Shown here one piece after another: positions 1 to 64,000 of a DNA stretch of 64,000 nt (positions within the stretch are counted from its first letter, which is position 1; every line of letters starts with the position of its first letter). Location: assembly GCA_014193315.1 (NCBI GenBank), contig BJHS01000002.1, positions 124,001-188,000 on the forward strand, given 5' to 3'. Position numbers and translations under genes: made by a program. Below the pieces are notes generated by a model, which worked only from the letters and a program-made list of their open reading frames with translations, was not told the DNA's origin and searched no databases. Source of the DNA: Verrucomicrobiota bacterium. GTDB taxonomy: Bacteria; Verrucomicrobiota; Verrucomicrobiia; Opitutales; UBA953.

Positions 1-319
1 GGACTTCGCCGTCCGGACCCGCCCAGATCAGGGCGATGAAAAGCGCGGCGGCGGTCAAGGCGCCGACCGCGAGGAACGTCCAGCCATGCCGGGCGTGGAA
101 ACGATGCCGCCACGTGTGGGTGGACGCGGGGAACCAGCGGGCGTCGAGCCAACGCTCCAGCCCGCAACCACACCAGAGCAGCCAGGCGGTCGCAAGGGTC
201 CCTAGGGTCCAGCACGACCCCGGGGCCGCGAGTTCGCGGGCGAGCAAGACGAAGGCGACACCATCCAACGAAACCATCGCGGGCCAAGCCCACCAGGGAG
301 CGCGGGCGGCGGGAAGCAT
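1..319 (-). CDS. Partial integral membrane protein (5' part of gene)
   Basis: This open frame runs off the left edge of the window; only the first 106 residues are visible. Its ATG shares one base with the TGA of the upstream aminotransferase (TGATG arrangement), which suggests translational coupling. The residues predict three hydrophobic spans, at about 13-30, 39-54 and 80-101, separated by a charged loop with the pattern LERWLDARW and, near residues 70-79, RHRFHARHGW. That loop is reminiscent of membrane proteins described as UbiA-like, but the fragment is too short to assign a function. The overlapping plus-strand frame (36-449) is Arg/Ser/Pro-rich and looks like a shadow. Confidence 0.6.
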   Translation of the reverse strand, partial: MLPAARAPWWAWPAMVSLDGVAFVLLARELAAPGSCWTLGTLATAWLLWCGCGLERWLDARWFPASTHTWRHRFHARHGWTFLAVGALTAAALFIALIWAGPDGEV

Positions 320-1494
320 CAGGAACGTCGACCGGGTGCGCGCGCCACGACTGCTTTCATGCGGCGGAGGATCTCGCGCAGCCGCTCGCGCGGGCAACCA
401 AAGTTCAGGCGCACGTGGCCCGGGCCACCGAAGTCGGCGCCATTGCTGAAGCCGATGCCGCCCTGCTCGAACTCCGCGTGCGGGTCCTCGAACCCGAGTG
501 CGGTGACGTCGAACCAGGCGAGGAAACTCGACTGCGGGCGCTGGCGCAGGACGACGCCCGGCATGCCCTTTAATTCCGCCTCAATAAGGTCGACGTTGCC
601 GCGCAGGTAATCGACGCACTCGAGACGCCAAGCTTCCCCGTGATCGAAGGCCGCCTGCGTGGCTACCAACCCGAACATGTTCTGGTCGAGCGAAAGGCCC
701 TGCAGGACCCGGCGAAAGCGGGTGCGCAAGCCAGCGTCGGGAATGATGGCAAAGCCACAGGTTAATCCCGCGATATTAAAGGTCTTGCTCGCCGCCATCA
801 GCGTCACGGTACGGGCAGCGATATCCTCGCCCAACGCGGCGAAGACGAGATGCTTCGCAGCGGGGTCGAGCACAAGGTCACAGTGAATCTCGTCGGAGCA
901 CACCGTGAGGTCGTGCTTCCGGACGAGCGCGGCAAGGCGATCGAGCTCCGTGCGGTCGAAGACCCGAGCGAGCGGGTTGTATGGGTTGCAGAGCAGGAGT
1001 ACCTTGGTGTGCGGCTGCGCGCAGGCAGCCTCAAGCGCCGCCCAGTCGAAGGTCCAGCGACCATCGACGAAGACCATCTCCAATTTGATGGGGTGGCGCT
1101 CCGAGATGACCGGGGCGCTGAGGAAAGGCGGGTAGACCGGGGCGGTGGTGACGACGGACTCGCCAGGCTTGGAGGCGGCCCGGATGGTCGCATGGATGCC
1201 GGGGACGAGCGAGCACATGAACGTGACCCACTCGGGGTTAATTTCCCAGCCATGGCGGCGGCGCACATGGTTGACGACCGAGGCGAACACGCCGTCACGC
1301 TGCGCCGGGTAACCGAAGACGCCGTGGGCGGCGCGAGCTTGAACGGCGTCAATCACCGCGGGCGGCGACATGAAATCCATGTCGGCGATCCAGCAAGGGA
1401 TGATGTCCTTGTTGGGGTACTTGTTGGGGTACTTGTGCCACTTGGTGCTGTCCGTGCCGGCGCGTTCAGGGCAGCTGTCGAAATTGAAAGCCAT
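319..1494 (-). CDS. PatB/MalY-type PLP aminotransferase / C-S lyase
   Basis: This is a 391-residue fold-type I PLP enzyme of the MalY/PatB family, which typically cleaves cystathionine or cysteine conjugates in the cytoplasm. Visible family marks are the N-terminal GTDSTKWHKY and IADMDF segments (residues 13-41), SDEIHCD (200-206) for the cofactor ring, and ASKTFNIAGL with the likely Schiff-base lysine at 237. I prefer the ATG giving MAFNFDSC; a longer frame to 1584 would add a tail unlike the family. The usual NPHNPxGR motif reads NPYNPLAR. Residues 21-28 are a tandem KYPN duplication encoded by a perfect 12-bp direct repeat. The gene is divergent from ogt and coupled to the membrane-protein gene after it. 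Catalytic specificity (lyase versus aminotransferase) cannot be told from sequence. Confidence 0.88.
   Translation of the reverse strand: MAFNFDSCPERAGTDSTKWHKYPNKYPNKDIIPCWIADMDFMSPPAVIDAVQARAAHGVFGYPAQRDGVFASVVNHVRRRHGWEINPEWVTFMCSLVPGIHATIRAASKPGESVVTTAPVYPPFLSAPVISERHPIKLEMVFVDGRWTFDWAALEAACAQPHTKVLLLCNPYNPLARVFDRTELDRLAALVRKHDLTVCSDEIHCDLVLDPAAKHLVFAALGEDIAARTVTLMAASKTFNIAGLTCGFAIIPDAGLRTRFRRVLQGLSLDQNMFGLVATQAAFDHGEAWRLECVDYLRGNVDLIEAELKGMPGVVLRQRPQSSFLAWFDVTALGFEDPHAEFEQGGIGFSNGADFGGPGHVRLNFGCPRERLREILRRMKAVVARAPGRRS
1411..1434. repeat. 12-bp perfect tandem duplication inside the PatB-like gene
   Basis: GTTGGGGTACTT occurs twice back to back, 1411-1422 and 1423-1434. It adds four codons in frame, so the protein reads KYPNKYPNK just before the conserved IADMDF motif. 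A single copy would give the spacing usual for the family. Confidence 0.9.
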
Positions 1495-1549
1495 GGTCTG
1501 AAGGAAACCTTGGGTTGAACCCTCCGACGGGCAAACGCATTTTGTGCTC

Positions 1550-2017
1550 ATGCCTCCGGCCTGGTCTCTCTCCTCCGCCCGCACCCTCGGCCCCGTCCGG
1601 GTCGGCGTCCGCGCCGGGATGACGGAAGCCGTGACCCCCGATGGTGAGCTCGTCTACCGGACGCCCCTCCCCGTCGCCGCGGCCCGTCGATGGTGGCAGG
1701 ACCTCGGCGGAGATGTGGTCACCGGGCCCCTGCCCACCATCGTCCGCATGCGCGCTTATGGCACCGCCTTTCAGCTCAGCGTCTGGCAGGCCTGTCGCCG
1801 TATCCCCGCAGGCCAAAGGCGGACTTACGGTCAATTGGCCCAAGCCGTCGGGTGCCGCTCGGCGCAGGCGATCGGCACCGCCCTCGGCGCCAACCCACTG
1901 GCCGGAATCATCCCCTGCCACCGGGTCGTCGCGGCGGATGGTCTCGGAGGTTTCGCTTGGGGCGCGGGGCGGAAACAGGCTTGGCTGGAGGCCGAGGTCG
2001 ATGGCACTGCTCGATGA
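1550..2017 (+). CDS. ogt: Methylated-DNA-protein cysteine methyltransferase
   Basis: A 155-residue O6-alkylguanine-DNA alkyltransferase, which repairs O6-methylguanine by moving the alkyl group to its own cysteine. The active-site motif IPCHRVV is at residues 121-127 with Cys123 as acceptor, preceded by the helix-turn-helix region TYGQLAQAVG and by GTALGANP. The position usually holding the arginine finger (AAR-A-V-G) reads SAQAIG, a substitution I believe also occurs in other family members. ATG 1550 is chosen; a GTG two codons upstream or an ATG at 1619 are alternatives, but the latter would remove a beta strand of the N-terminal domain. Its end overlaps comF by 17 bp, indicating co-transcription. 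Confidence 0.9.
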   Translation: MPPAWSLSSARTLGPVRVGVRAGMTEAVTPDGELVYRTPLPVAAARRWWQDLGGDVVTGPLPTIVRMRAYGTAFQLSVWQACRRIPAGQRRTYGQLAQAVGCRSAQAIGTALGANPLAGIIPCHRVVAADGLGGFAWGAGRKQAWLEAEVDGTAR

Positions 2018-2729
2018 CCTCGACCGTGGGCTGGTCGATCTGATTTTCCCCCGCGACTGCGTGGTCACCCAGCGGCCGATGGAAGCTGGCCCGCGCCGGC
2101 ATCTCTCGGAGGCGGGAGCCTTGGAGTTAGCCCGGATCGCCGATCCCCGCTGCCTGCGTTGCGGCCATCCTTTCGACGGGACGCTGGAAGACGACCGGAC
2201 CTGCCCGCACTGTCTCGGCTTGCATCCCGCCTTCGGCCGGGCGGTCTGTCCCTTCCGGGCACGCGGACCCGTCCGGGAAATCATCCACCTGATCAAATAC
2301 GGTGGGCGGCCGTGGCTCGTCGACGATTTAGCCGAGGTGGCGCTGACGGATACGCTCTTTCGGCGTCACCTCATGGGTGCGGTCCTTGTGCCGGTGCCGC
2401 TGCATGCCGGGCGACAAAGGGAACGGGGATATAATCAAGCCGAGCGAGTCGCCGCCTGGCTCGCGCCGCGCCTGCCAGGCTGCACCTTCGCCCCGCTTCT
2501 GGTCAAACCCGACGCAACCATCTCGCAGACCCGCCTCGATCGTCAGGAACGTCGGGCCAATGTCCGGCGGGCCTTCCGACTGGCGCCAGGCAGGGCCATC
2601 GACCCGGAGCGGCGCTACGTCATCCTGGACGATGTCCTGACGACCGGCGCGACCTTGCACGCATGCGCGGCGACCCTGCGCGCCGCGGGCGCGCACCACG
2701 TCGACGCCGCCGCTCTGGCCCACGGGTGA
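2001..2729 (+). CDS. comF: ComF family phosphoribosyltransferase-like protein
   Basis: A 242-residue protein with the two-part ComF layout. An N-terminal zinc-binding segment shows CLRCGHPF and CPHC (residues 51-71). A C-terminal type I phosphoribosyltransferase-like domain follows, with the PRPP-loop signature VILDDVLTTGATL near residues 212-224. RERGYNQ and ISQTRLDRQERRANV, also typical of the family, are present. ComF proteins are linked to DNA uptake and single-strand DNA metabolism in competent bacteria; no other competence gene is visible here. The start lies inside the ogt end, so the two genes are translationally overlapped. It converges with the rluA-like gene, with a dispersed repeat between them. 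Confidence 0.88.
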   Translation: MALLDDLDRGLVDLIFPRDCVVTQRPMEAGPRRHLSEAGALELARIADPRCLRCGHPFDGTLEDDRTCPHCLGLHPAFGRAVCPFRARGPVREIIHLIKYGGRPWLVDDLAEVALTDTLFRRHLMGAVLVPVPLHAGRQRERGYNQAERVAAWLAPRLPGCTFAPLLVKPDATISQTRLDRQERRANVRRAFRLAPGRAIDPERRYVILDDVLTTGATLHACAATLRAAGAHHVDAAALAHG

Positions 2730-2765
2730 GGGCAGCCGAGGCCCAACGCCTCCCCGCCGACTCGC

Positions 2766-2798
2766 CTGGCCAACGGGCCGACCGATCAACAGGTCAAC
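2766..2798 (-). repeat. Dispersed GTTGATCGG/TTGGCCAG repeat, copy 1
   Basis: Read on the minus strand this shows GTTGATCGGTCGGCC-like sequence followed by GTTGGCCAG, matching the family at 8327, 23993, 55857 and 55983. It lies between the convergent comF and rluA-like genes and covers the stop codon of the latter. Confidence 0.55.
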
Positions 2799-3589
2799 GC
2801 CGCAGCCAACTGCGCCTCGGTGCAGCCCATCGGGCCGAGCACAAAGGCGCGCATGTCGGCGGCCAGGGGCGCCGCGAAGACCCGCGTCAGCTTCGGTGAG
2901 CGGAAATCGAGCCGCGCGGCATGCAGCGCCTGACGGCCCATCTCGAGGTGCTTGGCGAGCCGCGGCGTCCAACCATGCGCGATGAACTCGAGGAAGAGCG
3001 TGTCGTCGCCACCGTACATCTTATCACCCACGACCGGGCAGCCGAGCCAAAGCGCGTGGGCCCGGATCTGATGCTTGCGGCCCGTGTGCGGCTGGACGCG
3101 GGCGAGCACATAACCGGCGTTCGCGAGGACCGGCTCGAAGAAGGTGGCCGAGGGTAAGCTGCCGGGCCCCTCGCGCACGGCGGTCTTCACCACGACCTCG
3201 CTCGTCTCATCGGGCCCGAGCGGCTGGTCGACCATGATCGGTTCCGGCAGGACCCCCTTGAGCAAGGCATAGTAAGTCTTGGTGACCCAGCGACGCTCCA
3301 TCGCGGTCTGCGCGGCGGAGGCCGCCTCATAATGTTTGGCGATCAGGATGATACCGCTCGTCTCGCGGTCCAGCCGGCTCACGAGGTGCAGGACCTCCAG
3401 CCCGCGCCACTCCTTCACGGCGCCGACGAGCGAGGACCACGGGCCATTCTTGGACGGGTGGCAGACGAGCCAACCTGGCTTGTCGAATACCAGGTAGTCG
3501 GCGTCCTCCTCGAGCAACCAGTGGGGCAAATCGGCCGGGTCAACCTTGGGAGGCGTGCTGCCAGGCGGGACAAAACTAAAATCGCTCAT
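2786..3589 (-). CDS. RluA-family RNA pseudouridine synthase
   Basis: A 267-residue pseudouridine synthase of the RsuA/RluA superfamily. The catalytic motif SRLDRETSGIIL carries the conserved Asp, and downstream are the family segments KTYYALLKG, QPHTGRKHQIRAH and GCPVVGDKMYGG. An N-terminal S4 domain is absent; the protein begins almost directly with the catalytic domain (YLVFDKPGWLVCHPSK). The target site in rRNA or tRNA cannot be deduced. The start ATG overlaps the folC stop in an ATGA arrangement, so it is likely translated with folC. Confidence 0.88.
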   Translation of the reverse strand: MSDFSFVPPGSTPPKVDPADLPHWLLEEDADYLVFDKPGWLVCHPSKNGPWSSLVGAVKEWRGLEVLHLVSRLDRETSGIILIAKHYEAASAAQTAMERRWVTKTYYALLKGVLPEPIMVDQPLGPDETSEVVVKTAVREGPGSLPSATFFEPVLANAGYVLARVQPHTGRKHQIRAHALWLGCPVVGDKMYGGDDTLFLEFIAHGWTPRLAKHLEMGRQALHAARLDFRSPKLTRVFAAPLAADMRAFVLGPMGCTEAQLAAALTC

Positions 3590-4854
3590 GAGGTGGGCGG
3601 CAGCCGATCTTGGAGGTCCGTCGCCGGTAAAGGCCCGCCGTGGAAGCGAGCGAGGACCTCGCCCACCAGGTACAGTGAGCCGAGGACGACGACCGGGTCG
3701 CCCGGGGCGACGCAGACGCCGGGCGCAGGGAAAAGTTCGGCGACCGTCGACGGGGCCACCTCCGCCCGGATCCCGGACGGGACGAGGGCGGCGAGTTGTT
3801 CCGGCCGACAGGCGCGCTCGTTGTCCGGGGCGACGAGGAGCAAACGCGCGGCGAGCGGCGCGACTTGGGCGAGCAGGTCGCGGGCGCGGTCGACGCCAAG
3901 CGCCCCGACGACCACGGTCGGGGACGGGCAGGCGGCGAGCAGCGGGGCGATGGCGCGGACCCCCTCCTCGTTGTGGGAGCCATCGACGATCAAGGTGCGG
4001 CCATCGGCGAGCGTCAACCGTTGCCAGCGCCCGGCCCAATCGACCTGACGCAACGCCGCCCGGGCGGTCGCGGCTTCCATCGGCAACTCGGTCGCCAACT
4101 CACAGGCGAGCAGGGCGAGCCCGGCGTTGGCCCGCTGATGCTCGCCGACCAAGTTGGTCTCAGGCAGGCCGTCCGGGAAATAATCCTTGAGCCAGCGCAA
4201 CGGAGCGCCGACCTCCTGGGCGCGCGCGGCGATGACGAGCTCCGCCTCCGCCGGGACATACCCGATGACCGCGGGGACGCCGGGCTTGAGGATGCCCGCC
4301 TTCTCCCCGGCGATGGCCGCCAAGGTCGGACCGAGGTATTCCTGGTGGTCGAGCCCGATCGAGGTGATGACGCAGACCTCGGGCTGGCAGGTATTCGTGG
4401 CGTCCAAGCGCCCGCCGAGCCCGGTCTCCAGGATCGTCACGTCGACGCGTCGCAACGCGAACTCGATCCAGGCCGCGGCGGTGATGAGCTCGAAGAACGT
4501 CGGGGCGAGGTCGGGCGCCGTCGCGGCGATGGCGGCGTGGTGCGGCCGGAGGATTTCGGCCAGCTCGACCACGCGGGCATCGGACAACGGGCGCCGGTCG
4601 ACCTGGATGCGTTCGCCGATGGCGATGAGGTGCGGGCTGGTGTATAGGCCGGTACGCCGGCCATGGGCGCGCTGGATCGCCTCGATCATGGCGCAGGTGG
4701 AACCTTTGCCATTGGTGCCCGCCACATGGAAGCACGGCGCGGCGCGCTCCGGGTGGGCGAGGCGCTCGGCCAAGACGGCCATGCGCTCGGTGCCGAGGCG
4801 GGAGCCGAGGTTGCGCAAGCCCGTCAACCAACGGAGGGTGGCGGCGGAAGCCAT
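3586..4854 (-). CDS. folC: Bifunctional folylpolyglutamate / dihydrofolate synthase
   Basis: A 422-residue Mur-ligase-family enzyme that adds glutamate to dihydropteroate and/or tetrahydrofolate using ATP. The P-loop is VAGTNGKGSTCAMIEA near residues 44-59. Other marks are LYTSPHL, ETGLGGRLDATN and SIGLDHQEYLG. A C-terminal ligase domain starts around residue 290 and includes VDGSHNEEG. The ATG at 4854 (MASAATLRW) is preferred; the open frame reaches 5292 only because it passes antiparallel to accD. It follows accD by 17 bp and overlaps the rluA-like gene. The accD-folC pairing is common in bacteria. Confidence 0.93.
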   Translation of the reverse strand: MASAATLRWLTGLRNLGSRLGTERMAVLAERLAHPERAAPCFHVAGTNGKGSTCAMIEAIQRAHGRRTGLYTSPHLIAIGERIQVDRRPLSDARVVELAEILRPHHAAIAATAPDLAPTFFELITAAAWIEFALRRVDVTILETGLGGRLDATNTCQPEVCVITSIGLDHQEYLGPTLAAIAGEKAGILKPGVPAVIGYVPAEAELVIAARAQEVGAPLRWLKDYFPDGLPETNLVGEHQRANAGLALLACELATELPMEAATARAALRQVDWAGRWQRLTLADGRTLIVDGSHNEEGVRAIAPLLAACPSPTVVVGALGVDRARDLLAQVAPLAARLLLVAPDNERACRPEQLAALVPSGIRAEVAPSTVAELFPAPGVCVAPGDPVVVLGSLYLVGEVLARFHGGPLPATDLQDRLPPTS

Positions 4855-4871
4855 AGCCGCTTCGCCGAGGC

Positions 4872-5747
4872 TCAGGCCGCCCGGCGCTTGGTCGCCTTGA
4901 CCTTCACCTTGCGGTGGGCGAGGGCGCGCAGAAGGCTGGCGAGCTTGGCCTTCATCTCCTTGCGGTGGACGATCATGTCGATCAAGCCGCGCTTGAGGAG
5001 GAACTCGGAAGTCTGGAAGCCGTCGGGAAGGTCCTGGTTCGTGGTCTCCTTGATCACGCGGGCGCCGGCAAAGCCGATGAGCGCGGCGGGCTCCGCGACG
5101 ATCACGTCGCCCAAGGTGGCGTAGCTCGCCATCACGCCCGCCATGGTCGGGTTCGTCAGCACTGCGATGTACGGCAGGCCAGCCGTCCGCAACTTGGCGA
5201 GGGCGGCGCTGGTCTTGGCCATCTGCATCAAGGAAAGGATGCCTTCCTGCATGCGGGCGCCACCGGAGGCGCAGACCACCACGCAGGGGCACTTCATCTT
5301 GATCGCGCGCTCGATGGCCCGGGTGACTTTCTCGCCGGCGACGGAGCCCATCGAGGCGCCCATGAACGAGAAGTCCATGATCGCGAGGGAGACCGGCAGG
5401 CCGTCCATCAAGCCATGCCCGCAGACGACCGAGTCGCGGAGACCCGACTTCTTCTGGTGCTGCACGAGCCTTTCCGGGTACGAGCCGCCGGCGGTGAACT
5501 TCAAGGGGTCCTTGGAGGTGAGCTTGGCGTCGGTCTCCTTCCAGGAGCCGTCGTCGATGAGCAGGGCGATCCGGCGCTTGGTCGAAAGTCGCTCATGGTA
5601 GCCGCTGCCCGGGAAGACGTTCCAGTTGGCCTCGAGGTCCTTGGTGTAGACCATCTCGCCGGACTGCGGGCACTTGGTCCAGAGACCCGCCGGGATGTCC
5701 TTCTTCTTCGGGGTCGGGGTGTGGGTACGTTTGCGGAAGACAGCCAT
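4872..5747 (-). CDS. accD: Acetyl-CoA carboxylase carboxyltransferase subunit beta
   Basis: A 291-residue AccD, the half of the carboxyltransferase that together with AccA moves CO2 from carboxybiotin to acetyl-CoA in the first step of fatty-acid synthesis. The crotonase-type core is clear: [35 protein letters not shown] and [14 protein letters not shown]. The N-terminal zinc ribbon is unusual. Where the family has four cysteines (CPxC and CPxC-GYH), this protein has KCPQSGEM and NVFPGSGYH, keeping one cysteine and placing Ser, Phe and Ser at the others. It probably does not bind zinc in the standard way. The C-terminus is a Lys/Arg-rich tail. No accA is in the window. Confidence 0.95.
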
Positions 5748-5852
5748 GGTGGAGGCTCCAAGGTTTAGGACTTATCGGGCTTGGCGAAAGGGAAAACCTC
5801 CCGAGAACGAGCCGTCGACGTCGAAAACCGCCATTTAATCGCGGTTATCCGT

Positions 5853-6860
5853 TCAGCCGACGCGCACCCTGGCCCACCAGCTCCAGAGACGTTCACGCCG
5901 CCGCTCGCTCACCCGCTGCTTGAGCGAACGAAAGAGGAAACCCCAGCGGAAGGACCAGAACAATGGCTGGGCGGCGGCGATCCATTCGGACCAAGCGGCG
6001 ATGTCTAATGTGCAACGATAGACGGCCCAGCGGGCGCATTCCCGGCGGGACATCGCCAGGACTCGGCGGCCCTGCCAACGCGACACCCAGCCGCGTTCCA
6101 CCGCGAGGCGGGTATCGCGCTCCCACTGCGGGCCCATCGTCTCGTGAGCCTGCAACCAGCGGAGGTGGCGGGCCCGGGATTCCGGGGTCACGAAGCCCTC
6201 CGCCGCGCTATTGGAGAGGTTGGCCCCATGCTGTCGCCACCGAAGCAAAGGTCGGTCGTCGTAATGGATGACGCCCCGCAGCAAAGCGCGGATCCAGTAA
6301 CAGTTGTCTTCGCCATGGGTACCCATCTGCATCGGCCCGAAATCACGGAACAGGGAGGCACGGTAAGCGGCCGTAGCCCCGCAAACCGGGGCCCCCCCGT
6401 AGAAGCGGGGGTGGGTGCGATGCGAAAAACGGCCACCGGCGGGCTTGGGCGGCGGCGTCCCGAACGGACGGCCCCAAACGTCGACCTTCTGGTAATTGGT
6501 GCAGACGAGTTGGACGGTCGGGTCGAGGAACGCTTCCTCGATCACCCGCAGTCGCGTCGGCTCCGAAATATCGTCCCCGGCCGCAGCCACGATGACCTCG
6601 CCGGTGCAGGCCGCCATCGCGCCGTTGACGTTATTCAGGACGCCGCCGTTGGCCGGACGGTAGGCGCGGACCACGCGGATATGCGGGTGCGGGTAGGCGG
6701 CCAGGGTGGCTTCGATGACTTCCCGGGTGCGGTCGGTCGACGCATCATCGGCGAGGACCAGCTCGAATCCCGGGTGGTCTTGGGTCAACAACGAGTGGAG
6801 CGCCTCCGCGACGAAAGCCTCCTGGTTATAGGTGATCAGGGCGACGCTGAGCGTGGGCAT
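5853..6860 (-). CDS. Glycosyltransferase family 2
   Basis: A 335-residue GT-A fold protein. The N-terminus TLSVALITYNQEAFVAEAL and LVLADDASTDRTREV are the nucleotide-sugar binding strands of GT2 enzymes, and VAAAGDDIS supplies a DxD-like motif. THGEDNCYWIRALLRG is the acceptor-side region. The C-terminal third (WVSRWQGRR...) is Arg/Trp-rich and may lie on the membrane surface. I chose the ATG before PTLSVAL; an upstream TTG would add only five residues. It lies 28 bp after the M20 peptidase gene and 105 bp before accD. The sugar transferred is unknown. Confidence 0.82.
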   Translation of the reverse strand: MPTLSVALITYNQEAFVAEALHSLLTQDHPGFELVLADDASTDRTREVIEATLAAYPHPHIRVVRAYRPANGGVLNNVNGAMAACTGEVIVAAAGDDISEPTRLRVIEEAFLDPTVQLVCTNYQKVDVWGRPFGTPPPKPAGGRFSHRTHPRFYGGAPVCGATAAYRASLFRDFGPMQMGTHGEDNCYWIRALLRGVIHYDDRPLLRWRQHGANLSNSAAEGFVTPESRARHLRWLQAHETMGPQWERDTRLAVERGWVSRWQGRRVLAMSRRECARWAVYRCTLDIAAWSEWIAAAQPLFWSFRWGFLFRSLKQRVSERRRERLWSWWARVRVG

Positions 6861-6887
6861 GGGGCGACAGGGCAAGGCGTGGACCCC

Positions 6888-8267
6888 TCAGCGCCGCGGC
6901 GTCCCCGCGAGTCGCTCAAGCAGCAACTCGTAGGCCGTCACCGCTCGTTCCGCCATGCGGATCTCGAAATTCTCGTCGGGCGCGTGCAAGTTGGAGTCGG
7001 GGGTGAAGAGCCCGATCATGACGGAATCGAGCCCCGTCTCGCGCCGGATGTCGCCGATGATCGGCACGCTGCCGCCCTCGCGCAGGTAGAGCGGGGGCTT
7101 GCCGAAAGCCTCCCCGATGGCCTTGTCCGCCTCCCGGAACGCCCGCGCCAGCACCGGGTTCTGATCTTTCGGCGTGTTCGGCCGGTCGGGCGGGCAAACG
7201 TAGTAGGCGCCGTTGCCCTGCATCTCCTGGATATCGACGCGCACGCCTTTCGGGGCACGGGCGCGGACCGCCTCGGCCACCTTGCGATGCACGAAGACCG
7301 GGTCTTGGCCGGGGACGAGGCGACAGGTGATCTTGGCGAAGACCTTGGAGGGGATGACGGTCTTGGACCCCTTGCCTTGGTAGCCGCCGCCGATGCCATT
7401 GAACTCGAGCGTCGGGGCGAACCGGACGGCCTCGAGCCCGTTGAGCCCGGGCGCGGCATGGAGCTCATCGACGCCAAGGAAGCGACGGTACTCGTCCTCG
7501 TTCATCGGCAGCTTGGCCAGCTGTTCCCGTTCCCAGCGCTCGGGCTGCTGGACTCCATCGTAAAACCCGTCGATCGTGACGGCGTTGTCCGCATCGTGCA
7601 GCGAGGCGCAGAGCTCGGCCAGCGCCTGGATCGGGTTGTAGACCGCGCCGCCGTGCAGGCCGGAATGCAGGTCGGAACGCGGGCCGGTCAGGCCGACCTC
7701 CAGACCGATGATGCCGCGCAGGCCGGTGGTGATGACGATCTGATCGGAAGTCGGCGAAGCCGTGTCGGACAGCACCACGCAGTCGGCCTCGGTGAGTTCA
7801 GCCTTATGGTTATGTAGGAATTCCGGAAAACTCGGGGAGCCGATCTCCTCCTCGCCCTCGATGAGGAAGGTGATGCGCAGCGGAAGGTCGGGCCGGCGCC
7901 GGAGAAGGCGCGTCAAGGCGACCACGGAGACGAGGTGCGGCCCCTTGTTGTCGGCGGTACCGCGGCCCCAGACCTTGCCATCGCGGACGACGGGCTCGAA
8001 GGCCGGCGTGGTCCAAAGGTTCAGCGGGTCGGCCGGCTGGACGTCGTAGTGACCGTAGAGGACGACGTGCGGCCATTCGGCCGGACCGCGGCGACGGGCG
8101 AGCACGATGGGATGCAAGGGGGTCGGGACGACCTCGACCTCCAGCCCGGCTTGTTTAAGGAGACCACAGATATGCAGACGGGCGCCATCCATGCCGGCCT
8201 TGAAAGCCGGGTCGGTGGAGACGCTGGGGTGCTTGACGTACTCGATGAGTTCGCGGACGAGATCCAT
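6888..8267 (-). CDS. M20 family metallopeptidase (dipeptidase)
   Basis: A 459-residue zinc peptidase of the M20 family, closest in layout to cytosolic non-specific dipeptidases. Metal-ligand and catalytic motifs are visible: LYGHYDVQPAD (His and catalytic Asp), GRGTADNKG (bridging Asp) and IEGEEEIGS (catalytic Glu and ligand). The dimerisation domain lies in the middle (GLEVGLTGPRSDLHSG). YLREGGSVPI and PDSNLHAPDENF near the end supply the last ligand. No signal peptide is evident, so it should be cytoplasmic. The start is 219 bp from the divergent tyrS. Confidence 0.9.
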   Translation of the reverse strand: MDLVRELIEYVKHPSVSTDPAFKAGMDGARLHICGLLKQAGLEVEVVPTPLHPIVLARRRGPAEWPHVVLYGHYDVQPADPLNLWTTPAFEPVVRDGKVWGRGTADNKGPHLVSVVALTRLLRRRPDLPLRITFLIEGEEEIGSPSFPEFLHNHKAELTEADCVVLSDTASPTSDQIVITTGLRGIIGLEVGLTGPRSDLHSGLHGGAVYNPIQALAELCASLHDADNAVTIDGFYDGVQQPERWEREQLAKLPMNEDEYRRFLGVDELHAAPGLNGLEAVRFAPTLEFNGIGGGYQGKGSKTVIPSKVFAKITCRLVPGQDPVFVHRKVAEAVRARAPKGVRVDIQEMQGNGAYYVCPPDRPNTPKDQNPVLARAFREADKAIGEAFGKPPLYLREGGSVPIIGDIRRETGLDSVMIGLFTPDSNLHAPDENFEIRMAERAVTAYELLLERLAGTPRR

Positions 8268-8326
8268 CCCCTCATTAGGAGGGTTCGGCGACCAAGGGCA
8301 AGAGAGGGTGACGGACGACCGGCTCA

Positions 8327-8352
8327 GGTTGATCCGTTGATCGGTTGGCCAG
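8327..8352 (+). repeat. Dispersed GTTGATCGG/TTGGCCAG repeat, copy 2
   Basis: GGTTGATCC is followed by GTTGATCGGTTGGCCAG, which is identical over 17 bases to a segment at 24001. It lies in the intergenic space between the divergent M20 peptidase and tyrS genes. Confidence 0.65.
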
Positions 8353-8384
8353 ACCAGGAAAGCGCCTACAAGCTGCCAGGGCCT

Positions 8385-8432
8385 TCACCCTAACTAACCC
8401 TAGCCCAGACCCTGTCCCTCGCCCTAGCCCTT
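8385..8432. repeat. CCCTA-rich imperfect low-complexity tract
   Basis: This part of the 219-bp space between the M20 peptidase gene and tyrS is made of imperfect CCCTA/CCCTG units spaced every 5-8 bases. It codes for nothing credible and may be a degenerate short repeat array. The same gap must also contain the tyrS promoter, which I cannot place. Confidence 0.4.
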
Positions 8433-8486
8433 TGTTACCCCCGCTTTTTTCCTTCCCCCCACCCTCGCTTCGGGGAGAGTGGAGGC

Positions 8487-9674
8487 ATGTCCCCCGCGGA
8501 ACAGTTGAAGGTGATGAAATCCCGCACCGAGAAATTCATCGGTGAGGCCGAGATCCTCAAGCGCCTCGAGGCCGGCAAGACCCTGCGCGTGAAGCTCGGT
8601 GTGGACCCGACCCGCCCGGACCTGACCTTTGGGCACATGGTGGTCTTCCAGAAGCTCCGCCAGTTCCAGGAGCTCGGCCACCAAGCGGTGCTCATCATCG
8701 GAGACTACACCACCCGCATCGGTGACCCGACCGGTAAATCCGAGACCCGACCGGTACTCTCCGAGGCCGAGATCGAGGAGAACGCCAAGACGTACCTGGA
8801 ACAGGCCTACCAGATTCTCGACCCGAAGAAGACCGAGGTCCGCCGCAACAGCGAGTGGTTCGGCCAGATGTCCTTCCTCGACGCCCTCCAGCTGAGCCGC
8901 CGCATGACCGTCGCCCAGATGCTGGCCCGCGACGACTTCGCCAAGCGCCACGCCTCCAACACGCCCATCTCGATCGTCGAGTTCCTCTACCCTCTCCTCC
9001 AGGGCTACGACTCGGTCAGGCTGAAGTGCGACATCGAAATCGGCGGGAGCGACCAGCTGTTCAACATGCTCGTCGGCCGGGATCTCCAGGAACAAGAAGG
9101 CCAGCCGCCCCAGGCCGTGCTCGGCATGCCCCTGCTCGTCGGCCTCGACGGCGAGAAGAAAATGTCCAAGTCGCTCGGCAACTACATCGCCTTCAACCAC
9201 GGCACGAAGGACATGTTCGGGCGCATCATGTCGGTGCCCGACGCCACCATGTGGGTCTACTACGACCTCCTGCTGCTCACGCCGGCCGACGAGCTCACCG
9301 CGCTCAAGGCGCTCCACCCGATGGAGGCCAAGAAGCAGCTCGCGACCCGCCTGACCGACAAATTCCACGGCCCCGGGGCCGGGGCCAAAGAGCGCGCCGA
9401 GTTCGAGAACGTCTTTTCGAAGGGGGGCGTGCGCACCGACATGCCGGAGTTCACTTGGGAAGCCCTCTCCGGCGGCACCCCCGAGGTTGGCCTCGTCGAC
9501 CTGCTGGCCGCGACCGGCCTCTTCCCGTCCAAGAAGGAAATCCGCCGGCTCATCGAAGGCGGCGCGGTCAAGGTCGGTGACGACAAGGTCGCGGACCCCG
9601 CACACAAGGTCTCCCGTCCCACCGGTGAGCTCGTGCTGCAGGCCGGCAAGCGCACCTTCGTGAAGGTCAAGTGA
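8487..9674 (+). CDS. tyrS: Tyrosine-tRNA ligase
   Basis: A 395-residue class I aminoacyl-tRNA synthetase. The HIGH-equivalent is the FGHMVVFQKL segment near residue 51. The KMSKS loop is exact in GEKKMSKSLGNYI near residue 231, and GGSDQLFNMLVGRD is the tyrosine/tRNA-binding region. The last ~60 residues form an S4 RNA-binding domain (LIEGGAVKVGDDKV). Length and motif set match the TyrZ-like branch. Upstream, GGGGAGAG lies about seven bases before the ATG and is a plausible ribosome-binding site, partly inside a weak hairpin whose right arm is AGAGTGG. A GGAGG only one base before the ATG is too close to be the main site. Confidence 0.95.
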   Translation: MSPAEQLKVMKSRTEKFIGEAEILKRLEAGKTLRVKLGVDPTRPDLTFGHMVVFQKLRQFQELGHQAVLIIGDYTTRIGDPTGKSETRPVLSEAEIEENAKTYLEQAYQILDPKKTEVRRNSEWFGQMSFLDALQLSRRMTVAQMLARDDFAKRHASNTPISIVEFLYPLLQGYDSVRLKCDIEIGGSDQLFNMLVGRDLQEQEGQPPQAVLGMPLLVGLDGEKKMSKSLGNYIAFNHGTKDMFGRIMSVPDATMWVYYDLLLLTPADELTALKALHPMEAKKQLATRLTDKFHGPGAGAKERAEFENVFSKGGVRTDMPEFTWEALSGGTPEVGLVDLLAATGLFPSKKEIRRLIEGGAVKVGDDKVADPAHKVSRPTGELVLQAGKRTFVKVK

Positions 9675-9681
9675 AGGCGCC

Positions 9682-10953
9682 TCAGGGCACTTCCTTGACC
9701 AACGGCCGCCAAGCGTAGCCCGAGAGCACGTTCAACAGCAAACGAGACCAAGCGGGCCAAGGGCACGGCAGAACCGGCCCGACGGAGGGCGGGGAGGCGA
9801 GCAAGACCCGGAGCCGCTGGTCGAGTCCGGCGATGCCGTGGCGAGACTCAGCCTGGGCCCGGCCCCGCTGCGCGATCTCCTGGCGGAAAGCGGCGTCCTG
9901 CACCAAGCGCGCCAGGTAGTCGGCGACAGGATGCTGGCCTTGGCCCGGCACTTTCTCGCCAAAGCCCAGGACCGCCGGGTCGCCATAGTAACCAGGCGAC
10001 AGCGCCCGGGGCTCGCTCTCGAGCGCGAACACGACGGGAGCCCCGTGCAAGGCGGCCTCGATCGAAGCGGTGCCCATGCCGACAAACGCCGTGCACCCCG
10101 CGTAGAGCGACGCGAGCGCGACATTGTCGAGCGTGCCGAGAAAAGTCACCGCCCCAGGCGCGAGACGGCGCGCCAAGGCCTCCAACCGGGCACGGTCGGG
10201 ACCGTCGCCGACGATGGTCAAGGTCAGGTCAGGGACCTGGGTGCGCAAGGCGGGCAAAGCCTGGATGAGCCCGTCAACGTAGGCCTTCATGGTTCCATCC
10301 AAGCGGCTGACACTGAGAAGAAAACGGCCGGACGTCGGCGGGGGCGGCGAGGCGGACGCCAACACCACCACGGGGTGAAGGCCGACGGGGAAACCCGGCC
10401 GACCCAACTGCCGGGCGACATCCTCGGCGCAGGGCTCGTTGACGGAGAAAAAGCGCCCGCGGTCCGCGAGTTCCGCGACCTCCTCGTAATAATCCCGGCC
10501 GCGCAGGGCACGCCACCACCGCCCGGGGCGGGTGATGAGATCCGCAAGGCGGGGCGGGCGGTGACGCGGGGCCGCCTGCGGCCCGATCACGAAGAAGGCG
10601 TAATCCGAGCCCGGCAACCGTTCGGCCAACAATGAGGCTAGATGCAAACCCGGCATGGCGGTGGCCTCAAACGACCACGGGCCAGGCCCGAGCTGGGCGG
10701 CCAGTTGACCCACGAGGCGGGCGTTGAGCCCCGGCCAAGCGCCGGCCTTCGCCAGCAACGGGCGCGGGGCATGCAGCACGCGCGCGACCGCGCGGTATTT
10801 CGCATCCATCGCGCCAGGCGGGGTGATGATGACCGGCTCCAACCCGAGCCGGCGGGCGGCTTCCGACCGACGAAGGAACATATACTCCGCGCCACCGACG
10901 ACATTGTTGCCGTAGATGAAGACCGGCCGGCGGAGCAACGGGGCGGTCGGCAT
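9682..10953 (-). CDS. Glycosyltransferase, GT4-like (GT-B fold)
   Basis: A 423-residue GT-B protein. The C-terminal Rossmann half has the usual GT4 signs: FLLSVSRLDGTMKAYVDGL, LTIVGDGPDRARLEALA, TFLGTLDNVALASLYAGC and ASIEAALHGAPVVFALESE. The last is the EX7E-like donor-binding region, with the first Glu in IEAAL. The N-terminal half (VFIYGNNVVGGAEYMFL) is the acceptor domain. It sits 2 bp after the GT2 gene at 10956, and the pair likely acts on lipopolysaccharide core or a similar glycan. Donor and acceptor are unknown. It converges with tyrS, 7 bp apart. Confidence 0.82.
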   Translation of the reverse strand: MPTAPLLRRPVFIYGNNVVGGAEYMFLRRSEAARRLGLEPVIITPPGAMDAKYRAVARVLHAPRPLLAKAGAWPGLNARLVGQLAAQLGPGPWSFEATAMPGLHLASLLAERLPGSDYAFFVIGPQAAPRHRPPRLADLITRPGRWWRALRGRDYYEEVAELADRGRFFSVNEPCAEDVARQLGRPGFPVGLHPVVVLASASPPPPTSGRFLLSVSRLDGTMKAYVDGLIQALPALRTQVPDLTLTIVGDGPDRARLEALARRLAPGAVTFLGTLDNVALASLYAGCTAFVGMGTASIEAALHGAPVVFALESEPRALSPGYYGDPAVLGFGEKVPGQGQHPVADYLARLVQDAAFRQEIAQRGRAQAESRHGIAGLDQRLRVLLASPPSVGPVLPCPWPAWSRLLLNVLSGYAWRPLVKEVP

Positions 10954-10955
10954 GG

Positions 10956-11714
10956 TCAGCGCCCCGAACGCTCGCGGCGGGCCAGCTCCAGCAACATGGC
11001 CTCGGTGAGGAACATGGAGAAGGCGTCTTGCATCGCGCGGACCCAGCCCCGCGGGCCGGAGAAAAGCATGCGGCGGAAGAACAGGTGTTTCACCAAGCCG
11101 AGGGGGAAGGCGCCCACCAAGCGCAGGAAAGAATAGCCGCGCGCGTCGCGATGCCGCATCCGCGCCTTGAGCACGGAGTATTTGTTCAGCTTGTCCATGT
11201 AGCCAGCCACCGTGTCGTAGCCGAAATGGGCCAACCCGACCCCGGGCAGCAACTCGTGCCGTCCCGGTACGGCCACGTGCTCGTGCACGAGTTTGCGCTC
11301 ATCCCAGCGAGCCCCGGCTCGCCGGTAGAGGCGGAGGAACGGCCGACAATGCGACGCGCTCATCGATTCGCCCATGAATCGGTCGTCGCGACGGAGGTAG
11401 AAACCGTCGGCCCGGCCGCTGGCGATGGCCGCCTTCATGAGGGCGAGCGCGCCCGGCGAAAGGACCTCGTCGCCGTCGAGGTGCAAGACCCACTCATGCC
11501 GGCACTGCGTGAGCGCGAAGTTTTTCTGCGCCGCGAAGCCCAGCCAATCTTGGTGCACGACGCGGGCGCCCGCCGCCCGGGCGATCTCCAAGGTGCGGTC
11601 GGTCGACCCGCTATCGACGATCAGGATCTCCTCGGCGCCGACGCACGCCGCCAGCACCTCGGCCAGGTGGCGTTCCTCGTTCTTGGTGATCAGGTAGACG
11701 GTCAGCGACGCCAT
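10956..11714 (-). CDS. Glycosyltransferase family 2, WaaE/KdtX-like
   Basis: A 252-residue GT2 enzyme of the type often named WaaE/KdtX, which adds glucose to heptose in lipopolysaccharide inner cores. Visible are LTVYLITKNEERHLAEVL, ILIVDSGSTDRT, the WVLHLDGDEVLSP donor and metal motif, and HEHVAVPG. A hydrophobic stretch near LVGAFPLGLVKHLFF may contact the membrane. The start at MASLTVYL is preferred over the longer frame to 11855, which would overlap the end of dnaE. Its gene order with the GT4 gene suggests shared transcription. Acceptor assignment is inference from family. Confidence 0.85.
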   Translation of the reverse strand: MASLTVYLITKNEERHLAEVLAACVGAEEILIVDSGSTDRTLEIARAAGARVVHQDWLGFAAQKNFALTQCRHEWVLHLDGDEVLSPGALALMKAAIASGRADGFYLRRDDRFMGESMSASHCRPFLRLYRRAGARWDERKLVHEHVAVPGRHELLPGVGLAHFGYDTVAGYMDKLNKYSVLKARMRHRDARGYSFLRLVGAFPLGLVKHLFFRRMLFSGPRGWVRAMQDAFSMFLTEAMLLELARRERSGR

Positions 11715-11757
11715 GCGGCATTCAACCGCACCCGGGGGGATGGTCAACCCGGCGTTC

Positions 11758-14700
11758 CTAGCCGCGGGGACCGTAGCGACGCTGCGCCGGCTGGCTGGGC
11801 GGCCCCGCCTCGACCTGCGTCCCAGCGCAGGCGGGATCCCGGGCGAACGTGCCATAAGTCGCGGGGTCGAACCGCGTGGTCATCCCGCGGGCGGCTTCGG
11901 CCACGAGCACGCGCCCATCCGGCTGGAGGAAGCCGACCTGAACCAAGGTCGGCCCATCGACCTTCCGCGTGTGCGCGACGAGCCGTTCCATGAAGGGGCC
12001 GGCATCCGGGCCGGGCTTGAGCGCGAAGAGGACTTTCTTGACCAGACTGGGGGCGCCGCGGAGGGGCTGCAACGCGTGGGCGCTGATGCTCCACTCGCCG
12101 CGTTCCTCGCGGTAGCTCAGGCGGGCGTCGACCATCACGTGGGCCCCGTCGGCCAGGAGCGGCTGGTCGCCGTCGCGCAGCGCCAACGCCGCGTCAAAGG
12201 CCTCGGAGAACATGCTGACGGGGACCGTGACGTTGCGGGAGGAGACCGTGAAGAGGCACCACGGGCGGTTGTCCTTCTTCGAGATCTTCTTCTCGAGGTT
12301 GCCGAGGATGCCGCAGATACGGACCGTGTGGCGTTCCTTGCGGTCCAGCTCGATCCGGTCCGGAGTCGTCGCGAAGGTCGCGACCGCCTCATCGAGGCCA
12401 TGATAATCAGCGAGGGGGTGGCCGCTGAGGTAGAAGCCGAGCAGCTGCTTCTCGTTGTTCAGCATCTCCAGCTTCGGCATCGGCTCCGACTTGCGCAGGA
12501 TCAGGTCAGATGGTCGCGCCGCGCCGGCGTCCTCGGCCCCGAGGAGGTCGAAGAGGTTGCCCTGCCCCCGTTCGCGCTCCTTACGTTCGGACGAGAAGTG
12601 GCGGCGGACCGACTCGATGGAGTCGACCAAGTGGCGGCGATTCTCGCCGGTGAAGTCGAAGGCGCCGGCGCGGGCCAGGCAGTCCAGCGTGCGCGCATTG
12701 AGGTCGGCCTCGCTCATGCGGCCGACGAAGTCGCCGAAATCCTTGAACGGTCCGGCCTGCTCGCGCTCGGCCACGATGGCGCGGGCCGCCATCTCGCCCA
12801 CGCCCTTGATGGCGCCGAGGCCGAAACGGATCGCATTGTCCTTGGCCACGGGCGTGAAGTCGGTGTCGGACTGGTTCACGTCCGGGCCGAGCATCTTCAT
12901 GCCCAGCGCCTCCACCTCGGCCACGAACTCGGCCAGTTTGTCCGCGTTGCCCTGCTCGGACGTCAGGATTGCCGACATGAACTCCACCGGGTAATTGGCC
13001 TTCAGGTAGGCGGTGCGGTAGGAGAGGATCGCGTAGGCCGCCGAGTGGGACTTATTGAAACCGTACTCGGCGAACTTCTCCAGGGTGGCGAAGATTTCCT
13101 CCGCCTTCTTCTTCTCGATGCCGTTGGTCGCCTTAGCGCCGGCCACGAAGATGTCGCGCTGCTTCTCCATATCCTCGCGGATCTTCTTGCCCATCGCGCG
13201 GCGGAGCATGTCGGCGCCGCCGAGGGTGTAGCCGGCAATGACGCGAGCCGCCTCCATCACCTGTTCCTGGTAGACTAAAATGCCGTAGGTCTCCTTGGCC
13301 ACCTTCTCCAGCAGCGGGTGGGCGTACTTGACGTAGGTCGGGTCCTTCTTCCCCTTGATGTAGTCCGGGATGAACTGCATCGGGCCCGGACGGTAGAGCG
13401 CGATCAACGCCACGATCTCGTCGATGAAAGAGATGCCGAACTGGCGACAGAGGGACTGCATCCCGCCGGATTCAAGCTGGAACACGCCGATGGTCTTGGC
13501 CTCGTTGAGCAGGGCGAAGGTCGCCGGGTCGTCGATGCCCAGCTTCTCGATGTTGAAGTCCGGCCGCTGGCGGTGCTTGCGCACGAGCTTCTGGGCGTCG
13601 TCGATTACCGTGAGGGTCTTCAGCCCCAGGAAGTCCATCTTGAGCAGGCCCAGCTTCTCGACCGGGTCCTTGGCGTACTGCGTCGTCAGGTCGCCGTCCT
13701 GCATCGTCACCGGGATGATGTCGGTCAGGGGGCGGTCGGCGATGATCATGCCGCACGCGTGCTTGCCGCTGTTGCGCACCATCCCCTCGATCACCCGGCC
13801 CGTCTCGATGATGCTGGCGGCCTGAGGGTTGACGTTCACCTCCTCGCGGAGTTCGTTGGACTTCTTAAGCGCGTCGTCGAGCGAGATGTTGATGTCGTCC
13901 GGGACCAGCTTGGCCAGGCGGTTGGTCTCGATGAACGGGAGGTCGCGGATGCGGGCGAGGTCGCGCACCACCATCTTGGCGCCGAAGGTGCCGAAGGTGA
14001 TGATGTTGGCCACGCGGTCGGCGCCGTACTTCTTGCGCACGTAGTCGACGACCTCGTCGCGGCGGCGCATGCAGAAGTCGATGTCGAAGTCGGGCGCGGA
14101 GACGCGCTCGGGGTTGAGGAAGCGCTCGAAGAGCAGGCCGAACCGGATCGGGTCGATGTCAGTGATCTTCAGGCAATAAGCCACGATTGAGCCGGCGCCG
14201 GAACCACGCCCCGGTCCCACCGGGATGTCCTGGCGGCGCGACCAGTCGATGAAGTCCCAGACGATGAGGAAGTAGTCGACGAAACCGGTACCCGCGATGA
14301 CGCCCATCTCGTAATCCACGCGGCGGCAGAGTTCGGCCGGGCTTGTCCGGCCCGGGCCGAGCACCGTCTCATCCGCCCAAGCCTTCGGGTCATCGTAGTC
14401 GACGCCGTAGCGCTCCTTGAGGCCGGTCTTTACCTGCTCGAGCAGGTACGTGCCATTGGGCCGCATCGGCGCGCGCTTGTCCTCGGCGATGGTGAAGTCG
14501 CCCTGCTTGCCGGCGGCCACCGTCAGGCCGTTCTTCAGCTGTTCATAGCCGTCCAGAATGGCGTCGATCTTCTTCCCCGCCTTGGGCTTCACGCCTTCGC
14601 TGAAGACGTAGACCGGGTAGTTGTTCTGCCCGACCGGCAACTGCACGTCGCACATCTCGGCGATGGCGACCGTGTTGGTGATCGACGCGGGCACCTCCCC

Positions 14701-15504
14701 GAAGACGCGGAGCATCTCGGCCTGGCTCTTCAGGTAGAATTCCTTGGCGTCGTAGCGCATGCGGCGCTCGTCGGCCAGCCGGGCGCCCGTCTGGATGCAA
14801 AGCATCGCGTCGTGCGCGACGTTGTCGCCGGCGTCGACGTAGTGGACATCGTTGGTCGCGACCACGCGCAGCTGGAACTCCCCGGCCAGCTTCAGGAGGT
14901 CGGGGATGATGCGCTTCTGCTCCTCGAGCCCGTGGTCCATCAGCTCGATCACGAAGTTCTCGCGGCCAAAAATCTCGGTGAACCGACCGCAGGCCTTGCG
15001 GGCGGCCTCGTAGTCGCTGCGCAGCAGCGCCTGGGGGATGACGCCCTGGAGGCAGCCGGAGAAGCCGATCAGACCCTCCGCGTGCTTGGCCAGCTGCTCG
15101 AGATCGGTCCGCGGCTTGTAGTGGAGCCCGCGGACATGCGCGTCGGAGACGAGCTTCGTGAGGTTCTGGTACCCCTTGAAGCTCCGGGCCAGCACGCCCA
15201 TGTGGTAGTACTTGTGCTCGCGGCGGTCCGGCTTATCCGTCAGCGCGTGGTCCCAGACCAGGTAGAGCTCGCAGCCCAGCAGCGGCTTGAGCTTCACCTC
15301 GCCCTTCGAGCGGGACTTCGCCTCGCTCCAGAAGTCGAACAAGCCGAAAAGGTTGCCATGGTCGGTAATCGCCACCGCCCGCATCGTCATGTCGCACGCG
15401 CGCTGCATCAGGCGGTCGATGCGGCTGCAGCCGTCGAGCATGCTGTAGTCGGTGTGCACGTGCAGGTGCACGAAGTCGCGACTGATGGATTCCGGGTCGG
15501 CCAT
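11758..15504 (-). CDS. dnaE: DNA polymerase III alpha subunit
   Basis: A 1248-residue replicative polymerase of the DnaE type. It opens with a PHP domain ([14 protein letters not shown], residues 13-26). The C-family polymerase core follows, with [14 protein letters not shown] and the catalytic aspartates in PDFDIDFCM, then fingers (RRAMGKK) and a helix-hairpin-helix region ([18 protein letters not shown]). A C-terminal OB-fold ([17 protein letters not shown]) ends the protein. Length is slightly above the usual ~1160 because of a C-terminal extension. A DnaA-box-like TTATGCACA lies 72 bp upstream. No holoenzyme partner is in the window. Confidence 0.97.
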
Positions 15505-15575
15505 GCTGGGAGTGCGATACTAGGGAGGTGGCGGAGGGCAGGGAAAGGGCATAATCCGGCGGGTTATCCGCGGAT

Positions 15576-15584
15576 TTATGCACA
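15576..15584 (+). promoter_or_regulatory. Possible DnaA box upstream of dnaE
   Basis: TTATGCACA fits the 9-mer consensus TTATNCACA exactly. It lies in the 123-bp divergent region between dnaE and the SRPBCC membrane-protein gene, with a weaker TTATCCGCG at 15564-15572. A single 9-mer can occur by chance, so this is suggestive only. Confidence 0.35.
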
Positions 15585-15627
15585 GCGGGGGCTTGCCTGT
15601 CGGCACGGCCGGGCCAGACTCGCCCGC

Positions 15628-16623
15628 ATGAGCTCCCCCCGCCTCTCGCTCCCCAGGCAGGCGCACCTCGGACTGGCGGTGGGCGTCGTCTACGGGCTGG
15701 TCTGCCGGCTCCTGTTCAATACGAAGGGCTATCCTTCGGAGGGTTTGAACAAGGAGCTCTGGGCCATCATGAGCCTGAGTTTCACCTTCCTGGTGCCGAT
15801 GGCGCTCGGCTTCTTGGTGATCTGGTTCGGAGAGTCCGAAAAGAGCTGGGTGCGCCGCGTCTTCCAACCTTGGCTCGCCGGCATCGCCTTCATGGTGGCG
15901 GCGATCGCTTTCCACCTCGAGGGGGCCATCTGCGTGTATGTCTGGCTACCGCTGGTCTGGTTCATGTCCTCGCTCGGCGGGTTGCTCGCGGGCGCTCTCC
16001 GCGATGCGCGCGCGTCGGACGGGTCCAAGCGCCTCTGCGTCGCGGCCGTCGCGCTGCTGCCCTTCGCCGCCGGGCCGCTGGAATCCCTCCGCGAACGCGA
16101 GACCGAGATCCGCACGGCCCATACGTCGATCGAGATTGCGGCCTCGCCGGCGCAGGTCTGGCGGCAGATCCGCTCGGTGCCCCGCATCACCGAAGCCGAA
16201 CATGGCCCGTCGTGGAGCCATCGGCTGGGCTTCCCGCGTCCGACCGAGGCCGTGCTCGAAGGCACCGGCGTCGGCTCCGTCCGCTACGCCCGTTTCGAAG
16301 GCGACGTGCTCTTCGTCGAGAAGGTGACCGAATGGGAGGAGAACAAGCGCCTGTCGTTCTCGATCGCGGCCGACACGAAGAACATCCCGCCCACGACGTT
16401 CGACGAACACGTGACCATCGGCGGACCCTATTTCGACGTCCTCCACGGCACCTACTGGATCGAAGCGCTCGGCCCGGACCGCGTCGTCCTGCACCTCTCG
16501 AGCGACCAGCGCCTCTCGACGGGCTTCAATTTCTATTCCCAGTGGTGGACCGTGTGGCTCATGAACGACCTGCAGTCCTACATCCTGCGGATCATCAAGG
16601 CCCGCGCCGAACGGGACCGCTGA
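15628..16623 (+). CDS. Membrane protein with C-terminal SRPBCC-type domain
   Basis: A 331-residue protein in two parts. Residues 1 to about 150 hold four or five hydrophobic spans, for example LGLAVGVVYGLVCRLLF, LSFTFLVPMALGFLVIWF, LAGIAFMVAAIAFHLEGA and VAAVALLPFAAGPL. From about residue 160 the sequence reads like a START/SRPBCC helix-grip domain, a hydrophobic-ligand-binding fold: TSIEIAASPAQVWRQIRS, then RYARFEGDVLFVEKVTEWEENKRLSFSI. Function is not known; the domain is often associated with lipids or polyketide-like ligands. It is divergent from dnaE and converges with the DegT gene 26 bp downstream. Confidence 0.75.
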   Translation: MSSPRLSLPRQAHLGLAVGVVYGLVCRLLFNTKGYPSEGLNKELWAIMSLSFTFLVPMALGFLVIWFGESEKSWVRRVFQPWLAGIAFMVAAIAFHLEGAICVYVWLPLVWFMSSLGGLLAGALRDARASDGSKRLCVAAVALLPFAAGPLESLRERETEIRTAHTSIEIAASPAQVWRQIRSVPRITEAEHGPSWSHRLGFPRPTEAVLEGTGVGSVRYARFEGDVLFVEKVTEWEENKRLSFSIAADTKNIPPTTFDEHVTIGGPYFDVLHGTYWIEALGPDRVVLHLSSDQRLSTGFNFYSQWWTVWLMNDLQSYILRIIKARAERDR

Positions 16624-16649
16624 GTCAGCGAGCGCTCGGCCGGCGCGGC

Positions 16650-17756
16650 TTAGCCGGCGTTCACCGCCGCGATCACCGCGGCCACCTGCTCGTCGGACAT
16701 CACCGGACTGACGGGCAAAGAGACGACTTCCCGATGCATGGCTTCGGTCAAAGGCAGGCGGAGGTGGCTGAGTTCCTTGGCGTAGGCCTGCTGATGGTGC
16801 GGGGCGATCGGGTAATGGATGGCCGTGTGCACGCCGCGGTCGAGCAGGCGCTGCTGGAAGGCGGCGCGATCCGGCACGCGGACGACGAAGAGGTGCCAGA
16901 CGTGGGACTCCTCCCCGGCGCGGACGGACGGCAGGCGCACGGCGGGGTGCTTGATCTCGCGCCGGTAACGCGCGGCGATCTCCCGGCGGCGGGCGTTGTC
17001 GGCGTCGATGTGCCTGAGCTTCACGCGGAGCAAGGCCGCCTGCAGTTCGTCGAGCCGGTCGTTGGGACCCTGGACCAGGTTCTTATATTTCTCGTGCGAG
17101 CCGTAGTTGCGGAGCGCGCGGGCCATGTCGGCGAGTTTTGCGTCCTTACAGGTGAGCGCGCCAGCGTCGCCGAGGGCGCCGAGGTTCTTGCCGGGGTAGA
17201 AGCTGAACGCCGCGGCGTCGCCCCAGGCCCCGGCCTTGACGCCGCCGATATGGGCGCCATGGGCCTGGGCGGCGTCTTCGAGCAGGAGCAGGCCGCGGTC
17301 GCGGCAAAGCTGCGCGATCGCCGGCATGTCGGCCAGCTGGCCGTAGAGATGGACCGCCAGGACCGCCTTCACGTCCGGCGTGAGCGCGGCCGCAAGCTTG
17401 GCCGCGCCAAGGTTGAACGTATCCTCATCGGGCTCGACGAGCACCGGACGCAGGCGGTTTTCCGTGATGGCGAGGATCGATGCGATGTAGGTGTTGGCCG
17501 GGACCGCGACACCGTCGCCGTCCTTGAGCAGGCCGAGCTCCTTCCAGCCGCGCAGGGCGAGGATGAGGGCCGAAAGTCCGTCGGAAGTCCCGACGCAGTG
17601 CGGCGAGCCGACCCAGGCGGCGTACTCGGCCTCGAAGGCCTTCACTTCTTCGCCAAGGATGTACCAACCGGAGTCGATGACCCGGGCGGCGGCGGCCTTC
17701 AGCTCGGCGGCGTGCCGGGCGTTGATGGCCTGGAGGTCGAGGAAGGGGACTTTCAT
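16650..17756 (-). CDS. DegT/DnrJ/EryC1 sugar aminotransferase (FdtB/QdtB-like)
   Basis: A 368-residue PLP-dependent nucleotide-sugar aminotransferase. Visible are [36 protein letters not shown] and [11 protein letters not shown]. The likely Schiff-base lysine is K190 in [18 protein letters not shown], and VWHLFVVR and [11 protein letters not shown] lie near the end. In this operon, with rfbA, rfbB and FdtA-like ketoisomerases, it most likely aminates C3 of dTDP-3-keto-6-deoxyhexose to give dTDP-Fuc3N or dTDP-Qui3N. It is the last gene of the operon and begins directly after the MaoC-like stop. The role is inferred from context plus family. Confidence 0.88.
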
Positions 17757-18170
17757 TTAAGGGATAAAGATTTCGGCATCTCCAAGAATAACCTCTTTGT
17801 CATTTACGCTGCAAACCGTAGAGAAAAGGACCCTCTTCTTTGTCACATCGACCGAAACAACGGTCACGGTGGCGACGACCATGTCGCCGATATAGACAGG
17901 CCGTCGAAACTTGAGATTCTGGGCGGCGTAGACGCACCCTCGGCCGGGTAGTTTAGTCCCGAAAAGACCGGAGAAAAAACTGGCGCTGAATAGTCCGTGC
18001 GCGATGCGACGGCCATATCGAGATTGCTTAGCGTATTCTTCGTCCAGGTGAACTGGATTATGATCGCCGGATATGTCGGCAAATTTCCTAACGTCTTCCT
18101 CGGTGATAAGATGCGACATCGAGGCCGACATCCCGGGGGTTATTTCTTCAATTTTATAGGGCTCCTTCAT
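17757..18170 (-). CDS. MaoC-like (R)-specific hydratase
   Basis: A 137-residue single hot-dog protein of the MaoC / R-hydratase family. The hydratase-2 motif DISGDHNPVHLDEEYA (residues 32-47) is intact, with the catalytic pair Asp36 and His41. Family members add water to trans-2-enoyl-CoA to give (R)-3-hydroxyacyl-CoA. It overlaps the hexapeptide acyltransferase gene by 17 bp and abuts the aminotransferase gene, so it belongs to the sugar operon, where such an enzyme is unusual. Its base composition is visibly lower in GC than its neighbours. One reading is that it supplies a 3-hydroxyacyl donor for N-acylation of the amino sugar. Confidence 0.85.
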   Translation of the reverse strand: MKEPYKIEEITPGMSASMSHLITEEDVRKFADISGDHNPVHLDEEYAKQSRYGRRIAHGLFSASFFSGLFGTKLPGRGCVYAAQNLKFRRPVYIGDMVVATVTVVSVDVTKKRVLFSTVCSVNDKEVILGDAEIFIP

Positions 18171-18915
18171 TGATCATCTTCTCCCATTTTTCGATTACCT
18201 CGACTGGATAACCTCTGCGAAAGTGCTTGATCCAGGGATAGGCAGGGCGGCGCGTGCCATCCTTGAGCCTCACGGCGCTCACGTCGCCTCGCTCTTCGGC
18301 CGCCTTGCCAGCGTAAATCTTCCCGGGCTGGGCATCGGAGCCCAGCAGGCTATGCGCGCCGATAAGGGCGTTCTTGCCAACCTTCACTCCGGGGAGGACC
18401 GTCGTCATGGTCGCGATGACCGCATAGTCTTCGACCGTTACGCCACGCATCACTTCGCTGGGCGGATGAGGATCGTTGGTCAATACGACGTAAGGAAAGA
18501 TCCATACATAATCCCCGATTGTCGAAAGCTGGCCGACATGCACGTTGCTGTGCATCCGCACATAATCGCCTATCCGGCAGGAACCTTGGATATCGGTCAA
18601 GGTGCCGATCTGAAGGTTGACGCCGGCAGCCGTCTTTTCACGGACCGTAACCCGGTGTCCTGTGATTAGCTGCTCACCGAATACCGAGGCCTCGTAGAAT
18701 ATGCTGTGTGAACGTATCAAGGCCCGGCCACCTATCACCAAGGGTTCGCCCGCTGAGTGTTGATTGGCTACGCCCAACTCACAATAGCCGCCGACCTCAC
18801 TGTCATCGCCGATGACTACATTGTCATATATCGTTGTGAACTGTCCTATCTTCACGTTTTTCCCCAGTTTGGCTTTCCGAGAAATGATAGCCGTGGGATG
18901 TATGAGGTCGGGCAT
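18154..18915 (-). CDS. Left-handed beta-helix sugar N-acyltransferase (FdtC/QdtC-like)
   Basis: A 253-residue hexapeptide-repeat acyltransferase. The N-terminal two thirds show repeating [IVL]-G-x-x motifs: AKLGKNVKIGQFTTIYDNVVIG, VGGYCELGVANQHSAG, IGDYVRMHSNVHVG and TVLPGVKVGKNALIGAH. The C-terminal ~45 residues (VRLKDGTRRPAYPWIKHFRRGYP) form a helical end. With the DegT and FdtA-like genes this fits the FdtC/QdtC step, N-acylation of dTDP-3-amino-3,6-dideoxyhexose. The acyl group may not be acetyl, given the neighbouring MaoC-like gene. GC content is lower than the flanks. Confidence 0.83.
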   Translation of the reverse strand: MPDLIHPTAIISRKAKLGKNVKIGQFTTIYDNVVIGDDSEVGGYCELGVANQHSAGEPLVIGGRALIRSHSIFYEASVFGEQLITGHRVTVREKTAAGVNLQIGTLTDIQGSCRIGDYVRMHSNVHVGQLSTIGDYVWIFPYVVLTNDPHPPSEVMRGVTVEDYAVIATMTTVLPGVKVGKNALIGAHSLLGSDAQPGKIYAGKAAEERGDVSAVRLKDGTRRPAYPWIKHFRRGYPVEVIEKWEKMINEGAL

Positions 18916-18951
18916 TTGGATATGTTAGGTTTCGCCGATTATTTTGCCACC

Positions 18952-19362
18952 CTAACCAAGGACATGGCGGATGAATTGGTCGCGGTCGCGGATGTAATCG
19001 GCTTCGTCGTATTCGGCGTCGGCGAAGACCATCAGCACGCAATCGGGGGAGAAGTCATGCATCTCATGCCAGAGTCCGGGAGGCAAGGCGAGGCCGCCCA
19101 TCCCGGGGCGAAGCACCGACGATTCTTCGCGCCGACCGTCAAAGAGCACGAGCCGGACGCTGCCAGCCAGGCAAAAGCAGATTTGCTGCAAACGGCGATG
19201 GGCATGGAAGCCGCGCGCGATGCCAGGCTGGGTGCCGTGGATCCAATAGACGCGCTTCACCTCCAACGGCATCGTCGGTCCCCGCTCGACCACCGATAAC
19301 CTTCCACGATCATCCGCCCGCGTGAAAACGGGTGAAAAGACGGCGAGTGGGGTCTCAGGCAT
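18952..19362 (-). CDS. FdtA/QdtA-like dTDP-4-keto-6-deoxyhexose 3,4-ketoisomerase, second copy
   Basis: A 136-residue single-cupin protein of the sugar 3,4-ketoisomerase family, which turns dTDP-4-keto-6-deoxyglucose into the 3-keto sugar. The metal/active-site histidines lie in RGFHAHRRLQQICFCLAGS, with VKRVYWIHG before and DEADYIRDRDQFI at the end. The start ATG overlaps the stop of the upstream paralog by 8 bp, so the copies are co-translated. The longer frame to 19440 is antiparallel to the paralog and rejected. The two copies share the core motifs but have diverged in the middle, so this is an old duplication or two acquisitions. FdtA versus QdtA stereochemistry cannot be told. Confidence 0.85.
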   Translation of the reverse strand: MPETPLAVFSPVFTRADDRGRLSVVERGPTMPLEVKRVYWIHGTQPGIARGFHAHRRLQQICFCLAGSVRLVLFDGRREESSVLRPGMGGLALPPGLWHEMHDFSPDCVLMVFADAEYDEADYIRDRDQFIRHVLG

Positions 19363-19768
19363 GGGGGAAGGCTTGGAGGAATTCGGCGTAGTCCCTGATG
19401 TAATCGGCCTCATTGTACTCACGGTCGGTAAGCACGACAAGGATGCAATCCGGGCTGAAATTTCTCAGGACTCGCCAGACCCCGGAGCCGAGGACGACCC
19501 CTTGGGAAAACGCATCGAGCCTCAAGGTTTCCTTCGACTTTCCGTCCGTTAACTCCAGCTCCACGGAGCCGGCGACGCAGACCAAGAGTTGCCGAAGCTG
19601 GCGATGGGCATGGTAGCCTCGCTCGGACTGCGGAGTTGCATCATGAATCCAATAGACGCGGCGAACCGGAAACGGCAACGTCTGCCCTAGCTCCACAATG
19701 GCAAGCTGCCCCCGGGCATCGCCGCGCTGGGGGATGACGACGGATTGAGCGAGGGCGGGAGGGCTCAT
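19355..19768 (-). CDS. FdtA/QdtA-like dTDP-4-keto-6-deoxyhexose 3,4-ketoisomerase, first copy
   Basis: A 137-residue cupin, paralogous to the next gene. Shared marks are VRRVYWIHDATPQSERGYHAH, LLVCVAGSVELELTDG and DREYNEADYIRDYAEFLQ. The two HAH histidines are kept, so it should be active. I chose the ATG that overlaps the end of the broken acyltransferase gene (ATGA); the frame reaching 20182 is a continuation antiparallel to nothing recognisable. Being the first of two tandem ketoisomerases, it may differ from its partner in product configuration (galacto versus gluco). Confidence 0.85.
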   Translation of the reverse strand: MSPPALAQSVVIPQRGDARGQLAIVELGQTLPFPVRRVYWIHDATPQSERGYHAHRQLRQLLVCVAGSVELELTDGKSKETLRLDAFSQGVVLGSGVWRVLRNFSPDCILVVLTDREYNEADYIRDYAEFLQAFPHA

Positions 19769-20832
19769 CGGCCGGAAAAGTTTTGGGCAAGAAGCCAGGC
19801 CCGCACAGGCTTCTCTACGAGAAGGTGGACCGCGCTCGCAAGTAAAAGAGTCAAAGCAAAGCACCCATAAGCCCCTCCGAGCCAATCGGGCCCATGGCCA
19901 GGCAAGCGGTAAAGGTTGATGGTGAGAATCTGCATGAGGTAGACCCCGAAGCTGATTTACCCGAGAAAGACCATGGGGCGAGTTGCGAGGACGCGGTATG
20001 CCCAGCCTTTCTCCTCGCGAAGGGAAAAGGCAAAGAGGACGAGTAGCGCAGGAATCAGGATGAAGTCGTTTCCGGCGTAGGGAAGCGCATGCGAAAGCGT
20101 ACAGACATACAGAACGAGCACGGCCAACCAGAGGCTTACCTTCCGCCCCGAAGGTAGGCGGGTCGGATTGCGCATGGCCCAAACCGCATAGAAAGTTCCG
20201 GCCGTGAATTCCGGAAGGCGAAAGATCGGCAGGGAATAATAGACGGTCTCGGGGATGGCTCCTTGAGGAGGCAGGTACTTACCCAACACTGGCCCGAGTA
20301 CAGCCAGCGCGACCGACCAACGGAGAGCCCTCATGAGCGAGCGGTCGCTCAACTGCCGAGCGTGCAGCAGGACGAGCGGGAAAAGCGCGTAGAAGAAGAC
20401 CTCGGCAGAAAGAGACCAGGAGCCATCACGACCGAAACCGCCCAAGAAAGCCTGCGGGAACCAGGCGCTGGATAACGTGAGGTCGGTCAACCCGAGCAAA
20501 GCGGCAGCACGGGCGGGCTTTGCTCCGAGGTCACCAGCGAACCCGATGACAGCCCAGAACAGGAGCAAATAGGCGAGGTAGATAGGGTAGATTCGGGCGA
20601 ATCGACGCCAAGCATAGGAAGACAGGTCTGTCCACGGCTCCTTCCCTTGGCTGGCGACGACCAAGATGAAGCCAGATAACACGAAGAAGAAGGTCATCGC
20701 CAGTGGCCCCGCCTGGAGGCAACTCTCAAGCACTAATGGCTGAGGCTGCCCTAGGTGTATCCGAAGGTGAAAGAGCAGGACCCAAAGTGCGGCGAAGAAC
20801 CGTAACGAGGTCAGGGGCGCGACCGGGGCCAT
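19765..20832 (-). pseudogene. Acyltransferase-3 family membrane protein interrupted by one in-frame TAA
   Basis: The frame begins [21 protein letters not shown] and reads as an acyltransferase-3 (OafA-like) multi-spanning O-acyltransferase: LAMTFFFVLSGFILV, YAWRRFARIYPIYLAYL and WSLSAEVFFYALFPLVLL. It meets TAA at 19957-19959, just after RVLATRPMVFLG. Without a frame change it then continues ISFGVYLMQILTINLYRLPG through two further hydrophobic spans to a TGA at 19765, giving a total of 355 codons, normal for the family. Family members usually read LGxISYxLYL here, so TAA most simply replaces a GAA glutamate codon by one G-to-T change. The final TGA overlaps the ketoisomerase start. The protein would lose its last ~63 residues. 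Confidence 0.8.
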
Positions 20833-21701
20833 CAACGGGCGGTGCCGATCAGGGCCTTTAGGTATTCGCCGTAGCCGGACTTGGCGATGGGCTCGGCCAG
20901 TTTGAGCAGCTGGGCGTCGTCGATGTAGCCGCGGCGCCAGGCGATCTCCTCGATGCAGCCGATCTTGAAACCCTGACGCGCCTCGACGATCTGCACGAAT
21001 TGGGAGGCCTGCAGGAGCGAGTCGAAGGTGCCGGTGTCGAGCCACGCGGTGCCGCGCGGGAGAACCTTCACGCCGAGCTTGCCCTGGCGGAGGTACTCGC
21101 GGTTGACGTCGGTGATCTCGTACTCGCCCCGCGCCGAGGGCTTGAGGGCCTTGGCGATACCGACCACGGAGTTGTCATAGAAATAGAGGCCGGGCACCGC
21201 GAAACTGGACTTGGGGGCTTGGGGCTTCTCCTCGATGGAGATGGCCTTGCCCGCCGGGTCGAACTCGACCACGCCGAAACGTTCGGGGTCCTTGACGTGG
21301 TAGGCGAAGACAATGCCTCCCTGCGGTGCGCGACAAGACTTGAGCAGGTCGCCGAAGCCCGCGGAGTAGAAGATGTTATCGCCCAGCACGAGACACACGT
21401 CATCGGCGCCGATGAACGTCTCGCCGAGCACGAAGGCCTGGGCGAGCCCGTTCGGGACCGCCTGCTCGACGTAGTCGAAGCGGCAGCCGATCCGGGAGCC
21501 GTCGCCGAGGACTTCCCGGAAGCGCGGCAGGTCCTGCGGGGTGGAGATGATGAGGATCTCGCGGATGCCCGCGAGCATGAGCACGGACAGCGGGTAGTAG
21601 ATCATCGGCTTGTCGTAAACCGGCAGGAGCTGCTTGCTCATGACCTGGGTCAGGGGGTGCAGCCGGGTGCCGGAACCGCCGGCGAGGATGATGCCTTTCA
21701 T
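20832..21701 (-). CDS. rfbA: Glucose-1-phosphate thymidylyltransferase
   Basis: A 289-residue nucleotidyltransferase that makes dTDP-glucose from dTTP and glucose-1-phosphate. Clear motifs are [59 protein letters not shown] and [16 protein letters not shown], with [14 protein letters not shown] at the C-terminus. Length is normal. It follows rfbB by 5 bp, and its TGA shares one base with the ATG of the acyltransferase-3 pseudogene. It supplies the activated sugar for the whole dTDP pathway in this operon. Confidence 0.96.
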
Positions 21702-21706
21702 AAGAA

Positions 21707-22759
21707 TCAGAGTTTGCCGAGCCGCTCCAGGCGGTACGAACCGTCGAGGATGCCTTGGATCCAGGCGGGGTTATCAAGGTACCAACGCACGGTCTTGCGG
21801 AAGCCGCTCTGGAAATCCTCCTGCGGGGCCCAGCCAAGCTCGGCACGGGCACGGCGCGCGTCGATGGCATAGCGGAGGTCGTGCCCAGGCCGGTCGGTGA
21901 CGTAGGTGATCGCGGAATCGTGCGGCTGGCCGTCGGCGCGCGGGCGAAACTCGTCGAGCAGCGAACAGAGCAGCTTCACGAGGTCGATGTTCCGACGCTC
22001 GTTATCGCCGCCGATGCAGTAAGTACGACCCGGGCGGCCCTTCTCCACCGCGGCGAGAAGCGCACGGGCGTGGTCGTCGACGTAGAGCCAGTCGCGGATG
22101 TTCTCGCCCTTGCCATAGACCGGGATGGCCTCGCCACGCAGGCACTTAAGGATGACGACGGGGATGAGTTTCTCGGGGAACTGGTAAGGCCCGTAGTTGT
22201 TGGAACAATTAGTCACCAACACCGGTAGGCCGTAAGTGTCCATCCACGCACGCGCGAGGTGGTCGCTCGAGGCCTTGCTGGCGCTGTAGGGCGAATGCGG
22301 GTCGTAAGGGGTCGACTCGTTGAAGGCGGGATCCGTCGGGCCAAGGGAGCCGAACACCTCGTCGGTCGAGACGTGCAGGAAGCGGAACTTGTCCTTGGCA
22401 GCGCCTGAAAGGGAACGCCAGTATCCAAGGGCGGCCTGCAGGAGCTGGAAGGTCCCGGTGACATTGGTCGCGATGAACTCGCCCGGACCATCGATCGAAC
22501 GGTCGACGTGGGACTCCGCGGCCAGATGCATGACCGCCTCCGGCCGAAAAGCCGCCAAAGCCTGGCGCATGGCTTCGGCATCGCAAATATCCGCCGAGAT
22601 GAAGCGAAATCCTGCGCTGTCCTGAAGATCCGCCAGCGAAGCGAGGTTCCCCGCGTAGGTCAGTTTATCGACGACCGCGACCTCGTGCTCGCCAGCGAGC
22701 AGGAAGCGCGTCAGGTTCGAGCCGATGAAGCCCGCGCCGCCTGTGACCAGAATTCTCAT
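21707..22759 (-). CDS. rfbB: dTDP-glucose 4,6-dehydratase
   Basis: A 350-residue extended SDR enzyme that converts dTDP-glucose to dTDP-4-keto-6-deoxyglucose. Visible are the NAD-binding [12 protein letters not shown] (residues 5-16), STDEVFG (131-137, with the catalytic Asp-Glu pair), YSASK (Tyr158, Lys162), [17 protein letters not shown], and [13 protein letters not shown] near the end. It is the first gene of the dTDP-sugar operon; the 139 bp upstream are shared with the divergent Gfo/Idh gene and are richer in A+T than the surroundings. No rfbC or rfbD follows, so rhamnose is not the product encoded here. Confidence 0.96.
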
Positions 22760-22898
22760 AAGCAGTTAAGACGAAAATCGCCGAAGGTAGCGGTTTTTGC
22801 CAGAAAAAACCTGTTCTTTAAGGGATTATCTCCATCTCTCCGCGATGAAAATTCCGATTTCACTTCCGACCCCGACCTTGAATCCGTAGGTTGGGGCC

Positions 22899-24005
22899 AT
22901 GGCCCAACGCCCGCTCGGTTTCGGCATCTGGGGAACCGGCATGATCGCCGAGTTCCACGCGAAAGCTTTGGCTGAAATCCCCGGCGTCCGCCTCGTCGCG
23001 GCGTATAATCGCACGGCAGCGAAGGCCGCGGCTTTCGCCGCGACCCATGGGTGCGCCGTCGCGGCGACGCCGGAAGCGCTCTTGGCCGACCCCGCGGTCG
23101 ATGTCGTCTGCCTGTGCACCCCGAGTGGCGACCACCTCGCCCCCGCCCTCGCCTGCATCCGCGCGGGCAAGCACGTCGTCGTCGAGAAGCCGCTGGAAGT
23201 CACCTTGGCGAAGTGCGACGAACTCATCGCCGCCGCGCGTTCCGCGGGGGTGACCGTCGCCGGTATCCTCCCCCGCCGCTACGTGCGGGGCTCAATCGCG
23301 CTGAAGGCCGCGCTCGACGTGGGCCGCTTCGGTCCCGTGACGCTGGCCTCGGCGCTCATCCCTTGGTGGCGCACCCAGGCCTATTACGACTCCGCCGCTT
23401 GGCGCGGGACCTACACCCTCGACGGGGGCGGGGCCTTGATGAACCAAGGTATCCACACCATCGACTTGCTCCTCTGGTTCCTCGGTCCGGTGAAGCGCGT
23501 CTCGGCCACCCTCGGGCTCGTCGCGCACGCCGGCATCGAGGTCGAGGACATCGCCGTCGGCTGGATCGAGTTCGCCAACGGCGCCCGCGCCACGCTGGCC
23601 GGCGCCACCGCCTGCTGGTCGGCCACCGGCTTCCCCGCCGAGATCCGCATCCATGGCACGAAGGGCGCGGCGGTGCTGCGCGACGACAAACTGACTTCCT
23701 TCGAGTTTGACCCTCCTCTGCCCGCCGACGCCGGATTCATCGCCTCCGCCCCGGAGACCGGTGGCGCCGGCGCAGCCGACCCCAAGGCGATCAGCCACGG
23801 CTGGCATCGCCTCAACCTCGTCGACGCGATCGAAGCGATCCGCGCCGGCCGCCAACCCGCGGTCGACGGCGCCGAAGGCCGCAAGGCCGTGGAGCTCATC
23901 CTCGCGCTTTATCAGTCCGCGCAGTCGGGCGGGACGCCTGTCGATTTACCCCTGAAGCAGGACCCTGTCCTGAAGGCGTTCGGTAAGAAAAAGTTGATCA
24001 GTTGA
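22899..24005 (+). CDS. Gfo/Idh/MocA family oxidoreductase
   Basis: A 368-residue NAD(P)-dependent sugar oxidoreductase. The Rossmann motif is FGIWGTGMIAEFHAKAL, followed by VVCLCTPSGDHLAPALACI and the family signature VVVEKPLEVTLAKCDEL. The C-terminal substrate domain has RGTYTLDGGGALMNQGIHTIDLLLW, the helix carrying the conserved Gly-Gly and His-Asp pairs. The substrate is unknown; its place between sugar genes suggests a nucleotide or free sugar. It is divergent from rfbB and converges on the PglC-like gene. A dispersed repeat covers its stop codon. Confidence 0.88.
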   Translation: MAQRPLGFGIWGTGMIAEFHAKALAEIPGVRLVAAYNRTAAKAAAFAATHGCAVAATPEALLADPAVDVVCLCTPSGDHLAPALACIRAGKHVVVEKPLEVTLAKCDELIAAARSAGVTVAGILPRRYVRGSIALKAALDVGRFGPVTLASALIPWWRTQAYYDSAAWRGTYTLDGGGALMNQGIHTIDLLLWFLGPVKRVSATLGLVAHAGIEVEDIAVGWIEFANGARATLAGATACWSATGFPAEIRIHGTKGAAVLRDDKLTSFEFDPPLPADAGFIASAPETGGAGAADPKAISHGWHRLNLVDAIEAIRAGRQPAVDGAEGRKAVELILALYQSAQSGGTPVDLPLKQDPVLKAFGKKKLIS

Positions 24006-24063
24006 TCGGTTGGCCAGAGCAACCCAACATTGGTTGGCCGGTTGAATCGTTGGCCGGTCAACG
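23993..24063 (+). repeat. Dispersed GTTGATCGG/TTGGCCAG repeat, copy 3 (longest)
   Basis: This copy contains GTTGATCA, then GTTGATCGGTTGGCCAG (24001-24017), then after a short break GGTTGGCCGGTTGAATCG and a near-palindrome CGTTGGCCGGTCAACG. It covers the last codons and stop of the Gfo/Idh gene and fills the convergent gap before the sugar transferase gene. Confidence 0.65.
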
Positions 24064-24071
24064 AGTGTCTT

Positions 24072-24671
24072 CTAGTGCTTCTCCGCTCCACGAAACTCCT
24101 CCACTGCGCCGCCGGTGGCGGCGTCGATGCCGGAGCGCGCGAAGACCTTGAAGAAGGTCAGGACGACGATCTTGAGGTCGAGCCAGAGGTTGCGGTGGTC
24201 GACGTACCAGACGTCGTAGGCGAACTTCTGCTCCCAGCTGAGGGTGTTACGGCCGTTGACCTGGGCCCAGCCGGTGACGCCGGGCTTCACTTCCATGCGC
24301 CGCGCCTGGAAAGCGTCGTAGCGTGGAAGGTAGCGCATGAGGAGCGGACGCGGGCCGACGACGCTCATGTCGCCGACGAGCACGTTCCACATCTCGGGGA
24401 ACTCATCGAGGGTGGTAGAGCGAAGGAACTTCCCGAAGGCGGTGAGCCGCACCTCGTCGGGCAGGAGTTGCCCGTCCGGACCGCGCTCGTCGGTCATGGT
24501 GCGGAATTTCACCATACGGAATGGGCGTCCGCGCAGCCCGGGGCGTTCCTGGATGAAGAGCACTGGGGAACCGAGTTTCAGGCGGACGAGTCCGGCGACC
24601 ACGAGCATGAGCGGGGCGAAGAGCACGAGCCAGCCGAAGGCGAAGAAGATGTCAAAGAGGCGCTTGATCAT
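24072..24671 (-). CDS. Initiating sugar-phosphate transferase, PglC/WcaJ C-terminal type
   Basis: A 199-residue monotopic phosphoglycosyl transferase, which moves a sugar-1-phosphate from a UDP sugar to undecaprenyl phosphate and so starts a repeat unit. The N-terminal re-entrant helix is KRLFDIFFAFGWLVLFAPLM. The catalytic region has FIQERPGLRGRPFRMVKFRT and TTLDEFPEMWNVL with the Asp-Glu dyad, then MSVVGPRPLL and GVTGWAQVNGRN. It lacks the large N-terminal membrane domain of WbaP/WcaJ, so it is the minimal PglC type. It lies 3 bp after the DUF4838-like gene, separate from the large polysaccharide operon. Confidence 0.92.
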   Translation of the reverse strand: MIKRLFDIFFAFGWLVLFAPLMLVVAGLVRLKLGSPVLFIQERPGLRGRPFRMVKFRTMTDERGPDGQLLPDEVRLTAFGKFLRSTTLDEFPEMWNVLVGDMSVVGPRPLLMRYLPRYDAFQARRMEVKPGVTGWAQVNGRNTLSWEQKFAYDVWYVDHRNLWLDLKIVVLTFFKVFARSGIDAATGGAVEEFRGAEKH

Positions 24672-24674
24672 GGC

Positions 24675-27329
24675 TCAGCGGCGAGGGCTCCACAGCACAA
24701 GGTCGATTTCCTTGACCGCAACCTCCTTCTCAAAGGTCAGTTCATACCGAAGGGAGTAAGGAATCTCCCCACGCCAAGCCTCGGGTTGACCAGCGACACC
24801 CCAGTCGAAGCCAGCGGGAACTTCCACCACCAGGCGACCGCCGGTCGGGCGGCACTCCTGGGCGATCGTCCGGGTCTTTTTGCCGTCGGTAAAAGTCAGC
24901 ACTAGCCGGGCCTTGGCTTCGGGGTCGCGGGTCTTCGCCGCATCCAGCTCCACTTGGAAATCCAAGATGAACCCCGGGACGAGGCGGTCGGACCAGCCGC
25001 CACCAACGTCCCCGCGACTGGTGTAGGCAACCCCTTTGACCTTTCCTGCCGGGGCGAGGATGTGGGCGTTGTAACGGGCTGACTCTTCCTCGGGACGCCC
25101 ATTCACCTGATTCCGCCGATTCGGACTGACTTCGCCGATGAAGTAAGTGCCGCTGTGGTTGCCCGCCTTCGTGTACCCGCTGCGCGCCTGGCGACGCTCG
25201 CGGTCTTCCGGCATTTGGGCCAGCCTCCAGAGCGCCGCCCCGTTGCCGACCGTATCACCGGCGGCCCAGGAGGCGAGCGCCCGGCAGGTGGGCGAGCCCA
25301 CGCGCGCGAAGCCGTAGGGCATAGTGGCGTCCAGCCACTCGGGGCGCGGGTTGGTGGCGGCGAAACGACTCCAGGCGACCGGCAGTCCATAGGCCCCCCA
25401 CGCAGTGTTGAAGGCGGTCTCCGCCCGACGGTAGGCGGACTCGACGGCGGACAAGGCGGTGAGCTGGGCGACGGCTTCGGCGGCGTTGACCGGGTCGGCG
25501 GCACGACGGGCCTCGACGACGACGCGGAAGGCTCCCGATAAGACCCAGGCCTCGGCGAACTGATCGAAACGCCAGCGTTGATTGACGAGCCGATACGTGG
25601 GCTTATCCTGAGCCGCAAGCAAGCGGCGCGCGGCCTCCACCCGCGCGGAGACCGCGGCGACCTCCGCCGAGGTGAGCACGAAGGTCGACCCTTCGGTGCG
25701 GAAATGGCGGATCCACTGGTCGACGCCGCCGGCGCGCGCGTCGCGTTCCCACGCGCCCTCGAGGACGCGGTAAGCCGCCCGCATCTCGTCGGCCGCGGGA
25801 CCGTAGGCCGAGGCGAACCAGGTCGCGAGCAAGGCCTCCGCCTCCTGGCTGGGATCCTGCAAGAGCTTCGCGCCCAACCAAGCCTTCGGGGCGTCGAAGG
25901 CCCAGAGCGGGGCCAGCTCGGCGTACCAGCCCACCACCCCGGCGGCGTGCACCGAGCGGATGGCGTCGGCCTGCGCCCGGAAGGACACGCGCGGGACGGT
26001 GTAGTCGACCCCGTACCAATAATCGTAGGCGCCCACCCGGCGCGCGCCTGAGCGCACCCAAGCGGCTAGGTTAACCGACTCCATCGCGGCGAAGTCGGCG
26101 TTGGCGTAGGCGCTACGGTCGGCGCAGACCCAGGGGAAGATCGCCGGGTGCAGGCGGATCGTTGGGGCGCGCAACGTCTGCAGGTAGCCCAACGTCCCGA
26201 TGGCGTGACGCAGGCCCGAGAGATCGCCCGAAGGCTCCCAGAAAGACTGCGCAACCTCGTTGAGGTAGCCCATCACGTAGTCGGTCCGTACCGGGCGGTC
26301 TCGGTACCAGCCCTCGGACGGCGGTGAACCGAGGAAGTGCAAGGTGTCGTTGACGCCGAACGGCACGCTGAAGGCACCGGGGTGCTGGTGGAACCACTCA
26401 CGGGTGTAACGCGCGCCGACCTCCACCGCCCCCGGGACCTTGAGGCGCGGCATCGGGTCGTAGCCATCGAAGTTGGGCGAACGACGCGGCCAATCAACCC
26501 ACCACTCCTCATCGTAAAACGGAGAAGCCTCGTAGAAGGGGGCCTTCGGCGTGCGGTCCTTTACGAGAGGGTCGAAATGCGGGCGACGCGGGTCGATTTG
26601 CGCCTTGCGCTCGCCCGCGCGCGGCGGCGACGGCCGAGGGGTGGCGTTGGTGGTCTGCTTGTTGGCATCCTCCTGTCGGCGATAATTCTCAAAGTCTTCC
26701 ACTAACTCGGCGTAGACCTCCCGGTTGAAAGCTCGGAAGAAGCCGTGGGAAAAGTCCGGGGCTTTCCCATAGCCGACGGCGTAGGCCCATTCCTGGGAGA
26801 GCTCGTTGGACAGGCCGGAGATCTCGCGCCACGCGAAGGCGGGGCGGAAACGTTCGGGGGATGGCACGCCCACCGACGAACGCTCGACCCAATCAGCGCC
26901 CCGCGGGCCGGGTAAGGCGAAGCAGACGCCGAGGGCTTGCTCACAGAAGCGACCGACCGTGGCGCGCGTCGCAATGGGATTCGTCCCGAGCAGGAAGACC
27001 GCCTCACCCTCGACGTCGCGCACCAGCACGTCGCCATCCACATCGGGCAGCGGGCGACTCAAGGCCAGCCAGGCGGCGGTGCGCCCGACAAAGAGGCCGC
27101 GGGCGGCGGGTAAGGCGACCCCGGGCTGCTCGGAGATCAGCTCGGGGCGAACGCCGGTGACCCGCTCGCACCAATCGAGCAAAGTCTGCGCGGCGTACCA
27201 CTCATCGGTCTCTGGCTCCGCCGGTAGCACGACCGGCACCCGCCAGCGCCCATACTCGAAGAGCTCCGCCGCGGCCGCGGTGACGCCGGCCAAGCAGAGC
27301 GCGGCAAGGATGGCGACGGGACGGGGCAT
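24675..27329 (-). CDS. Secreted DUF4838-like protein, possible glycoside hydrolase
   Basis: An 884-residue protein with a likely signal peptide (MPRPVAILAALCLAGVTAAAA, cut near residue 21). The N-terminal ~150 residues resemble the alpha-glucuronidase N-terminal-like domain (DEWYAAQTLLDWCERVTG, LLGTNPIATRATVGRFCE). The middle, from FAWREISG to about residue 560, resembles the DUF4838 catalytic-type barrel found in Planctomycetes/Verrucomicrobia-like genomes; the last ~200 residues form a beta-rich domain. Residues ~216-256 are a Pro/Arg-rich insert (ATPRPSPPRAGERKA) that looks unlike the rest. It is coupled to the sugar-transferase gene, so a role in processing a surface polysaccharide is plausible but unproven. 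Confidence 0.68.
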   Translation of the reverse strand: MPRPVAILAALCLAGVTAAAAELFEYGRWRVPVVLPAEPETDEWYAAQTLLDWCERVTGVRPELISEQPGVALPAARGLFVGRTAAWLALSRPLPDVDGDVLVRDVEGEAVFLLGTNPIATRATVGRFCEQALGVCFALPGPRGADWVERSSVGVPSPERFRPAFAWREISGLSNELSQEWAYAVGYGKAPDFSHGFFRAFNREVYAELVEDFENYRRQEDANKQTTNATPRPSPPRAGERKAQIDPRRPHFDPLVKDRTPKAPFYEASPFYDEEWWVDWPRRSPNFDGYDPMPRLKVPGAVEVGARYTREWFHQHPGAFSVPFGVNDTLHFLGSPPSEGWYRDRPVRTDYVMGYLNEVAQSFWEPSGDLSGLRHAIGTLGYLQTLRAPTIRLHPAIFPWVCADRSAYANADFAAMESVNLAAWVRSGARRVGAYDYWYGVDYTVPRVSFRAQADAIRSVHAAGVVGWYAELAPLWAFDAPKAWLGAKLLQDPSQEAEALLATWFASAYGPAADEMRAAYRVLEGAWERDARAGGVDQWIRHFRTEGSTFVLTSAEVAAVSARVEAARRLLAAQDKPTYRLVNQRWRFDQFAEAWVLSGAFRVVVEARRAADPVNAAEAVAQLTALSAVESAYRRAETAFNTAWGAYGLPVAWSRFAATNPRPEWLDATMPYGFARVGSPTCRALASWAAGDTVGNGAALWRLAQMPEDRERRQARSGYTKAGNHSGTYFIGEVSPNRRNQVNGRPEEESARYNAHILAPAGKVKGVAYTSRGDVGGGWSDRLVPGFILDFQVELDAAKTRDPEAKARLVLTFTDGKKTRTIAQECRPTGGRLVVEVPAGFDWGVAGQPEAWRGEIPYSLRYELTFEKEVAVKEIDLVLWSPRR

Positions 27330-27425
27330 GGACCGAAGGCAATCCTAGGGAACCGAGCAGGGGGGTAAACAGGGAAAACGCTGTGGGATTGCAGGGCGTG
27401 CCAGCCGACGCCAACCTTCACCGCC

Positions 27426-28238
27426 ATGGCCACGCTCGACGAAGTCCGTGCATTCTGGAATCGGGCCAGCTGCGGGGAAGTTTACGCCGGGACGGGCGAC
27501 GACCGGGCTAAGTACGCCGAGGTCAGCCGGGCCCGTTATGCCTTCGAGCCCTACCTTCAACCGTTCGCTTGTTTTGAGGAAGCCGCCGGGAAGGACACGC
27601 TCGAAATCGGGGTCGGCATGGGTTCGGACCACCAGATGCTCGCCCTGGCCGGGCCGCGGTCACTCCATGGGGTCGACCTGACGGAACGGGCGCTTGATCA
27701 TGTGAAGGCCCGTTTTGCAGCCTTCGGGCTGGTTAGCCAGCTCACCCTTGCGAACGCGGAGAAACTTCCGTTCCCGGACGCTTCTTTTGATTTCGTCTAC
27801 AGCTGGGGCGTGATCCACCACTCGCCCGACACCGCGCAAGCCGCCCGGGAAATCCTCCGCGTCCTCCGGCCGGGCGGGGTGGCGCGCGTGATGATCTATC
27901 ATCGGAACGCTCCCGTCGGCTGGATGCTTTGGACGCGTTACGCGCTCCTGCGGGGGCGGCCTTGGCTCAGCCTTACGGAGGTCTATGCCCGACACCTGGA
28001 ATCGCCCGGCACCAAGGCTTATCGCGTCCGCGAAGCGGAGGCGCTTTTTGCCGGCGCGGCCAAGGTCACCAGCCAAGTTGAACTATCGATGGGGGACTTG
28101 CTGGAAGGGGAAGTCGGCCAAAATCATCACGGCTGGCTACTCGCCCTAGCTAAAGCGCTTTGGCCAAGAAAAGCGCTTCGGCTTCTGGCGCGACGGTGGC
28201 CTATCGGTTTAGGTTTATTACTGAAAATCAAACGATGA
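27426..28238 (+). CDS. Class I SAM-dependent methyltransferase
   Basis: A 270-residue methyltransferase with the Rossmann-type SAM motifs: LEIGVGMGSDHQMLA (motif I), HGVDLTERALDHVKARF, LTLANAEKLPFPDASFDFVYSWGVIHH (motifs II-III) and ILRVLRPGGVARVMIYH. The C-terminal part (WLSLTEVYARHLESPGTKAYR) resembles methyltransferases in polysaccharide loci. The substrate is unknown, perhaps a sugar. It is a single plus-strand gene facing the end of the large minus-strand operon and is divergent from the DUF4838-like gene. Confidence 0.85.
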   Translation: MATLDEVRAFWNRASCGEVYAGTGDDRAKYAEVSRARYAFEPYLQPFACFEEAAGKDTLEIGVGMGSDHQMLALAGPRSLHGVDLTERALDHVKARFAAFGLVSQLTLANAEKLPFPDASFDFVYSWGVIHHSPDTAQAAREILRVLRPGGVARVMIYHRNAPVGWMLWTRYALLRGRPWLSLTEVYARHLESPGTKAYRVREAEALFAGAAKVTSQVELSMGDLLEGEVGQNHHGWLLALAKALWPRKALRLLARRWPIGLGLLLKIKR

Positions 28239-28275
28239 ACCGGTCGCCGGTCTCACTGAGCCAAGATCGCTAAAC

Positions 28276-28298
28276 AAAAAAGCCGCACAGCGTGCGGC
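28276..28298 (-). terminator. Rho-independent terminator of the large polysaccharide operon
   Basis: A perfect 7-bp stem GCCGCAC/GTGCGGC (28282-28288 and 28292-28298) closes a 3-base loop. Read on the minus strand it is followed by six T residues (28281-28276), the classic intrinsic terminator. It lies 21 bp beyond the stop of the last operon gene. The plus-strand side lacks an immediate T run, though TTTT comes ten bases later, so weaker action on the methyltransferase transcript is possible. Confidence 0.88.
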
Positions 28299-28318
28299 CT
28301 CCGAAAATTTTAGGCGGT

Positions 28319-29437
28319 TCAGCGGGTTCGCCTCACCAAATCAGCGGCGACGGCGATAACCGAAAAGGCGCTTTCAGTGGCGGCTCGGGCTTTTCGCCCC
28401 AAGGTCGCCAGTTCCGCGTCACTCCACCCTAGGGCCACCCCCAGCGCTTCGGTGGGGTCGGCCGGATCAGCGATGGCGATCCCCAACCCGCTGGCGCCGA
28501 TGAGTTCGGCGACATTACCCGCGCGCGCGGAAAGAACCAAGGGCAAGCCGCAAGCCCCAGCCTCGATGGGCGAAAGCGGGTTGGGATCCAGGAAAGTATT
28601 GAGCACGAAGGTGTCGGCCGCGTGCAGGATCTCCCGGACACCCGCCGGATCGCGGTGACCGAACAAGCGGACGGCTCCCGCCGAGACCGCGCTCAACGCG
28701 TTCAACTCGGCCTCCAAGGGGCCCGTGCCCACCAAGGCCAAGGTGGCCTCGCCGCGGGTACCTGACGGGAGACCCAGAAACGCGCGGACCAAAGGGAGCG
28801 GGCCCTTGCGTTCCGACAACGCCCCGACCTGAACGAGCACCCGGCCACTCGCCGGCAAACCCAGAGCCCGCCGGGCCGCGGCCTTGGCCGCCAACTCGGC
28901 TGGACGATAAAAGTCGGTATCGATCGCATTGGGCAATGCCCAGGTCGGCTTGGGTTCGCCGGCCTGCAACTCAGCCCAGGCCGCGCTGCGCCCGTTGGGG
29001 ACCGCGAACGCATCGTAGGAACGGTAGGCGTGTCGGCGCGCCCAAGCGATGAGGCCGCTCGGGTTCAGCACGGCGTCGGCATAGCCCTCGCTCCAGAAGA
29101 CCCGCCGACAAGGAATCCCCGCACCGCCGGCCAGCAGCATCGTCGGCGTGTTCCAAGCGCCCGCCACAAGCAGGGTCGTGGGTTGAAGCTGGCGCAAAGC
29201 GGCGAAGACGCCGGGATTCACGTGCGCGGAGATGCCATGCAGCCGCGGGTGGATGCCGCGCAGCAAGGTATGCGGGTGGCGCATCGCCTCCGGGCGGTAA
29301 GGCCAATGTCGGCCAGGCTCGGAAGCGGCGCAATAAAGCACGTGGAACCCTTGGCCCTCCCGCGCGGACGCCGCCGCGACCGCGTCAAAGAAAGCGGTCC
29401 GGTAGGGGGTCGGGATATTGGTCAGGATGACGAGCAT
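28319..29437 (-). CDS. Glycosyltransferase family 4
   Basis: A 372-residue GT-B enzyme. The N-terminus LVILTNIPTPYRTAFFDAVA is the typical acceptor-domain opening of GT4 proteins. The C-terminal half has VLVQVGALSERKGPLPLVRAF, LALVGTGPLEAELNAL, VRLFGHRDPAGVREILHAAD and NPLSPIEAGACGLPLVLSA, the last holding the donor-binding Glu. It is the final gene of the operon, 2 bp after the next glycosyltransferase. Donor sugar and linkage cannot be deduced. Confidence 0.87.
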   Translation of the reverse strand: MLVILTNIPTPYRTAFFDAVAAASAREGQGFHVLYCAASEPGRHWPYRPEAMRHPHTLLRGIHPRLHGISAHVNPGVFAALRQLQPTTLLVAGAWNTPTMLLAGGAGIPCRRVFWSEGYADAVLNPSGLIAWARRHAYRSYDAFAVPNGRSAAWAELQAGEPKPTWALPNAIDTDFYRPAELAAKAAARRALGLPASGRVLVQVGALSERKGPLPLVRAFLGLPSGTRGEATLALVGTGPLEAELNALSAVSAGAVRLFGHRDPAGVREILHAADTFVLNTFLDPNPLSPIEAGACGLPLVLSARAGNVAELIGASGLGIAIADPADPTEALGVALGWSDAELATLGRKARAATESAFSVIAVAADLVRRTR

Positions 29438-29439
29438 CG

Positions 29440-30609
29440 TCAGGGGGAAGCAAGCAAGCCGGCGAGGTGGCGCTCCGGTCCGAATTCCGTCGCTCGCCCC
29501 AAGGCGGCTTGGGACATCGCTGCGTAGAGATCAGGCTCGCGGCGGAGCCGGCGCAACGCCTCGACGAGGGACTCGACGTCGCCGGGGGGAACGACGAAGC
29601 CATCCCGGCCGTTCCGCACGACTTCGCCGCAGGCGGAGGTCGCGATCACCGGGAGGCCTTGGGCCATGGCCTCGAGCTGCACGAGGCCGAAGCCATCCGA
29701 TAAGGTAGGGAAGACCAAGACGTCGGCTTGAGCCATCCGGCGCGCGACCTCGGCTTGCGCGACGTGGCCGATGAACTCGACGTCGGGCGCGATGGCGCGG
29801 AGGTAGGCTGGCTCCATCTGCAGACCGCCGACCACGGTCACCGCGATGTCCGCGCCCAGCGTCCGGCTCGCCGCCGCCAAGACATGGAATCCCTTGGCGA
29901 GGTTCACGTACCCGACGTATAAAACGCGCAAGGGTCGACCGGGCTGTAAGCGGCGCGCGACCCCCTGCCCGACTGGACTGAACGCCGGGGGCACGACCAC
30001 CCCGCGGGAAATATCGAGGCCAGCGGAGGCCAAGGAGCGAAGCGAGTGCGCGGAGTGGACCACCAACCGGTCCGCCAAGGAGATTTCCTCGCGGACACGC
30101 TGCAGGAAAGCGCGCGAAGGCCCGGCGGGCATCGTCCCCGCCCGCGGGTTGGCCGCATGCGCCGCCGCCCGAGTGTCATACCACGCGGGGCCGGGATCGA
30201 CTTGGACGTGGATGGTCCGGGCGCCCACTTCCCGGGCCAAGGTGAATTGCTCCAGGTTACCGCACGTGTAGCCCAAGGCGGTGTCGCCGACCCCGAGGCC
30301 GCGCTGGCGATAGACCTCCGCCGCGAACCGCCCGAAGCGTTCGCCTTGGGCGACCCAACAGTCGAACGGGCTTCGCCGATCGGTCCAGGTCCGCCAGACG
30401 TTCAGCCAAGGTTCCGCGCAGATCGGCGCGTCGGCCAGGTCCACCCGGTAACGCTGGGCGAGACCGCACGGGCGGAGTAACGCCGGCAGGCGAGCGGTCC
30501 AGGCGGCCCAGATGTCGGTGCACAGCACGGCCAGTCCCCGCTGACGGTGCAACGCGACGGCGAGGCTGTAATGCTCGCGACGGCCAAGCTGGCTCAGGTA
30601 CCACTTCAT
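29440..30609 (-). CDS. Glycosyltransferase family 4
   Basis: A 389-residue GT-B protein. Its GT4 C-terminal domain shows RPLRVLYVGYVNLAKGFHVLA, VEFIGHVAQAEVARRMAQADV and FPTLSDGFGLVQLEAMAQGLPV, with the EX7E motif around FGLVQLEAM, then VVRNGRDGFVVPPGDVESL. The N-terminal half has MKWYLSQLGRREHYSLAVALH and contains several Trp/Cys residues. Its ATG overlaps the stop of the acyltransferase-3 gene (ATGA). Substrate unknown; it likely adds one residue to the repeat unit. Confidence 0.88.
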   Translation of the reverse strand: MKWYLSQLGRREHYSLAVALHRQRGLAVLCTDIWAAWTARLPALLRPCGLAQRYRVDLADAPICAEPWLNVWRTWTDRRSPFDCWVAQGERFGRFAAEVYRQRGLGVGDTALGYTCGNLEQFTLAREVGARTIHVQVDPGPAWYDTRAAAHAANPRAGTMPAGPSRAFLQRVREEISLADRLVVHSAHSLRSLASAGLDISRGVVVPPAFSPVGQGVARRLQPGRPLRVLYVGYVNLAKGFHVLAAASRTLGADIAVTVVGGLQMEPAYLRAIAPDVEFIGHVAQAEVARRMAQADVLVFPTLSDGFGLVQLEAMAQGLPVIATSACGEVVRNGRDGFVVPPGDVESLVEALRRLRREPDLYAAMSQAALGRATEFGPERHLAGLLASP

Positions 30610-31697
30610 GGTGCCAAGGGGAAGCGTCGCTTCAGGGCGACGCGGATGGCCTCGGTCCTACCCTCGAACGCCCACCACAGCGGACAAGCGAGGAGGACGA
30701 GGGCGGCGGTCACGCCCAGCACGACGAGCCACCGACCGGGGCCGGCCACCAACAAGCCGGGGCCCGCGACGGCGGAGGTGAGGAGGACGGCTATCGGCAT
30801 GTGCACGGCGTATAAGGTGTAGGAGATCTTACCCAACCAGGCGACCGGTGGTCCGGCGAGCTCGGGACGCCCCGATTCGCCCCAGACTGTCCAGGCGGTC
30901 GCCACCGTCACCAACGGTAGCGCAAGAAATTTACCGCCAGCGGGCAGGAAAGGAATCAGCAGCAGGACAGCGGCCAGGCCACCCCAGGGAAGCCCGCGCG
31001 GCCCAGGGCGCACCTGTCCGGGTCGGTGGATGGTATAACGGGCCAAGGCCGCGCCACTCAACCAAGGGATCGCCAGCCCCCAACCCCGGGGCCCGACGAG
31101 CCAGAGAATCCCGCCAGCGACAAGTACCGCCGCCACCCGCCGCCACCAGCCTTGGTCGGCCATCACGACCAGCGCCGCGGGGAATAGGAGGTAGAACCAG
31201 AATTCGTATGCTAGGCTCCAAAGCGGAGTGTTCGAGCCATAGGGCGCGACGACCACGTCCTGCAGGAAGAACAGGTTGCCGAGCAACGTGCGGGCGTCGT
31301 GCGGAGAATCGACGCCCGCCACCATCGCGCCCGCCGAGTCCGCGGGCACGTTACCCCGCGAGGCATCGCAAAGCCACGTCACGGCGAGTGCCGGGACCAA
31401 CACGACCCACAGGCGGGTTCCCCGCCGCAGCAGGTAATCCGACCAAGACCAGTTTCCGGCCGCTCGACGATGCAGGACGGAACCGCCCACGAGGTAACCG
31501 CTCAAGACGAGGAAAATCCAGACCGCGAATTCACCTTGCGCGCTGAAAAAAAACAGGGGGGTCTCCCACCCCGCGTAGCCACCCGAACGGAACGGGGGCA
31601 GCAGGAAGGCCCGGACGTGGCCGAGACAAACGGCGAGCGCGGCGAGGCCACGAAGCAACTCTAGGCCGGGTCGATGCCCATCGCGTGAAGGTCCCAT
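30606..31697 (-). CDS. Acyltransferase-3 family membrane O-acyltransferase
   Basis: A 363-residue integral membrane acyltransferase of the OafA-like group, expected to acetylate or otherwise acylate sugar hydroxyls at the inner membrane. Visible are LELLRGLAALAVCLGHVRAF (conserved Arg and His), FAVWIFLVLSGYLVGG, YLLRRGTRLWVVLVPAL, TPLWSLAYEFWFYLLFP and LGKISYTLYAVHMPIAVLL. About ten hydrophobic spans can be seen. In contrast to its broken relative at 19765-20832, the frame is intact, including the LGKISYTLY segment where the other has a stop. I chose the ATG at 31697; a TTG two codons upstream would overlap the preceding gene. Confidence 0.88.
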   Translation of the reverse strand: MGPSRDGHRPGLELLRGLAALAVCLGHVRAFLLPPFRSGGYAGWETPLFFFSAQGEFAVWIFLVLSGYLVGGSVLHRRAAGNWSWSDYLLRRGTRLWVVLVPALAVTWLCDASRGNVPADSAGAMVAGVDSPHDARTLLGNLFFLQDVVVAPYGSNTPLWSLAYEFWFYLLFPAALVVMADQGWWRRVAAVLVAGGILWLVGPRGWGLAIPWLSGAALARYTIHRPGQVRPGPRGLPWGGLAAVLLLIPFLPAGGKFLALPLVTVATAWTVWGESGRPELAGPPVAWLGKISYTLYAVHMPIAVLLTSAVAGPGLLVAGPGRWLVVLGVTAALVLLACPLWWAFEGRTEAIRVALKRRFPLAP

Positions 31698-31699
31698 GA

Positions 31700-32929
31700 T
31701 CAATAACGCCGCCCGAAGAGGTTTTCCTTAGCCCAATCGAGCAGGCGCCCGAACCAACCTGGCCGCGCGGCCCCGCTGGCTTGAAAATCGCCGACCGTAT
31801 AACTCCCGGCGGCCAGCACAGCGTGTAACTTGCCCGCCACGACCAAGGGGGTGTGCTGCGCCTGCCAATGCGCATGCCCCGCGACCCCTAAGGCGACCGG
31901 GTCGGCACGAAACTCCCGCAGGCACGCGGGCAAGGGTCGCCCATGCAAGCGGGCGACCGCCGAGATCTTACCGACATACCCTGGCGGGCAGAGCTGCAAC
32001 CACTCACCTCGGAACGCATCCGCCACCACTGGCTGATAAGTGCCATCCACAACCAAAGCGGGAACCCCGAGGCGAGCCGCCTCCACGATGGAGAGCCCAT
32101 GGCCGGCGACGAGACTGGCCTGATCCACAAGCTCGGCCGTGAGTTCGGCCATCGGCAGGTGGCTACGGAACGAAACGGGGAGACCCGAGCAACGGTCCCG
32201 GACCCGCCCGAGGTCTTCGCCGTCGCCGATGACCACGACCTCATCAAACCACGGGTGCTCGGGGCGGACAAAGACCGTCCGCACGAAGCCGAGCAAGGCC
32301 TCGGTCTTGAAATCCTCGACCCGCCCAACCCAGTAGGCCTTGCGGCCGGACGGGGCCATGGTTCGCGGGGCTTGCTCCGCCGCCGCCGTGCAGACGGGCA
32401 CGATGGCCGGCACCGGGCCCTCGCCAAAGACTTCGACGGCGGCCGCATGGTTAGGGCCGTCCATGAAGATGACCCCGCCCCGGCGGGATCCGTCGGTCAG
32501 GAAAGCGTGGATGCGACGGGCCTGCGCGCGATGAAGCCAGTGAGCGACTAGACGTTTCGCACCCCAACTTGAGCGGTTGAAAAGAAAACCGGTCGGGAGG
32601 TACTTGAAGGCATCCTGCGGGGCCGTCGACCAAGCGACCAGCCGGGTCGAGGCGGGAATCTCAAAGCGGCGCTCGAGTAACCGCCCGAGCAATAGGCTGA
32701 ACAACACGGTCCCCGTCGGGGCGAGGGCCTGACGCTGGCCGGGCAGGTATTCCTGAAAGTCGAAAGGGATACCCTCGGCCAACCACTGGCGGCGGATCGC
32801 CCCATCCGCGAAGTCCACCAAGCCAAGGCGAACCCCCTGCGCCCGTCGCAGCTCGGCCGCCGCCCGCGCGAGAAGGAGGTTGACCCCTCCAGCGGCGCGG
32901 CCCGGGCAGATGACAGTGAGGTGCGGCAT
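31700..32929 (-). CDS. GT4-like glycosyltransferase (divergent)
   Basis: A 409-residue protein with a GT-B outline. The N-terminus is LTVICPGRAAGGVNLLLARAAAEL, an acceptor-domain start. Later come RKAYWVGRVEDFKTEALLGFV, VVVIGDGEDLGRVRDRCSGL and GHGLSIVEAARLGVPALVVDG, where the Glu of IVEAARLG matches the donor-binding position. The middle contains an unusual Arg/His-rich section (WLHRAQARRIHAFLTDGSRR). Motifs are weaker than in the other operon glycosyltransferases, so exact family is less sure. Spacing is 2 bp to the acyltransferase-3 gene and 6 bp from wzx. Confidence 0.68.
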   Translation of the reverse strand: MPHLTVICPGRAAGGVNLLLARAAAELRRAQGVRLGLVDFADGAIRRQWLAEGIPFDFQEYLPGQRQALAPTGTVLFSLLLGRLLERRFEIPASTRLVAWSTAPQDAFKYLPTGFLFNRSSWGAKRLVAHWLHRAQARRIHAFLTDGSRRGGVIFMDGPNHAAAVEVFGEGPVPAIVPVCTAAAEQAPRTMAPSGRKAYWVGRVEDFKTEALLGFVRTVFVRPEHPWFDEVVVIGDGEDLGRVRDRCSGLPVSFRSHLPMAELTAELVDQASLVAGHGLSIVEAARLGVPALVVDGTYQPVVADAFRGEWLQLCPPGYVGKISAVARLHGRPLPACLREFRADPVALGVAGHAHWQAQHTPLVVAGKLHAVLAAGSYTVGDFQASGAARPGWFGRLLDWAKENLFGRRY

Positions 32930-32935
32930 GGTCGT

Positions 32936-34366
32936 TCAGACTTCGTTGACCGACGTGCGCTCCCGCGCGAGGACGCGCACATAGATTCCCCCACAAACGA
33001 AGGCGATGGCCCCGACCGGAATCAGCCCGTACCAGCCGCCGCCGAGGCCAGCCGCGGCGAGCTTGGCTAGCCATAAGGCGCCAGCTCCGGCCAAAGAAAT
33101 CAATAGGGTGAAACGATCCAGCAACACACCCGCTCGGCGCCGGGAGATGCCGAGCATCAGCACCAAGTAGGCGAGGTAACCGGCAAAGAAAGCCATCCCC
33201 GCCCCAGCTAAGCCGTAATGGGGGACGAAGAACCAGGGCAGGATCCCCATAGTCAACGCAGCGATGCCCTCCACGAGGACGACCGCGAAGGAGGACCCTC
33301 GGGCCAGCAACCAGAAACCCATCGGCCAGGAGACGACGCGAAGAAAGACCCCCCAGATCATCCACCCGAGAACCTCGATGGCGCCATCGAACTGCGGGTC
33401 ATCCTTATAAAGGAGGTGGATGCACTCCCGGCCCATCACCAGCAACAAGGCCAGCAAGGGCAAGGCGAGCAGCAAGCCGGCTTGGATCTGCTTCTCGACG
33501 AGGCTCTTGGCCTCGGCTTCGTTCCGCGCCGCCGCGACGCGCGGGAAAAAATCGGTGCCCATGGCGGCGAACACGAAACCGGGCAGGCTGCCGGCAATGG
33601 ACAAGGCGGCCTGGTAATTACCCGCGGCCGCCAAGCCCTGCTCACGGATGAGCAGCAGTCGGACCGCGTAGGCGGCCACTTGCGAAAGGAGGCCGACGAG
33701 CATGAGCGCTCCACCCAGCCGGACGAGGAGCGCCACTTCGGCGCGTTCCGCCGGAATCGTAGACGGCGGGACCAAGGCCCGAGCCTGTCGCCAGGTGAAG
33801 AAAGCCGGAATGGCCGCGGCCACCAGCAAACTGGGGGCGATCCCGTGCAGCCCGAGCCCGGCGATCAGCGGCAACCCGACCGCCAAGGCACCGACGGCCG
33901 TGGCCACCTGCGTGAAGGCCAGCTGCTTGAGCCGCCCGTGAGCCTGCAGGATCGCCGTCCACATCGCCGTGGCGATGACCAAGGGCGCGGCCAACCCGCC
34001 GATGAGCAGGTCGAGCATGTAGTCCGTAGACGCGAAGGTCAGCCAGCCGACTGGCCAGAAAAGTAGCAGCGTGAGCGCGGCGCCCAACCAAGCGAGCAAG
34101 CGACCCAAAGCCCGCACCGCCGCGATCTTGCCCGGGCGCGCCGACTCCTCGGCGCCCGCGATCACCCGCACGCCGGAAGTACCCAGCCCCCAGCCGGCGA
34201 AGGTAGAGACGTTGCCGCTGAAGCCGGTGCAGATGCCCATCAGGCCGACACCGGCCGGCCCGGCAACCCAAGCGATCACCTTACTCCGCACGAATCCCGC
34301 CACCAAGGTCGCGACCGAGGCTCCGCCCATGAGGGCACTGGAACGGAGGATACGGGCTAACGCCAT
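32936..34366 (-). CDS. wzx: Wzx-type polysaccharide flippase
   Basis: A 476-residue membrane protein of the MATE-like oligosaccharide flippase superfamily, which moves undecaprenyl-linked repeat units across the inner membrane. It opens with LARILRSSALMGGASVATLVAGFVRSKVIAW, the typical first helix and loop, and contains about twelve to fourteen hydrophobic spans. FVFAAMGTDFFPRVAAARNE is a recognisable flippase segment. It works with the Wzy-like polymerase (41899-43236) and the ligase (53189-54865) in the same operon. Gene symbol is by role, not by close similarity. Confidence 0.88.
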   Translation of the reverse strand: MALARILRSSALMGGASVATLVAGFVRSKVIAWVAGPAGVGLMGICTGFSGNVSTFAGWGLGTSGVRVIAGAEESARPGKIAAVRALGRLLAWLGAALTLLLFWPVGWLTFASTDYMLDLLIGGLAAPLVIATAMWTAILQAHGRLKQLAFTQVATAVGALAVGLPLIAGLGLHGIAPSLLVAAAIPAFFTWRQARALVPPSTIPAERAEVALLVRLGGALMLVGLLSQVAAYAVRLLLIREQGLAAAGNYQAALSIAGSLPGFVFAAMGTDFFPRVAAARNEAEAKSLVEKQIQAGLLLALPLLALLLVMGRECIHLLYKDDPQFDGAIEVLGWMIWGVFLRVVSWPMGFWLLARGSSFAVVLVEGIAALTMGILPWFFVPHYGLAGAGMAFFAGYLAYLVLMLGISRRRAGVLLDRFTLLISLAGAGALWLAKLAAAGLGGGWYGLIPVGAIAFVCGGIYVRVLARERTSVNEV

Positions 34367-34369
34367 CGG

Positions 34370-35002
34370 TTATTTGACCGCCTCGAAGCCCAGGGCGTGC
34401 TCCCAGCGGTGCGGCTCCTCCACGTCGCGGAAAGCGGCATGGACGGAATCCTGGTAGCGGGCCGGCCGGATCGTCCGGAACCCCGCGGCCCGAAGCTCCA
34501 ATTCCATGGCCGGGTAATCCCACATCCAGTGGTGGAAGGAGCGAGAGAAGAGGCTACGAAGCTTGGCGAGGCCACGGGGAGTCTCGGCCAGACCCATGTG
34601 CGTCTCGCGGATGAACGTCACCGCCGCGGCGGGGTCGGTGGCGGCTTGGCGGAGGTATTCTTCGCAGAGGTAACGGATGTCGGGTAAGACCGCGCGAAAA
34701 GTGCCGCCGGCCTTCAGCATCCGGTGCGTCTCCCGCAAGGCCGTCCGGCAATCGGCCAGCGCGAGGTGCTCCAAGGTGTGCGAGCAATAGATCAGGTCGG
34801 CCGTCCCGGACTTGACCGGCAAGCCGCGGACGACATCCCCGAAGCGCACCGTCTTCGGGTAGGGCGCACCCCGGCGCGCGAGGGGCAGGAGGTTCAGCCC
34901 CGGCGTGCGTTGCAAGAGGATCATCGGGCTGGCGTCGTAGTTCAACCATCCGGGCGGGCCGCAAAGCCCCGCGCCATACTGCACATGCAAAGGAGCGTCC
35001 AT
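34370..35002 (-). CDS. Class I SAM-dependent methyltransferase, small
   Basis: A 210-residue methyltransferase-domain protein of the type common in polysaccharide clusters. The N-terminus has VQYGAGLCGPPGWLNYDASP in place of a classical motif I. Later motifs are clear: LIYCSHTLEHLALADCRTAL and HRMLKAGGTFRAVLPDIRYL, plus an ETHMGLAETPRG segment seen in this subgroup. It may methylate a sugar hydroxyl or cap a chain end. Tight 3-4 bp spacing places it in the operon between wzx and the DegT gene. Confidence 0.83.
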   Translation of the reverse strand: MDAPLHVQYGAGLCGPPGWLNYDASPMILLQRTPGLNLLPLARRGAPYPKTVRFGDVVRGLPVKSGTADLIYCSHTLEHLALADCRTALRETHRMLKAGGTFRAVLPDIRYLCEEYLRQAATDPAAAVTFIRETHMGLAETPRGLAKLRSLFSRSFHHWMWDYPAMELELRAAGFRTIRPARYQDSVHAAFRDVEEPHRWEHALGFEAVK

Positions 35003-35006
35003 GATC

Positions 35007-36134
35007 TCAGGCGCCGAAGGCGGACCGGAAGGCGGTGATCACGCGCTGGCGTTGCTCCTCGGTCATCCCGGAGCCGGACGGCAGGCATAAGCCGTCGGCG
35101 AAGAGCCGCTCCCCCACCCCGGTGCCGTGGTATTCGGCGGCGGTGAAGACCGGCTGGAGATGCAACGGCTTCCAGAGCGGGCGCGACTCGATGTCGGCGG
35201 CCGCGAGTGCGAGCCGGACATCCTCCCGCGTCCGACCGGCGCGGGCTGGGTCGATCGTCAGGCAAGTCAACCAACGGGTCGATTGCCCCCACGGCGCCTC
35301 GGGCTGGAAGACCACGCCCGGCAAATCGCCGAGCGCCTGGTGGTAGGCGCGGAAGTGCGCGCGGCGGCGGGTGACCTTGGTCGCCAAGCGGAGGAGCTGG
35401 CCGCGGCCGATGCCCGCGCAGATATTGGAGAGCCGATAATTGTAGCCGATGGTGGAGTGCTGGTAGTGCGGGGCGGCGTCGCGGGCCTGGGTCGCCAAAA
35501 AGCGCGCCTCGGTCGCGACCGTGGCCTCGGCGGTGACGAGCATCCCGCCGCCGGAAGTGGTGATGATCTTATTGCCATTGAAGGAGTGGATGCCGGCCCA
35601 GCCGAGCGAGCCCGGGGAAAGCTCGCCGTAGGTCGCGCCCAAGGCTTCGGCCGCATCCTCGATCAGTTTCACGCCATGCCGGTCACAGCAGGCTTTGATC
35701 GGGGCGAGGTCGGCCGACTGGCCGTAAAGGTGGACGAGGACCAGGGCCTTGGGCGGGCGGCCGGCCCGGGCCTTCTCCTCGAGCACCGCGCAAGCCACCG
35801 CAGGGTCCATGTTCCAGCTCTGTTCCTCGGCATCGATGAAAACCGGGCGGGCGCCGAGATAAGTGATCGGGGCGGCCGAGGCGATGAAGGTGAGGTCCGA
35901 GCAAAGCACCTCGTCCCCGGGACCGACGCCCGCGAGGCGCAAGGCCAGGTGCAACGCGGCGGTACCGGACGAAAGCGCGACCGCGTGGGCGGCCCCGACC
36001 ATCCCGGCGAATTCCTGCTCGAAGGCATTCAGGTGTGGCCCGACCGGGGCGACCCAGTTGGCCTCGAAGGCCTCGAGGACGAACTCGACCTCGGCGGTGC
36101 CGACGTCGGGCGGGGAAAGGTAGATGCGGGACAT
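35007..36134 (-). CDS. DegT/DnrJ/EryC1 aminotransferase (PglE/VioA/LegC-like)
   Basis: A 375-residue PLP enzyme of the nucleotide-sugar aminotransferase family. Visible are IYLSPPDVGTAEVEFVLEAF, ALSSGTAALHLALRL, CSDLTFIASAAPITYLGA and LIEDAAEALGATYG. The Schiff-base lysine is K189 in HSFNGNKIITTSGGGM. The NGNKIITTSGGG form is that of 4-aminotransferases such as PglE and LegC, unlike the [13 protein letters not shown] form at 16650. It likely aminates a 4-keto-6-deoxy sugar and pairs with the NeuD/PglD-like acyltransferase two genes on. No UDP-sugar 4,6-dehydratase is in the operon, so its substrate may come from rfbB. Confidence 0.88.
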   Translation of the reverse strand: MSRIYLSPPDVGTAEVEFVLEAFEANWVAPVGPHLNAFEQEFAGMVGAAHAVALSSGTAALHLALRLAGVGPGDEVLCSDLTFIASAAPITYLGARPVFIDAEEQSWNMDPAVACAVLEEKARAGRPPKALVLVHLYGQSADLAPIKACCDRHGVKLIEDAAEALGATYGELSPGSLGWAGIHSFNGNKIITTSGGGMLVTAEATVATEARFLATQARDAAPHYQHSTIGYNYRLSNICAGIGRGQLLRLATKVTRRRAHFRAYHQALGDLPGVVFQPEAPWGQSTRWLTCLTIDPARAGRTREDVRLALAAADIESRPLWKPLHLQPVFTAAEYHGTGVGERLFADGLCLPSGSGMTEEQRQRVITAFRSAFGA

Positions 36135-36146
36135 GGCGGTAAAGGG

Positions 36147-36872
36147 TCACTTCCAGGGACGGTCGGCGAAAAGGCCGAGGGCTTCGCACTCGCGCAGCAA
36201 GGCCTGGACGTCCGGGCGAGAGAACAATTCGGACCAAGGCGTGGGCGAGGAAAAGCGGATGAACATCTGTTCGCTCTTCTGGTTGAACCCATGCGCGCGG
36301 ATATCCTTGAGGAGGAGGGGGAGCCGCTCGAGCCGGCCGACGAGGCCGTCGCGCCAACCTTCCTGCTGATCTTCGTAGCGGTTCGGCTCACCGTTCACCA
36401 GGTGCCAGAAGGCGACGTGCTGGAGGCCGCCGCGCGGCACGAGGTAGGAGCCGGCCTCATAAGGCAGCAGGGCGCGGCCCGCGACCTGGACGGAGACGGC
36501 ATGCCGACGGTCCGTGCGGGCGCAGCCGTTGTTCACCCAGCAGGAATCCGGGTTGTGCGAGCCGGCATCGACCACCGAGACCTTGCCGGGCTCCCAGTAG
36601 GCGACATAGACCAGCAGCTGCAGGCCATCCTTGGCGTAGACGGCCTGCCCGACTTGGGAATAGTTAAGGATGCCCTGCACGTTGGCCGCCGCGGCCGAAC
36701 CGACGGCGACGGGGACATCGCGCCGGACCCAGCCGGCGATCGAGGGCGGCAAGGTCCGGCTGAGGTCCCCGGTGAAGCGACGGCGATGGTCGGCGAAGAC
36801 CTCGACGACCAGCAGCAGCACCCCGAGGAGCACCACGACCGTCAGTCCGGCGATGAGCAGGGCGCGGCGCAT
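36147..36872 (-). CDS. EpsI-type exosortase-associated protein
   Basis: A 241-residue protein with one N-terminal hydrophobic segment (LLIAGLTVVVLLGVLLLVVEV) and a periplasmic or outer-face domain. RTLPPSIAGWVRRDVPV, LLVYVAYWEPGKVSV and HNPDSCWVNNGCARTDRRH match the layout of EpsI proteins, where the Pro-x-x-Cys region is conserved. EpsI proteins usually accompany an exosortase and act in exopolysaccharide assembly; no exosortase gene is in the window. The start at MRRALLIAG gives 2 bp spacing from the NeuD-like gene. Family call is fairly good, molecular role unknown. Confidence 0.72.
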   Translation of the reverse strand: MRRALLIAGLTVVVLLGVLLLVVEVFADHRRRFTGDLSRTLPPSIAGWVRRDVPVAVGSAAAANVQGILNYSQVGQAVYAKDGLQLLVYVAYWEPGKVSVVDAGSHNPDSCWVNNGCARTDRRHAVSVQVAGRALLPYEAGSYLVPRGGLQHVAFWHLVNGEPNRYEDQQEGWRDGLVGRLERLPLLLKDIRAHGFNQKSEQMFIRFSSPTPWSELFSRPDVQALLRECEALGLFADRPWK

Positions 36873-36874
36873 CC

Positions 36875-37501
36875 TCAGAGAACCTTGGCGGGGTTGCCGA
36901 CCATCGTGACGCCAGGCGCGACGTTGGCGATGACCACGGCGCCGGCGCCCAGGATCGCGCGACTGCCGACCTGCTTGCCGGGAATGATGGTGACGCGGCT
37001 GCCGAGGAAGACCCGCTCCGCCACCTGCACCCGGCCGGTGACATCGCAATGCGCGCTGAGCGTGCTCCAAGCGCCGACCCGGGCGTCATGACCGATGGTC
37101 GAGTGGAGGTTGACCATGACAAAGTCGCCTAGTTCGACATCGGCCGAGACAATCGCGCCCGGACAGAGGATGACGCCCTGGCCGAGGCGTACCCGTTCGC
37201 CGACCAGTGCGCGCGGGTGCACGAAGGTCAGGAAGCAAGCCCCGGCAGCCACCAAGGGCGCGACCAGCTTTTCCTTGGTCGGCGGCAAGCCGAGACCGCA
37301 GAGGAAGACCTCGTCCGCGGCGGGCCGGTGGCCGGTCAACGGCGCCACGGGCGCGAAAGCACCGAAGGGCGCGAGCGCCGCCGCATCGTCATCCAGGAAG
37401 CCGGCGAAGGACCAGGCCCGGCCGTGATCGGGGTGCTGCAAGGCCCAGGCATGCATCTCGCGGCCAAAGCCGCCGGCGCCGACGATCAGGAGTTTCTTCA
37501 T
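36875..37501 (-). CDS. NeuD/PglD-type sugar O/N-acyltransferase
   Basis: A 208-residue acyltransferase. An N-terminal Rossmann-like domain starts KKLLIVGAGGFGREMHAWAL and holds FAGFLDDD. The left-handed beta-helix domain follows with VRLGQGVILCPGAIVSADVELG, LHSTIGHDARVG (the likely catalytic His) and FLGSRVTIIPGKQVGSRAILG. PglD-type enzymes acetylate the 4-amino group of UDP-4-amino sugars made by PglE-type aminotransferases, such as the gene two places on. An adjacent carrier protein gene raises the option that the acyl group arrives on ACP. Confidence 0.87.
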   Translation of the reverse strand: MKKLLIVGAGGFGREMHAWALQHPDHGRAWSFAGFLDDDAAALAPFGAFAPVAPLTGHRPAADEVFLCGLGLPPTKEKLVAPLVAAGACFLTFVHPRALVGERVRLGQGVILCPGAIVSADVELGDFVMVNLHSTIGHDARVGAWSTLSAHCDVTGRVQVAERVFLGSRVTIIPGKQVGSRAILGAGAVVIANVAPGVTMVGNPAKVL

Positions 37502-37503
37502 GG

Positions 37504-37725
37504 TCAGGAAAGGAGGGCGACGAGGTCGCGGGCGGTGCGGCAAGCCCGGACCTGTGCGCCGGTGAGCGGGCGGTGGTACGCCTGCTCGGCGTGGGTCAGC
37601 ACGAGCAGGATTGCCAGCGAATCCCACTGCGGCAAGGAAGCCAGGACGGTGTCCAACCCGGCGGGGGCCAGGGCGTCGACCTCGGCTTGCAGCGCAAGCC
37701 AGCGTTGTTCTTCGGTGGGGTTCAT
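37504..37725 (-). CDS. Acyl carrier protein-like, short
   Basis: A 73-residue helical protein with the carrier-protein signature PQWDSLAILLVL, in which Ser36 of the Asp-Ser-Leu motif is the probable phosphopantetheine site. Size is that of a free ACP. Its ATG overlaps the stop of the KS-III gene by 4 bp, tying the two in expression. The longer frame to 38160 runs antiparallel to the KS-III gene and is rejected. It differs from a housekeeping AcpP in sequence and lies far from fab genes, so it is likely dedicated to this pathway. Confidence 0.78.
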   Translation of the reverse strand: MNPTEEQRWLALQAEVDALAPAGLDTVLASLPQWDSLAILLVLTHAEQAYHRPLTGAQVRACRTARDLVALLS

Positions 37726-38798
37726 GCGAGGGAAGCCAGCGGAAGGGTCGGCGCGATGGTCATCGGCCCGAGCGTGAGCGCGGTCGCGCCCCAGGAGAGA
37801 CCGACCCCGAAGCCGCAGGCGACGACCTGGAGCGATTCGGTGCTTAGCCGCGGGCCGAGGCTCTCGACGAGCGCGCAGGGGATCGAGGCCGAGCTCTGGT
37901 TGCCGAAGCGCTCGACTAAATCCATCGGTGCCTTGGCCGGGGGGAAGCCGCACTTGCGGGCCACGCTGGAAATCACGAAACGGTTGGCCTGATGCAGGAC
38001 GAGGGCGGCGACCGTCGGCTCGGTCCATCCCGCCAGGGTCATGACTTCGGCGACCGCCGCCGGCACCTCGCGGAGCGTGAAGTTGAAGACCTCGGCCCCG
38101 TCCATGTGGAGGTTGCCCGGGTGCCGCGCATTCCCTTCGGCATCCGTACGCTCCTCCCACGGGCTAGAGCCGCGGGGGGCACGGGCCCCGCCCGCGGGCA
38201 CCTCGATCACGCGGGCCCGGGCCCCATCGGCACCCAACACGAAATGCCAAGGAGCGCCACCCTCGACGCGCACGAGCAAGGTCGCCGTCCCTGCATCGCC
38301 GAAGAGCGGGTCGGTCGCGCGGTCGCGCGGGTTGGTCGTCCGGCTTAAAGTATCGCCGGCGCAGAGGAGCACCGCGCGGGCCCCGCCATGGGCGCAGAGC
38401 ATCGCGGCCTGGTGCAGGCCGTAGACCCAGCCGGAGCAACCCAAGGCGAGGTCGTACGCTGCAGTGGACTTCGGGAAGCCCAGCCGACCATGGAGGAGGC
38501 TGGCGTTGTTCGGCTGCGCGTGATCCGGGGTCTGGGTAACGAAAACAACGGCATCGACCGCGGCGGCTTCGACCGGGCAAGCCGCGAGCAACCGACGGGC
38601 CGCATCGGTGCACAGGTCCAGGGCCGTCTGCCCCGGGGCTGCGACCAGCCGTCGACGCAAGCCGACCGTGCGAGCCACGCGCTCCAAGGCGACGGGGTCC
38701 TGGCCGGCCGCAATCCCATCTTGGAGGAAGTCGCGTTCGACCGGGCCGGTCGTCACGGCGAGGCCGGCGAGGCGGAGAGGGGCGAGGGTTGACTGCAT
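37722..38798 (-). CDS. 3-oxoacyl-ACP synthase III-like enzyme (FabH family)
   Basis: A 358-residue ketosynthase III-type thiolase-fold protein. The catalytic triad is visible: Cys121 in YDLALGCSGWVYGLHQA, His269 in LVLHQANRF and Asn300 in VERFGNQSSASIPCAL. Family enzymes condense acyl-CoA with malonyl-ACP. Its place between asparagine synthase and an ACP inside a polysaccharide operon is not where housekeeping fabH sits. It probably makes a beta-ketoacyl-ACP that, after reduction by the SDR (44569-45267), could be placed on an amino sugar. Length is slightly greater than E. coli FabH, with an extra loop near residues 200-230. Confidence 0.87.
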   Translation of the reverse strand: MQSTLAPLRLAGLAVTTGPVERDFLQDGIAAGQDPVALERVARTVGLRRRLVAAPGQTALDLCTDAARRLLAACPVEAAAVDAVVFVTQTPDHAQPNNASLLHGRLGFPKSTAAYDLALGCSGWVYGLHQAAMLCAHGGARAVLLCAGDTLSRTTNPRDRATDPLFGDAGTATLLVRVEGGAPWHFVLGADGARARVIEVPAGGARAPRGSSPWEERTDAEGNARHPGNLHMDGAEVFNFTLREVPAAVAEVMTLAGWTEPTVAALVLHQANRFVISSVARKCGFPPAKAPMDLVERFGNQSSASIPCALVESLGPRLSTESLQVVACGFGVGLSWGATALTLGPMTIAPTLPLASLA

Positions 38799-38808
38799 GG
38801 GGAAATCT

Positions 38809-40722
38809 TCAGCGACCAGCGAATTGACGCAACCAGGACTCGACGCAGAGCACGCCCATCAACGGGTAGGCGGCATCGACCTCACCGCGGGCATCGGCGT
38901 CGAGCAAGGCGACGACCCCGGCGCCCTGGAAAAGGCCGGTGGCATCCAACCGCCCGCTGGCGGCGAGCGCCCGGAGGCGGCGCCCATAGGCACCCTGCAG
39001 GCGGCCGCGCAAGGGGAAGCCGAAGCCGGTCTTGGAGCGATTCAGGACCGCGTCGGGGATGACCCCGCGCATGGCGGCCCGGAGCAGGTACTTGCCTTGG
39101 CGTCCGTGCTGTTTCAGTCCATCCGGCAACCGCTCCGTGAAGGCGACCAAGTCCGGGTCGAGGAAGGGCACGCGGACCTCCACGCCGCAGGACATCGCCA
39201 TCTTGTCGGTGTAGTTCAGGTTGTGATCCGCCAAGAAGAAGCTGCGGTCGAGGTGGAGCATCTGGTTCAACCGGCTCACGCCGGTGGGCAAGGCCGCCAA
39301 GGAGGCCAGCAGCGTGTCCACAGTGCGGAAACGCCGAAGCTCCTCGCGCAGGCCAGGCGAGAGCGCGGGCGCCAGCACCGCGTCGTCCATCCAAAGGAAG
39401 TAACTAGCCAGCCGCTCGGCCGGGGAGTCCGCCGCATGGCGGAAGAGTTTAGCCATGCGGCGACCGAGCGGGTTCGCGCGCGACAACGGGTTGGTCAGGT
39501 CGGTGAGGGCCTGCCGCCAAGGGCGCGGGAGCCAGCCCCAATAGCGCTCCGTCGCCAAGGCCTGATGTCGGCGATAGCCGGAAAAAAGGTCGTCGCCGCC
39601 CGCCCCCGACAAAAGGACCTTCACCCCCTGCTGGCGAGCGACGGCGCAGATCGCCTGAGCCGCGAAGGCCGCGGGGTCCGGCGTCGGCTCGTCCAGGCAC
39701 CAGACTAATTCGTCGAGGTCGTCGAGCCGAGCGGCCTCCATCTTGGCCACATGCAACGGCGTCCCGAGATGCTTGCTGACCAAACGGGCGTAGGGCAGGT
39801 CCAAGCCGAAACCTTCCGTCTCTTGGGCTTCGCCGCTGTTGGGCTCCAAGCTGAAACACGGGTAGCGGGCGGCGGCCCCCGGGTCGCCCCCCAGCGCCGC
39901 GACCGCATAATGGGCGACGGTCGTGGAATCGACCCCGCCGGACAGGAAGCCGCCGAGCGGCACATCGGACACCAACTGCCGCCGAACCGCCTGTCCGACA
40001 TAATGCCGACAGGCTTCGATGGCCGTCTTGGTCGAGAACGCCTGCACTTCCTCGGCGTAGTGGGGCGGGCCAAACGAGCCGACCACCGGATCGCCCGCCT
40101 CACCGCATTCGATGAACCCACCCGGGAGAAGTTTCCGGACCCCGGTCGCGGGTGTCAGTTCGCCCGGGGCGTAGAGCAAGGTGAGGTAGGAGACGATCGC
40201 GCGCGGGTCTGGGGCAAGATCCACGCCCGGGACGACCCTTAAGGCCTTGAGTTCCGAGGCGAAGGCAAGGCCGCGGCTGGTCTTCGTCCAGTAAAGCGGC
40301 TTCACCCCTGCCGCGTCCCGCGTGATTAGCAGGCGCCGTTCGTCGACGAACCAGGCAGCGAAGGCAAAGATCCCGTTGAGCCAAGGCAGGCATTGCCGGC
40401 CATACCGCGCCAGCAACTCGACCAACACCTCGGTGTCGCTACCACCGCGGAGGTTGACGCCCTCGCGCTCCAGGCGGAGGCGCAAGGCGCGGTGGTTATA
40501 GATTTCGCCGTTGAAGACGAGCACCACCCGCCCCCGCGCATCGGTCATCGGCTGGTGGCCGGCCGGGGAAAGGTCGAGGATGGCCAGGCGCACGTGCGCC
40601 AGCCCGACCCGGCCTTGCGCCCAGACGCCGTGATCATCCGGCCCGCGATGGGCCTGGACCTGGTTCATCCGCGGCAAGAGCGTGGCCTCGAAATCCCCGA
40701 CGTATCCAGCGATACCGCACAT
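38809..40722 (-). CDS. asnB: Asparagine synthase (glutamine-hydrolysing), AsnB family
   Basis: A 637-residue two-domain amidotransferase. Cys2 of MCGIAGYVG is the glutaminase nucleophile, with RLAILDLSPAGHQPM and VFNGEIYNH following. The synthetase domain has the pyrophosphate loop SGGVDSTT (261-268). Start at the Cys2 methionine; the longer frame to 41367 is antiparallel to the next glycosyltransferase. Homologs in polysaccharide loci often amidate uronic-acid sugars rather than make free asparagine. With wecC-derived ManNAcA predicted here, amidation of a uronate is plausible, as is amidation of an acyl group. This is inference. Confidence 0.92.
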   Translation of the reverse strand: MCGIAGYVGDFEATLLPRMNQVQAHRGPDDHGVWAQGRVGLAHVRLAILDLSPAGHQPMTDARGRVVLVFNGEIYNHRALRLRLEREGVNLRGGSDTEVLVELLARYGRQCLPWLNGIFAFAAWFVDERRLLITRDAAGVKPLYWTKTSRGLAFASELKALRVVPGVDLAPDPRAIVSYLTLLYAPGELTPATGVRKLLPGGFIECGEAGDPVVGSFGPPHYAEEVQAFSTKTAIEACRHYVGQAVRRQLVSDVPLGGFLSGGVDSTTVAHYAVAALGGDPGAAARYPCFSLEPNSGEAQETEGFGLDLPYARLVSKHLGTPLHVAKMEAARLDDLDELVWCLDEPTPDPAAFAAQAICAVARQQGVKVLLSGAGGDDLFSGYRRHQALATERYWGWLPRPWRQALTDLTNPLSRANPLGRRMAKLFRHAADSPAERLASYFLWMDDAVLAPALSPGLREELRRFRTVDTLLASLAALPTGVSRLNQMLHLDRSFFLADHNLNYTDKMAMSCGVEVRVPFLDPDLVAFTERLPDGLKQHGRQGKYLLRAAMRGVIPDAVLNRSKTGFGFPLRGRLQGAYGRRLRALAASGRLDATGLFQGAGVVALLDADARGEVDAAYPLMGVLCVESWLRQFAGR

Positions 40723-40723
40723 C

Positions 40724-41902
40724 TCAGCGCGCGCGGAGGCCCTCCTCGTAGATGCGCAGGCAGCGACTCGCCAACGTCGGCCACGCATGCTCCCGTTCGA
40801 CATAGGCGCGCCCGGCGGCGCCGAGCGCCTGCGCGGCCGGCGGTGCGGCGAAGAGCGGCGCCAGGGCCGTGGCCAAAGCTTCGGGGCCTTGCTCGCATTC
40901 GCACAACGCGCCGGCGGCGGCCGCGGCGTGCATGTAGCACCCGCGGGTGGCGACGACCGGTAACCCGTGGGCCATCGCCTCCAGGATCGCCAAGGCCATG
41001 CCTTCCGACACCGAGGCGTGGACGAAGGCGGTGGCGGCGGCGAAGGCGGCGGGCTTGGCCGCCTCATCCAAGAAGCCAACCCACCGCACGCGATGGGCAA
41101 AGCCTGCCTGTGCCACCAAGGCTTGCAGGGCGCGGAGGTAAGCCGGGGGTGCCGTGCCCGCGAGCACGAGATGCAGGTCCGGGGCGGAGGCCGCGAGCCG
41201 CGCGAACGCGGCGATGATGTCTTCCACCCGTTTCTTCGGGTTGATCCGGCCGATGAACAGCAAGACCCGCGCGGAAGCCGGCAGACCGTGCTGAAGACGG
41301 AAGGCCGCGGCCAACCGGGACCGGCGAGCCGGGGCGACTTCGGCGGCGGGGGGCGGGACCACCCCATTGGGAAGCACGTTGATGGGCGCGGCGAAGCCGA
41401 GCCCGCGCAGTTGCGCCGCCTCGAGCTCGGTCAAAGCGAAGATCCCGGAGGCGCGATCGAGATTCGGGCGGGAGAACGCCCGGATGTAGAGCCGCTTCTT
41501 GAGCGAGCGGAACGCCCACCCCTGGAAGAGCGTCGGGTCCAGGGCGCCGTGCGGGTGATAATAGGCCGGCCAGCCTTGAGCGCGGGCCACCGCCCCGACC
41601 TGCAGGTTCAGCGGGTGGAATGAGTTATGCCCATGCAACACGTGCCCCAGGCCAAGCGCACGGAGGTGGGTTTCAAGGCGGGCGGACTTCGCCGTGTCGA
41701 AGAACCGATCCGGCATGAAGTAGCGCACCGTCAGGCCGTCGTGGTCCTCCGTCGCCCCCGCGCGCAGCGCGTTCAAGGCCCAGACTTCCACGTTGGCGCC
41801 GACCTGCCGCTGCGCCCGGGCGAGCTCGAACACCATCTTCTGCACCCCGCCGGCATACGTGCCGGGGGTGCAGTCATAGACGACGTGGACGACGGACTTC
41901 AT
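40724..41902 (-). CDS. Glycosyltransferase family 4
   Basis: A 392-residue GT-B enzyme. VVHVVYDCTPGTYAGGVQKMVFELA is a standard GT4 opening with the Gly-Gly loop. The donor domain has RVLLFIGRINPKKRVEDIIAAF, LHLVLAGTAPPAYLRAL and VHASVSEGMALAILEAMAHGLPVV, with EX7E around EGMALAILE. It lies 1 bp from asnB and overlaps the polymerase gene by 4 bp. Substrates unknown. Confidence 0.9.
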   Translation of the reverse strand: MKSVVHVVYDCTPGTYAGGVQKMVFELARAQRQVGANVEVWALNALRAGATEDHDGLTVRYFMPDRFFDTAKSARLETHLRALGLGHVLHGHNSFHPLNLQVGAVARAQGWPAYYHPHGALDPTLFQGWAFRSLKKRLYIRAFSRPNLDRASGIFALTELEAAQLRGLGFAAPINVLPNGVVPPPAAEVAPARRSRLAAAFRLQHGLPASARVLLFIGRINPKKRVEDIIAAFARLAASAPDLHLVLAGTAPPAYLRALQALVAQAGFAHRVRWVGFLDEAAKPAAFAAATAFVHASVSEGMALAILEAMAHGLPVVATRGCYMHAAAAAGALCECEQGPEALATALAPLFAAPPAAQALGAAGRAYVEREHAWPTLASRCLRIYEEGLRAR

Positions 41903-43236
41903 CGGGTGGGCGGGCCCGCGGCCAAGTCCTCATGCGCCAGCGGGTGGGCGGGCGGCGCGTCGACGACGCGGGTCGCGAAGCCCGGCAAGTGGTGCAGGAT
42001 CCAGGCAAAGAGCATCGGCATGTTGTGTACGACGGTGAAGACGAAGATGGAGAGAAGGCCGTCGCGGAAGAGCTGGATGTAGGCCATCGAGAAGACCGTG
42101 TAGAGGTAGCAATCGAACCGGAGCAGCGGTCCCGACGTCGCGCGCAAGCACCAAGCGGTCAGCAGGTAGCCCAAGAGGAAGGGGATCGCGACGACGCCGG
42201 TCTGACGAAAGTTCAGGTAGGACTCGCCGAGGTAGGTGATGATGCGGCCTTCGCGATCATACTGACGGCGCGCATTCGAGATTTCGATGGTGTGGTCGCC
42301 CAACCCCGGCTTGCCGGGCCATAACGAGCGCGGGATCGGCAAGGTGATGATCGCGAGGTAGGTCGACCCGAAGTAGACCTTGCCGTACTCGTCCACCATG
42401 CTCAAAGCCCCGGCGTATTGGTCGAGGAACTGCTCGTTGGTGCTGCCTTGCTCCAGGCCGCGGGTGGAACGGAAAGAATCCCCGACCAGTTGGACGGCTT
42501 CGCCGAAATCCCCGGTCTGCACCGCTTGACCGATGAACTTTAGGCGCGGCAAGACGAGGAAGAGCAGGATAGCGCCGCCGAACAGCAGGAACCCCGGCCA
42601 GCGCTGGCGGCGGGACTGAAGGTAATAGGCCGCGAAGAAGATGAGCGGCAGCACCAACATGAATCGGTGGTAACCTTGCACCGAGACCAGCGCGAGGTAG
42701 ACGCCCGTCGGCAGCAATAGGTACCACCGGAAACCTTGGAGGTAGATGAGCAGACCCAGCGCCCCGATCGGCCACATCGCCATCACCTGGAAGTAATTCG
42801 TCTCCGTCAGCACGTTTTCCGAGAACCCGCCAGCCTTGGAGGTCAAGAAGACGTAGAAGCCGAGCGGTAAGCAAACCGCGGCGATCGCGTAGACGACGGC
42901 GCGGTTGATGAGCCGCCGCTTCACCGGCTCCTGCGCCCTGCTTTCGAAGCGCCGATGCGCGAGGTGCGCGGCGACGACGAAGGCCACGAGCGCGAGGTCG
43001 GCGAAGAACATCGCCCGCTGGAATTCTTCGGCGCGGATGACATCAAAGGCGAGGTTCTCCGCATACATCGGGGAGGCGCCGTCATACAGCTGCCACGCTC
43101 GCCAGGTGAAACTGTACCCGTGGAAGACCAGGTAGGTCGTGACCGGGTGCCAGAACGCGAGCCGCCGCAGCATGAACGCCGTGGCACCGAACAGGACGAC
43201 GAGGTCGAGCAGGAGGTAAGGCAGGAGGGTGGGCAT
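41899..43236 (-). CDS. Wzy-like O-antigen/oligosaccharide repeat polymerase
   Basis: A 445-residue polytopic membrane protein with about ten to twelve hydrophobic spans (for example LLDLVVLFGATAFML, FFADLALVAFVVAAHLA, MAMWPIGALGLLIYLQGF and YYLQSRRQRWPGFLLFGGAILLF). A large loop near residues 230-310 carries TYLAIITLPIPRSLWPGKP, a pattern familiar from repeat-unit polymerases (O-antigen polymerase-like proteins). No enzymatic motif is provable because Wzy sequences are poorly conserved. Position among wzx, glycosyltransferases and a ligase supports the role. Confidence 0.78.
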   Translation of the reverse strand: MPTLLPYLLLDLVVLFGATAFMLRRLAFWHPVTTYLVFHGYSFTWRAWQLYDGASPMYAENLAFDVIRAEEFQRAMFFADLALVAFVVAAHLAHRRFESRAQEPVKRRLINRAVVYAIAAVCLPLGFYVFLTSKAGGFSENVLTETNYFQVMAMWPIGALGLLIYLQGFRWYLLLPTGVYLALVSVQGYHRFMLVLPLIFFAAYYLQSRRQRWPGFLLFGGAILLFLVLPRLKFIGQAVQTGDFGEAVQLVGDSFRSTRGLEQGSTNEQFLDQYAGALSMVDEYGKVYFGSTYLAIITLPIPRSLWPGKPGLGDHTIEISNARRQYDREGRIITYLGESYLNFRQTGVVAIPFLLGYLLTAWCLRATSGPLLRFDCYLYTVFSMAYIQLFRDGLLSIFVFTVVHNMPMLFAWILHHLPGFATRVVDAPPAHPLAHEDLAAGPPTR

Positions 43237-43237
43237 G

Positions 43238-44572
43238 TCAGCGGGTCTTCTTGAGGCGCTCCCCGGCCACGGCGGCCACGAAACGGACTTTGGTGGGCAC
43301 CTTATGCGGGGCGAGCTGGGAACGGCAGGCGGAGCGGAGCGCCGAGCGGACGACTTCCTCGTCCTGCCCGGCCGCGAGGACCACGTCGACCGTGACCGTC
43401 TGGCCGGTCAAGGCGCTCGGCGTGCCGGCGACCCGGCAGTCCAAGACCCCGGGTACAGCCAACACCACGGCCTCGACCTCGACGGGCATGAGCTTCTCGC
43501 CGCCGACATTGATCTGCTCGCCGAGTCGACCCAGAATCCGGATCGCCCCATCCGCACGCGTCTCGACTCGGTCGCCCGTGCGGAACCAACCATCGGCGGT
43601 GAAGCGCTCGTTCGAATCGTTGAGGTAACCGGCGATCTGGGTGCGACTACGCAGCCAAAGCTCGTCGGCGACCACCTTCCACTCCAGGCCAGGGTCGTCG
43701 AGCCGGAGAAAGGTGGAGTCGACATCGGGGCTTTCGGTCCGGTAGATGCCGGTCTCACTCGTCCCGAAGGTCTGGATGAAGCGCACGCGCGGGAAAGCCG
43801 CGCGCAGGCGGAGCAGGAGGCTCTCGGGCATCGGCTCGGTACCGTAGGTGATCACGCGGAGGGAAGCCAGTTCTACGCCGGGCGTCTCCGCGGCCAGCAG
43901 GAGGTTTAGGAAGGTCGGGGAGGCGGGAAGCACGGCCACCCGATGACGCGCGATCGCGGCGACGACGGCGGCGACGGAACGATCGGCGGGGACGACCAAC
44001 AGGGCCCCGACGGCTAAGGTGCCGAAAAGGGTGTTCAATCCACCGATGTGGTCGAAACCCAACAAGGCCAGCACGGGCAACTGGTTGGGACGGCGGGATT
44101 CATAGGTGGCGAGCATGGCGCCAAAATCCTGCACCATCGCCTTGGGTCGGCCGCTGGTGCCGCTGGAGAAGAGCACGAGTCCGGCGGCCCCGCGGGCGGC
44201 CAGCGCGCGGAGCAACGCGTGCGCGGGGGGCTCATCCATCCGCGGCAGCAAGTTCCCGCCGAGGCCATCGGTGGCGACGACCCACTGGACATTGACCTCC
44301 GCCAGTTTGGCGGGGTGCTCGGCGGCGTTACCCGATAGTGGGACGGCGAAGTGCCCCGCCTCCGCCAACGCCAGCAACCAAGCGGTCGCGGCCGGCCCAT
44401 GCCCACCGATGACGGCGAAGGTCGTCGGCTGGACGAGCCCCAGCGCCGCCAGCGAGCGCCGCGCGTCGTCGATCAGCCCGGCCAGCTGCGCGAAGGAGAC
44501 GACCCCAAAAGCCCCGGCGAGGGCGGGGCGCGGACCGAAGGCCGCGCAGCGACTGGCGAGCCAGGAAATCAA
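43238..44572 (-). CDS. AMP-dependent acyl-CoA/ACP synthetase (ANL superfamily)
   Basis: A 444-residue adenylate-forming enzyme. Diagnostic motifs are LVLFSSGTSGRPKAMVQDF (P-loop), IQTFGTSETGIYR, GWFRTGDRVETRADGAIRILGR and INVGGEKLMPVEVEAVV, with a C-terminal lysine near VAGERLKKTR. It is shorter than typical acyl-CoA ligases (~520-550), mainly at the N-terminus. Between an SDR and the Wzy-like gene, with a carrier protein two genes up, it most likely activates an organic acid for loading onto ACP. Its ATG overlaps the SDR stop by 4 bp. The acid is unknown. Confidence 0.88.
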   Translation of the reverse strand: MISWLASRCAAFGPRPALAGAFGVVSFAQLAGLIDDARRSLAALGLVQPTTFAVIGGHGPAATAWLLALAEAGHFAVPLSGNAAEHPAKLAEVNVQWVVATDGLGGNLLPRMDEPPAHALLRALAARGAAGLVLFSSGTSGRPKAMVQDFGAMLATYESRRPNQLPVLALLGFDHIGGLNTLFGTLAVGALLVVPADRSVAAVVAAIARHRVAVLPASPTFLNLLLAAETPGVELASLRVITYGTEPMPESLLLRLRAAFPRVRFIQTFGTSETGIYRTESPDVDSTFLRLDDPGLEWKVVADELWLRSRTQIAGYLNDSNERFTADGWFRTGDRVETRADGAIRILGRLGEQINVGGEKLMPVEVEAVVLAVPGVLDCRVAGTPSALTGQTVTVDVVLAAGQDEEVVRSALRSACRSQLAPHKVPTKVRFVAAVAGERLKKTR

Positions 44573-45267
44573 GCGGGGGGGAAATCTCCGAGGTAATGGA
44601 TAGACCCATTCGCCAGATGCGGGTCGAGGGCATGGCCCAAAAGGAAGTCGACGGCTTCGGCGATCGTGGTGCCGGCGGGCCGGCCAATCCGCTGGTTCAG
44701 CCGGGCCAGCGGCGCCGCGCCCACCGCCTTGGTCAAACGGGTATCGACCGGGCCGAGCCCGACGGCCGCGATGACGAGGCCTTGCGGCGCGAGCTCGCGG
44801 GCGGCGACACGGGTGAGCGCCTCGACGGCCGCCTTGCTGGCGACATAAGCTGCCTCGCCTTCCAAGGCCAGCGGCACGGCCACGGTGGTGACGTTGATGA
44901 TGCGTCCGCGCCGGGCGCGCACCATCGCCTTACCCACCGTCTGGAGGCAATGGAAAGTCCCCAGGTAGTTGACGCGTATCAGGTCGGCGGCCACCTCTGG
45001 CGGCGTGAGCAAGAGCGCGTTCATCGCGGCGGCCCCGGCGTTATTGATGAGGAGGTCGATGGTGGCTCCCCCCGCCGTGATGGCGGCGACCGCGGACCGG
45101 ACGGCCACCGGATCACCCACATCAACCGCCTGCGCGACGAAGCCCGGCGGCGCCCACGCGTCGGGCTGGCGCGAAAAACCATGCACAGTCCAGCCTTGGG
45201 CGAGCAAGCGCTCGGCGAGGGCGCGACCGAGGCCGCGGGAGGTGCCGGTGATCAGGGCGAGGGGCAT
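44569..45267 (-). CDS. Short-chain dehydrogenase/reductase (FabG-like)
   Basis: A 232-residue classical SDR. It has the cofactor loop ALITGTSRGLGRALAERLLA, LLINNAGAAAMNALL (NNAG), the catalytic serine/threonine region IINVTTVAVPLALEGEAAYVASKAA with the YVASK Tyr-Lys pair, and VGLGPVDTRLTKAVG. Position between a carrier protein and an AMP ligase fits a 3-oxoacyl-ACP reductase. A sugar or other ketone reductase is also possible. The Ser before the Tyr is replaced by Thr-Thr in VTTVAVP, a modest variation. Confidence 0.88.
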   Translation of the reverse strand: MPLALITGTSRGLGRALAERLLAQGWTVHGFSRQPDAWAPPGFVAQAVDVGDPVAVRSAVAAITAGGATIDLLINNAGAAAMNALLLTPPEVAADLIRVNYLGTFHCLQTVGKAMVRARRGRIINVTTVAVPLALEGEAAYVASKAAVEALTRVAARELAPQGLVIAAVGLGPVDTRLTKAVGAAPLARLNQRIGRPAGTTIAEAVDFLLGHALDPHLANGSIHYLGDFPPA

Positions 45268-45269
45268 GC

Positions 45270-45578
45270 TTAGGCGGGAGGCATCGCCCCGAGGGTGGCG
45301 ACGATGTGATCGGCCAACAGGCCGGCGCGACGGAACGGGGACGTCAACCGGCTCATCGCCTTCTCATCGGCGAGCACCACGTCGCGGCCCGTGGCACGGC
45401 GGATATCTTCCTCGAGGTCGGCGATCAACGTCACCAGCCCGATGCTGTCGAGCTGCGCGGTCTCACCGAAGAGACGCGTCTGCTCGTCGGCCCGCTCCAA
45501 TTCGGGCTTACCGAGCTCGCGGCCCAAGGCGGCGAGCCGATGGAGGACGAGTTGCAAGGCTTCGGGACGGGTGAGCAT
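45270..45578 (-). CDS. Acyl carrier protein-like, second copy
   Basis: A 102-residue helical protein with the carrier signature ETAQLDSIGLVTLIADLEED, Ser45 being the likely phosphopantetheine site. The second helix is acidic, as in ACPs. The C-terminal ~25 residues (FRRAGLLADHIVATLGAMPPA) extend beyond a minimal ACP. It lies 2 bp from the SDR gene and 7 bp from the glycosyltransferase gene. Together with the ligase and SDR it forms a small acyl-activation unit separate from the KS-III/ACP pair 7 kb away in the same operon. Confidence 0.78.
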   Translation of the reverse strand: MLTRPEALQLVLHRLAALGRELGKPELERADEQTRLFGETAQLDSIGLVTLIADLEEDIRRATGRDVVLADEKAMSRLTSPFRRAGLLADHIVATLGAMPPA

Positions 45579-45585
45579 CGGGGAA

Positions 45586-46800
45586 TCAGGCGGCCGCCTC
45601 GAGGGTCGCGACGAACTGGGCGGCTAGGTCGACCCGGGCGAACCGGGTCTCGGCGAGTTGACGCGCGGCGGCGCCTTGCCGGGCCCTCCGGGCGGGGTCA
45701 GCGGCCAGCGCCTGCAGCGCATCCGCGAAGGCGACCGGGTCGCCCGGCGGAACCACCTGCCCCGCATCGTTCGCGACGATGAGTTCGGCCAACCAACCCG
45801 GGTAGTTATTGACGACCGGGATACCGGCCGCGGCGTAGTCGAAAAATTTGTTGGGCGATGTACCGTCGTAGAAGGCCGGGAGATCGCGCAGCACCATCAG
45901 CCCGCAATCCAACGAGGCGGTGACCGCCCCGAGCTCCGTCTTGGGCATCGGCGGGAAGAAGCGGCAAGCGTCGAGGCCTTCGCTCCGGGCCAGGGCTGCG
46001 AGACGCGCCTTCTCTTTGCCGTCGCCGATGAAAACGAGCTTCACCCTCCGGTCCCCGCGGCGGCGCAGCTCGCGCGCGACGTCCAACATGGCGTCGAGAC
46101 CGTTAGCCGGACCGTGCGCACCGGTGAAACCCGCGAGAAAATCGTCGGGCTGGCATCCCGGCAAGGTACAGGGCCGGCGAAGCGAGGGGTGGAAAGTCTC
46201 GAGGTCGGCGCCGTTCGGGATCATGACCACGCGCTGCCGCGGCGAAGCCCGCCGACGGATGCCGGCGACGATGCCCGGGGAAAGCCCGATGACCGTATCC
46301 GCGGCGCGGTACGCCGCGAGTTCCAACGCGGACATCCCCCCCAGCAAGAAGGGATTACGCAGGCCCAAAGCCCGCGGTAATTCCGGCCAAAGGTCGCGCA
46401 CCTCGAAGACGAAAGGCAGCCCCCGGCTGGCCTGAGCGACCAAACCCGGCAAAGCTGCCGTCAACGGGGTCGAGGTCGCAAAGACCAAGTCGGCCTCGAG
46501 CGTCAGCGCCAGTTCCGCCGAGACCGCGGCGAAACGCAGGAAGGTCGCGGTGCGGCGGGCGACACCGTCGCGATTCGCATACGGCAAGGGCAACGAAAGG
46601 ACATCAAGCCCGTCGACTTCGCCGCGATGCCAGCCTCGCTGGGCGTCAAAAGGCAGGTCGAGCCCCGACTGGGCATGGGCCCCGCACACCATCGTCACCC
46701 GGTGCCCGCGAGCGAGCAAGGCGCGCGCGAACTCGTACGAGCGCGTCCCGGCGGAACCTGCTGGGGTCGCGAAATGTTGATGGAAGTAGAGCACGCGCAT
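45586..46800 (-). CDS. Glycosyltransferase family 4, WbuB-like
   Basis: A 404-residue GT4 enzyme that resembles WbuB-type proteins, associated with transfer of N-acetylated amino sugars in O-antigen synthesis. MRVLYFHQHFATPAGSAGTRSYEFARAL is the characteristic start, and PFVFEVRDLWPELPRALGL is the WbuB-type DLWPE motif. Donor-domain motifs VVMIPNGADLETFHP, VKLVFIGDGKEKARLAAL and GTSPNKFFDYAAAGIPVV follow. It precedes wecB by 9 bp. In many loci wbuB neighbours WecB-type epimerase genes, in line with transfer of a 2-acetamido sugar. Confidence 0.9.
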   Translation of the reverse strand: MRVLYFHQHFATPAGSAGTRSYEFARALLARGHRVTMVCGAHAQSGLDLPFDAQRGWHRGEVDGLDVLSLPLPYANRDGVARRTATFLRFAAVSAELALTLEADLVFATSTPLTAALPGLVAQASRGLPFVFEVRDLWPELPRALGLRNPFLLGGMSALELAAYRAADTVIGLSPGIVAGIRRRASPRQRVVMIPNGADLETFHPSLRRPCTLPGCQPDDFLAGFTGAHGPANGLDAMLDVARELRRRGDRRVKLVFIGDGKEKARLAALARSEGLDACRFFPPMPKTELGAVTASLDCGLMVLRDLPAFYDGTSPNKFFDYAAAGIPVVNNYPGWLAELIVANDAGQVVPPGDPVAFADALQALAADPARRARQGAAARQLAETRFARVDLAAQFVATLEAAA

Positions 46801-46809
46801 CGCGATGAC

Positions 46810-47964
46810 TCAGAGGGGCGCGCGCTCGAGGATGGCCCGGATCCGGGCGGCGGCCTGACCGTCGCCGTAAGGGTTGCGCAACTGGGCGCGCCGGGCGTAT
46901 TCCGCCGGATCCCCGAGAAGTCGCGCGGCCTCGGCGAGGATGCGGGCCGGGTCCGTGCCGACGAGCACGCAGGTCCCGGCGGCCACCCCTTCGGGCCGTT
47001 CGGTGTTGTCGCGCATCACCAGGACCGGCTTGCCGAGCGAGGGCGCCTCTTCCTGCACCCCACCCGAGTCCGTGAGCACGAACGTGGTGCGGTCCAGCAA
47101 CCGGATGAAATCCAGGTAGTCGACCGGGGCGACCAAGGCGACGCGAGGGTTGCCCTGCAGCAAGCGCTGCACCGGCTCCTGGACCTGCGGGTTCAGGTGC
47201 ACCGGGTAAAGCACACCCAACCCGGGATGCTCCTCCGTCAAGCGGCGGATCGCCTGGCAGATGCGTTCAAACCCTTCGCCAAAAGATTCGCGGCGGTGAC
47301 CGGTGACCAAAATCCACGGCGCCCCGCCGGGCGACAGGTAGCGCTGCGCGAACGCGGCGGGGATCCCCAACCGGGCGGCGAAGTCCGGCAACTCGGCGGG
47401 AGCCAACCGGGCGCGCTCACGGGCGCCGAGCAAGGCGTCGACGACCGTGTTGCCCGTGACATGGCAATCGTCCGGGGCGATCCCTTCGCACAGCAGGTTG
47501 GCCCGCGCCCCCTCGGTCGGGCAGAAATGCCAGCGCGCCAGGGTGGACGTCACCCGGCGGTTCATCTCCTCGGGGAAAGGCGTCCTTAAAGAAGTTGTGC
47601 GCAGGCCCGCTTCGACATGCCCGACCGGGATGCCCGAGTAGAAGGCGGCCAAGGCGGAGCCCAGCACGGTCGTGGTATCCCCTTGGACGAGCACGACGTC
47701 GGGGTGATGGCGGTCCAGCCAGCCGCACACGGCGGTCACGACGCGACCGGTGAGCTCGGGCAAGGTCTGTCCTGGCTGCATGAGGTCGAGGTCATGGTCG
47801 GCCTTCAGCCCGAACGCCCCAAGCGCTTGATCGAGCATCTGCCGATGCTGGGCGGTGGCGACCAATACCGGGCGGAGCTGCGTCGACTGGCGCAAGGCGA
47901 AGTAGACCGGGGCCATCTTGATGACCTCCGGGCGGGTACCGACGATAAGCGCGACGGTGCGCAT
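46810..47964 (-). CDS. wecB: UDP-N-acetylglucosamine 2-epimerase (non-hydrolysing)
   Basis: A 384-residue enzyme that interconverts UDP-GlcNAc and UDP-ManNAc. Motifs are VGTRPEVIKMAPVYFAL, VQGDTTTVLGSALAAFY, VGHVEAGLRTT, FPEEMNRR, GNTVVDALL, VTGHRRESFGEG and VLTDSGGVQEEAPSLGKPVLV, all diagnostic. The start at MRTVALIV is chosen; the longer frame to 48189 is antiparallel to the heparinase-like gene. With wecC close by, the product pair gives UDP-ManNAcA for the repeat unit. Confidence 0.95.
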   Translation of the reverse strand: MRTVALIVGTRPEVIKMAPVYFALRQSTQLRPVLVATAQHRQMLDQALGAFGLKADHDLDLMQPGQTLPELTGRVVTAVCGWLDRHHPDVVLVQGDTTTVLGSALAAFYSGIPVGHVEAGLRTTSLRTPFPEEMNRRVTSTLARWHFCPTEGARANLLCEGIAPDDCHVTGNTVVDALLGARERARLAPAELPDFAARLGIPAAFAQRYLSPGGAPWILVTGHRRESFGEGFERICQAIRRLTEEHPGLGVLYPVHLNPQVQEPVQRLLQGNPRVALVAPVDYLDFIRLLDRTTFVLTDSGGVQEEAPSLGKPVLVMRDNTERPEGVAAGTCVLVGTDPARILAEAARLLGDPAEYARRAQLRNPYGDGQAAARIRAILERAPL

Positions 47965-47966
47965 GT

Positions 47967-49916
47967 TCAGAGCGGGTAACACGGGGGCTGGAGAGGGTCG
48001 GACGAAAGCGGGTAAGGTTGCTCGTCGATGTGCAGGACGCCGGCTTCGAGCCGGAGGCGGGCGCCGAGCGCGGTCGCGAAGAAAACCGTCGGGCCCGCGG
48101 CGCCGATGCGGCGGGTCCACGCCGGGGCCTTCTGGCCATAACGCGCGGACTGCCAGCCCTCGCCGGTCGCAGGGTCGGCGGTGAGCCAAGCCTCCGTCGA
48201 AGCCGTCGAGCAGGCGACGGCCAACCCGGCGAGCCGCTCGCGGTCGCGCCCATGCCAGCGAAGCTCGACCGCTTCACCAAGGGCGGCCCCCGTCACGCGG
48301 TCGACGATCACAAACCCACCCGGCACTCGGAGGATCGCCCGGGCGATCCGCTCGCCGCGGTCGCCATCGAGGTAGGCGGCGAGCCCGCCAGGATAACGCC
48401 CGCAGGGGCGCCAAGGCAGCCACAAGAAACGGCCGGCCCGGCGCATCGGCTCCCGCCCGCCGACAGTGACGACATTATGGAAGCACGCGGCGGCGAAGCC
48501 TTCGCCCGGGAAGCCCGGGGCGTGGTACGAAAAAGTCCCGGGATCCTCCGCGAACAGCCGCCCATCCCAGCGCAACGTGACATGCAACTGGTCGGCATGG
48601 GCGGGACGGTGGCGGAAAACCTGCGGGGCGCGGAAGAAAAGCGTGCCGCGCGGGTGGCGGCGGAGCGCGACGCCGGCGAGACGGTGATCGGGCTCCGGCT
48701 CCCCGAGCCAGGACGCGGTCGCCGGCGATGGCCCGAGCAACGCGAGGCTGGCCTCATCCCACGGCCCGGGGGCGAGCCGGTCGCCGACGAAGAAGGCGAG
48801 CGCCGTCCCGACCGCCGGGCGGAAGTCTTCGTAGCCGGCGTTGGCTAAAGGGAAAAGGTCGGCGCCATCATCGGCCCCGTAACGGGGGACGGTGCCATCT
48901 GCTTCCAAGAGCTCGGCCAAAAAAACCGTCGCCCGCCGCGCCGCGCCGCGCACCGTGGGCGGCAAGGTCGTGCCCCGCGCCCGTTCGACGAGTTCCGCCC
49001 AGACGAATAGTTGCAGAAGCAAGCGATGATAATTCGAGGAGTGCTGGCTGAAGCCGCCCTCCGCATCGACGAGGTCGGCCGTCTGGGCGACCAACGCCCG
49101 CCGACCCTGCTCCACCCAATCGCCCGCGCCAGGGAGCTCCGGCCAAAAGGTCCCGGCCGTCATCAAGCCGATGGCTTCGGCGATCCCATGGTTGTTCGCC
49201 TGCGAGAGCGCGTAGCCCAGGTGCGCGCGGATCCGCTCCGCCGTCACCGCCGCGACTCGCCGCAAGGCGCCGCGCCGCGCCGCCGTGGAGGCCGGATGAG
49301 CACCAAAGGCTTGCTCGGCATAGGCCAACGCGATGAGCCGGAAGGTCGCTTCCTGCCCGCACACCCACTGCGGGCCGCGGTGGGGCGGGTTGAGCGCCAT
49401 CCAGTCCGCCAATAAATCCCAGAAGCGCTCGACGAAACGGGCCTCGCCGGTCCGCCACCAGGCGCGGACCAAGGGGTAGACCCAGGCGCAACGCGAAAGC
49501 TCCCACACGCCTTTGATGTCGCCCTGGCCCGCATCGCCGATCCGCGACCAATGCCGGTCCGCGGCGACCGGCTCGCCGCCCAAGTGGTTGACGGTCCAGC
49601 GAGTCGGGCCAGTGGCGGAGACGACCCGACCGGAGAAAAGGCGGAACTCCCCCCGCCCGATGGCCCGGGCTTCCTCGCGCGGCCCGTGCCCGGCGGCGAG
49701 GTCATAACGCTCGAGCCAAGGCGTCCACGCCGGGAGCGCCGCCTGCGCCACCGGTAAGCGAGGCACGAAAGGTCCGACCGGTGCGGCCGGCTCGAAACTC
49801 GACCAAGCCCGCATCGGCGTCCGCCAAGCCAGTAGCCCAAGCCGTCTCTGCGCCGCCAACAGGAGACGCTGAGCGACCCAACGAGGGCCGAGGTGCTTGA
49901 ACAGCGGGGTCAACAC
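47967..49916 (-). CDS. Heparinase II/III-like polysaccharide lyase family protein
   Basis: A 649-residue protein of the alginate-lyase/heparinase II/III family. The N-terminal ~350 residues are an alpha-toroid (TVNHLGGEPVAADRHWSRIGDAGQGDIKGVWELSR, quoted in part; LANNHGIAEAIGLM-type ANNHG segment; GGFSQHSSNYHRLLLQLFVW). The rest is a beta-sandwich (YGADDGADLFPLAN, RHRPAHADQLHVTLRWDG, FHNVVTVGGREPMR). Such proteins are frequent inside uronate-containing polysaccharide operons, where they may trim or edit polymer. No signal peptide is evident, so export is uncertain. Confidence 0.85.
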   Translation of the reverse strand: MLTPLFKHLGPRWVAQRLLLAAQRRLGLLAWRTPMRAWSSFEPAAPVGPFVPRLPVAQAALPAWTPWLERYDLAAGHGPREEARAIGRGEFRLFSGRVVSATGPTRWTVNHLGGEPVAADRHWSRIGDAGQGDIKGVWELSRCAWVYPLVRAWWRTGEARFVERFWDLLADWMALNPPHRGPQWVCGQEATFRLIALAYAEQAFGAHPASTAARRGALRRVAAVTAERIRAHLGYALSQANNHGIAEAIGLMTAGTFWPELPGAGDWVEQGRRALVAQTADLVDAEGGFSQHSSNYHRLLLQLFVWAELVERARGTTLPPTVRGAARRATVFLAELLEADGTVPRYGADDGADLFPLANAGYEDFRPAVGTALAFFVGDRLAPGPWDEASLALLGPSPATASWLGEPEPDHRLAGVALRRHPRGTLFFRAPQVFRHRPAHADQLHVTLRWDGRLFAEDPGTFSYHAPGFPGEGFAAACFHNVVTVGGREPMRRAGRFLWLPWRPCGRYPGGLAAYLDGDRGERIARAILRVPGGFVIVDRVTGAALGEAVELRWHGRDRERLAGLAVACSTASTEAWLTADPATGEGWQSARYGQKAPAWTRRIGAAGPTVFFATALGARLRLEAGVLHIDEQPYPLSSDPLQPPCYPL

Positions 49917-49920
49917 GACT

Positions 49921-51141
49921 TCAGGTGATCATCCCCCGGGTGTCGACCAGAGGTTTACCGCCGAGGTCTGCGCGCCGGAGCGCGGCGAAGGCGCGGTGGT
50001 CGACGAGCAAGGCGACGAGCTCGGCGCGAGCGAGGGCCGTCGGCAAATCCAGTAATTCCGCCCGACCGACCAAGCCAAGCGGCAAGGCCCGGATGTTTGG
50101 CTCCACGGCGAGGACGCGATACCCCTCGGCCGCCAACTGGGTGGCGATGGCGAGCGCCGGCGATTCCCTCAGGTCATCGACGTTGGCCTTGAAGCTCAGC
50201 CCGAGGCAGGCGATCGCCGCGCCGCGCGGGGCTTGCGCCCGGATCCGGGCCAGCACGTGGGCCGGCTTGGCGTCATTCACCTCCCGCGCGGTGCGGAGCA
50301 ACCGCGACTCCGCCGGCGCAGCGTCGACGATGAACCACGGGTCCACCGCGATGCAATGCCCGCCGACGCCCGGACCGGGCTGGAGGATCTTCACCCGCGG
50401 GTGGCGGTTCGCGAGGCGGATCAACTCCCAGACATCGACGCCCAACTTGTCGCAAATCATGGACAGCTCATTGGCGAAGGCGATGTTGACGTCGCGGAAG
50501 GCGTTCTCGGTCAGCTTGGCCAGTTCGGCGGTGCGGGCGTCGGTCACGAAGATCTGCGCGGTGCAGAAGGTCTCGTACAAGGCCTTGGCGCGGGCCGAAG
50601 CCTCGGGCGTGAGCCCGCCGACGATCCGGTCGTTGGCGATGAGTTCCTTGAGCATCTGCCCCGGCAGGATACGCTCGGGACAGTGCGCATACAGCAAGCC
50701 GGGGACCACGCGACCGAGGCGCGCCAACTCCGCCTCGACCCAAGCCTTGACCTTCTCGGTCGTACCGACCGGCGAGGTGGACTCCAGCACGATGAGGTTA
50801 CCCGCCGCCACGACCGGGGCGAGCGAGCGAGCGGCCGCCTCGACGAAGCCCAGGTCCGGGCGGCGCGCGCCGTCGGCCGCCACCACGAAGGGCGTCGGCA
50901 CGGCGATGATGAACGTCTCGGCGGGCCCGGGGAGCCCGGCGGCGTGGAGATTACCCGACTGGACGGCCGCTCGCACGAGCACGTCGAGGTCGGGTTCTTG
51001 GATATGAATGCGCCCGCGGTTGATGGTCTCGACGACCGCGGGAACGACATCGACGCCGAGGACCGCGCGGCCCTTGGTCGCGAAGATCGAGGCGGTGGGC
51101 AGGCCGATGTAGCCGAGGCCGAGGACGCAGATCGAGGTCAT
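49921..51141 (-). CDS. wecC: UDP-N-acetyl-D-mannosamine dehydrogenase
   Basis: A 406-residue UDP-sugar dehydrogenase (WecC group). It has ICVLGLGYIGLPTASIFATKG, LESTSPVGTTEKVKAW, YAHCPERILPGQMLKELI, IVGGLTPEASARAKALYE and LTENAFRDVNIAFANELS. The catalytic cysteine lies in PGPGVGGHCIAVDPWF. The enzyme oxidises UDP-ManNAc to UDP-ManNAcA with two NAD+. It lies in the same operon as wecB, separated by the heparinase-like gene. Confidence 0.95.
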   Translation of the reverse strand: MTSICVLGLGYIGLPTASIFATKGRAVLGVDVVPAVVETINRGRIHIQEPDLDVLVRAAVQSGNLHAAGLPGPAETFIIAVPTPFVVAADGARRPDLGFVEAAARSLAPVVAAGNLIVLESTSPVGTTEKVKAWVEAELARLGRVVPGLLYAHCPERILPGQMLKELIANDRIVGGLTPEASARAKALYETFCTAQIFVTDARTAELAKLTENAFRDVNIAFANELSMICDKLGVDVWELIRLANRHPRVKILQPGPGVGGHCIAVDPWFIVDAAPAESRLLRTAREVNDAKPAHVLARIRAQAPRGAAIACLGLSFKANVDDLRESPALAIATQLAAEGYRVLAVEPNIRALPLGLVGRAELLDLPTALARAELVALLVDHRAFAALRRADLGGKPLVDTRGMIT

Positions 51142-51144
51142 GGT

Positions 51145-53178
51145 TCAGGAAAGTTCCGGGGCGGCGGCTTGCAGGCGGATGGACCAGCGGGCCACTTCCT
51201 CCAGTTCCGCGAGCGGGATCGGCGACGGGCCGCCCGTCCGGACCGCCGCGACGAAGGCGGCCAAGGCGGCCGCATGGCCTTTATCGGGTTCGCCGCCCCA
51301 GGCGGACCAGTCATGCCCGCGGAAGCCTTCGACTCGGAGCGAGCGCCAGTTGTCGAGGATGACGGTCCAGCCTTCGCCGGCGATGGTCAGCATCTCCTTG
51401 GGCGTCTCGACCGGCAGGTCGGTGAGGTAGTGCAAGTTCGCGTGATCCCCGTTCTCGAAGCGCAGCTCGAAGCGGCCCCCATCCTGCCCGTCGCGCCCCC
51501 GGGTCAACGCGCGCGCGGCGCTGACGGGACTTCCCGTGAGGTGGCGGAGCAAGTCGATGAAATGGCAGGCCTCGCCGACGATGCGGCCGCCGCCCACCGC
51601 GGGAGCGAGCGCCCAGTGGTCATCCGGCAAACGGCCCGCATTGATGGTTAAGGTGAAGGCCCGGTGACCCGGCTGGCGGGCAATCGCGGCACGGACGCGC
51701 GCGGTCAACGGCGCGAAGCGGCGATTGAAGCCGACCATCAGGATTCGGCCGGACTGCCGGGCCGCGGCGACCACGTCCGTGATGTCGGCTTCCGTCAGCG
51801 CGAGCGGCTTCTCGACCCAGGCATGCTTACCGGCCCGCAGCGCGGCTTGGGCCTCCGCGGCATGCCGATCGTGGCGGGTGGCGATCAGGACGGCGGCGAC
51901 CGCGGGATCGGCGAGTGCCCCGGCGATATCGGTGCTGGCGCGGACGGCCCCCGCTTGACGCGCGGCGAGGAGGGCGGTGGCGCCGCGAGCCGAAACCACC
52001 CAGGAGAGTTCCGGGCACGGCACGGCACGCGCCAGTGCGGGGAGCAAAGTGCGGGCGGCGAATTGCCCCGCGCCCACCAGGGCGAAGGTCCCGGCCGCCC
52101 GGGTCGCGGGACGCAACACCACCGTCCGTCCCTCGTCGCAGGTCGGCTCGTGGATGAGGACCTGACCATACGTCCCCGGCCGGCGCAAGTCGGCATACAA
52201 CTCGGCCGCCTCGGCGAACGGACGGCGCCACGAGATGAGCCGGGCGACGTCGAGCTGGCCCGTCGCCATCCACGCCAACACCTGATGGAAGTTGCCTTGG
52301 GCGGAAAACGGGTCGGTGGCGTCGGGCGCCCCGTAGGAATTCGAAACCTGCAGGCTGACTTCGCGCCGGTAGAAGTCGGCGCGGTCGAGCTGCATCCCCG
52401 TCACGCCGATGAGGACGACCTTGCCGTGCCGACGACAGACGCGGGCGGAGGCGTTGAGGGGTTCGCTCGACTCGCTCGCGGCGGTGACGAGGGCACCGGC
52501 GACGACCTGCCCCGCGGCGCCGGCGTCAGCCACGGAGCCGAAGGTGGTAGCCCCCGTCTCGCGGGCGAGGGCGCACTTCTCCGGATCGGGGTCAACCCCG
52601 ATGACCACACAACCCTGCGCTCGGAGAACGCGGACGGCCAGCTGGCCGATGAGGCCGAGCCCGACCACGAGGACGGGTTCGCCCGGCGACGCGGCCAAGA
52701 GACGCGCGCCTTGCAAGGCGATTGCGGCGAGCGGGGTGAGCGACGCCGACTCGTCCGCCACCCCGCGCGGAATCGGCGACACCCAACCCGCGGGGACCGA
52801 GACGACCTCGGCGTGGGGGCCGTTGGAAACCACGCGATCACCGGGCGAGAACCGAGGGTCGCCACCGCCATCGCGGACCACGCCGACCTGACAATATCCC
52901 AGCGGTAGGGGTTGGGCCAAGCGCCCGCGCACCGCCCGCCAAGTGGCCAGCCAACCTTCGGCCTTGACCTTGGCGAGCACCTGCCGGAATTTCTCCGGTT
53001 GCTGCCGCGCTTTCTGGAACCAATTCGCCCGTCCGAACTCGACGAGCATGCGTTCGGTCCCGAGCGAGACCGCGTTCACGGTCGTCGCGATTAGGACATG
53101 CCCCGGCCGCGGCCCGGGGGCGGGCACTTGAGCCAGTTCCGTCTGACCGGAATCAAGGTGTTGCAGGAGTTGTCGCAA
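51145..53178 (-). CDS. Bi-domain oxidoreductase: zinc-type alcohol dehydrogenase fused to Gfo/Idh/MocA
   Basis: A 677-residue fusion. Residues 1 to about 345 are an MDR/alcohol-dehydrogenase-like domain (PGHVLIATTVNAVSLGTERM, VLVVGLGLIGQLAVRVLRAQG, GVDPDPEKCALARETGATTFG). From about 360 a Gfo/Idh/MocA domain begins (FALVGAGQFAARTLLPALA, VLIATRHDRHAAEAQAALR, GKHAWVEKPLALTEADI). No frameshift separates the two parts, so the fusion is real, and proteins of this layout are known from polysaccharide loci. Catalytic zinc ligands of the MDR part are not evident. The substrate is likely a sugar or nucleotide sugar. Confidence 0.9.
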   Translation of the reverse strand: MRQLLQHLDSGQTELAQVPAPGPRPGHVLIATTVNAVSLGTERMLVEFGRANWFQKARQQPEKFRQVLAKVKAEGWLATWRAVRGRLAQPLPLGYCQVGVVRDGGGDPRFSPGDRVVSNGPHAEVVSVPAGWVSPIPRGVADESASLTPLAAIALQGARLLAASPGEPVLVVGLGLIGQLAVRVLRAQGCVVIGVDPDPEKCALARETGATTFGSVADAGAAGQVVAGALVTAASESSEPLNASARVCRRHGKVVLIGVTGMQLDRADFYRREVSLQVSNSYGAPDATDPFSAQGNFHQVLAWMATGQLDVARLISWRRPFAEAAELYADLRRPGTYGQVLIHEPTCDEGRTVVLRPATRAAGTFALVGAGQFAARTLLPALARAVPCPELSWVVSARGATALLAARQAGAVRASTDIAGALADPAVAAVLIATRHDRHAAEAQAALRAGKHAWVEKPLALTEADITDVVAAARQSGRILMVGFNRRFAPLTARVRAAIARQPGHRAFTLTINAGRLPDDHWALAPAVGGGRIVGEACHFIDLLRHLTGSPVSAARALTRGRDGQDGGRFELRFENGDHANLHYLTDLPVETPKEMLTIAGEGWTVILDNWRSLRVEGFRGHDWSAWGGEPDKGHAAALAAFVAAVRTGGPSPIPLAELEEVARWSIRLQAAAPELS

Positions 53179-53188
53179 AGGATGGGTT

Positions 53189-54865
53189 TCAGCGATCGCG
53201 GCGGTGCAAGGCGGACGACGACTGCTCGGTGAAAGCGGCCAGCGAGGCGACCACGAGGGCGAGGACGCAAAGCAGCGGCGTGAACCAGCACAGGAGGTCG
53301 AAGCCGGCGTGGAAGGCGAAAAGTAGCAACAAGCCCGCGAGGGGGAGCGCCTCCGGGTGCCCGCCTTCGCCGGCGGCGATGGCCCGACGGCCGACCCAAC
53401 CGAGGACCGCGAACAACGGAATCAACCCGAACCAACCCACCTCGGCGAGCAGCTGGAGCCAATCGTTATGCGCGTAGAGCGCCCGGACGCGCAAGCGCCC
53501 GCGGGTATCCTGCAACGCCTTCTCCTCGACCTGATAGACCGGGGAGACCCAGCGGTAGGAGCCGGCACCCCACCCCGTCCAAGGTTTGTCCATGGCCATC
53601 CGCCAAGTCGCCGCACGCAAGGGGGCCCGATCATCCGAGCCGGTGACACGATAACTTTCGGCCTTCCCGCGGATCTTATCCGCGAACTTCCCGAAGTCGG
53701 CGACCGCCGCGAAAATGAACCCGCTGGCGAGGAGCGACGCCGCGGTGGCCCACGCGCCGCGCCGCACCGCACCGTGCTCCCGGCTCATCCCGAACCATAA
53801 GGCCAACGGGGCGACGACCCCGAGGAGGCCGCCGACGACGAGGACCCCGCCGACGCTGTTGGTGAGCAAAGTGAAGAAGGCCAGCATCACCGCCGCGAAC
53901 GCCGCCAGTAGGTGCGGGCCGCCGCGGACGGCGACCTCCCCAGCGCGACGCAGGTGCCAGAAGCCCAAAGCGAGCGCGAGCCCGACGTTGAGGTATAGGT
54001 AGACCCCGGCGTGGTTGCGATTGATGAACGTGCCGTAGACCTGGGCTTCGGACGGGATCTTGAATCCAAGGATCTCGCCCCACGTCGGTTGATTCAGGTA
54101 GCCCCAAAGCGCGAAGACCATCGCGGTGACGACCGAAACCCAGGCCAGGGCCACTAGGACGCGGCGGCGCAGGCCGGCGGACCGGAACGCGCAGAGCAAC
54201 AACCACGGCCCGCCTAAGATCATGAGCAACCGCCAGCCATTCATGGCGCCCGGATCAACCTCGTCCGAGCGCAAGGGCGCGCGCAGGCCGGAAGGCAGCC
54301 AGGCCAGCGGTCGCTCCGGGACGATCCGCCAGAACAAATCGCGTTCGACCACGGTGCCGTAGGCGTTCCCGACCTGCACCGCGACGTAGAGCGCAAACGC
54401 TAGACCAGCCCAGAAAGGAACGCAGCGACGTAAGCGCCGCCAAGCCTCCGCCGAAACCCGCTCCGCCCCGAGGAGGCCGAACGCCAACGCTTGGCCGACC
54501 AAAGCCGCCACGGGGAACGCGAGCGCTTCGAGCCAAGGGTTATTGGCGATGCCGTAAACCGACGGGACAAACGGCAGCAACCCCGGCTCATCGCTCCCAT
54601 GCAGGGACCGCTCGGTAAGGAACCAGGCGACCACCAACCAAAGCAGCCAAAGTCCCGCGGCCACGAGCTGCGTCCGGCGACCGCCCCATGCGGCGAGGAA
54701 GACGGCGACCCCGAGGCCGAAGGTCGCGGCCACGACCCAGAAGACGACCCCGCCCCAACCCCACGGCGCCAAGGCCAGCATCACGGCAGCGATGGCCGCC
54801 ACCGCCCGCTCGCGGGAAGTGAAGGCGCCGGAACGGACGCTCGAAGGGGTCGCGGGCACGGGCAT
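53189..54865 (-). CDS. O-antigen ligase family membrane protein (WaaL/Wzy_C-like)
   Basis: A 558-residue polytopic membrane protein with about twelve hydrophobic spans. The family features are IPSEAQVYGTFINRNHAGVYLYLNVGLAL (NRNHxAxYL motif), WRMAMDKPWTGWGAGSYRWVSPVY and YAHNDWLQLLAEVGWFGLIPLF. These belong to the periplasmic loop of O-antigen ligases and Wzy_C polymerases. It could ligate the polymer to lipid A-core or to another acceptor. I use the ATG at 54865; a GTG one codon upstream is an equal alternative. It lies between kdsD and the bi-domain oxidoreductase. Confidence 0.85.
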   Translation of the reverse strand: MPVPATPSSVRSGAFTSRERAVAAIAAVMLALAPWGWGGVVFWVVAATFGLGVAVFLAAWGGRRTQLVAAGLWLLWLVVAWFLTERSLHGSDEPGLLPFVPSVYGIANNPWLEALAFPVAALVGQALAFGLLGAERVSAEAWRRLRRCVPFWAGLAFALYVAVQVGNAYGTVVERDLFWRIVPERPLAWLPSGLRAPLRSDEVDPGAMNGWRLLMILGGPWLLLCAFRSAGLRRRVLVALAWVSVVTAMVFALWGYLNQPTWGEILGFKIPSEAQVYGTFINRNHAGVYLYLNVGLALALGFWHLRRAGEVAVRGGPHLLAAFAAVMLAFFTLLTNSVGGVLVVGGLLGVVAPLALWFGMSREHGAVRRGAWATAASLLASGFIFAAVADFGKFADKIRGKAESYRVTGSDDRAPLRAATWRMAMDKPWTGWGAGSYRWVSPVYQVEEKALQDTRGRLRVRALYAHNDWLQLLAEVGWFGLIPLFAVLGWVGRRAIAAGEGGHPEALPLAGLLLLFAFHAGFDLLCWFTPLLCVLALVVASLAAFTEQSSSALHRRDR

Positions 54866-54868
54866 CAC

Positions 54869-55843
54869 TTAGACGATGCCCGCTTGGTAGATGTCGTGAA
54901 TCCGTAGCAAGCCTAGGCAGCGAGCCGAATCCGGCGCCGTCACCGGCAGGACGGAAATCTGGGATGGCCGATCTTCCATGATCCGGGCCGCTTCGCCGAG
55001 CGGCATGGCGGCATGGGCGCGGATCGGATTCTTCGTCATGATGTCGGCTGCCGTCGCGGTGTTGAGGTCGACCCCGCGGCTGAGCGCCCGACGCAGGTCG
55101 CCATCCGTGATCAGGCCGGCGAGCGTGCCGTCCGGCTGCAGGATACAGGCGGCACCGAGCGGGAACTGCGTCATGGCGATCACCGTCGCGCGCAACGAGG
55201 CGGTCGGCGCGACCTGGGCGCAACGCTCCAAGGGTTGCAGCGCTTCGCCGACGGTGAGCAGGAGGTTACGCCCCAGCTGCCCGGCAGGATGGAACCGGGC
55301 GAAGTCCGCGGCTTGGAAGCCTCGCTGGGTCATGAGAGCGGCGGCCAGGGCGTCGCCCAACGCTAAGGTCAGGAGCGCGCTGGTCGTGGGCACCAGCCCG
55401 AGCGGGTCGGCCTCGGGCCGGGCGCCGATGTCGAGCACCACGTCGGCCTGCGTGGCCAGCGGCGACTGCAGGTTGCCGACGATGGCGATCAAGGGGGACT
55501 TGAACCCGCGGAGCACCGGGATCAACCGGACCAGTTCGGCGGTCGAGCCCGAGCGGGAAAGCAGGATCACGGGGTCGCCCGGCTGGAGAATGCCGAGGTC
55601 GCCGTGGACCGCATCGGCCGCATGCAGGAAAATCGCCGGGGTACCGGTGCTGCACAGGGTCGCCGCGATCTTCTGCCCGATGAGGCCGGATTTACCGACG
55701 CCGCACAGGACGACCTTGCCGGGGTGAGCGGCGATGAGATCGACGGCGTGCGTGAAGGAGCCATCGAGGCGGGTGGCGAGTTCACCGAGGGCCGCGGCCT
55801 CGGCTTGCAATAAGGCGCGGGCGGAGTGGAGGGGAGTGGTCAT
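54869..55843 (-). CDS. kdsD: D-arabinose 5-phosphate isomerase (Kdo pathway)
   Basis: A 324-residue SIS-domain protein with two CBS domains. The SIS part has VVLCGVGKSGLIGQKIAATL, FLHAADAVHGDLGI and ILLSRSGSTAELVRLIPVL. The CBS part starts at about residue 205 (AALQPLER... through AADIMTKNPIRAHAAM and ITDGDLRRALSRG). KdsD turns ribulose 5-phosphate into arabinose 5-phosphate for Kdo. The start at MTTPLHSARALL is used; the frame to 55909 would translate a dispersed repeat. It is likely the first gene of the large operon or follows kdsB across a 176-bp spacer. Confidence 0.94.
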   Translation of the reverse strand: MTTPLHSARALLQAEAAALGELATRLDGSFTHAVDLIAAHPGKVVLCGVGKSGLIGQKIAATLCSTGTPAIFLHAADAVHGDLGILQPGDPVILLSRSGSTAELVRLIPVLRGFKSPLIAIVGNLQSPLATQADVVLDIGARPEADPLGLVPTTSALLTLALGDALAAALMTQRGFQAADFARFHPAGQLGRNLLLTVGEALQPLERCAQVAPTASLRATVIAMTQFPLGAACILQPDGTLAGLITDGDLRRALSRGVDLNTATAADIMTKNPIRAHAAMPLGEAARIMEDRPSQISVLPVTAPDSARCLGLLRIHDIYQAGIV

Positions 55844-55856
55844 GGAAGTCAGTGAT

Positions 55857-55890
55857 GGTTGATCGGTTGAATCGTTGGCCGGTTGGCCAG
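55857..55890 (+). repeat. Dispersed GTTGATCGG/TTGGCCAG repeat, copy 4
   Basis: GGTTGATCGGTTGAATCG is followed by TTGGCCGGTTGGCCAG, combining both halves of the family in one continuous block. It lies in the 176-bp space between kdsB and kdsD, 14 bp upstream of the kdsD start. Confidence 0.65.
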
Positions 55891-55934
55891 AGGAGGAAAA
55901 GAGCGGCAACCCAGACGCGGGTTGATTTGAAGCG

Positions 55935-55950
55935 AAGCCGACTTCGGCTT
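55935..55950. other. Hairpin in the kdsB-kdsD spacer
   Basis: AAGCCG-ACTT-CGGCTT is a perfect 6-bp stem with a 4-base loop, midway in the spacer. It has no T run on either side, so it is not a convincing intrinsic terminator. It may be an attenuation or RNA-processing element. The rest of the spacer holds repeat copies 4 and 5. Confidence 0.35.
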
Positions 55951-55982
55951 GTCCGGCACTTAGCGGCGATTTTGCATCGTCA

Positions 55983-56010
55983 TCAAGTCAACGGGCCAAC
56001 TGGTCAACCC
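55983..56010 (-). repeat. Dispersed repeat, copy 5, inverted relative to copy 4
   Basis: On the minus strand this reads GGGTTGACCAGTTGGCCCG and then TTGACTTGA, related to the repeat family at a lower identity. Together with copy 4 it makes an inverted pair flanking the hairpin at 55935-55950. It ends 10 bp beyond the kdsB stop. Confidence 0.4.
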
Positions 56011-56019
56011 GCCGCGCAA

Positions 56020-56748
56020 TCACACCATCTTCCGGGCGACCTCGAGGTCTTCCGGGGTGTCGATGGCGACGGGGTGGTAGTCGGTCACGACCGTCTGGAA
56101 CGTCTGGCCGTGGGCGAGAAAGCGCAGTTGCTCGAGCGACTCGGTAGCCTCCAATTCGGTCGGCGTCAATTGGGCGTAGCCGGCGAGCGTGGCGCGGTCG
56201 TAACCGTAGACCCCGATGTGCACCCAGTAATCGCGCCGGGCGACCCATTCGGCCGGGTCGACCCCGCGCAGATGCGGGATCGGGCTCCGCGAGAAGTAGA
56301 TGGCCGCGCCGTTCTCGGCCCGGACGACTTTGACGACGCTGGCCGCGTGGAGCCGCTCAGCGGTGGCGATGCGCGAGACGGCGGTGACCAAGGGGCAACG
56401 CGTCTCCTTCCAGCGGGTGATGAGGCCATCCAGCAACTCGGGCTGGATGAACGGCTCGTCGCCCTGCACGTTAAGGAAGAACTCCCCGGGCAGCTGGTCG
56501 ATGACGCTGGCCATGCGGGCCGTGCCGGAGGGACAGGCCGGATCCGTCATCAAGACCTCAGCGCCAAAGCCTCGCGCGATACCAGCGACCTCCTCGGAAT
56601 CAGTAAGCAAGACGACGCGATCGGCCTGACGGACCTGGCGGGCGCGCTCCCAGACGTGCTGGACGACGGGCTTACCACCAAGATCGAGCACGACCTTGCG
56701 GGGGAGCCGCGTGGAGGCGAGGCGGGCGGGGATGCAGAGGGTGACCAT
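56020..56748 (-). CDS. kdsB: 3-deoxy-manno-octulosonate cytidylyltransferase
   Basis: A 242-residue CMP-Kdo synthetase, which activates Kdo for lipopolysaccharide. Motifs: VTLCIPARLASTRLPRKVVLDLG, VVQHVWERARQV, VLMTDPACPSGTARMASVID, FFLNVQGDEPFIQPELLDGLI, YFSRSPIPHLRG and LEQLRFLAHGQTF. Length is normal. Its product with KdsD points to a Kdo-containing outer membrane glycolipid. kdsA and kdsC are not in the window. The start is 115 bp from the end of the GbsR-type regulator gene. Confidence 0.96.
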   Translation of the reverse strand: MVTLCIPARLASTRLPRKVVLDLGGKPVVQHVWERARQVRQADRVVLLTDSEEVAGIARGFGAEVLMTDPACPSGTARMASVIDQLPGEFFLNVQGDEPFIQPELLDGLITRWKETRCPLVTAVSRIATAERLHAASVVKVVRAENGAAIYFSRSPIPHLRGVDPAEWVARRDYWVHIGVYGYDRATLAGYAQLTPTELEATESLEQLRFLAHGQTFQTVVTDYHPVAIDTPEDLEVARKMV

Positions 56749-56863
56749 GGGAAAGTGGGGGCGGGAAAATCGCGAAAGGCGGGCAGGCTACCGCCCGTGG
56801 CGGCGCTGGGGGCCGACACGTACGGTGAGGAATGGACTGTCTGCCGGTCACCCGGCGAAAGCG

Positions 56864-57391
56864 TTAAGACCCCTTGGGCGGGGGGAGCATCAAGGGGAAG
56901 AGCTCGAGGGCGCGGGTGTTCCAGCGCTTGAGTCGGCTCAACCTTTCGATGACTTCCGGGGAGGACCTGGTGACCTCGGCGCCCTCCAGCACCCGTTGCA
57001 GGACGGGCGTGGAGTGTTGCAGGGCTGGGAGGACTTGGCTCCGGATGAGGTTGACCAAGGAAGCGGCGAGGGAGGGGGTCGGTTGCCAACGCTCACGGCG
57101 AGCCCCTTTGGCTTTGACGGAGAGGATCATCTCGTGGTCCCTAAGGAACTTAAGTCCCTGACTGACAGACCCTTTGCTCATTTTAAGGCGGGCCTGGACC
57201 TGATCGAAGTCCAGGGGATGTTCCGCCCCATAGAGCAGGGCGTAGATTTGGGCGACGGAGCGCGGCACCCCTAAAATCCCGGCCATCCGGACAAAGAAAT
57301 CGGACAGCTCCTGCTCATGGGAAGGGAGCCCAAGCGGGGGTCGGGCCCGGCGGGGGCGAGCCGACAGGGGTTTCTTGGAGGGCGGCGTCAT
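56864..57391 (-). CDS. GbsR/MarR-type winged-helix transcriptional regulator
   Basis: A 175-residue DNA-binding protein. Residues ~28-110 hold a winged helix: SVAQIYALLYGAEHPLDFDQVQARLKMSKGSVSQGLKFLRD, quoted here as family-typical PLDFDQVQARLKMSKGSVSQ, where the recognition helix is KGSVSQGLKFL. The opening EQELSDFFVRMAGILGVPRS is also typical of GbsR-group proteins. The N-terminal ~25 residues are basic (SARPRRARPP). It lies just upstream of kdsB and the polysaccharide operon on the same strand and faces an inverted repeat in its own promoter region, so it probably regulates itself and perhaps the operon. Confidence 0.82.
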   Translation of the reverse strand: MTPPSKKPLSARPRRARPPLGLPSHEQELSDFFVRMAGILGVPRSVAQIYALLYGAEHPLDFDQVQARLKMSKGSVSQGLKFLRDHEMILSVKAKGARRERWQPTPSLAASLVNLIRSQVLPALQHSTPVLQRVLEGAEVTRSSPEVIERLSRLKRWNTRALELFPLMLPPPKGS

Positions 57392-57420
57392 CGATGCTTC
57401 CGGGGGCAGGACCTCTATGT

Positions 57421-57436
57421 TTCAATAATTTTTGAA
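57421..57436. promoter_or_regulatory. Inverted repeat TTCAA-N6-TTGAA between GbsR-type gene and Gfo/Idh gene
   Basis: TTCAATAATTTTTGAA is a 5-bp inverted repeat with an A/T-only spacer inside very GC-rich DNA. It lies 30 bp upstream of the regulator's start and about 107 bp upstream of the divergent oxidoreductase ATG. It could be an operator, a promoter -10 region, or both. No second copy was found upstream of kdsB or kdsD. Confidence 0.4.
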
Positions 57437-57542
57437 CTATGGCAAGGGGGTTCTGCCGGATTGGGGTGTTTTACCTGAAGGAGCACCCCCTTGGCATCCA
57501 CTTGCAAGGGCGCCTTCCCCCTCCCTACCCTGCCCCACCCCC

Positions 57543-58808
57543 ATGCGCCGTCTTACCTTGGCTTTTTGCGGATGTGGCTCCCGAGCGCGGACCTACGCAG
57601 GGATCGCAGCCGGCATGCCGGACCAATTCTCACTGGTGGCCGCCGCCGATCCAGTGGCGGCGCGGGTCGACGTCATCCGGGGTCATGCCGGCGGCCAAGC
57701 TGACTTCCGGACCTACCCCTCGGCGGAAGCCATGTTCGCCGCCGGCAAGCCAGCCGATGTGGTGGTCATCGCCACCCAAGACGCCCAACACCGCGCCCAT
57801 GCGATCCAGGCGATGGAGCTCGGCTGCGACCTGCTCCTCGAGAAGCCGATCGCCCATCGGCTCGACGACACCTTGGCCGTGCGGGACGCCGCCCGCCGCC
57901 TCGGTCGGCGCGTGGTGGTCTGCCATGTCCTCCGCTACACGCCGTTCTACGCCCGCGTGCAGGCGTTGCTTCGGTCCGGGGCGATCGGCGAAATCGTCTC
58001 GGCCAATTTCATCGAGGGGGTCCAGCCCTGGCATCAGGCCCACTCCTTTGTCCGCGGGCACTGGTCCGTGGCAGCCACCTCCTCTCCGATGATCCTGGCC
58101 AAGAGCTGCCACGACATGGACCTGCTCGCCTGGTTGCTCGACCGGCCCTGCGAAGCCATTTCATCCCACGGGGCATTGACGCATTTCACCGCGGCCCAGG
58201 CGCCCGACGGCGCGCCCCCGCGCTGCACCGATGGCTGCCCGGCGGCGGCGACGTGCCGCTACGACGCCCATCTCTACGCGAAGCCGGAAGGCCGACGCTG
58301 GCTGGCGATGGTCTTTGACCGAGCCAAGGAAGCCAGCGATGCGGAAATCTTCGACTGGCTCCGGACGAGCCGGTGGGGCCGGTGTGCCTACCGTTGCGAC
58401 AACGACGTGGTCGACCATCAGGTGATCGCCGCCCGCTTCGCCGGCGCGGTGACCGCGACGTTCACGATGACGGCTTTCGACGAAGGTCGGCACCTGGAGA
58501 TTTTCGGGACCGAAGGTGTCCTCCGCGGCGGGGCCTTCGTGAAGAAGCAGTTGGGCTACGACCTTGTCCTCACGCGCCACGGTTGGCAGCAGGAGCCAGA
58601 AAAGATCTCGGTCGAGACCCCGACCCAAGGCTACGCCGGTCACGGCGGGGGCGACCATGGCCTCATGCACACCCTCCACGCGGACCTGACTTGCCCGGAC
58701 CCGACGGCGATGCGCTCCTCGCTCGAGGTCTCGATGCAAAGCCACCTCATGGCCTTCGCGGCCGAGGAGTCTCGCCGCTCAGGTCAGACCGTAACCTTGG
58801 CGGTCTGA
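57543..58808 (+). CDS. Gfo/Idh/MocA family oxidoreductase
   Basis: A 421-residue NAD(P)-dependent oxidoreductase. The Rossmann loop is LAFCGCGSRARTYAGIAAG and the family EKP motif is DLLLEKPIAHRLDDTLAV. The substrate domain has VCHVLRYTPFYARVQALLRSG and SSPMILAKSCHDMDLLAWLL. A short Cys-containing section CTDGCPAAATCRYDAHLY could bind a metal. Such proteins with C-x3-C-x4-C spacing are frequent in Verrucomicrobia/Bacteroidetes-like genomes. ATG 57543 is chosen over the frame starting 57432, which would read through the promoter. Substrate unknown. Confidence 0.88.
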   Translation: MRRLTLAFCGCGSRARTYAGIAAGMPDQFSLVAAADPVAARVDVIRGHAGGQADFRTYPSAEAMFAAGKPADVVVIATQDAQHRAHAIQAMELGCDLLLEKPIAHRLDDTLAVRDAARRLGRRVVVCHVLRYTPFYARVQALLRSGAIGEIVSANFIEGVQPWHQAHSFVRGHWSVAATSSPMILAKSCHDMDLLAWLLDRPCEAISSHGALTHFTAAQAPDGAPPRCTDGCPAAATCRYDAHLYAKPEGRRWLAMVFDRAKEASDAEIFDWLRTSRWGRCAYRCDNDVVDHQVIAARFAGAVTATFTMTAFDEGRHLEIFGTEGVLRGGAFVKKQLGYDLVLTRHGWQQEPEKISVETPTQGYAGHGGGDHGLMHTLHADLTCPDPTAMRSSLEVSMQSHLMAFAAEESRRSGQTVTLAV

Positions 58809-58833
58809 CGGTTGCCGCGAAAATTGTCCACCG

Positions 58834-58911
58834 TGGCGCCCCCTTGGGGATTCGAACCCCAGTTACTTCGATGAAAACGAGGTGTCCTGGACCGGGCTAG
58901 ACGAAGGGGGC
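58834..58911 (-). tRNA. tRNA-Glu (anticodon TTC)
   Basis: Read on the minus strand the cloverleaf begins GCCCCCT and ends AGGGGGC, then discriminator G and an encoded CCA. The D-arm TCGTCTAGCCCGGTCCAGGA and the T-loop GGGGTTCGAATCCCC are standard. The anticodon loop is TTTTCAT, giving TTC and hence glutamate. The anticodon stem CCTCG/CGAAG has one C-A mismatch at its second pair (positions 28-42), the only irregularity. It lies 25 bp after the oxidoreductase stop on the opposite strand. Confidence 0.93.
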
Positions 58912-58974
58912 GGACGGTGGAAGAGCCGAAGTTAGGAACGAGGGTGCCTTGGTCAAGGTTTTTGGGCTGGGATC

Positions 58975-59007
58975 AAAAAAGGGCGGCGACCCGTCGGATT
59001 GCCGCCC
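58975..59007 (-). terminator. Rho-independent terminator of the autotransporter gene
   Basis: A 7-bp stem GGGCGGC (58981-58987) / GCCGCCC (59001-59007) closes a 13-base loop. Read on the minus strand it is followed by six T residues (58980-58975). It lies 29 bp beyond the autotransporter stop codon and separates that gene from tRNA-Glu. Confidence 0.88.
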
Positions 59008-59035
59008 CGTTTGGGCGAATCTGGACCTTTTAGGC

Positions 59036-62000
59036 TTAGAACCGTTTACGGTAGCTGAAGTTCAAGCCCGTCGAGTTGCCCTGGTTCTTCTCGTAGGTCA
59101 GGCCCAGGCTGTAGGTCGTGTTCTCGTTCGGCCCGAAGCTCAGCGACGGAGCGAAGTAGTAACCCGAACCGCCGGTGACACGAAGCGCCGAGGAGTAGCT
59201 GGTGCCGTTCAAGGCTGCCTGATCCGTGTTCGCCGTCGTGAAGTCGGCGGTCTCGCCGGAACCCTGCTTGAGGTAACCGAGGTCGGCCGACAGGCGGTAG
59301 CGCCAGGTGCCATCCTCGGATTCCCATTGCTTGTGGAAGCCGACGCCCGCGCGAATCGCCATCTGGCTCACCGACTTGGCGGTCACCTGGAGCGCATCGG
59401 CTTGGCCGGTTTCGTCGAGGCCCGAGACCTTGGTCGAGGAAACTTCGGCCCCAAGGAACGGCGTGGCGTAAGCTCCGACCGACTTCATCGGGAAGACCGT
59501 CCCCAGACGGACCCAGCCGCCGATGGTCGTGGCCGTGGGGGACGAGGTGTTGGTCGAGCCCGGGCTGGTGAGCGAGGACCGCGTCGCGCTGCCGGAGAGG
59601 CGGCTGACGGAAACCCCGGCATCGAGCGACATCAAGTCATTGAAGAACGTGGTGCCCGCGAAGGCGTCCGCCCGGATATCATTGCCGTTAAACTTGGCGC
59701 TGGTGTCACCCGAGGTGGTGACGTGGTTGCCACCGATGACAAAGCCGAGGTTGGCCCCCTCGTTGGTCTGCTTGATGACCCCAGCGGAAACCCCGTAGAG
59801 GTTCCCCTTGGTCTGGACCTGGCCGGAAGCGCCGAGCTTGAGCTGGCGGGCGTCGCTATTGAAGAACCACTCGGACTGTACGATGGAGAGGCCGGAGCGA
59901 TCGAAACGCCGCATCTCCAAGCGCTTGGCGATGGCGTCCTCCGAGGTGCGCAAACCTTCGATCGAGATAGCGGCCACCGAAGCGGCCCCAAACGGCGTGA
60001 GGCTATGAATGGCCGACTGCAACTGGGCGTCCGTCATGAGCGCGAGCTTCGAGCCGAGCAGATTGAACGTGCCGGCCGGGGTCGCCTGCCACACGTCGTC
60101 GGCCGTGCCGAGGTTGGTGTCGACGCCGGCCGAATGGGTCGTCCATTTCACCGAAGTCAGGATCTTGATGACGGCGATGAGCGGGGTCGGGCCTTGGAAG
60201 GCCTCATATTCCGCCGTGTTGCGGACGGAGTAGACGGCGATCTCGTTGGGTAGGACGGGGACGCCGATCGTTCCCAGGGTGGTCGTGAGATTGCCGGAAG
60301 CAGCGGACGTCAATTTGACATTCAGCGTGATGGTGTTGGTGGCATTATCGATGGCCTTGATCACGGCATTAGCGGGCACCCCCGTGCCGGTCGCCGCTTG
60401 GCCCATCACTAAGCCGGTCACATCATTAAGGGTGATCGTATCGGTGCCGACGGCCCCCGCCGTCACGGCCTTCACGTTATTGCCCGGGATCGAGAGCAGG
60501 TAGGGCTTCGGGGCCAAGCCGGTCATGGTGATACTCGCGGCCGGGATGACGGAAGTGAAGTACGAGGCGCTGGTCTTGCTCGGGGTGATCGCCACCGTGC
60601 CCGTGGGCGCGGCGGTGAGGTTACCGCTGAGCGAGACGCCGGCGGCGGCCGCCAAGGTGTCCGGCGGCGTGGCGGTCAAGGTCTTGCTGACGGTGATGCT
60701 GGTGCCCGCCGTGATCGCGGTGATGACGGAGCCGGCCTGCAGGCCGGTGCCGGCGATAACCTGACCGACAGCGAGGCCGGTGGTGTCGTTGGTCAGAACG
60801 TCAAAGGTGCCGACGACGCCACCGGTCGGGGTGACGGACTTGGCCTTGACGACCGCGGAGATGCTGGTCCCGGCGGCGAGACCGGTGCCGGCGAGGACTT
60901 GGCCAACCTTGAGGCCAGCGGTACTCGTGGTGGCGAGGAACGGCGAGCCCGAAGCGCCGCCGACGGTGGCGACGGTGACGGTCGCCGGGGTGAGGCCCTT
61001 GAAGAGCACAAAGCGTTGGCCGCGGGCCAAGGCGTCGACGCCGAACTGCGCGAGCTCGATCTTGCCGGTACCGCCTTGGTTGAGGTCAGCCGTGCCGAGG
61101 AATTCAATCTGGTCGTTGAGCGTGCCGTTGAGCGCGGTCGCCGACAGCTCCATCTGGAAGGTGCCGGAGTTCGTGACGTCGCCGTTGACGGTGATCACGC
61201 CAGGCGAATAGCCCGGGGCGACCGTACCGGCGTTGGCGAAGGTCACCGGGGCGGCGACCGTACCCATCACGGCGGAGCCCCGCAGAACGGAGGTCGCGTC
61301 GACCGTGACGTTACCGGCCACCGCGATGTTCGCGTTGCTGGAAGTCCCGAGTTGGACGGCGGCGGAGCCGATGAGGTTGAGGCCGCCAGCGAAACCGCTG
61401 CCAATGGTGAGCAAGCCCGCGCCCGCCGCGCCGAGGACGTCGATCGCCCCGGTCCCGTTGGAGGAGGAGAAGGCGCCCGTCGCGATTTCCGCCGCGTTGG
61501 TATCCTGCTGGATGGCGAGGGCGCCGCCGTTAAGCTCGATCGGGCGACCACCCAAGATGCTGGCCGCCTGGGCCTTCACGATGAGGCGACCCGCCTCGAT
61601 CACGTAGGACGAAAAGACCGGCGCGGTCACGCTGGCCGTGGTGCCGTCGAGGACGCCAGCCCCGGTCTTGATGAAGCGACCCGCCCCGGCGACGCCGAGC
61701 ACCGTGCCAGCGAAGACTTCCGGGGCGAGCATCGTGCCGACCTCGGCGCGGACCGCCACGGAGCCTTGGCTGGTGAGCGTGTTGGAGCTCTTCGCCAAGG
61801 TCAGGCTCTCGCCGTTGAAGGCGGCGAGGATCTCGATGTGCCCCGCCTCGGTGGTCGTGCCAACCGTGAGGGTGTTGACGAAACCGAAGGCCCCGGAACC
61901 CGGGAAGTTGTTGGCGAAGGCGGGGTTCAGGAAACTGGCCCGACCGGCGCCAACCAAGGTGAGGTTCGTGTCGACGTAAGAATAAACTTCGCCGCGCATG

Positions 62001-64000
62001 GTTGTGGAGAAGGCCTGGTGCAGGGTGACATCCTGCGAAGCTCCCGCCGGCGCATTATTGATCCCGCTGAGATTGGTGAAGATGAATTCGGTATTCGCGT
62101 CGCCGGACACGGCAACCACGTCGGCTTGGCCGGAGCTGCGGAGGGTGACGTGCCCGGTGAGGCCCAAGGCGGACACTCTGGGGCGGGCGTCCAGGCGCAC
62201 CACGGACCAGGGATTAGGGTCCCCGGCATTACCGGTCCCCAGCAACTCGAGCGTCGTCAGCGAACCGACGGTCGACCCGGCGATCTGGTTGCCCAAGGAG
62301 CGCAGGGTGTCATTGCCCAGTTTGATCTGCAAGGCAGCCCCGTTGGAGATGACCGCGCTGGCGAGGTCGGTCACGCCGCCCGTGGTGCTACCAGAGCCAT
62401 TGGCGCGGTCGTCATGGACGATCAGCTTGCCACCCTGGACGACAAAATTCGTCGCGGTGTTGTTGGCGTTGCTGAGCTCGACGACGCCGGTGCCGGTCTT
62501 GAGGATCGTGCCGCCCATCGTGCCCGTGCCGAGGTTGGTGCTGGTGACCGGGCGGTCGAACGTCCAAGCCGCTGTGGGGTCGTCGTTGTTGAAGCCGATG
62601 GTGGCGCCGTCGTCGACAGAGAGGCTGGCGTTACCGTACCCGGCCTGGCTGCCGATCAGGGTGCCCGCGTGGATGTTCAGGTCGCCCAAGACGTTGGCCG
62701 ACCCCAGCCGAGCGAGGTTGAGGGTGCCCGCGCCGAACTTCTCGATATCGGCCCCGCCGGTGATCTGACCGCGGTAGATGGTCGTGGTGCCCGTGGAAGT
62801 GTTGACCGTCAGGGTCGTGTTATTGCCGATGATGACGGAGGTCGCCGCCCCCGAGACATTGGCGAGGTCCTGGTCGAAGCCGGAGACATCGAGCGTCGTC
62901 CCCGCGCCGAGCGTGACGGCGGAGGCATCGCGGAAGGCGGCCTCGGTGTTCACGATGAGGGTGCCGCCCGTCAGGTTCACGGCGCCGGTGATCGCAAGCG
63001 GCACGTCCAGGGTCAGCGTGCCGGCCCCGGTCTTCTCGAAATTACCCGCGCCGACGATGTCGCCCTGCTGGAAGGCGACGGCGCCACCCAAGGGGTTAGT
63101 CGTCGCGGCGCTCAACGTGACGGTGTTGGTGGCGGCATCCAGCGCCACGACCGTGCCGAGCAGGCCGGCGATACCCGTGACGGTGTTGTCGAAGACGCTC
63201 ATGCCGAGGCGAAGCCCTTCGACCGTCGGCACGGTCAGCGTCGTCCCCGCGGTGATCTGGTTGCCCAGGATGATAATCCAGTCGCCGTAGGTCTCGTGGC
63301 CGGTGATGGTGCCGGTGACGGGGACCGTCGAGGCGTTGTTCAGGGTGATCGAGTTAGCACCCACGGCGACGATGAAGGAGCCGTTGGGGATGCCGGTGCC
63401 GGAAACCAACTGGTTGCGGTAGAAGCCTGCGGAAGAAGCGACGGGGATGATGGCACTCACAGCGACCTGGGAGCCCGTCGTACCCGCGACCTTGTCGGCG
63501 AAGGTGGTGCCGGCCGCCACGTTGATCACGCCGTACTCCGTGCCGTCCGTCGGCAGGGCGTTGACGATCACTTTGCCGGCCTGCACGGTCAGCGTGCCGG
63601 TGGCGGTGAAATCGCCGCCGATGGTCAGCGTGCCGGCGCCGGTCTTGACAGTGTTACCCTGGCCGCTGATCGAGCCGGTCCAGGCGAGGTCATTCGGGGT
63701 ATTGAGCTGGAAGCTCGTGCCCGCGCGCACGCTCACGAGACCACCGGTGATCGACGAAAGGTTGCCGGGGTTGAATTCGACCACGCCCTGGACGATGTCG
63801 ATTTGGCCCGTGGACCAGCCGGTGGTCGTGTTGATCACGAGGGTGCCGGCGCCGAGCTTCTCGAAGCCGCCAAAGCCCGTAATCGCCCGATCGAAAGCAT
63901 GGGAGCCGCTGTCGACGTTGATCGCGAGCGAGCCGAGCGCCCCGATCACGATGCCCGAGGTGTTCGGGACCGCGTCCCAATTGAGCTGCAGGATGCCGCC
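59036..64000 (-). CDS. Giant autotransporter with PATR-type repeats and C-terminal beta-barrel (5' end beyond window)
   Basis: The frame is open to the right edge, so the start and signal peptide are not seen; more than 1650 residues are present. The passenger carries at least six autotransporter-associated strand repeats of the form EKxGAGTLxL...GGxLIV (near 63850, 63600, 63000, 62710, 62470 and 61640). It also has five copies of a second motif, GLxxGQxVxGTGxxxGxxI. The last ~280 residues form an autotransporter beta-domain (LKLGASGQVQTKGNLYGVSAG, YSLGLTYEKNQGN) ending in a terminal Phe (SYRKRF), the signature recognised by the Bam machinery. It is probably a surface protein; passenger function is unknown. 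A terminator follows. Confidence 0.9.
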   Translation of the reverse strand, partial: GGILQLNWDAVPNTSGIVIGALGSLAINVDSGSHAFDRAITGFGGFEKLGAGTLVINTTTGWSTGQIDIVQGVVEFNPGNLSSITGGLVSVRAGTSFQLNTPNDLAWTGSISGQGNTVKTGAGTLTIGGDFTATGTLTVQAGKVIVNALPTDGTEYGVINVAAGTTFADKVAGTTGSQVAVSAIIPVASSAGFYRNQLVSGTGIPNGSFIVAVGANSITLNNASTVPVTGTITGHETYGDWIIILGNQITAGTTLTVPTVEGLRLGMSVFDNTVTGIAGLLGTVVALDAATNTVTLSAATTNPLGGAVAFQQGDIVGAGNFEKTGAGTLTLDVPLAITGAVNLTGGTLIVNTEAAFRDASAVTLGAGTTLDVSGFDQDLANVSGAATSVIIGNNTTLTVNTSTGTTTIYRGQITGGADIEKFGAGTLNLARLGSANVLGDLNIHAGTLIGSQAGYGNASLSVDDGATIGFNNDDPTAAWTFDRPVTSTNLGTGTMGGTILKTGTGVVELSNANNTATNFVVQGGKLIVHDDRANGSGSTTGGVTDLASAVISNGAALQIKLGNDTLRSLGNQIAGSTVGSLTTLELLGTGNAGDPNPWSVVRLDARPRVSALGLTGHVTLRSSGQADVVAVSGDANTEFIFTNLSGINNAPAGASQDVTLHQAFSTTMRGEVYSYVDTNLTLVGAGRASFLNPAFANNFPGSGAFGFVNTLTVGTTTEAGHIEILAAFNGESLTLAKSSNTLTSQGSVAVRAEVGTMLAPEVFAGTVLGVAGAGRFIKTGAGVLDGTTASVTAPVFSSYVIEAGRLIVKAQAASILGGRPIELNGGALAIQQDTNAAEIATGAFSSSNGTGAIDVLGAAGAGLLTIGSGFAGGLNLIGSAAVQLGTSSNANIAVAGNVTVDATSVLRGSAVMGTVAAPVTFANAGTVAPGYSPGVITVNGDVTNSGTFQMELSATALNGTLNDQIEFLGTADLNQGGTGKIELAQFGVDALARGQRFVLFKGLTPATVTVATVGGASGSPFLATTSTAGLKVGQVLAGTGLAAGTSISAVVKAKSVTPTGGVVGTFDVLTNDTTGLAVGQVIAGTGLQAGSVITAITAGTSITVSKTLTATPPDTLAAAAGVSLSGNLTAAPTGTVAITPSKTSASYFTSVIPAASITMTGLAPKPYLLSIPGNNVKAVTAGAVGTDTITLNDVTGLVMGQAATGTGVPANAVIKAIDNATNTITLNVKLTSAASGNLTTTLGTIGVPVLPNEIAVYSVRNTAEYEAFQGPTPLIAVIKILTSVKWTTHSAGVDTNLGTADDVWQATPAGTFNLLGSKLALMTDAQLQSAIHSLTPFGAASVAAISIEGLRTSEDAIAKRLEMRRFDRSGLSIVQSEWFFNSDARQLKLGASGQVQTKGNLYGVSAGVIKQTNEGANLGFVIGGNHVTTSGDTSAKFNGNDIRADAFAGTTFFNDLMSLDAGVSVSRLSGSATRSSLTSPGSTNTSSPTATTIGGWVRLGTVFPMKSVGAYATPFLGAEVSSTKVSGLDETGQADALQVTAKSVSQMAIRAGVGFHKQWESEDGTWRYRLSADLGYLKQGSGETADFTTANTDQAALNGTSYSSALRVTGGSGYYFAPSLSFGPNENTTYSLGLTYEKNQGNSTGLNFSYRKRF

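Follow-up and report, generated by a model that had tools for sequence, protein, structure and literature searches.

The short repeats that lie between genes in the window, meaning the whole stretch of 64,000 nucleotides analysed here, may well be the arms of a non-autonomous, dispersing inverted-repeat element that behaves like a MITE or a REPIN. Each arm is a phased array of octamers, and arrays of opposite orientation within one spacer face each other. The arrays are nearly absent from genes, are limited to one genus among the searched genomes, and are present, absent or replaced from one species to another. The repeat system was found in a single Opitutae genus (from lakes, according to the record titles). 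At the sites examined it occupies long spacers, and it is renewed from one species to another at about 94% identity. The design of its ends, phased octamers with nearly free positions, is unusual.

All five blocks described in the original prediction were recovered. The first, at 2768–2798 on the minus strand, is an array of four octamers (GTTGACCT GTTGATCG GTCGGCCC GTTGGCC) that contains the stop codon of a pseudouridine synthase gene (2786–3529), the TGA at 2788–2786 lying inside octamer 2. The second (8328–8352, plus strand) comprises three octamers followed by AG and occupies the spacer between two divergent genes, one for an M20 peptidase and one of the tyrosyl-tRNA-synthetase type. The third block (23993–24062, plus strand) holds two arrays of one spacer. 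The array at 23993–24017 has three octamers and AG and starts within the last codons of the gene at 22899–24005 (plus strand), whose TGA stop (24003–24005, plus strand) comes from octamer 2; these two genes account for the two overlaps with stop codons that had been claimed. The other array, at 24033–24062 (plus strand), reads GTTGGCCG GTTGAATC GTTGGCC and then GGTCAAC. The remaining blocks form a facing pair, with a left arm of four octamers and AG (55858–55890, plus strand), an interior at 55891–55985, and a right arm of three octamers (55986–56008, minus strand) whose outer edge is 11 bp from the stop of a cytidylyltransferase gene (56020–56748). The 17 bases said to be common to the second and third copies are indeed identical at 8336–8352 and 24001–24017. 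With up to three mismatches allowed, this 17-mer has five matches in the window, where 100 dinucleotide shuffles gave 0.29 on average and two at most, so that chance is an unlikely source. The neighbouring genes are ordinary, encoding a double-zinc-ribbon protein, the pseudouridine synthase, the M20 peptidase, the protein of the tyrosyl-tRNA-synthetase type, a GFO/IDH/MocA oxidoreductase, a sugar transferase, an SIS/CBS protein and the cytidylyltransferase. The arrays were unmatched in Rfam 15 at the gathering score, the sole match in the window being a tRNA, and a literature search with most subscription papers outside its scope led to no published description recognised as theirs, in agreement with the earlier remark that no named family has this sequence. 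A short degenerate run of CCCTAAC/CCCTAGC-like units at 8388–8430 adjoins the 8328 array and is partly kept in G061, the nearest relative met.

When read in register, each block of the window proves to be a series of octamers following GTTG-R-N-Y-N. The blocks had been described as mixes of two half-units; the GTTG units are present, but each is an octamer set in a constant 8-bp register, and an array has three or four of them. The unit, termed class A, is a phased array mostly of four octamers, A-GTTGAYCN-GTTGAYCN-GTTGGCCN-GTTGGCCA-GA. In 116 loci of relatives (417 kb) chosen by their neighbouring genes, 55 contexts anchored on the innermost octamer only, with the upstream sequence then read, gave the consensus ta-GTTGAtcg-GTTGAnCa-GTTGGCCa-GTTGGCCA-GA, and information in these gene-chosen contexts was 0.0–0.3 bits one octamer outside it. 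The same consensus appeared in sets of 47 (G000, the genome carrying the window), 125 (named relatives) and 31 (others) contexts and in the 205 pooled contexts, whose loci were mostly fetched by pattern, so that the consensus is partly built in. As the array finder sees them, arrays mostly have three or four octamers. Information in the outer octamers is maximal at positions 1–5 and low at positions 6 and 8. With GTTG held and positions 6 and 8 nearly free, the array has the look of a recognition site in several copies and not of a tandem repeat after even decay. Neutral decay of a perfect tandem repeat would be even, so the profile calls for constraint at particular positions or for exchange between copies that are not alike. 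The base preceding class A arrays is A in 67–95% (20–22% in spacers), and TA precedes 14–56% of them (background about 3%), with TA before only 5 of 36 arrays in G000. Among orthologues of two window genes, inspected by eye, arrays often start at the stop codon, formed by TA plus the first G or by the TGA inside GTTGA. An 8-bp periodicity was not found in 144 spacers taken from array-poor G000 stretches and from the window.

The enrichment in the full genome that the original prediction called for was found. In G000 (2.36 Mb, 97% complete), an exact 15-mer has seven matches and the three-unit pattern GTTGRNYNGTTGRNYNGTTGGCC has 44, with none for the reversed control in either case. The looser GTTGRNYNGTTGRNYNGTTG with one mismatch gave 81 matches versus 55 for its reversed control, a poor separation that arises partly because the reversed control also demands GTTG every eight bases. 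Of 55 genomes that belong to one Opitutae genus, 37 contain the three-unit pattern, with 1 to 81 matches each, and none of 20 genomes from other families of the order does; the reversed control in the other genomes of the genus is small and sometimes nonzero (six matches in G029 versus 81 for the pattern). Named holders comprise at least 80 loci; among the matches listed, most belong to Opitutae or Verrucomicrobia assemblies, and many bear the name of a lake in their title. Viral contigs gave no match of the 35-base array pattern. Matches outside Opitutae (15 loci, e.g., in Nocardia, Frankia, Desulfobacterium and an Olavius symbiont) were rejected and excluded from later counts, being mostly plain GTTGGCC tandem octamers with no A-to-G unit order. 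Octamer runs of the GTTGGCC type occur at L114, L116, L134, L145, L147 and L109, under Desulfobacterium, Desulfosudis and Olavius symbiont titles; some are mixed with GTTAGCC, GTTTGCC or GTGGGCC units and may be a parallel case. A contig labelled Polynucleobacter meluiroseus (L128:2621–2920) resembles positions 8200–8350 of the window, carries a class A array, and looks like misbinned Opitutae sequence.

The statement that the blocks always lie at gene ends or between genes is correct for the window, where no array is within a gene called by a purpose-built codon-usage caller trained on the window, as opposed to an annotation pipeline; it is not absolute in relatives, with 1 of 54 arrays in the gene-chosen loci lying within a called gene. 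Arrays within called genes number 0 of 44 in G000 (the filtered list; without the filter there are 46, including a GTTGGGT run of a different type), 0 of 40 in G001, 0 of 64 in G029, and 3 of 119 in the named loci. Of the 54 flanking proteins, 53 were scanned, and the 25 families listed out of 88 include no mobile one. Where both orientations share a spacer, 32 of the 33 orientation changes run from plus to minus (P = 8e-9, after removal of 11 named loci of genomes already counted), and 31 of the 32 mixed-orientation spacers are all plus and then all minus. The gene-chosen loci behave alike, all 11 of their orientation changes being inward-facing. The exception, in G029, is a minus array followed 732 bp away by a plus array, with no gene there even at a lower calling threshold. 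Facing order was seen in convergent, codirectional and divergent spacers, which makes it a property of the element and not of the genes. A simple polarity with the 3′ end of the upstream gene is ruled out by its occurrence in the codirectional and divergent ones. The 12 facing pairs of G000 have interiors of 61–298 bp with no called gene inside, and some G001 pairs are longer; the interiors of facing pairs are mostly unshared. Single or direct-tandem arrays are common (28 plus-plus and 27 minus-minus neighbours).

The arrays differ between closely related species. G061 shares 94% protein identity with G000 at two genes, and of the window's four loci, the 2768 site is empty there and the gene has another C-terminus, GCTGGCC-type repeats stand in place of the class A array at 23993, and orthologous arrays are found at 8328 and at the 55858 left arm, the interior beside the latter being longer in G061 and mostly unalignable. 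For G001 and G029, which are about 94% identical, the comparison covered 13 spacers with arrays; some are nearly unchanged, and in others modules were gained, lost or replaced. One stretch of 109 bp, most of one arm plus the interior, is present in G029 and missing from G001 between 94–95% identical stretches. The spacer on the cytidylyltransferase side measures 23–34 bp in 3 and 139–638 bp in 22 of the 25 loci with a called neighbour (own locus included, out of 30 listed). Cross-spacer matches of at least 60 bp within one genome number 22 in G000, 219 in G001 and 891 in G029 (e.g., 281 bp at 96.4%), counts that take in any repeat in array-bearing spacers. Target duplications, proposed earlier as a feature to look for, were sought in the G001/G029 and G000/G061 comparisons and in the flanks of facing pairs, and none was demonstrated; neither comparison yielded a clean empty site with such a duplication. 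A TA target duplication as in TA-specific MITEs is suggested by the flanks and undemonstrated, TA standing at both outer ends in 2, at one in 13 and at none in 17 of 32 facing pairs.

Several other explanations can be weighed against a dispersing element. The arms could serve the host as RNA hairpins, acting for instance as bidirectional transcription terminators or as stabilisers of mRNA 3′ ends between convergent genes, which we regard as quite improbable. Convergent spacers are the commonest of the 29 array-bearing spacers in G000 (13, beside 12 codirectional, three divergent and one undetermined), 18 of 36 strictly defined arrays there begin no more than 25 bp from a stop codon of the same orientation, and RNA folding predicts that most left-arm bases (18–31 of 31) pair with the right arm in 19 of 20 facing pairs, the mean duplex energy being −49.3 kcal/mol versus −17.5 kcal/mol for a letter-shuffled arm. 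However, facing order is not confined to convergent spacers, proximity to the stop is weak in G061 (3/29), G001 (8/46) and G029 (8/74), and the pattern is missing from 18 of the 55 genomes of the genus. The pairing is also untuned within a locus: swapped arms pair equally well (−48.5 kcal/mol, P = 0.26) and the arms of one pair are no more alike than those of different pairs (12 G000 pairs, P = 0.32), which leaves a maintained arm-to-arm pairing within the locus unsupported. A slimmer prospect is that the arrays are binding sites with a role in the nucleoid, segregation or regulation, GTTGRNYN being read repeatedly by a modular protein. Phasing and position-specific constraint would suit such a site, as would class C, a second class with the same plan, and the uneven spread in G000, where 12 of 31 hand-merged sites fall on the nine largest contigs versus 19.2 expected (P = 0.01). 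In 31 orthologous arrays, taken from either genome of the compared pair, the GTTG letters also differ in place less often than letters 5–8 (13/421 versus 29/389, P = 0.006), yet they are not clearly separated from the rest of the spacer, which differs at 4.9% (P = 0.11). No protein is known to read the arrays, and a range of 0 to 81 matches among species of one genus would be odd for a needed site.

A third possibility, spread without any transposase, is doubtful but less improbable than these two. Repeats already lying in spacers would give rise to arrays and inverted arms, and renew them, through slippage, template switching and gene conversion with one another, and copying templated by hairpins would account for the facing order. 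This reading is favoured by a direct module (class A array, class C array and GC hairpin) whose copy number at one site is higher in G029 than in G001, the breakpoint coinciding with a repeated GAGGCAAAGCGGCGG stretch, and by several spacer interiors that differ wholesale between these two genomes, with about 94% identity around them. The greater variation of positions 5–8 (29/389) than of GTTG (13/421) would likewise result from gene conversion between unlike copies. Such processes explain local change, but not the same array in unlinked spacers beside unrelated genes, and the arms of one spacer are no more complementary than chance pairs, whereas template switching predicts otherwise.

In the dispersing inverted-repeat element preferred here, each arm is made of three or four phased octamers that keep GTTG and leave outer positions 6 and 8 nearly free, and it lies in the spacer with its GTTGATC end outward and its GTTGGCCAGAGG end inward. 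The fullest element would consist of two facing arms; an arm that stands alone or in tandem would represent a partial or rearranged one. Entry may occur beside A, often TA, and near or within a stop codon it would be tolerated because the array supplies a stop, either the TGA inside GTTGATC or TA plus the array's first G. The arms of a pair are no closer to each other than chance pairs are, unlike a recent insertion of the whole unit. Spread would presumably proceed by transposition in trans, with an enzyme that is missing from G000 or unrecognised. The enzyme may have been lost after the spread or may belong to another family, or the arms may have spread by recombination instead.

As to the earlier label of REP/MITE-like, the arrays are dispersed, intergenic, inverted and patchy among species, and spacer segments are shared within a genome, whereas the REP/RAYT half of the label fails. 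The outer consensus A-GTTGAYC and the inner GTTGGCCAGA show no GTAG or CGTC tag at either end, and a search of the 97%-complete G000 for three families, Y1_Tnp, RVT_1 and DDE_Tnp_1, gave no match. A REP would in addition hold a palindrome (stem-loop) of 20–40 bp in every single copy; the folding here covered facing pairs. Class A is present in 18 of 28 Y1-positive and 19 of 27 Y1-negative genomes of the genus, without association, and none of the 12 Y1 loci fetched carries class A arms. The RAYT/IS200-like partner that had been suggested is ruled out for G000 and as a predictor of the arrays across the genus. Three facing pairs 500–4500 bp apart enclose one to three called genes (phytase/autotransporter, esterase, an unassigned 63-residue ORF), with no transposase between the arms. 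Neither these three pairs nor the search of G000 for the three families revealed an IS with ends matching the arrays. There are 44 pattern matches in G000, yet three common enzyme families went undetected there, which raises the question of what moved the arrays. Three Y1 transposase loci of the genus (L264, L268 and L272) lie near GGGGTCAGACCGCTTCC-like inverted repeats and have no class A arms.

Among the features tabulated for small bacterial repeats are inverted ends, duplication of the target and a terminal TA (PMC2229807); as far as that tabulation goes, the present element has the inverted ends and, in part, the terminal TA. With the MITEs that have TA termini (Correia/NEMIS, ERIC/RU-1 and RUP), as characterised in the same tabulated material, it shares its small size, largely intergenic position, lack of a gene of its own, inverted ends and repetition, as well as a TA that is often beside the end and the capacity to form stem-loops (PMC2229807). 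Unlike them, its ends are arrays of degenerate octamers, its two arms are not close copies, many of its arms are single or tandem, and it comes with no demonstrated target duplication and no matching-end IS found. The element is called MITE-like rather than a MITE, and is not filed as a REP. According to the passages of PMC3733652 that deal with their tags, REPs bear GTAG or CGTC, and the GTAG kind is linked to RAYTs. Tagged REPs and the TIR repeats, associated with RAYT/TIRYT, resemble the arrays, so far as these passages describe them, in being short intergenic repeats that often form facing pairs (PMC3733652); they differ in that class A is untagged, G000 has no detected Y1 domain, and Y1 presence does not track class A. 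GTAG...CTAC two-hairpin sequences do occur in array-bearing spacers, some of them between class A arms. These REPIN-like sequences (e.g., GTAGGGCTGACCACCCTTGGTCAGCC...GCTCAACCCTAC) were seen in spacers of relatives at L215, L218, L229 and other loci; one lies between facing class A arms at L338:4810–4900, and the L325 spacer 10956–11692 also carries them. The STRR and degenerate heptanucleotide repeats of heterocystous cyanobacteria are likewise degenerate short-period arrays between genes; the present arrays differ in that each consists of three or four octamers, with letters specific to the unit and with an outer edge.

Class A is accompanied by sister arrays. Class C, GCTGGCCG GTTGACAA GTTGACCN GTGGGCAA GGGAGG (short form, GYTGGCC-GTTGACAA-GTTGACM-GTKGGCAA-GGGAGG), follows a four-octamer plan like that of class A. 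It was read from 94 contexts, and the consensus of 26 gene-chosen contexts agrees. In all 32 cases in which it lies near class A the two share a strand, and modules in the order A, C and GC hairpin occur in G029 and G001. Class G, made of GAGG octamers (GAGGCCC x3-GTTGACCA), looks similar; its consensus is clear in 53 contexts under a GAGG-requiring filter and weak in 72 unfiltered contexts. Tentatively, and against what we would ourselves expect, classes A (GTTGAYC/GTTGGCC), C and perhaps G, all of them runs of octamers that begin with G, might be variants read by one machinery dedicated to the genus. It would recognise 8-bp words in phase while tolerating certain letters, and would lay down arms that face inward at and near stop codons. 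We know of no bacterial transposon or REP with such a mode of recognition. The spacers of L184–L201 and L216–L233 carry further arrays, including GTGCAAAG octamers around a GC hairpin and degenerate short-period runs of the GGTCTCGGGTCTC and GGGGTAGGGGTCG types, and in several of these spacers the extra arrays form nested inverted arms.
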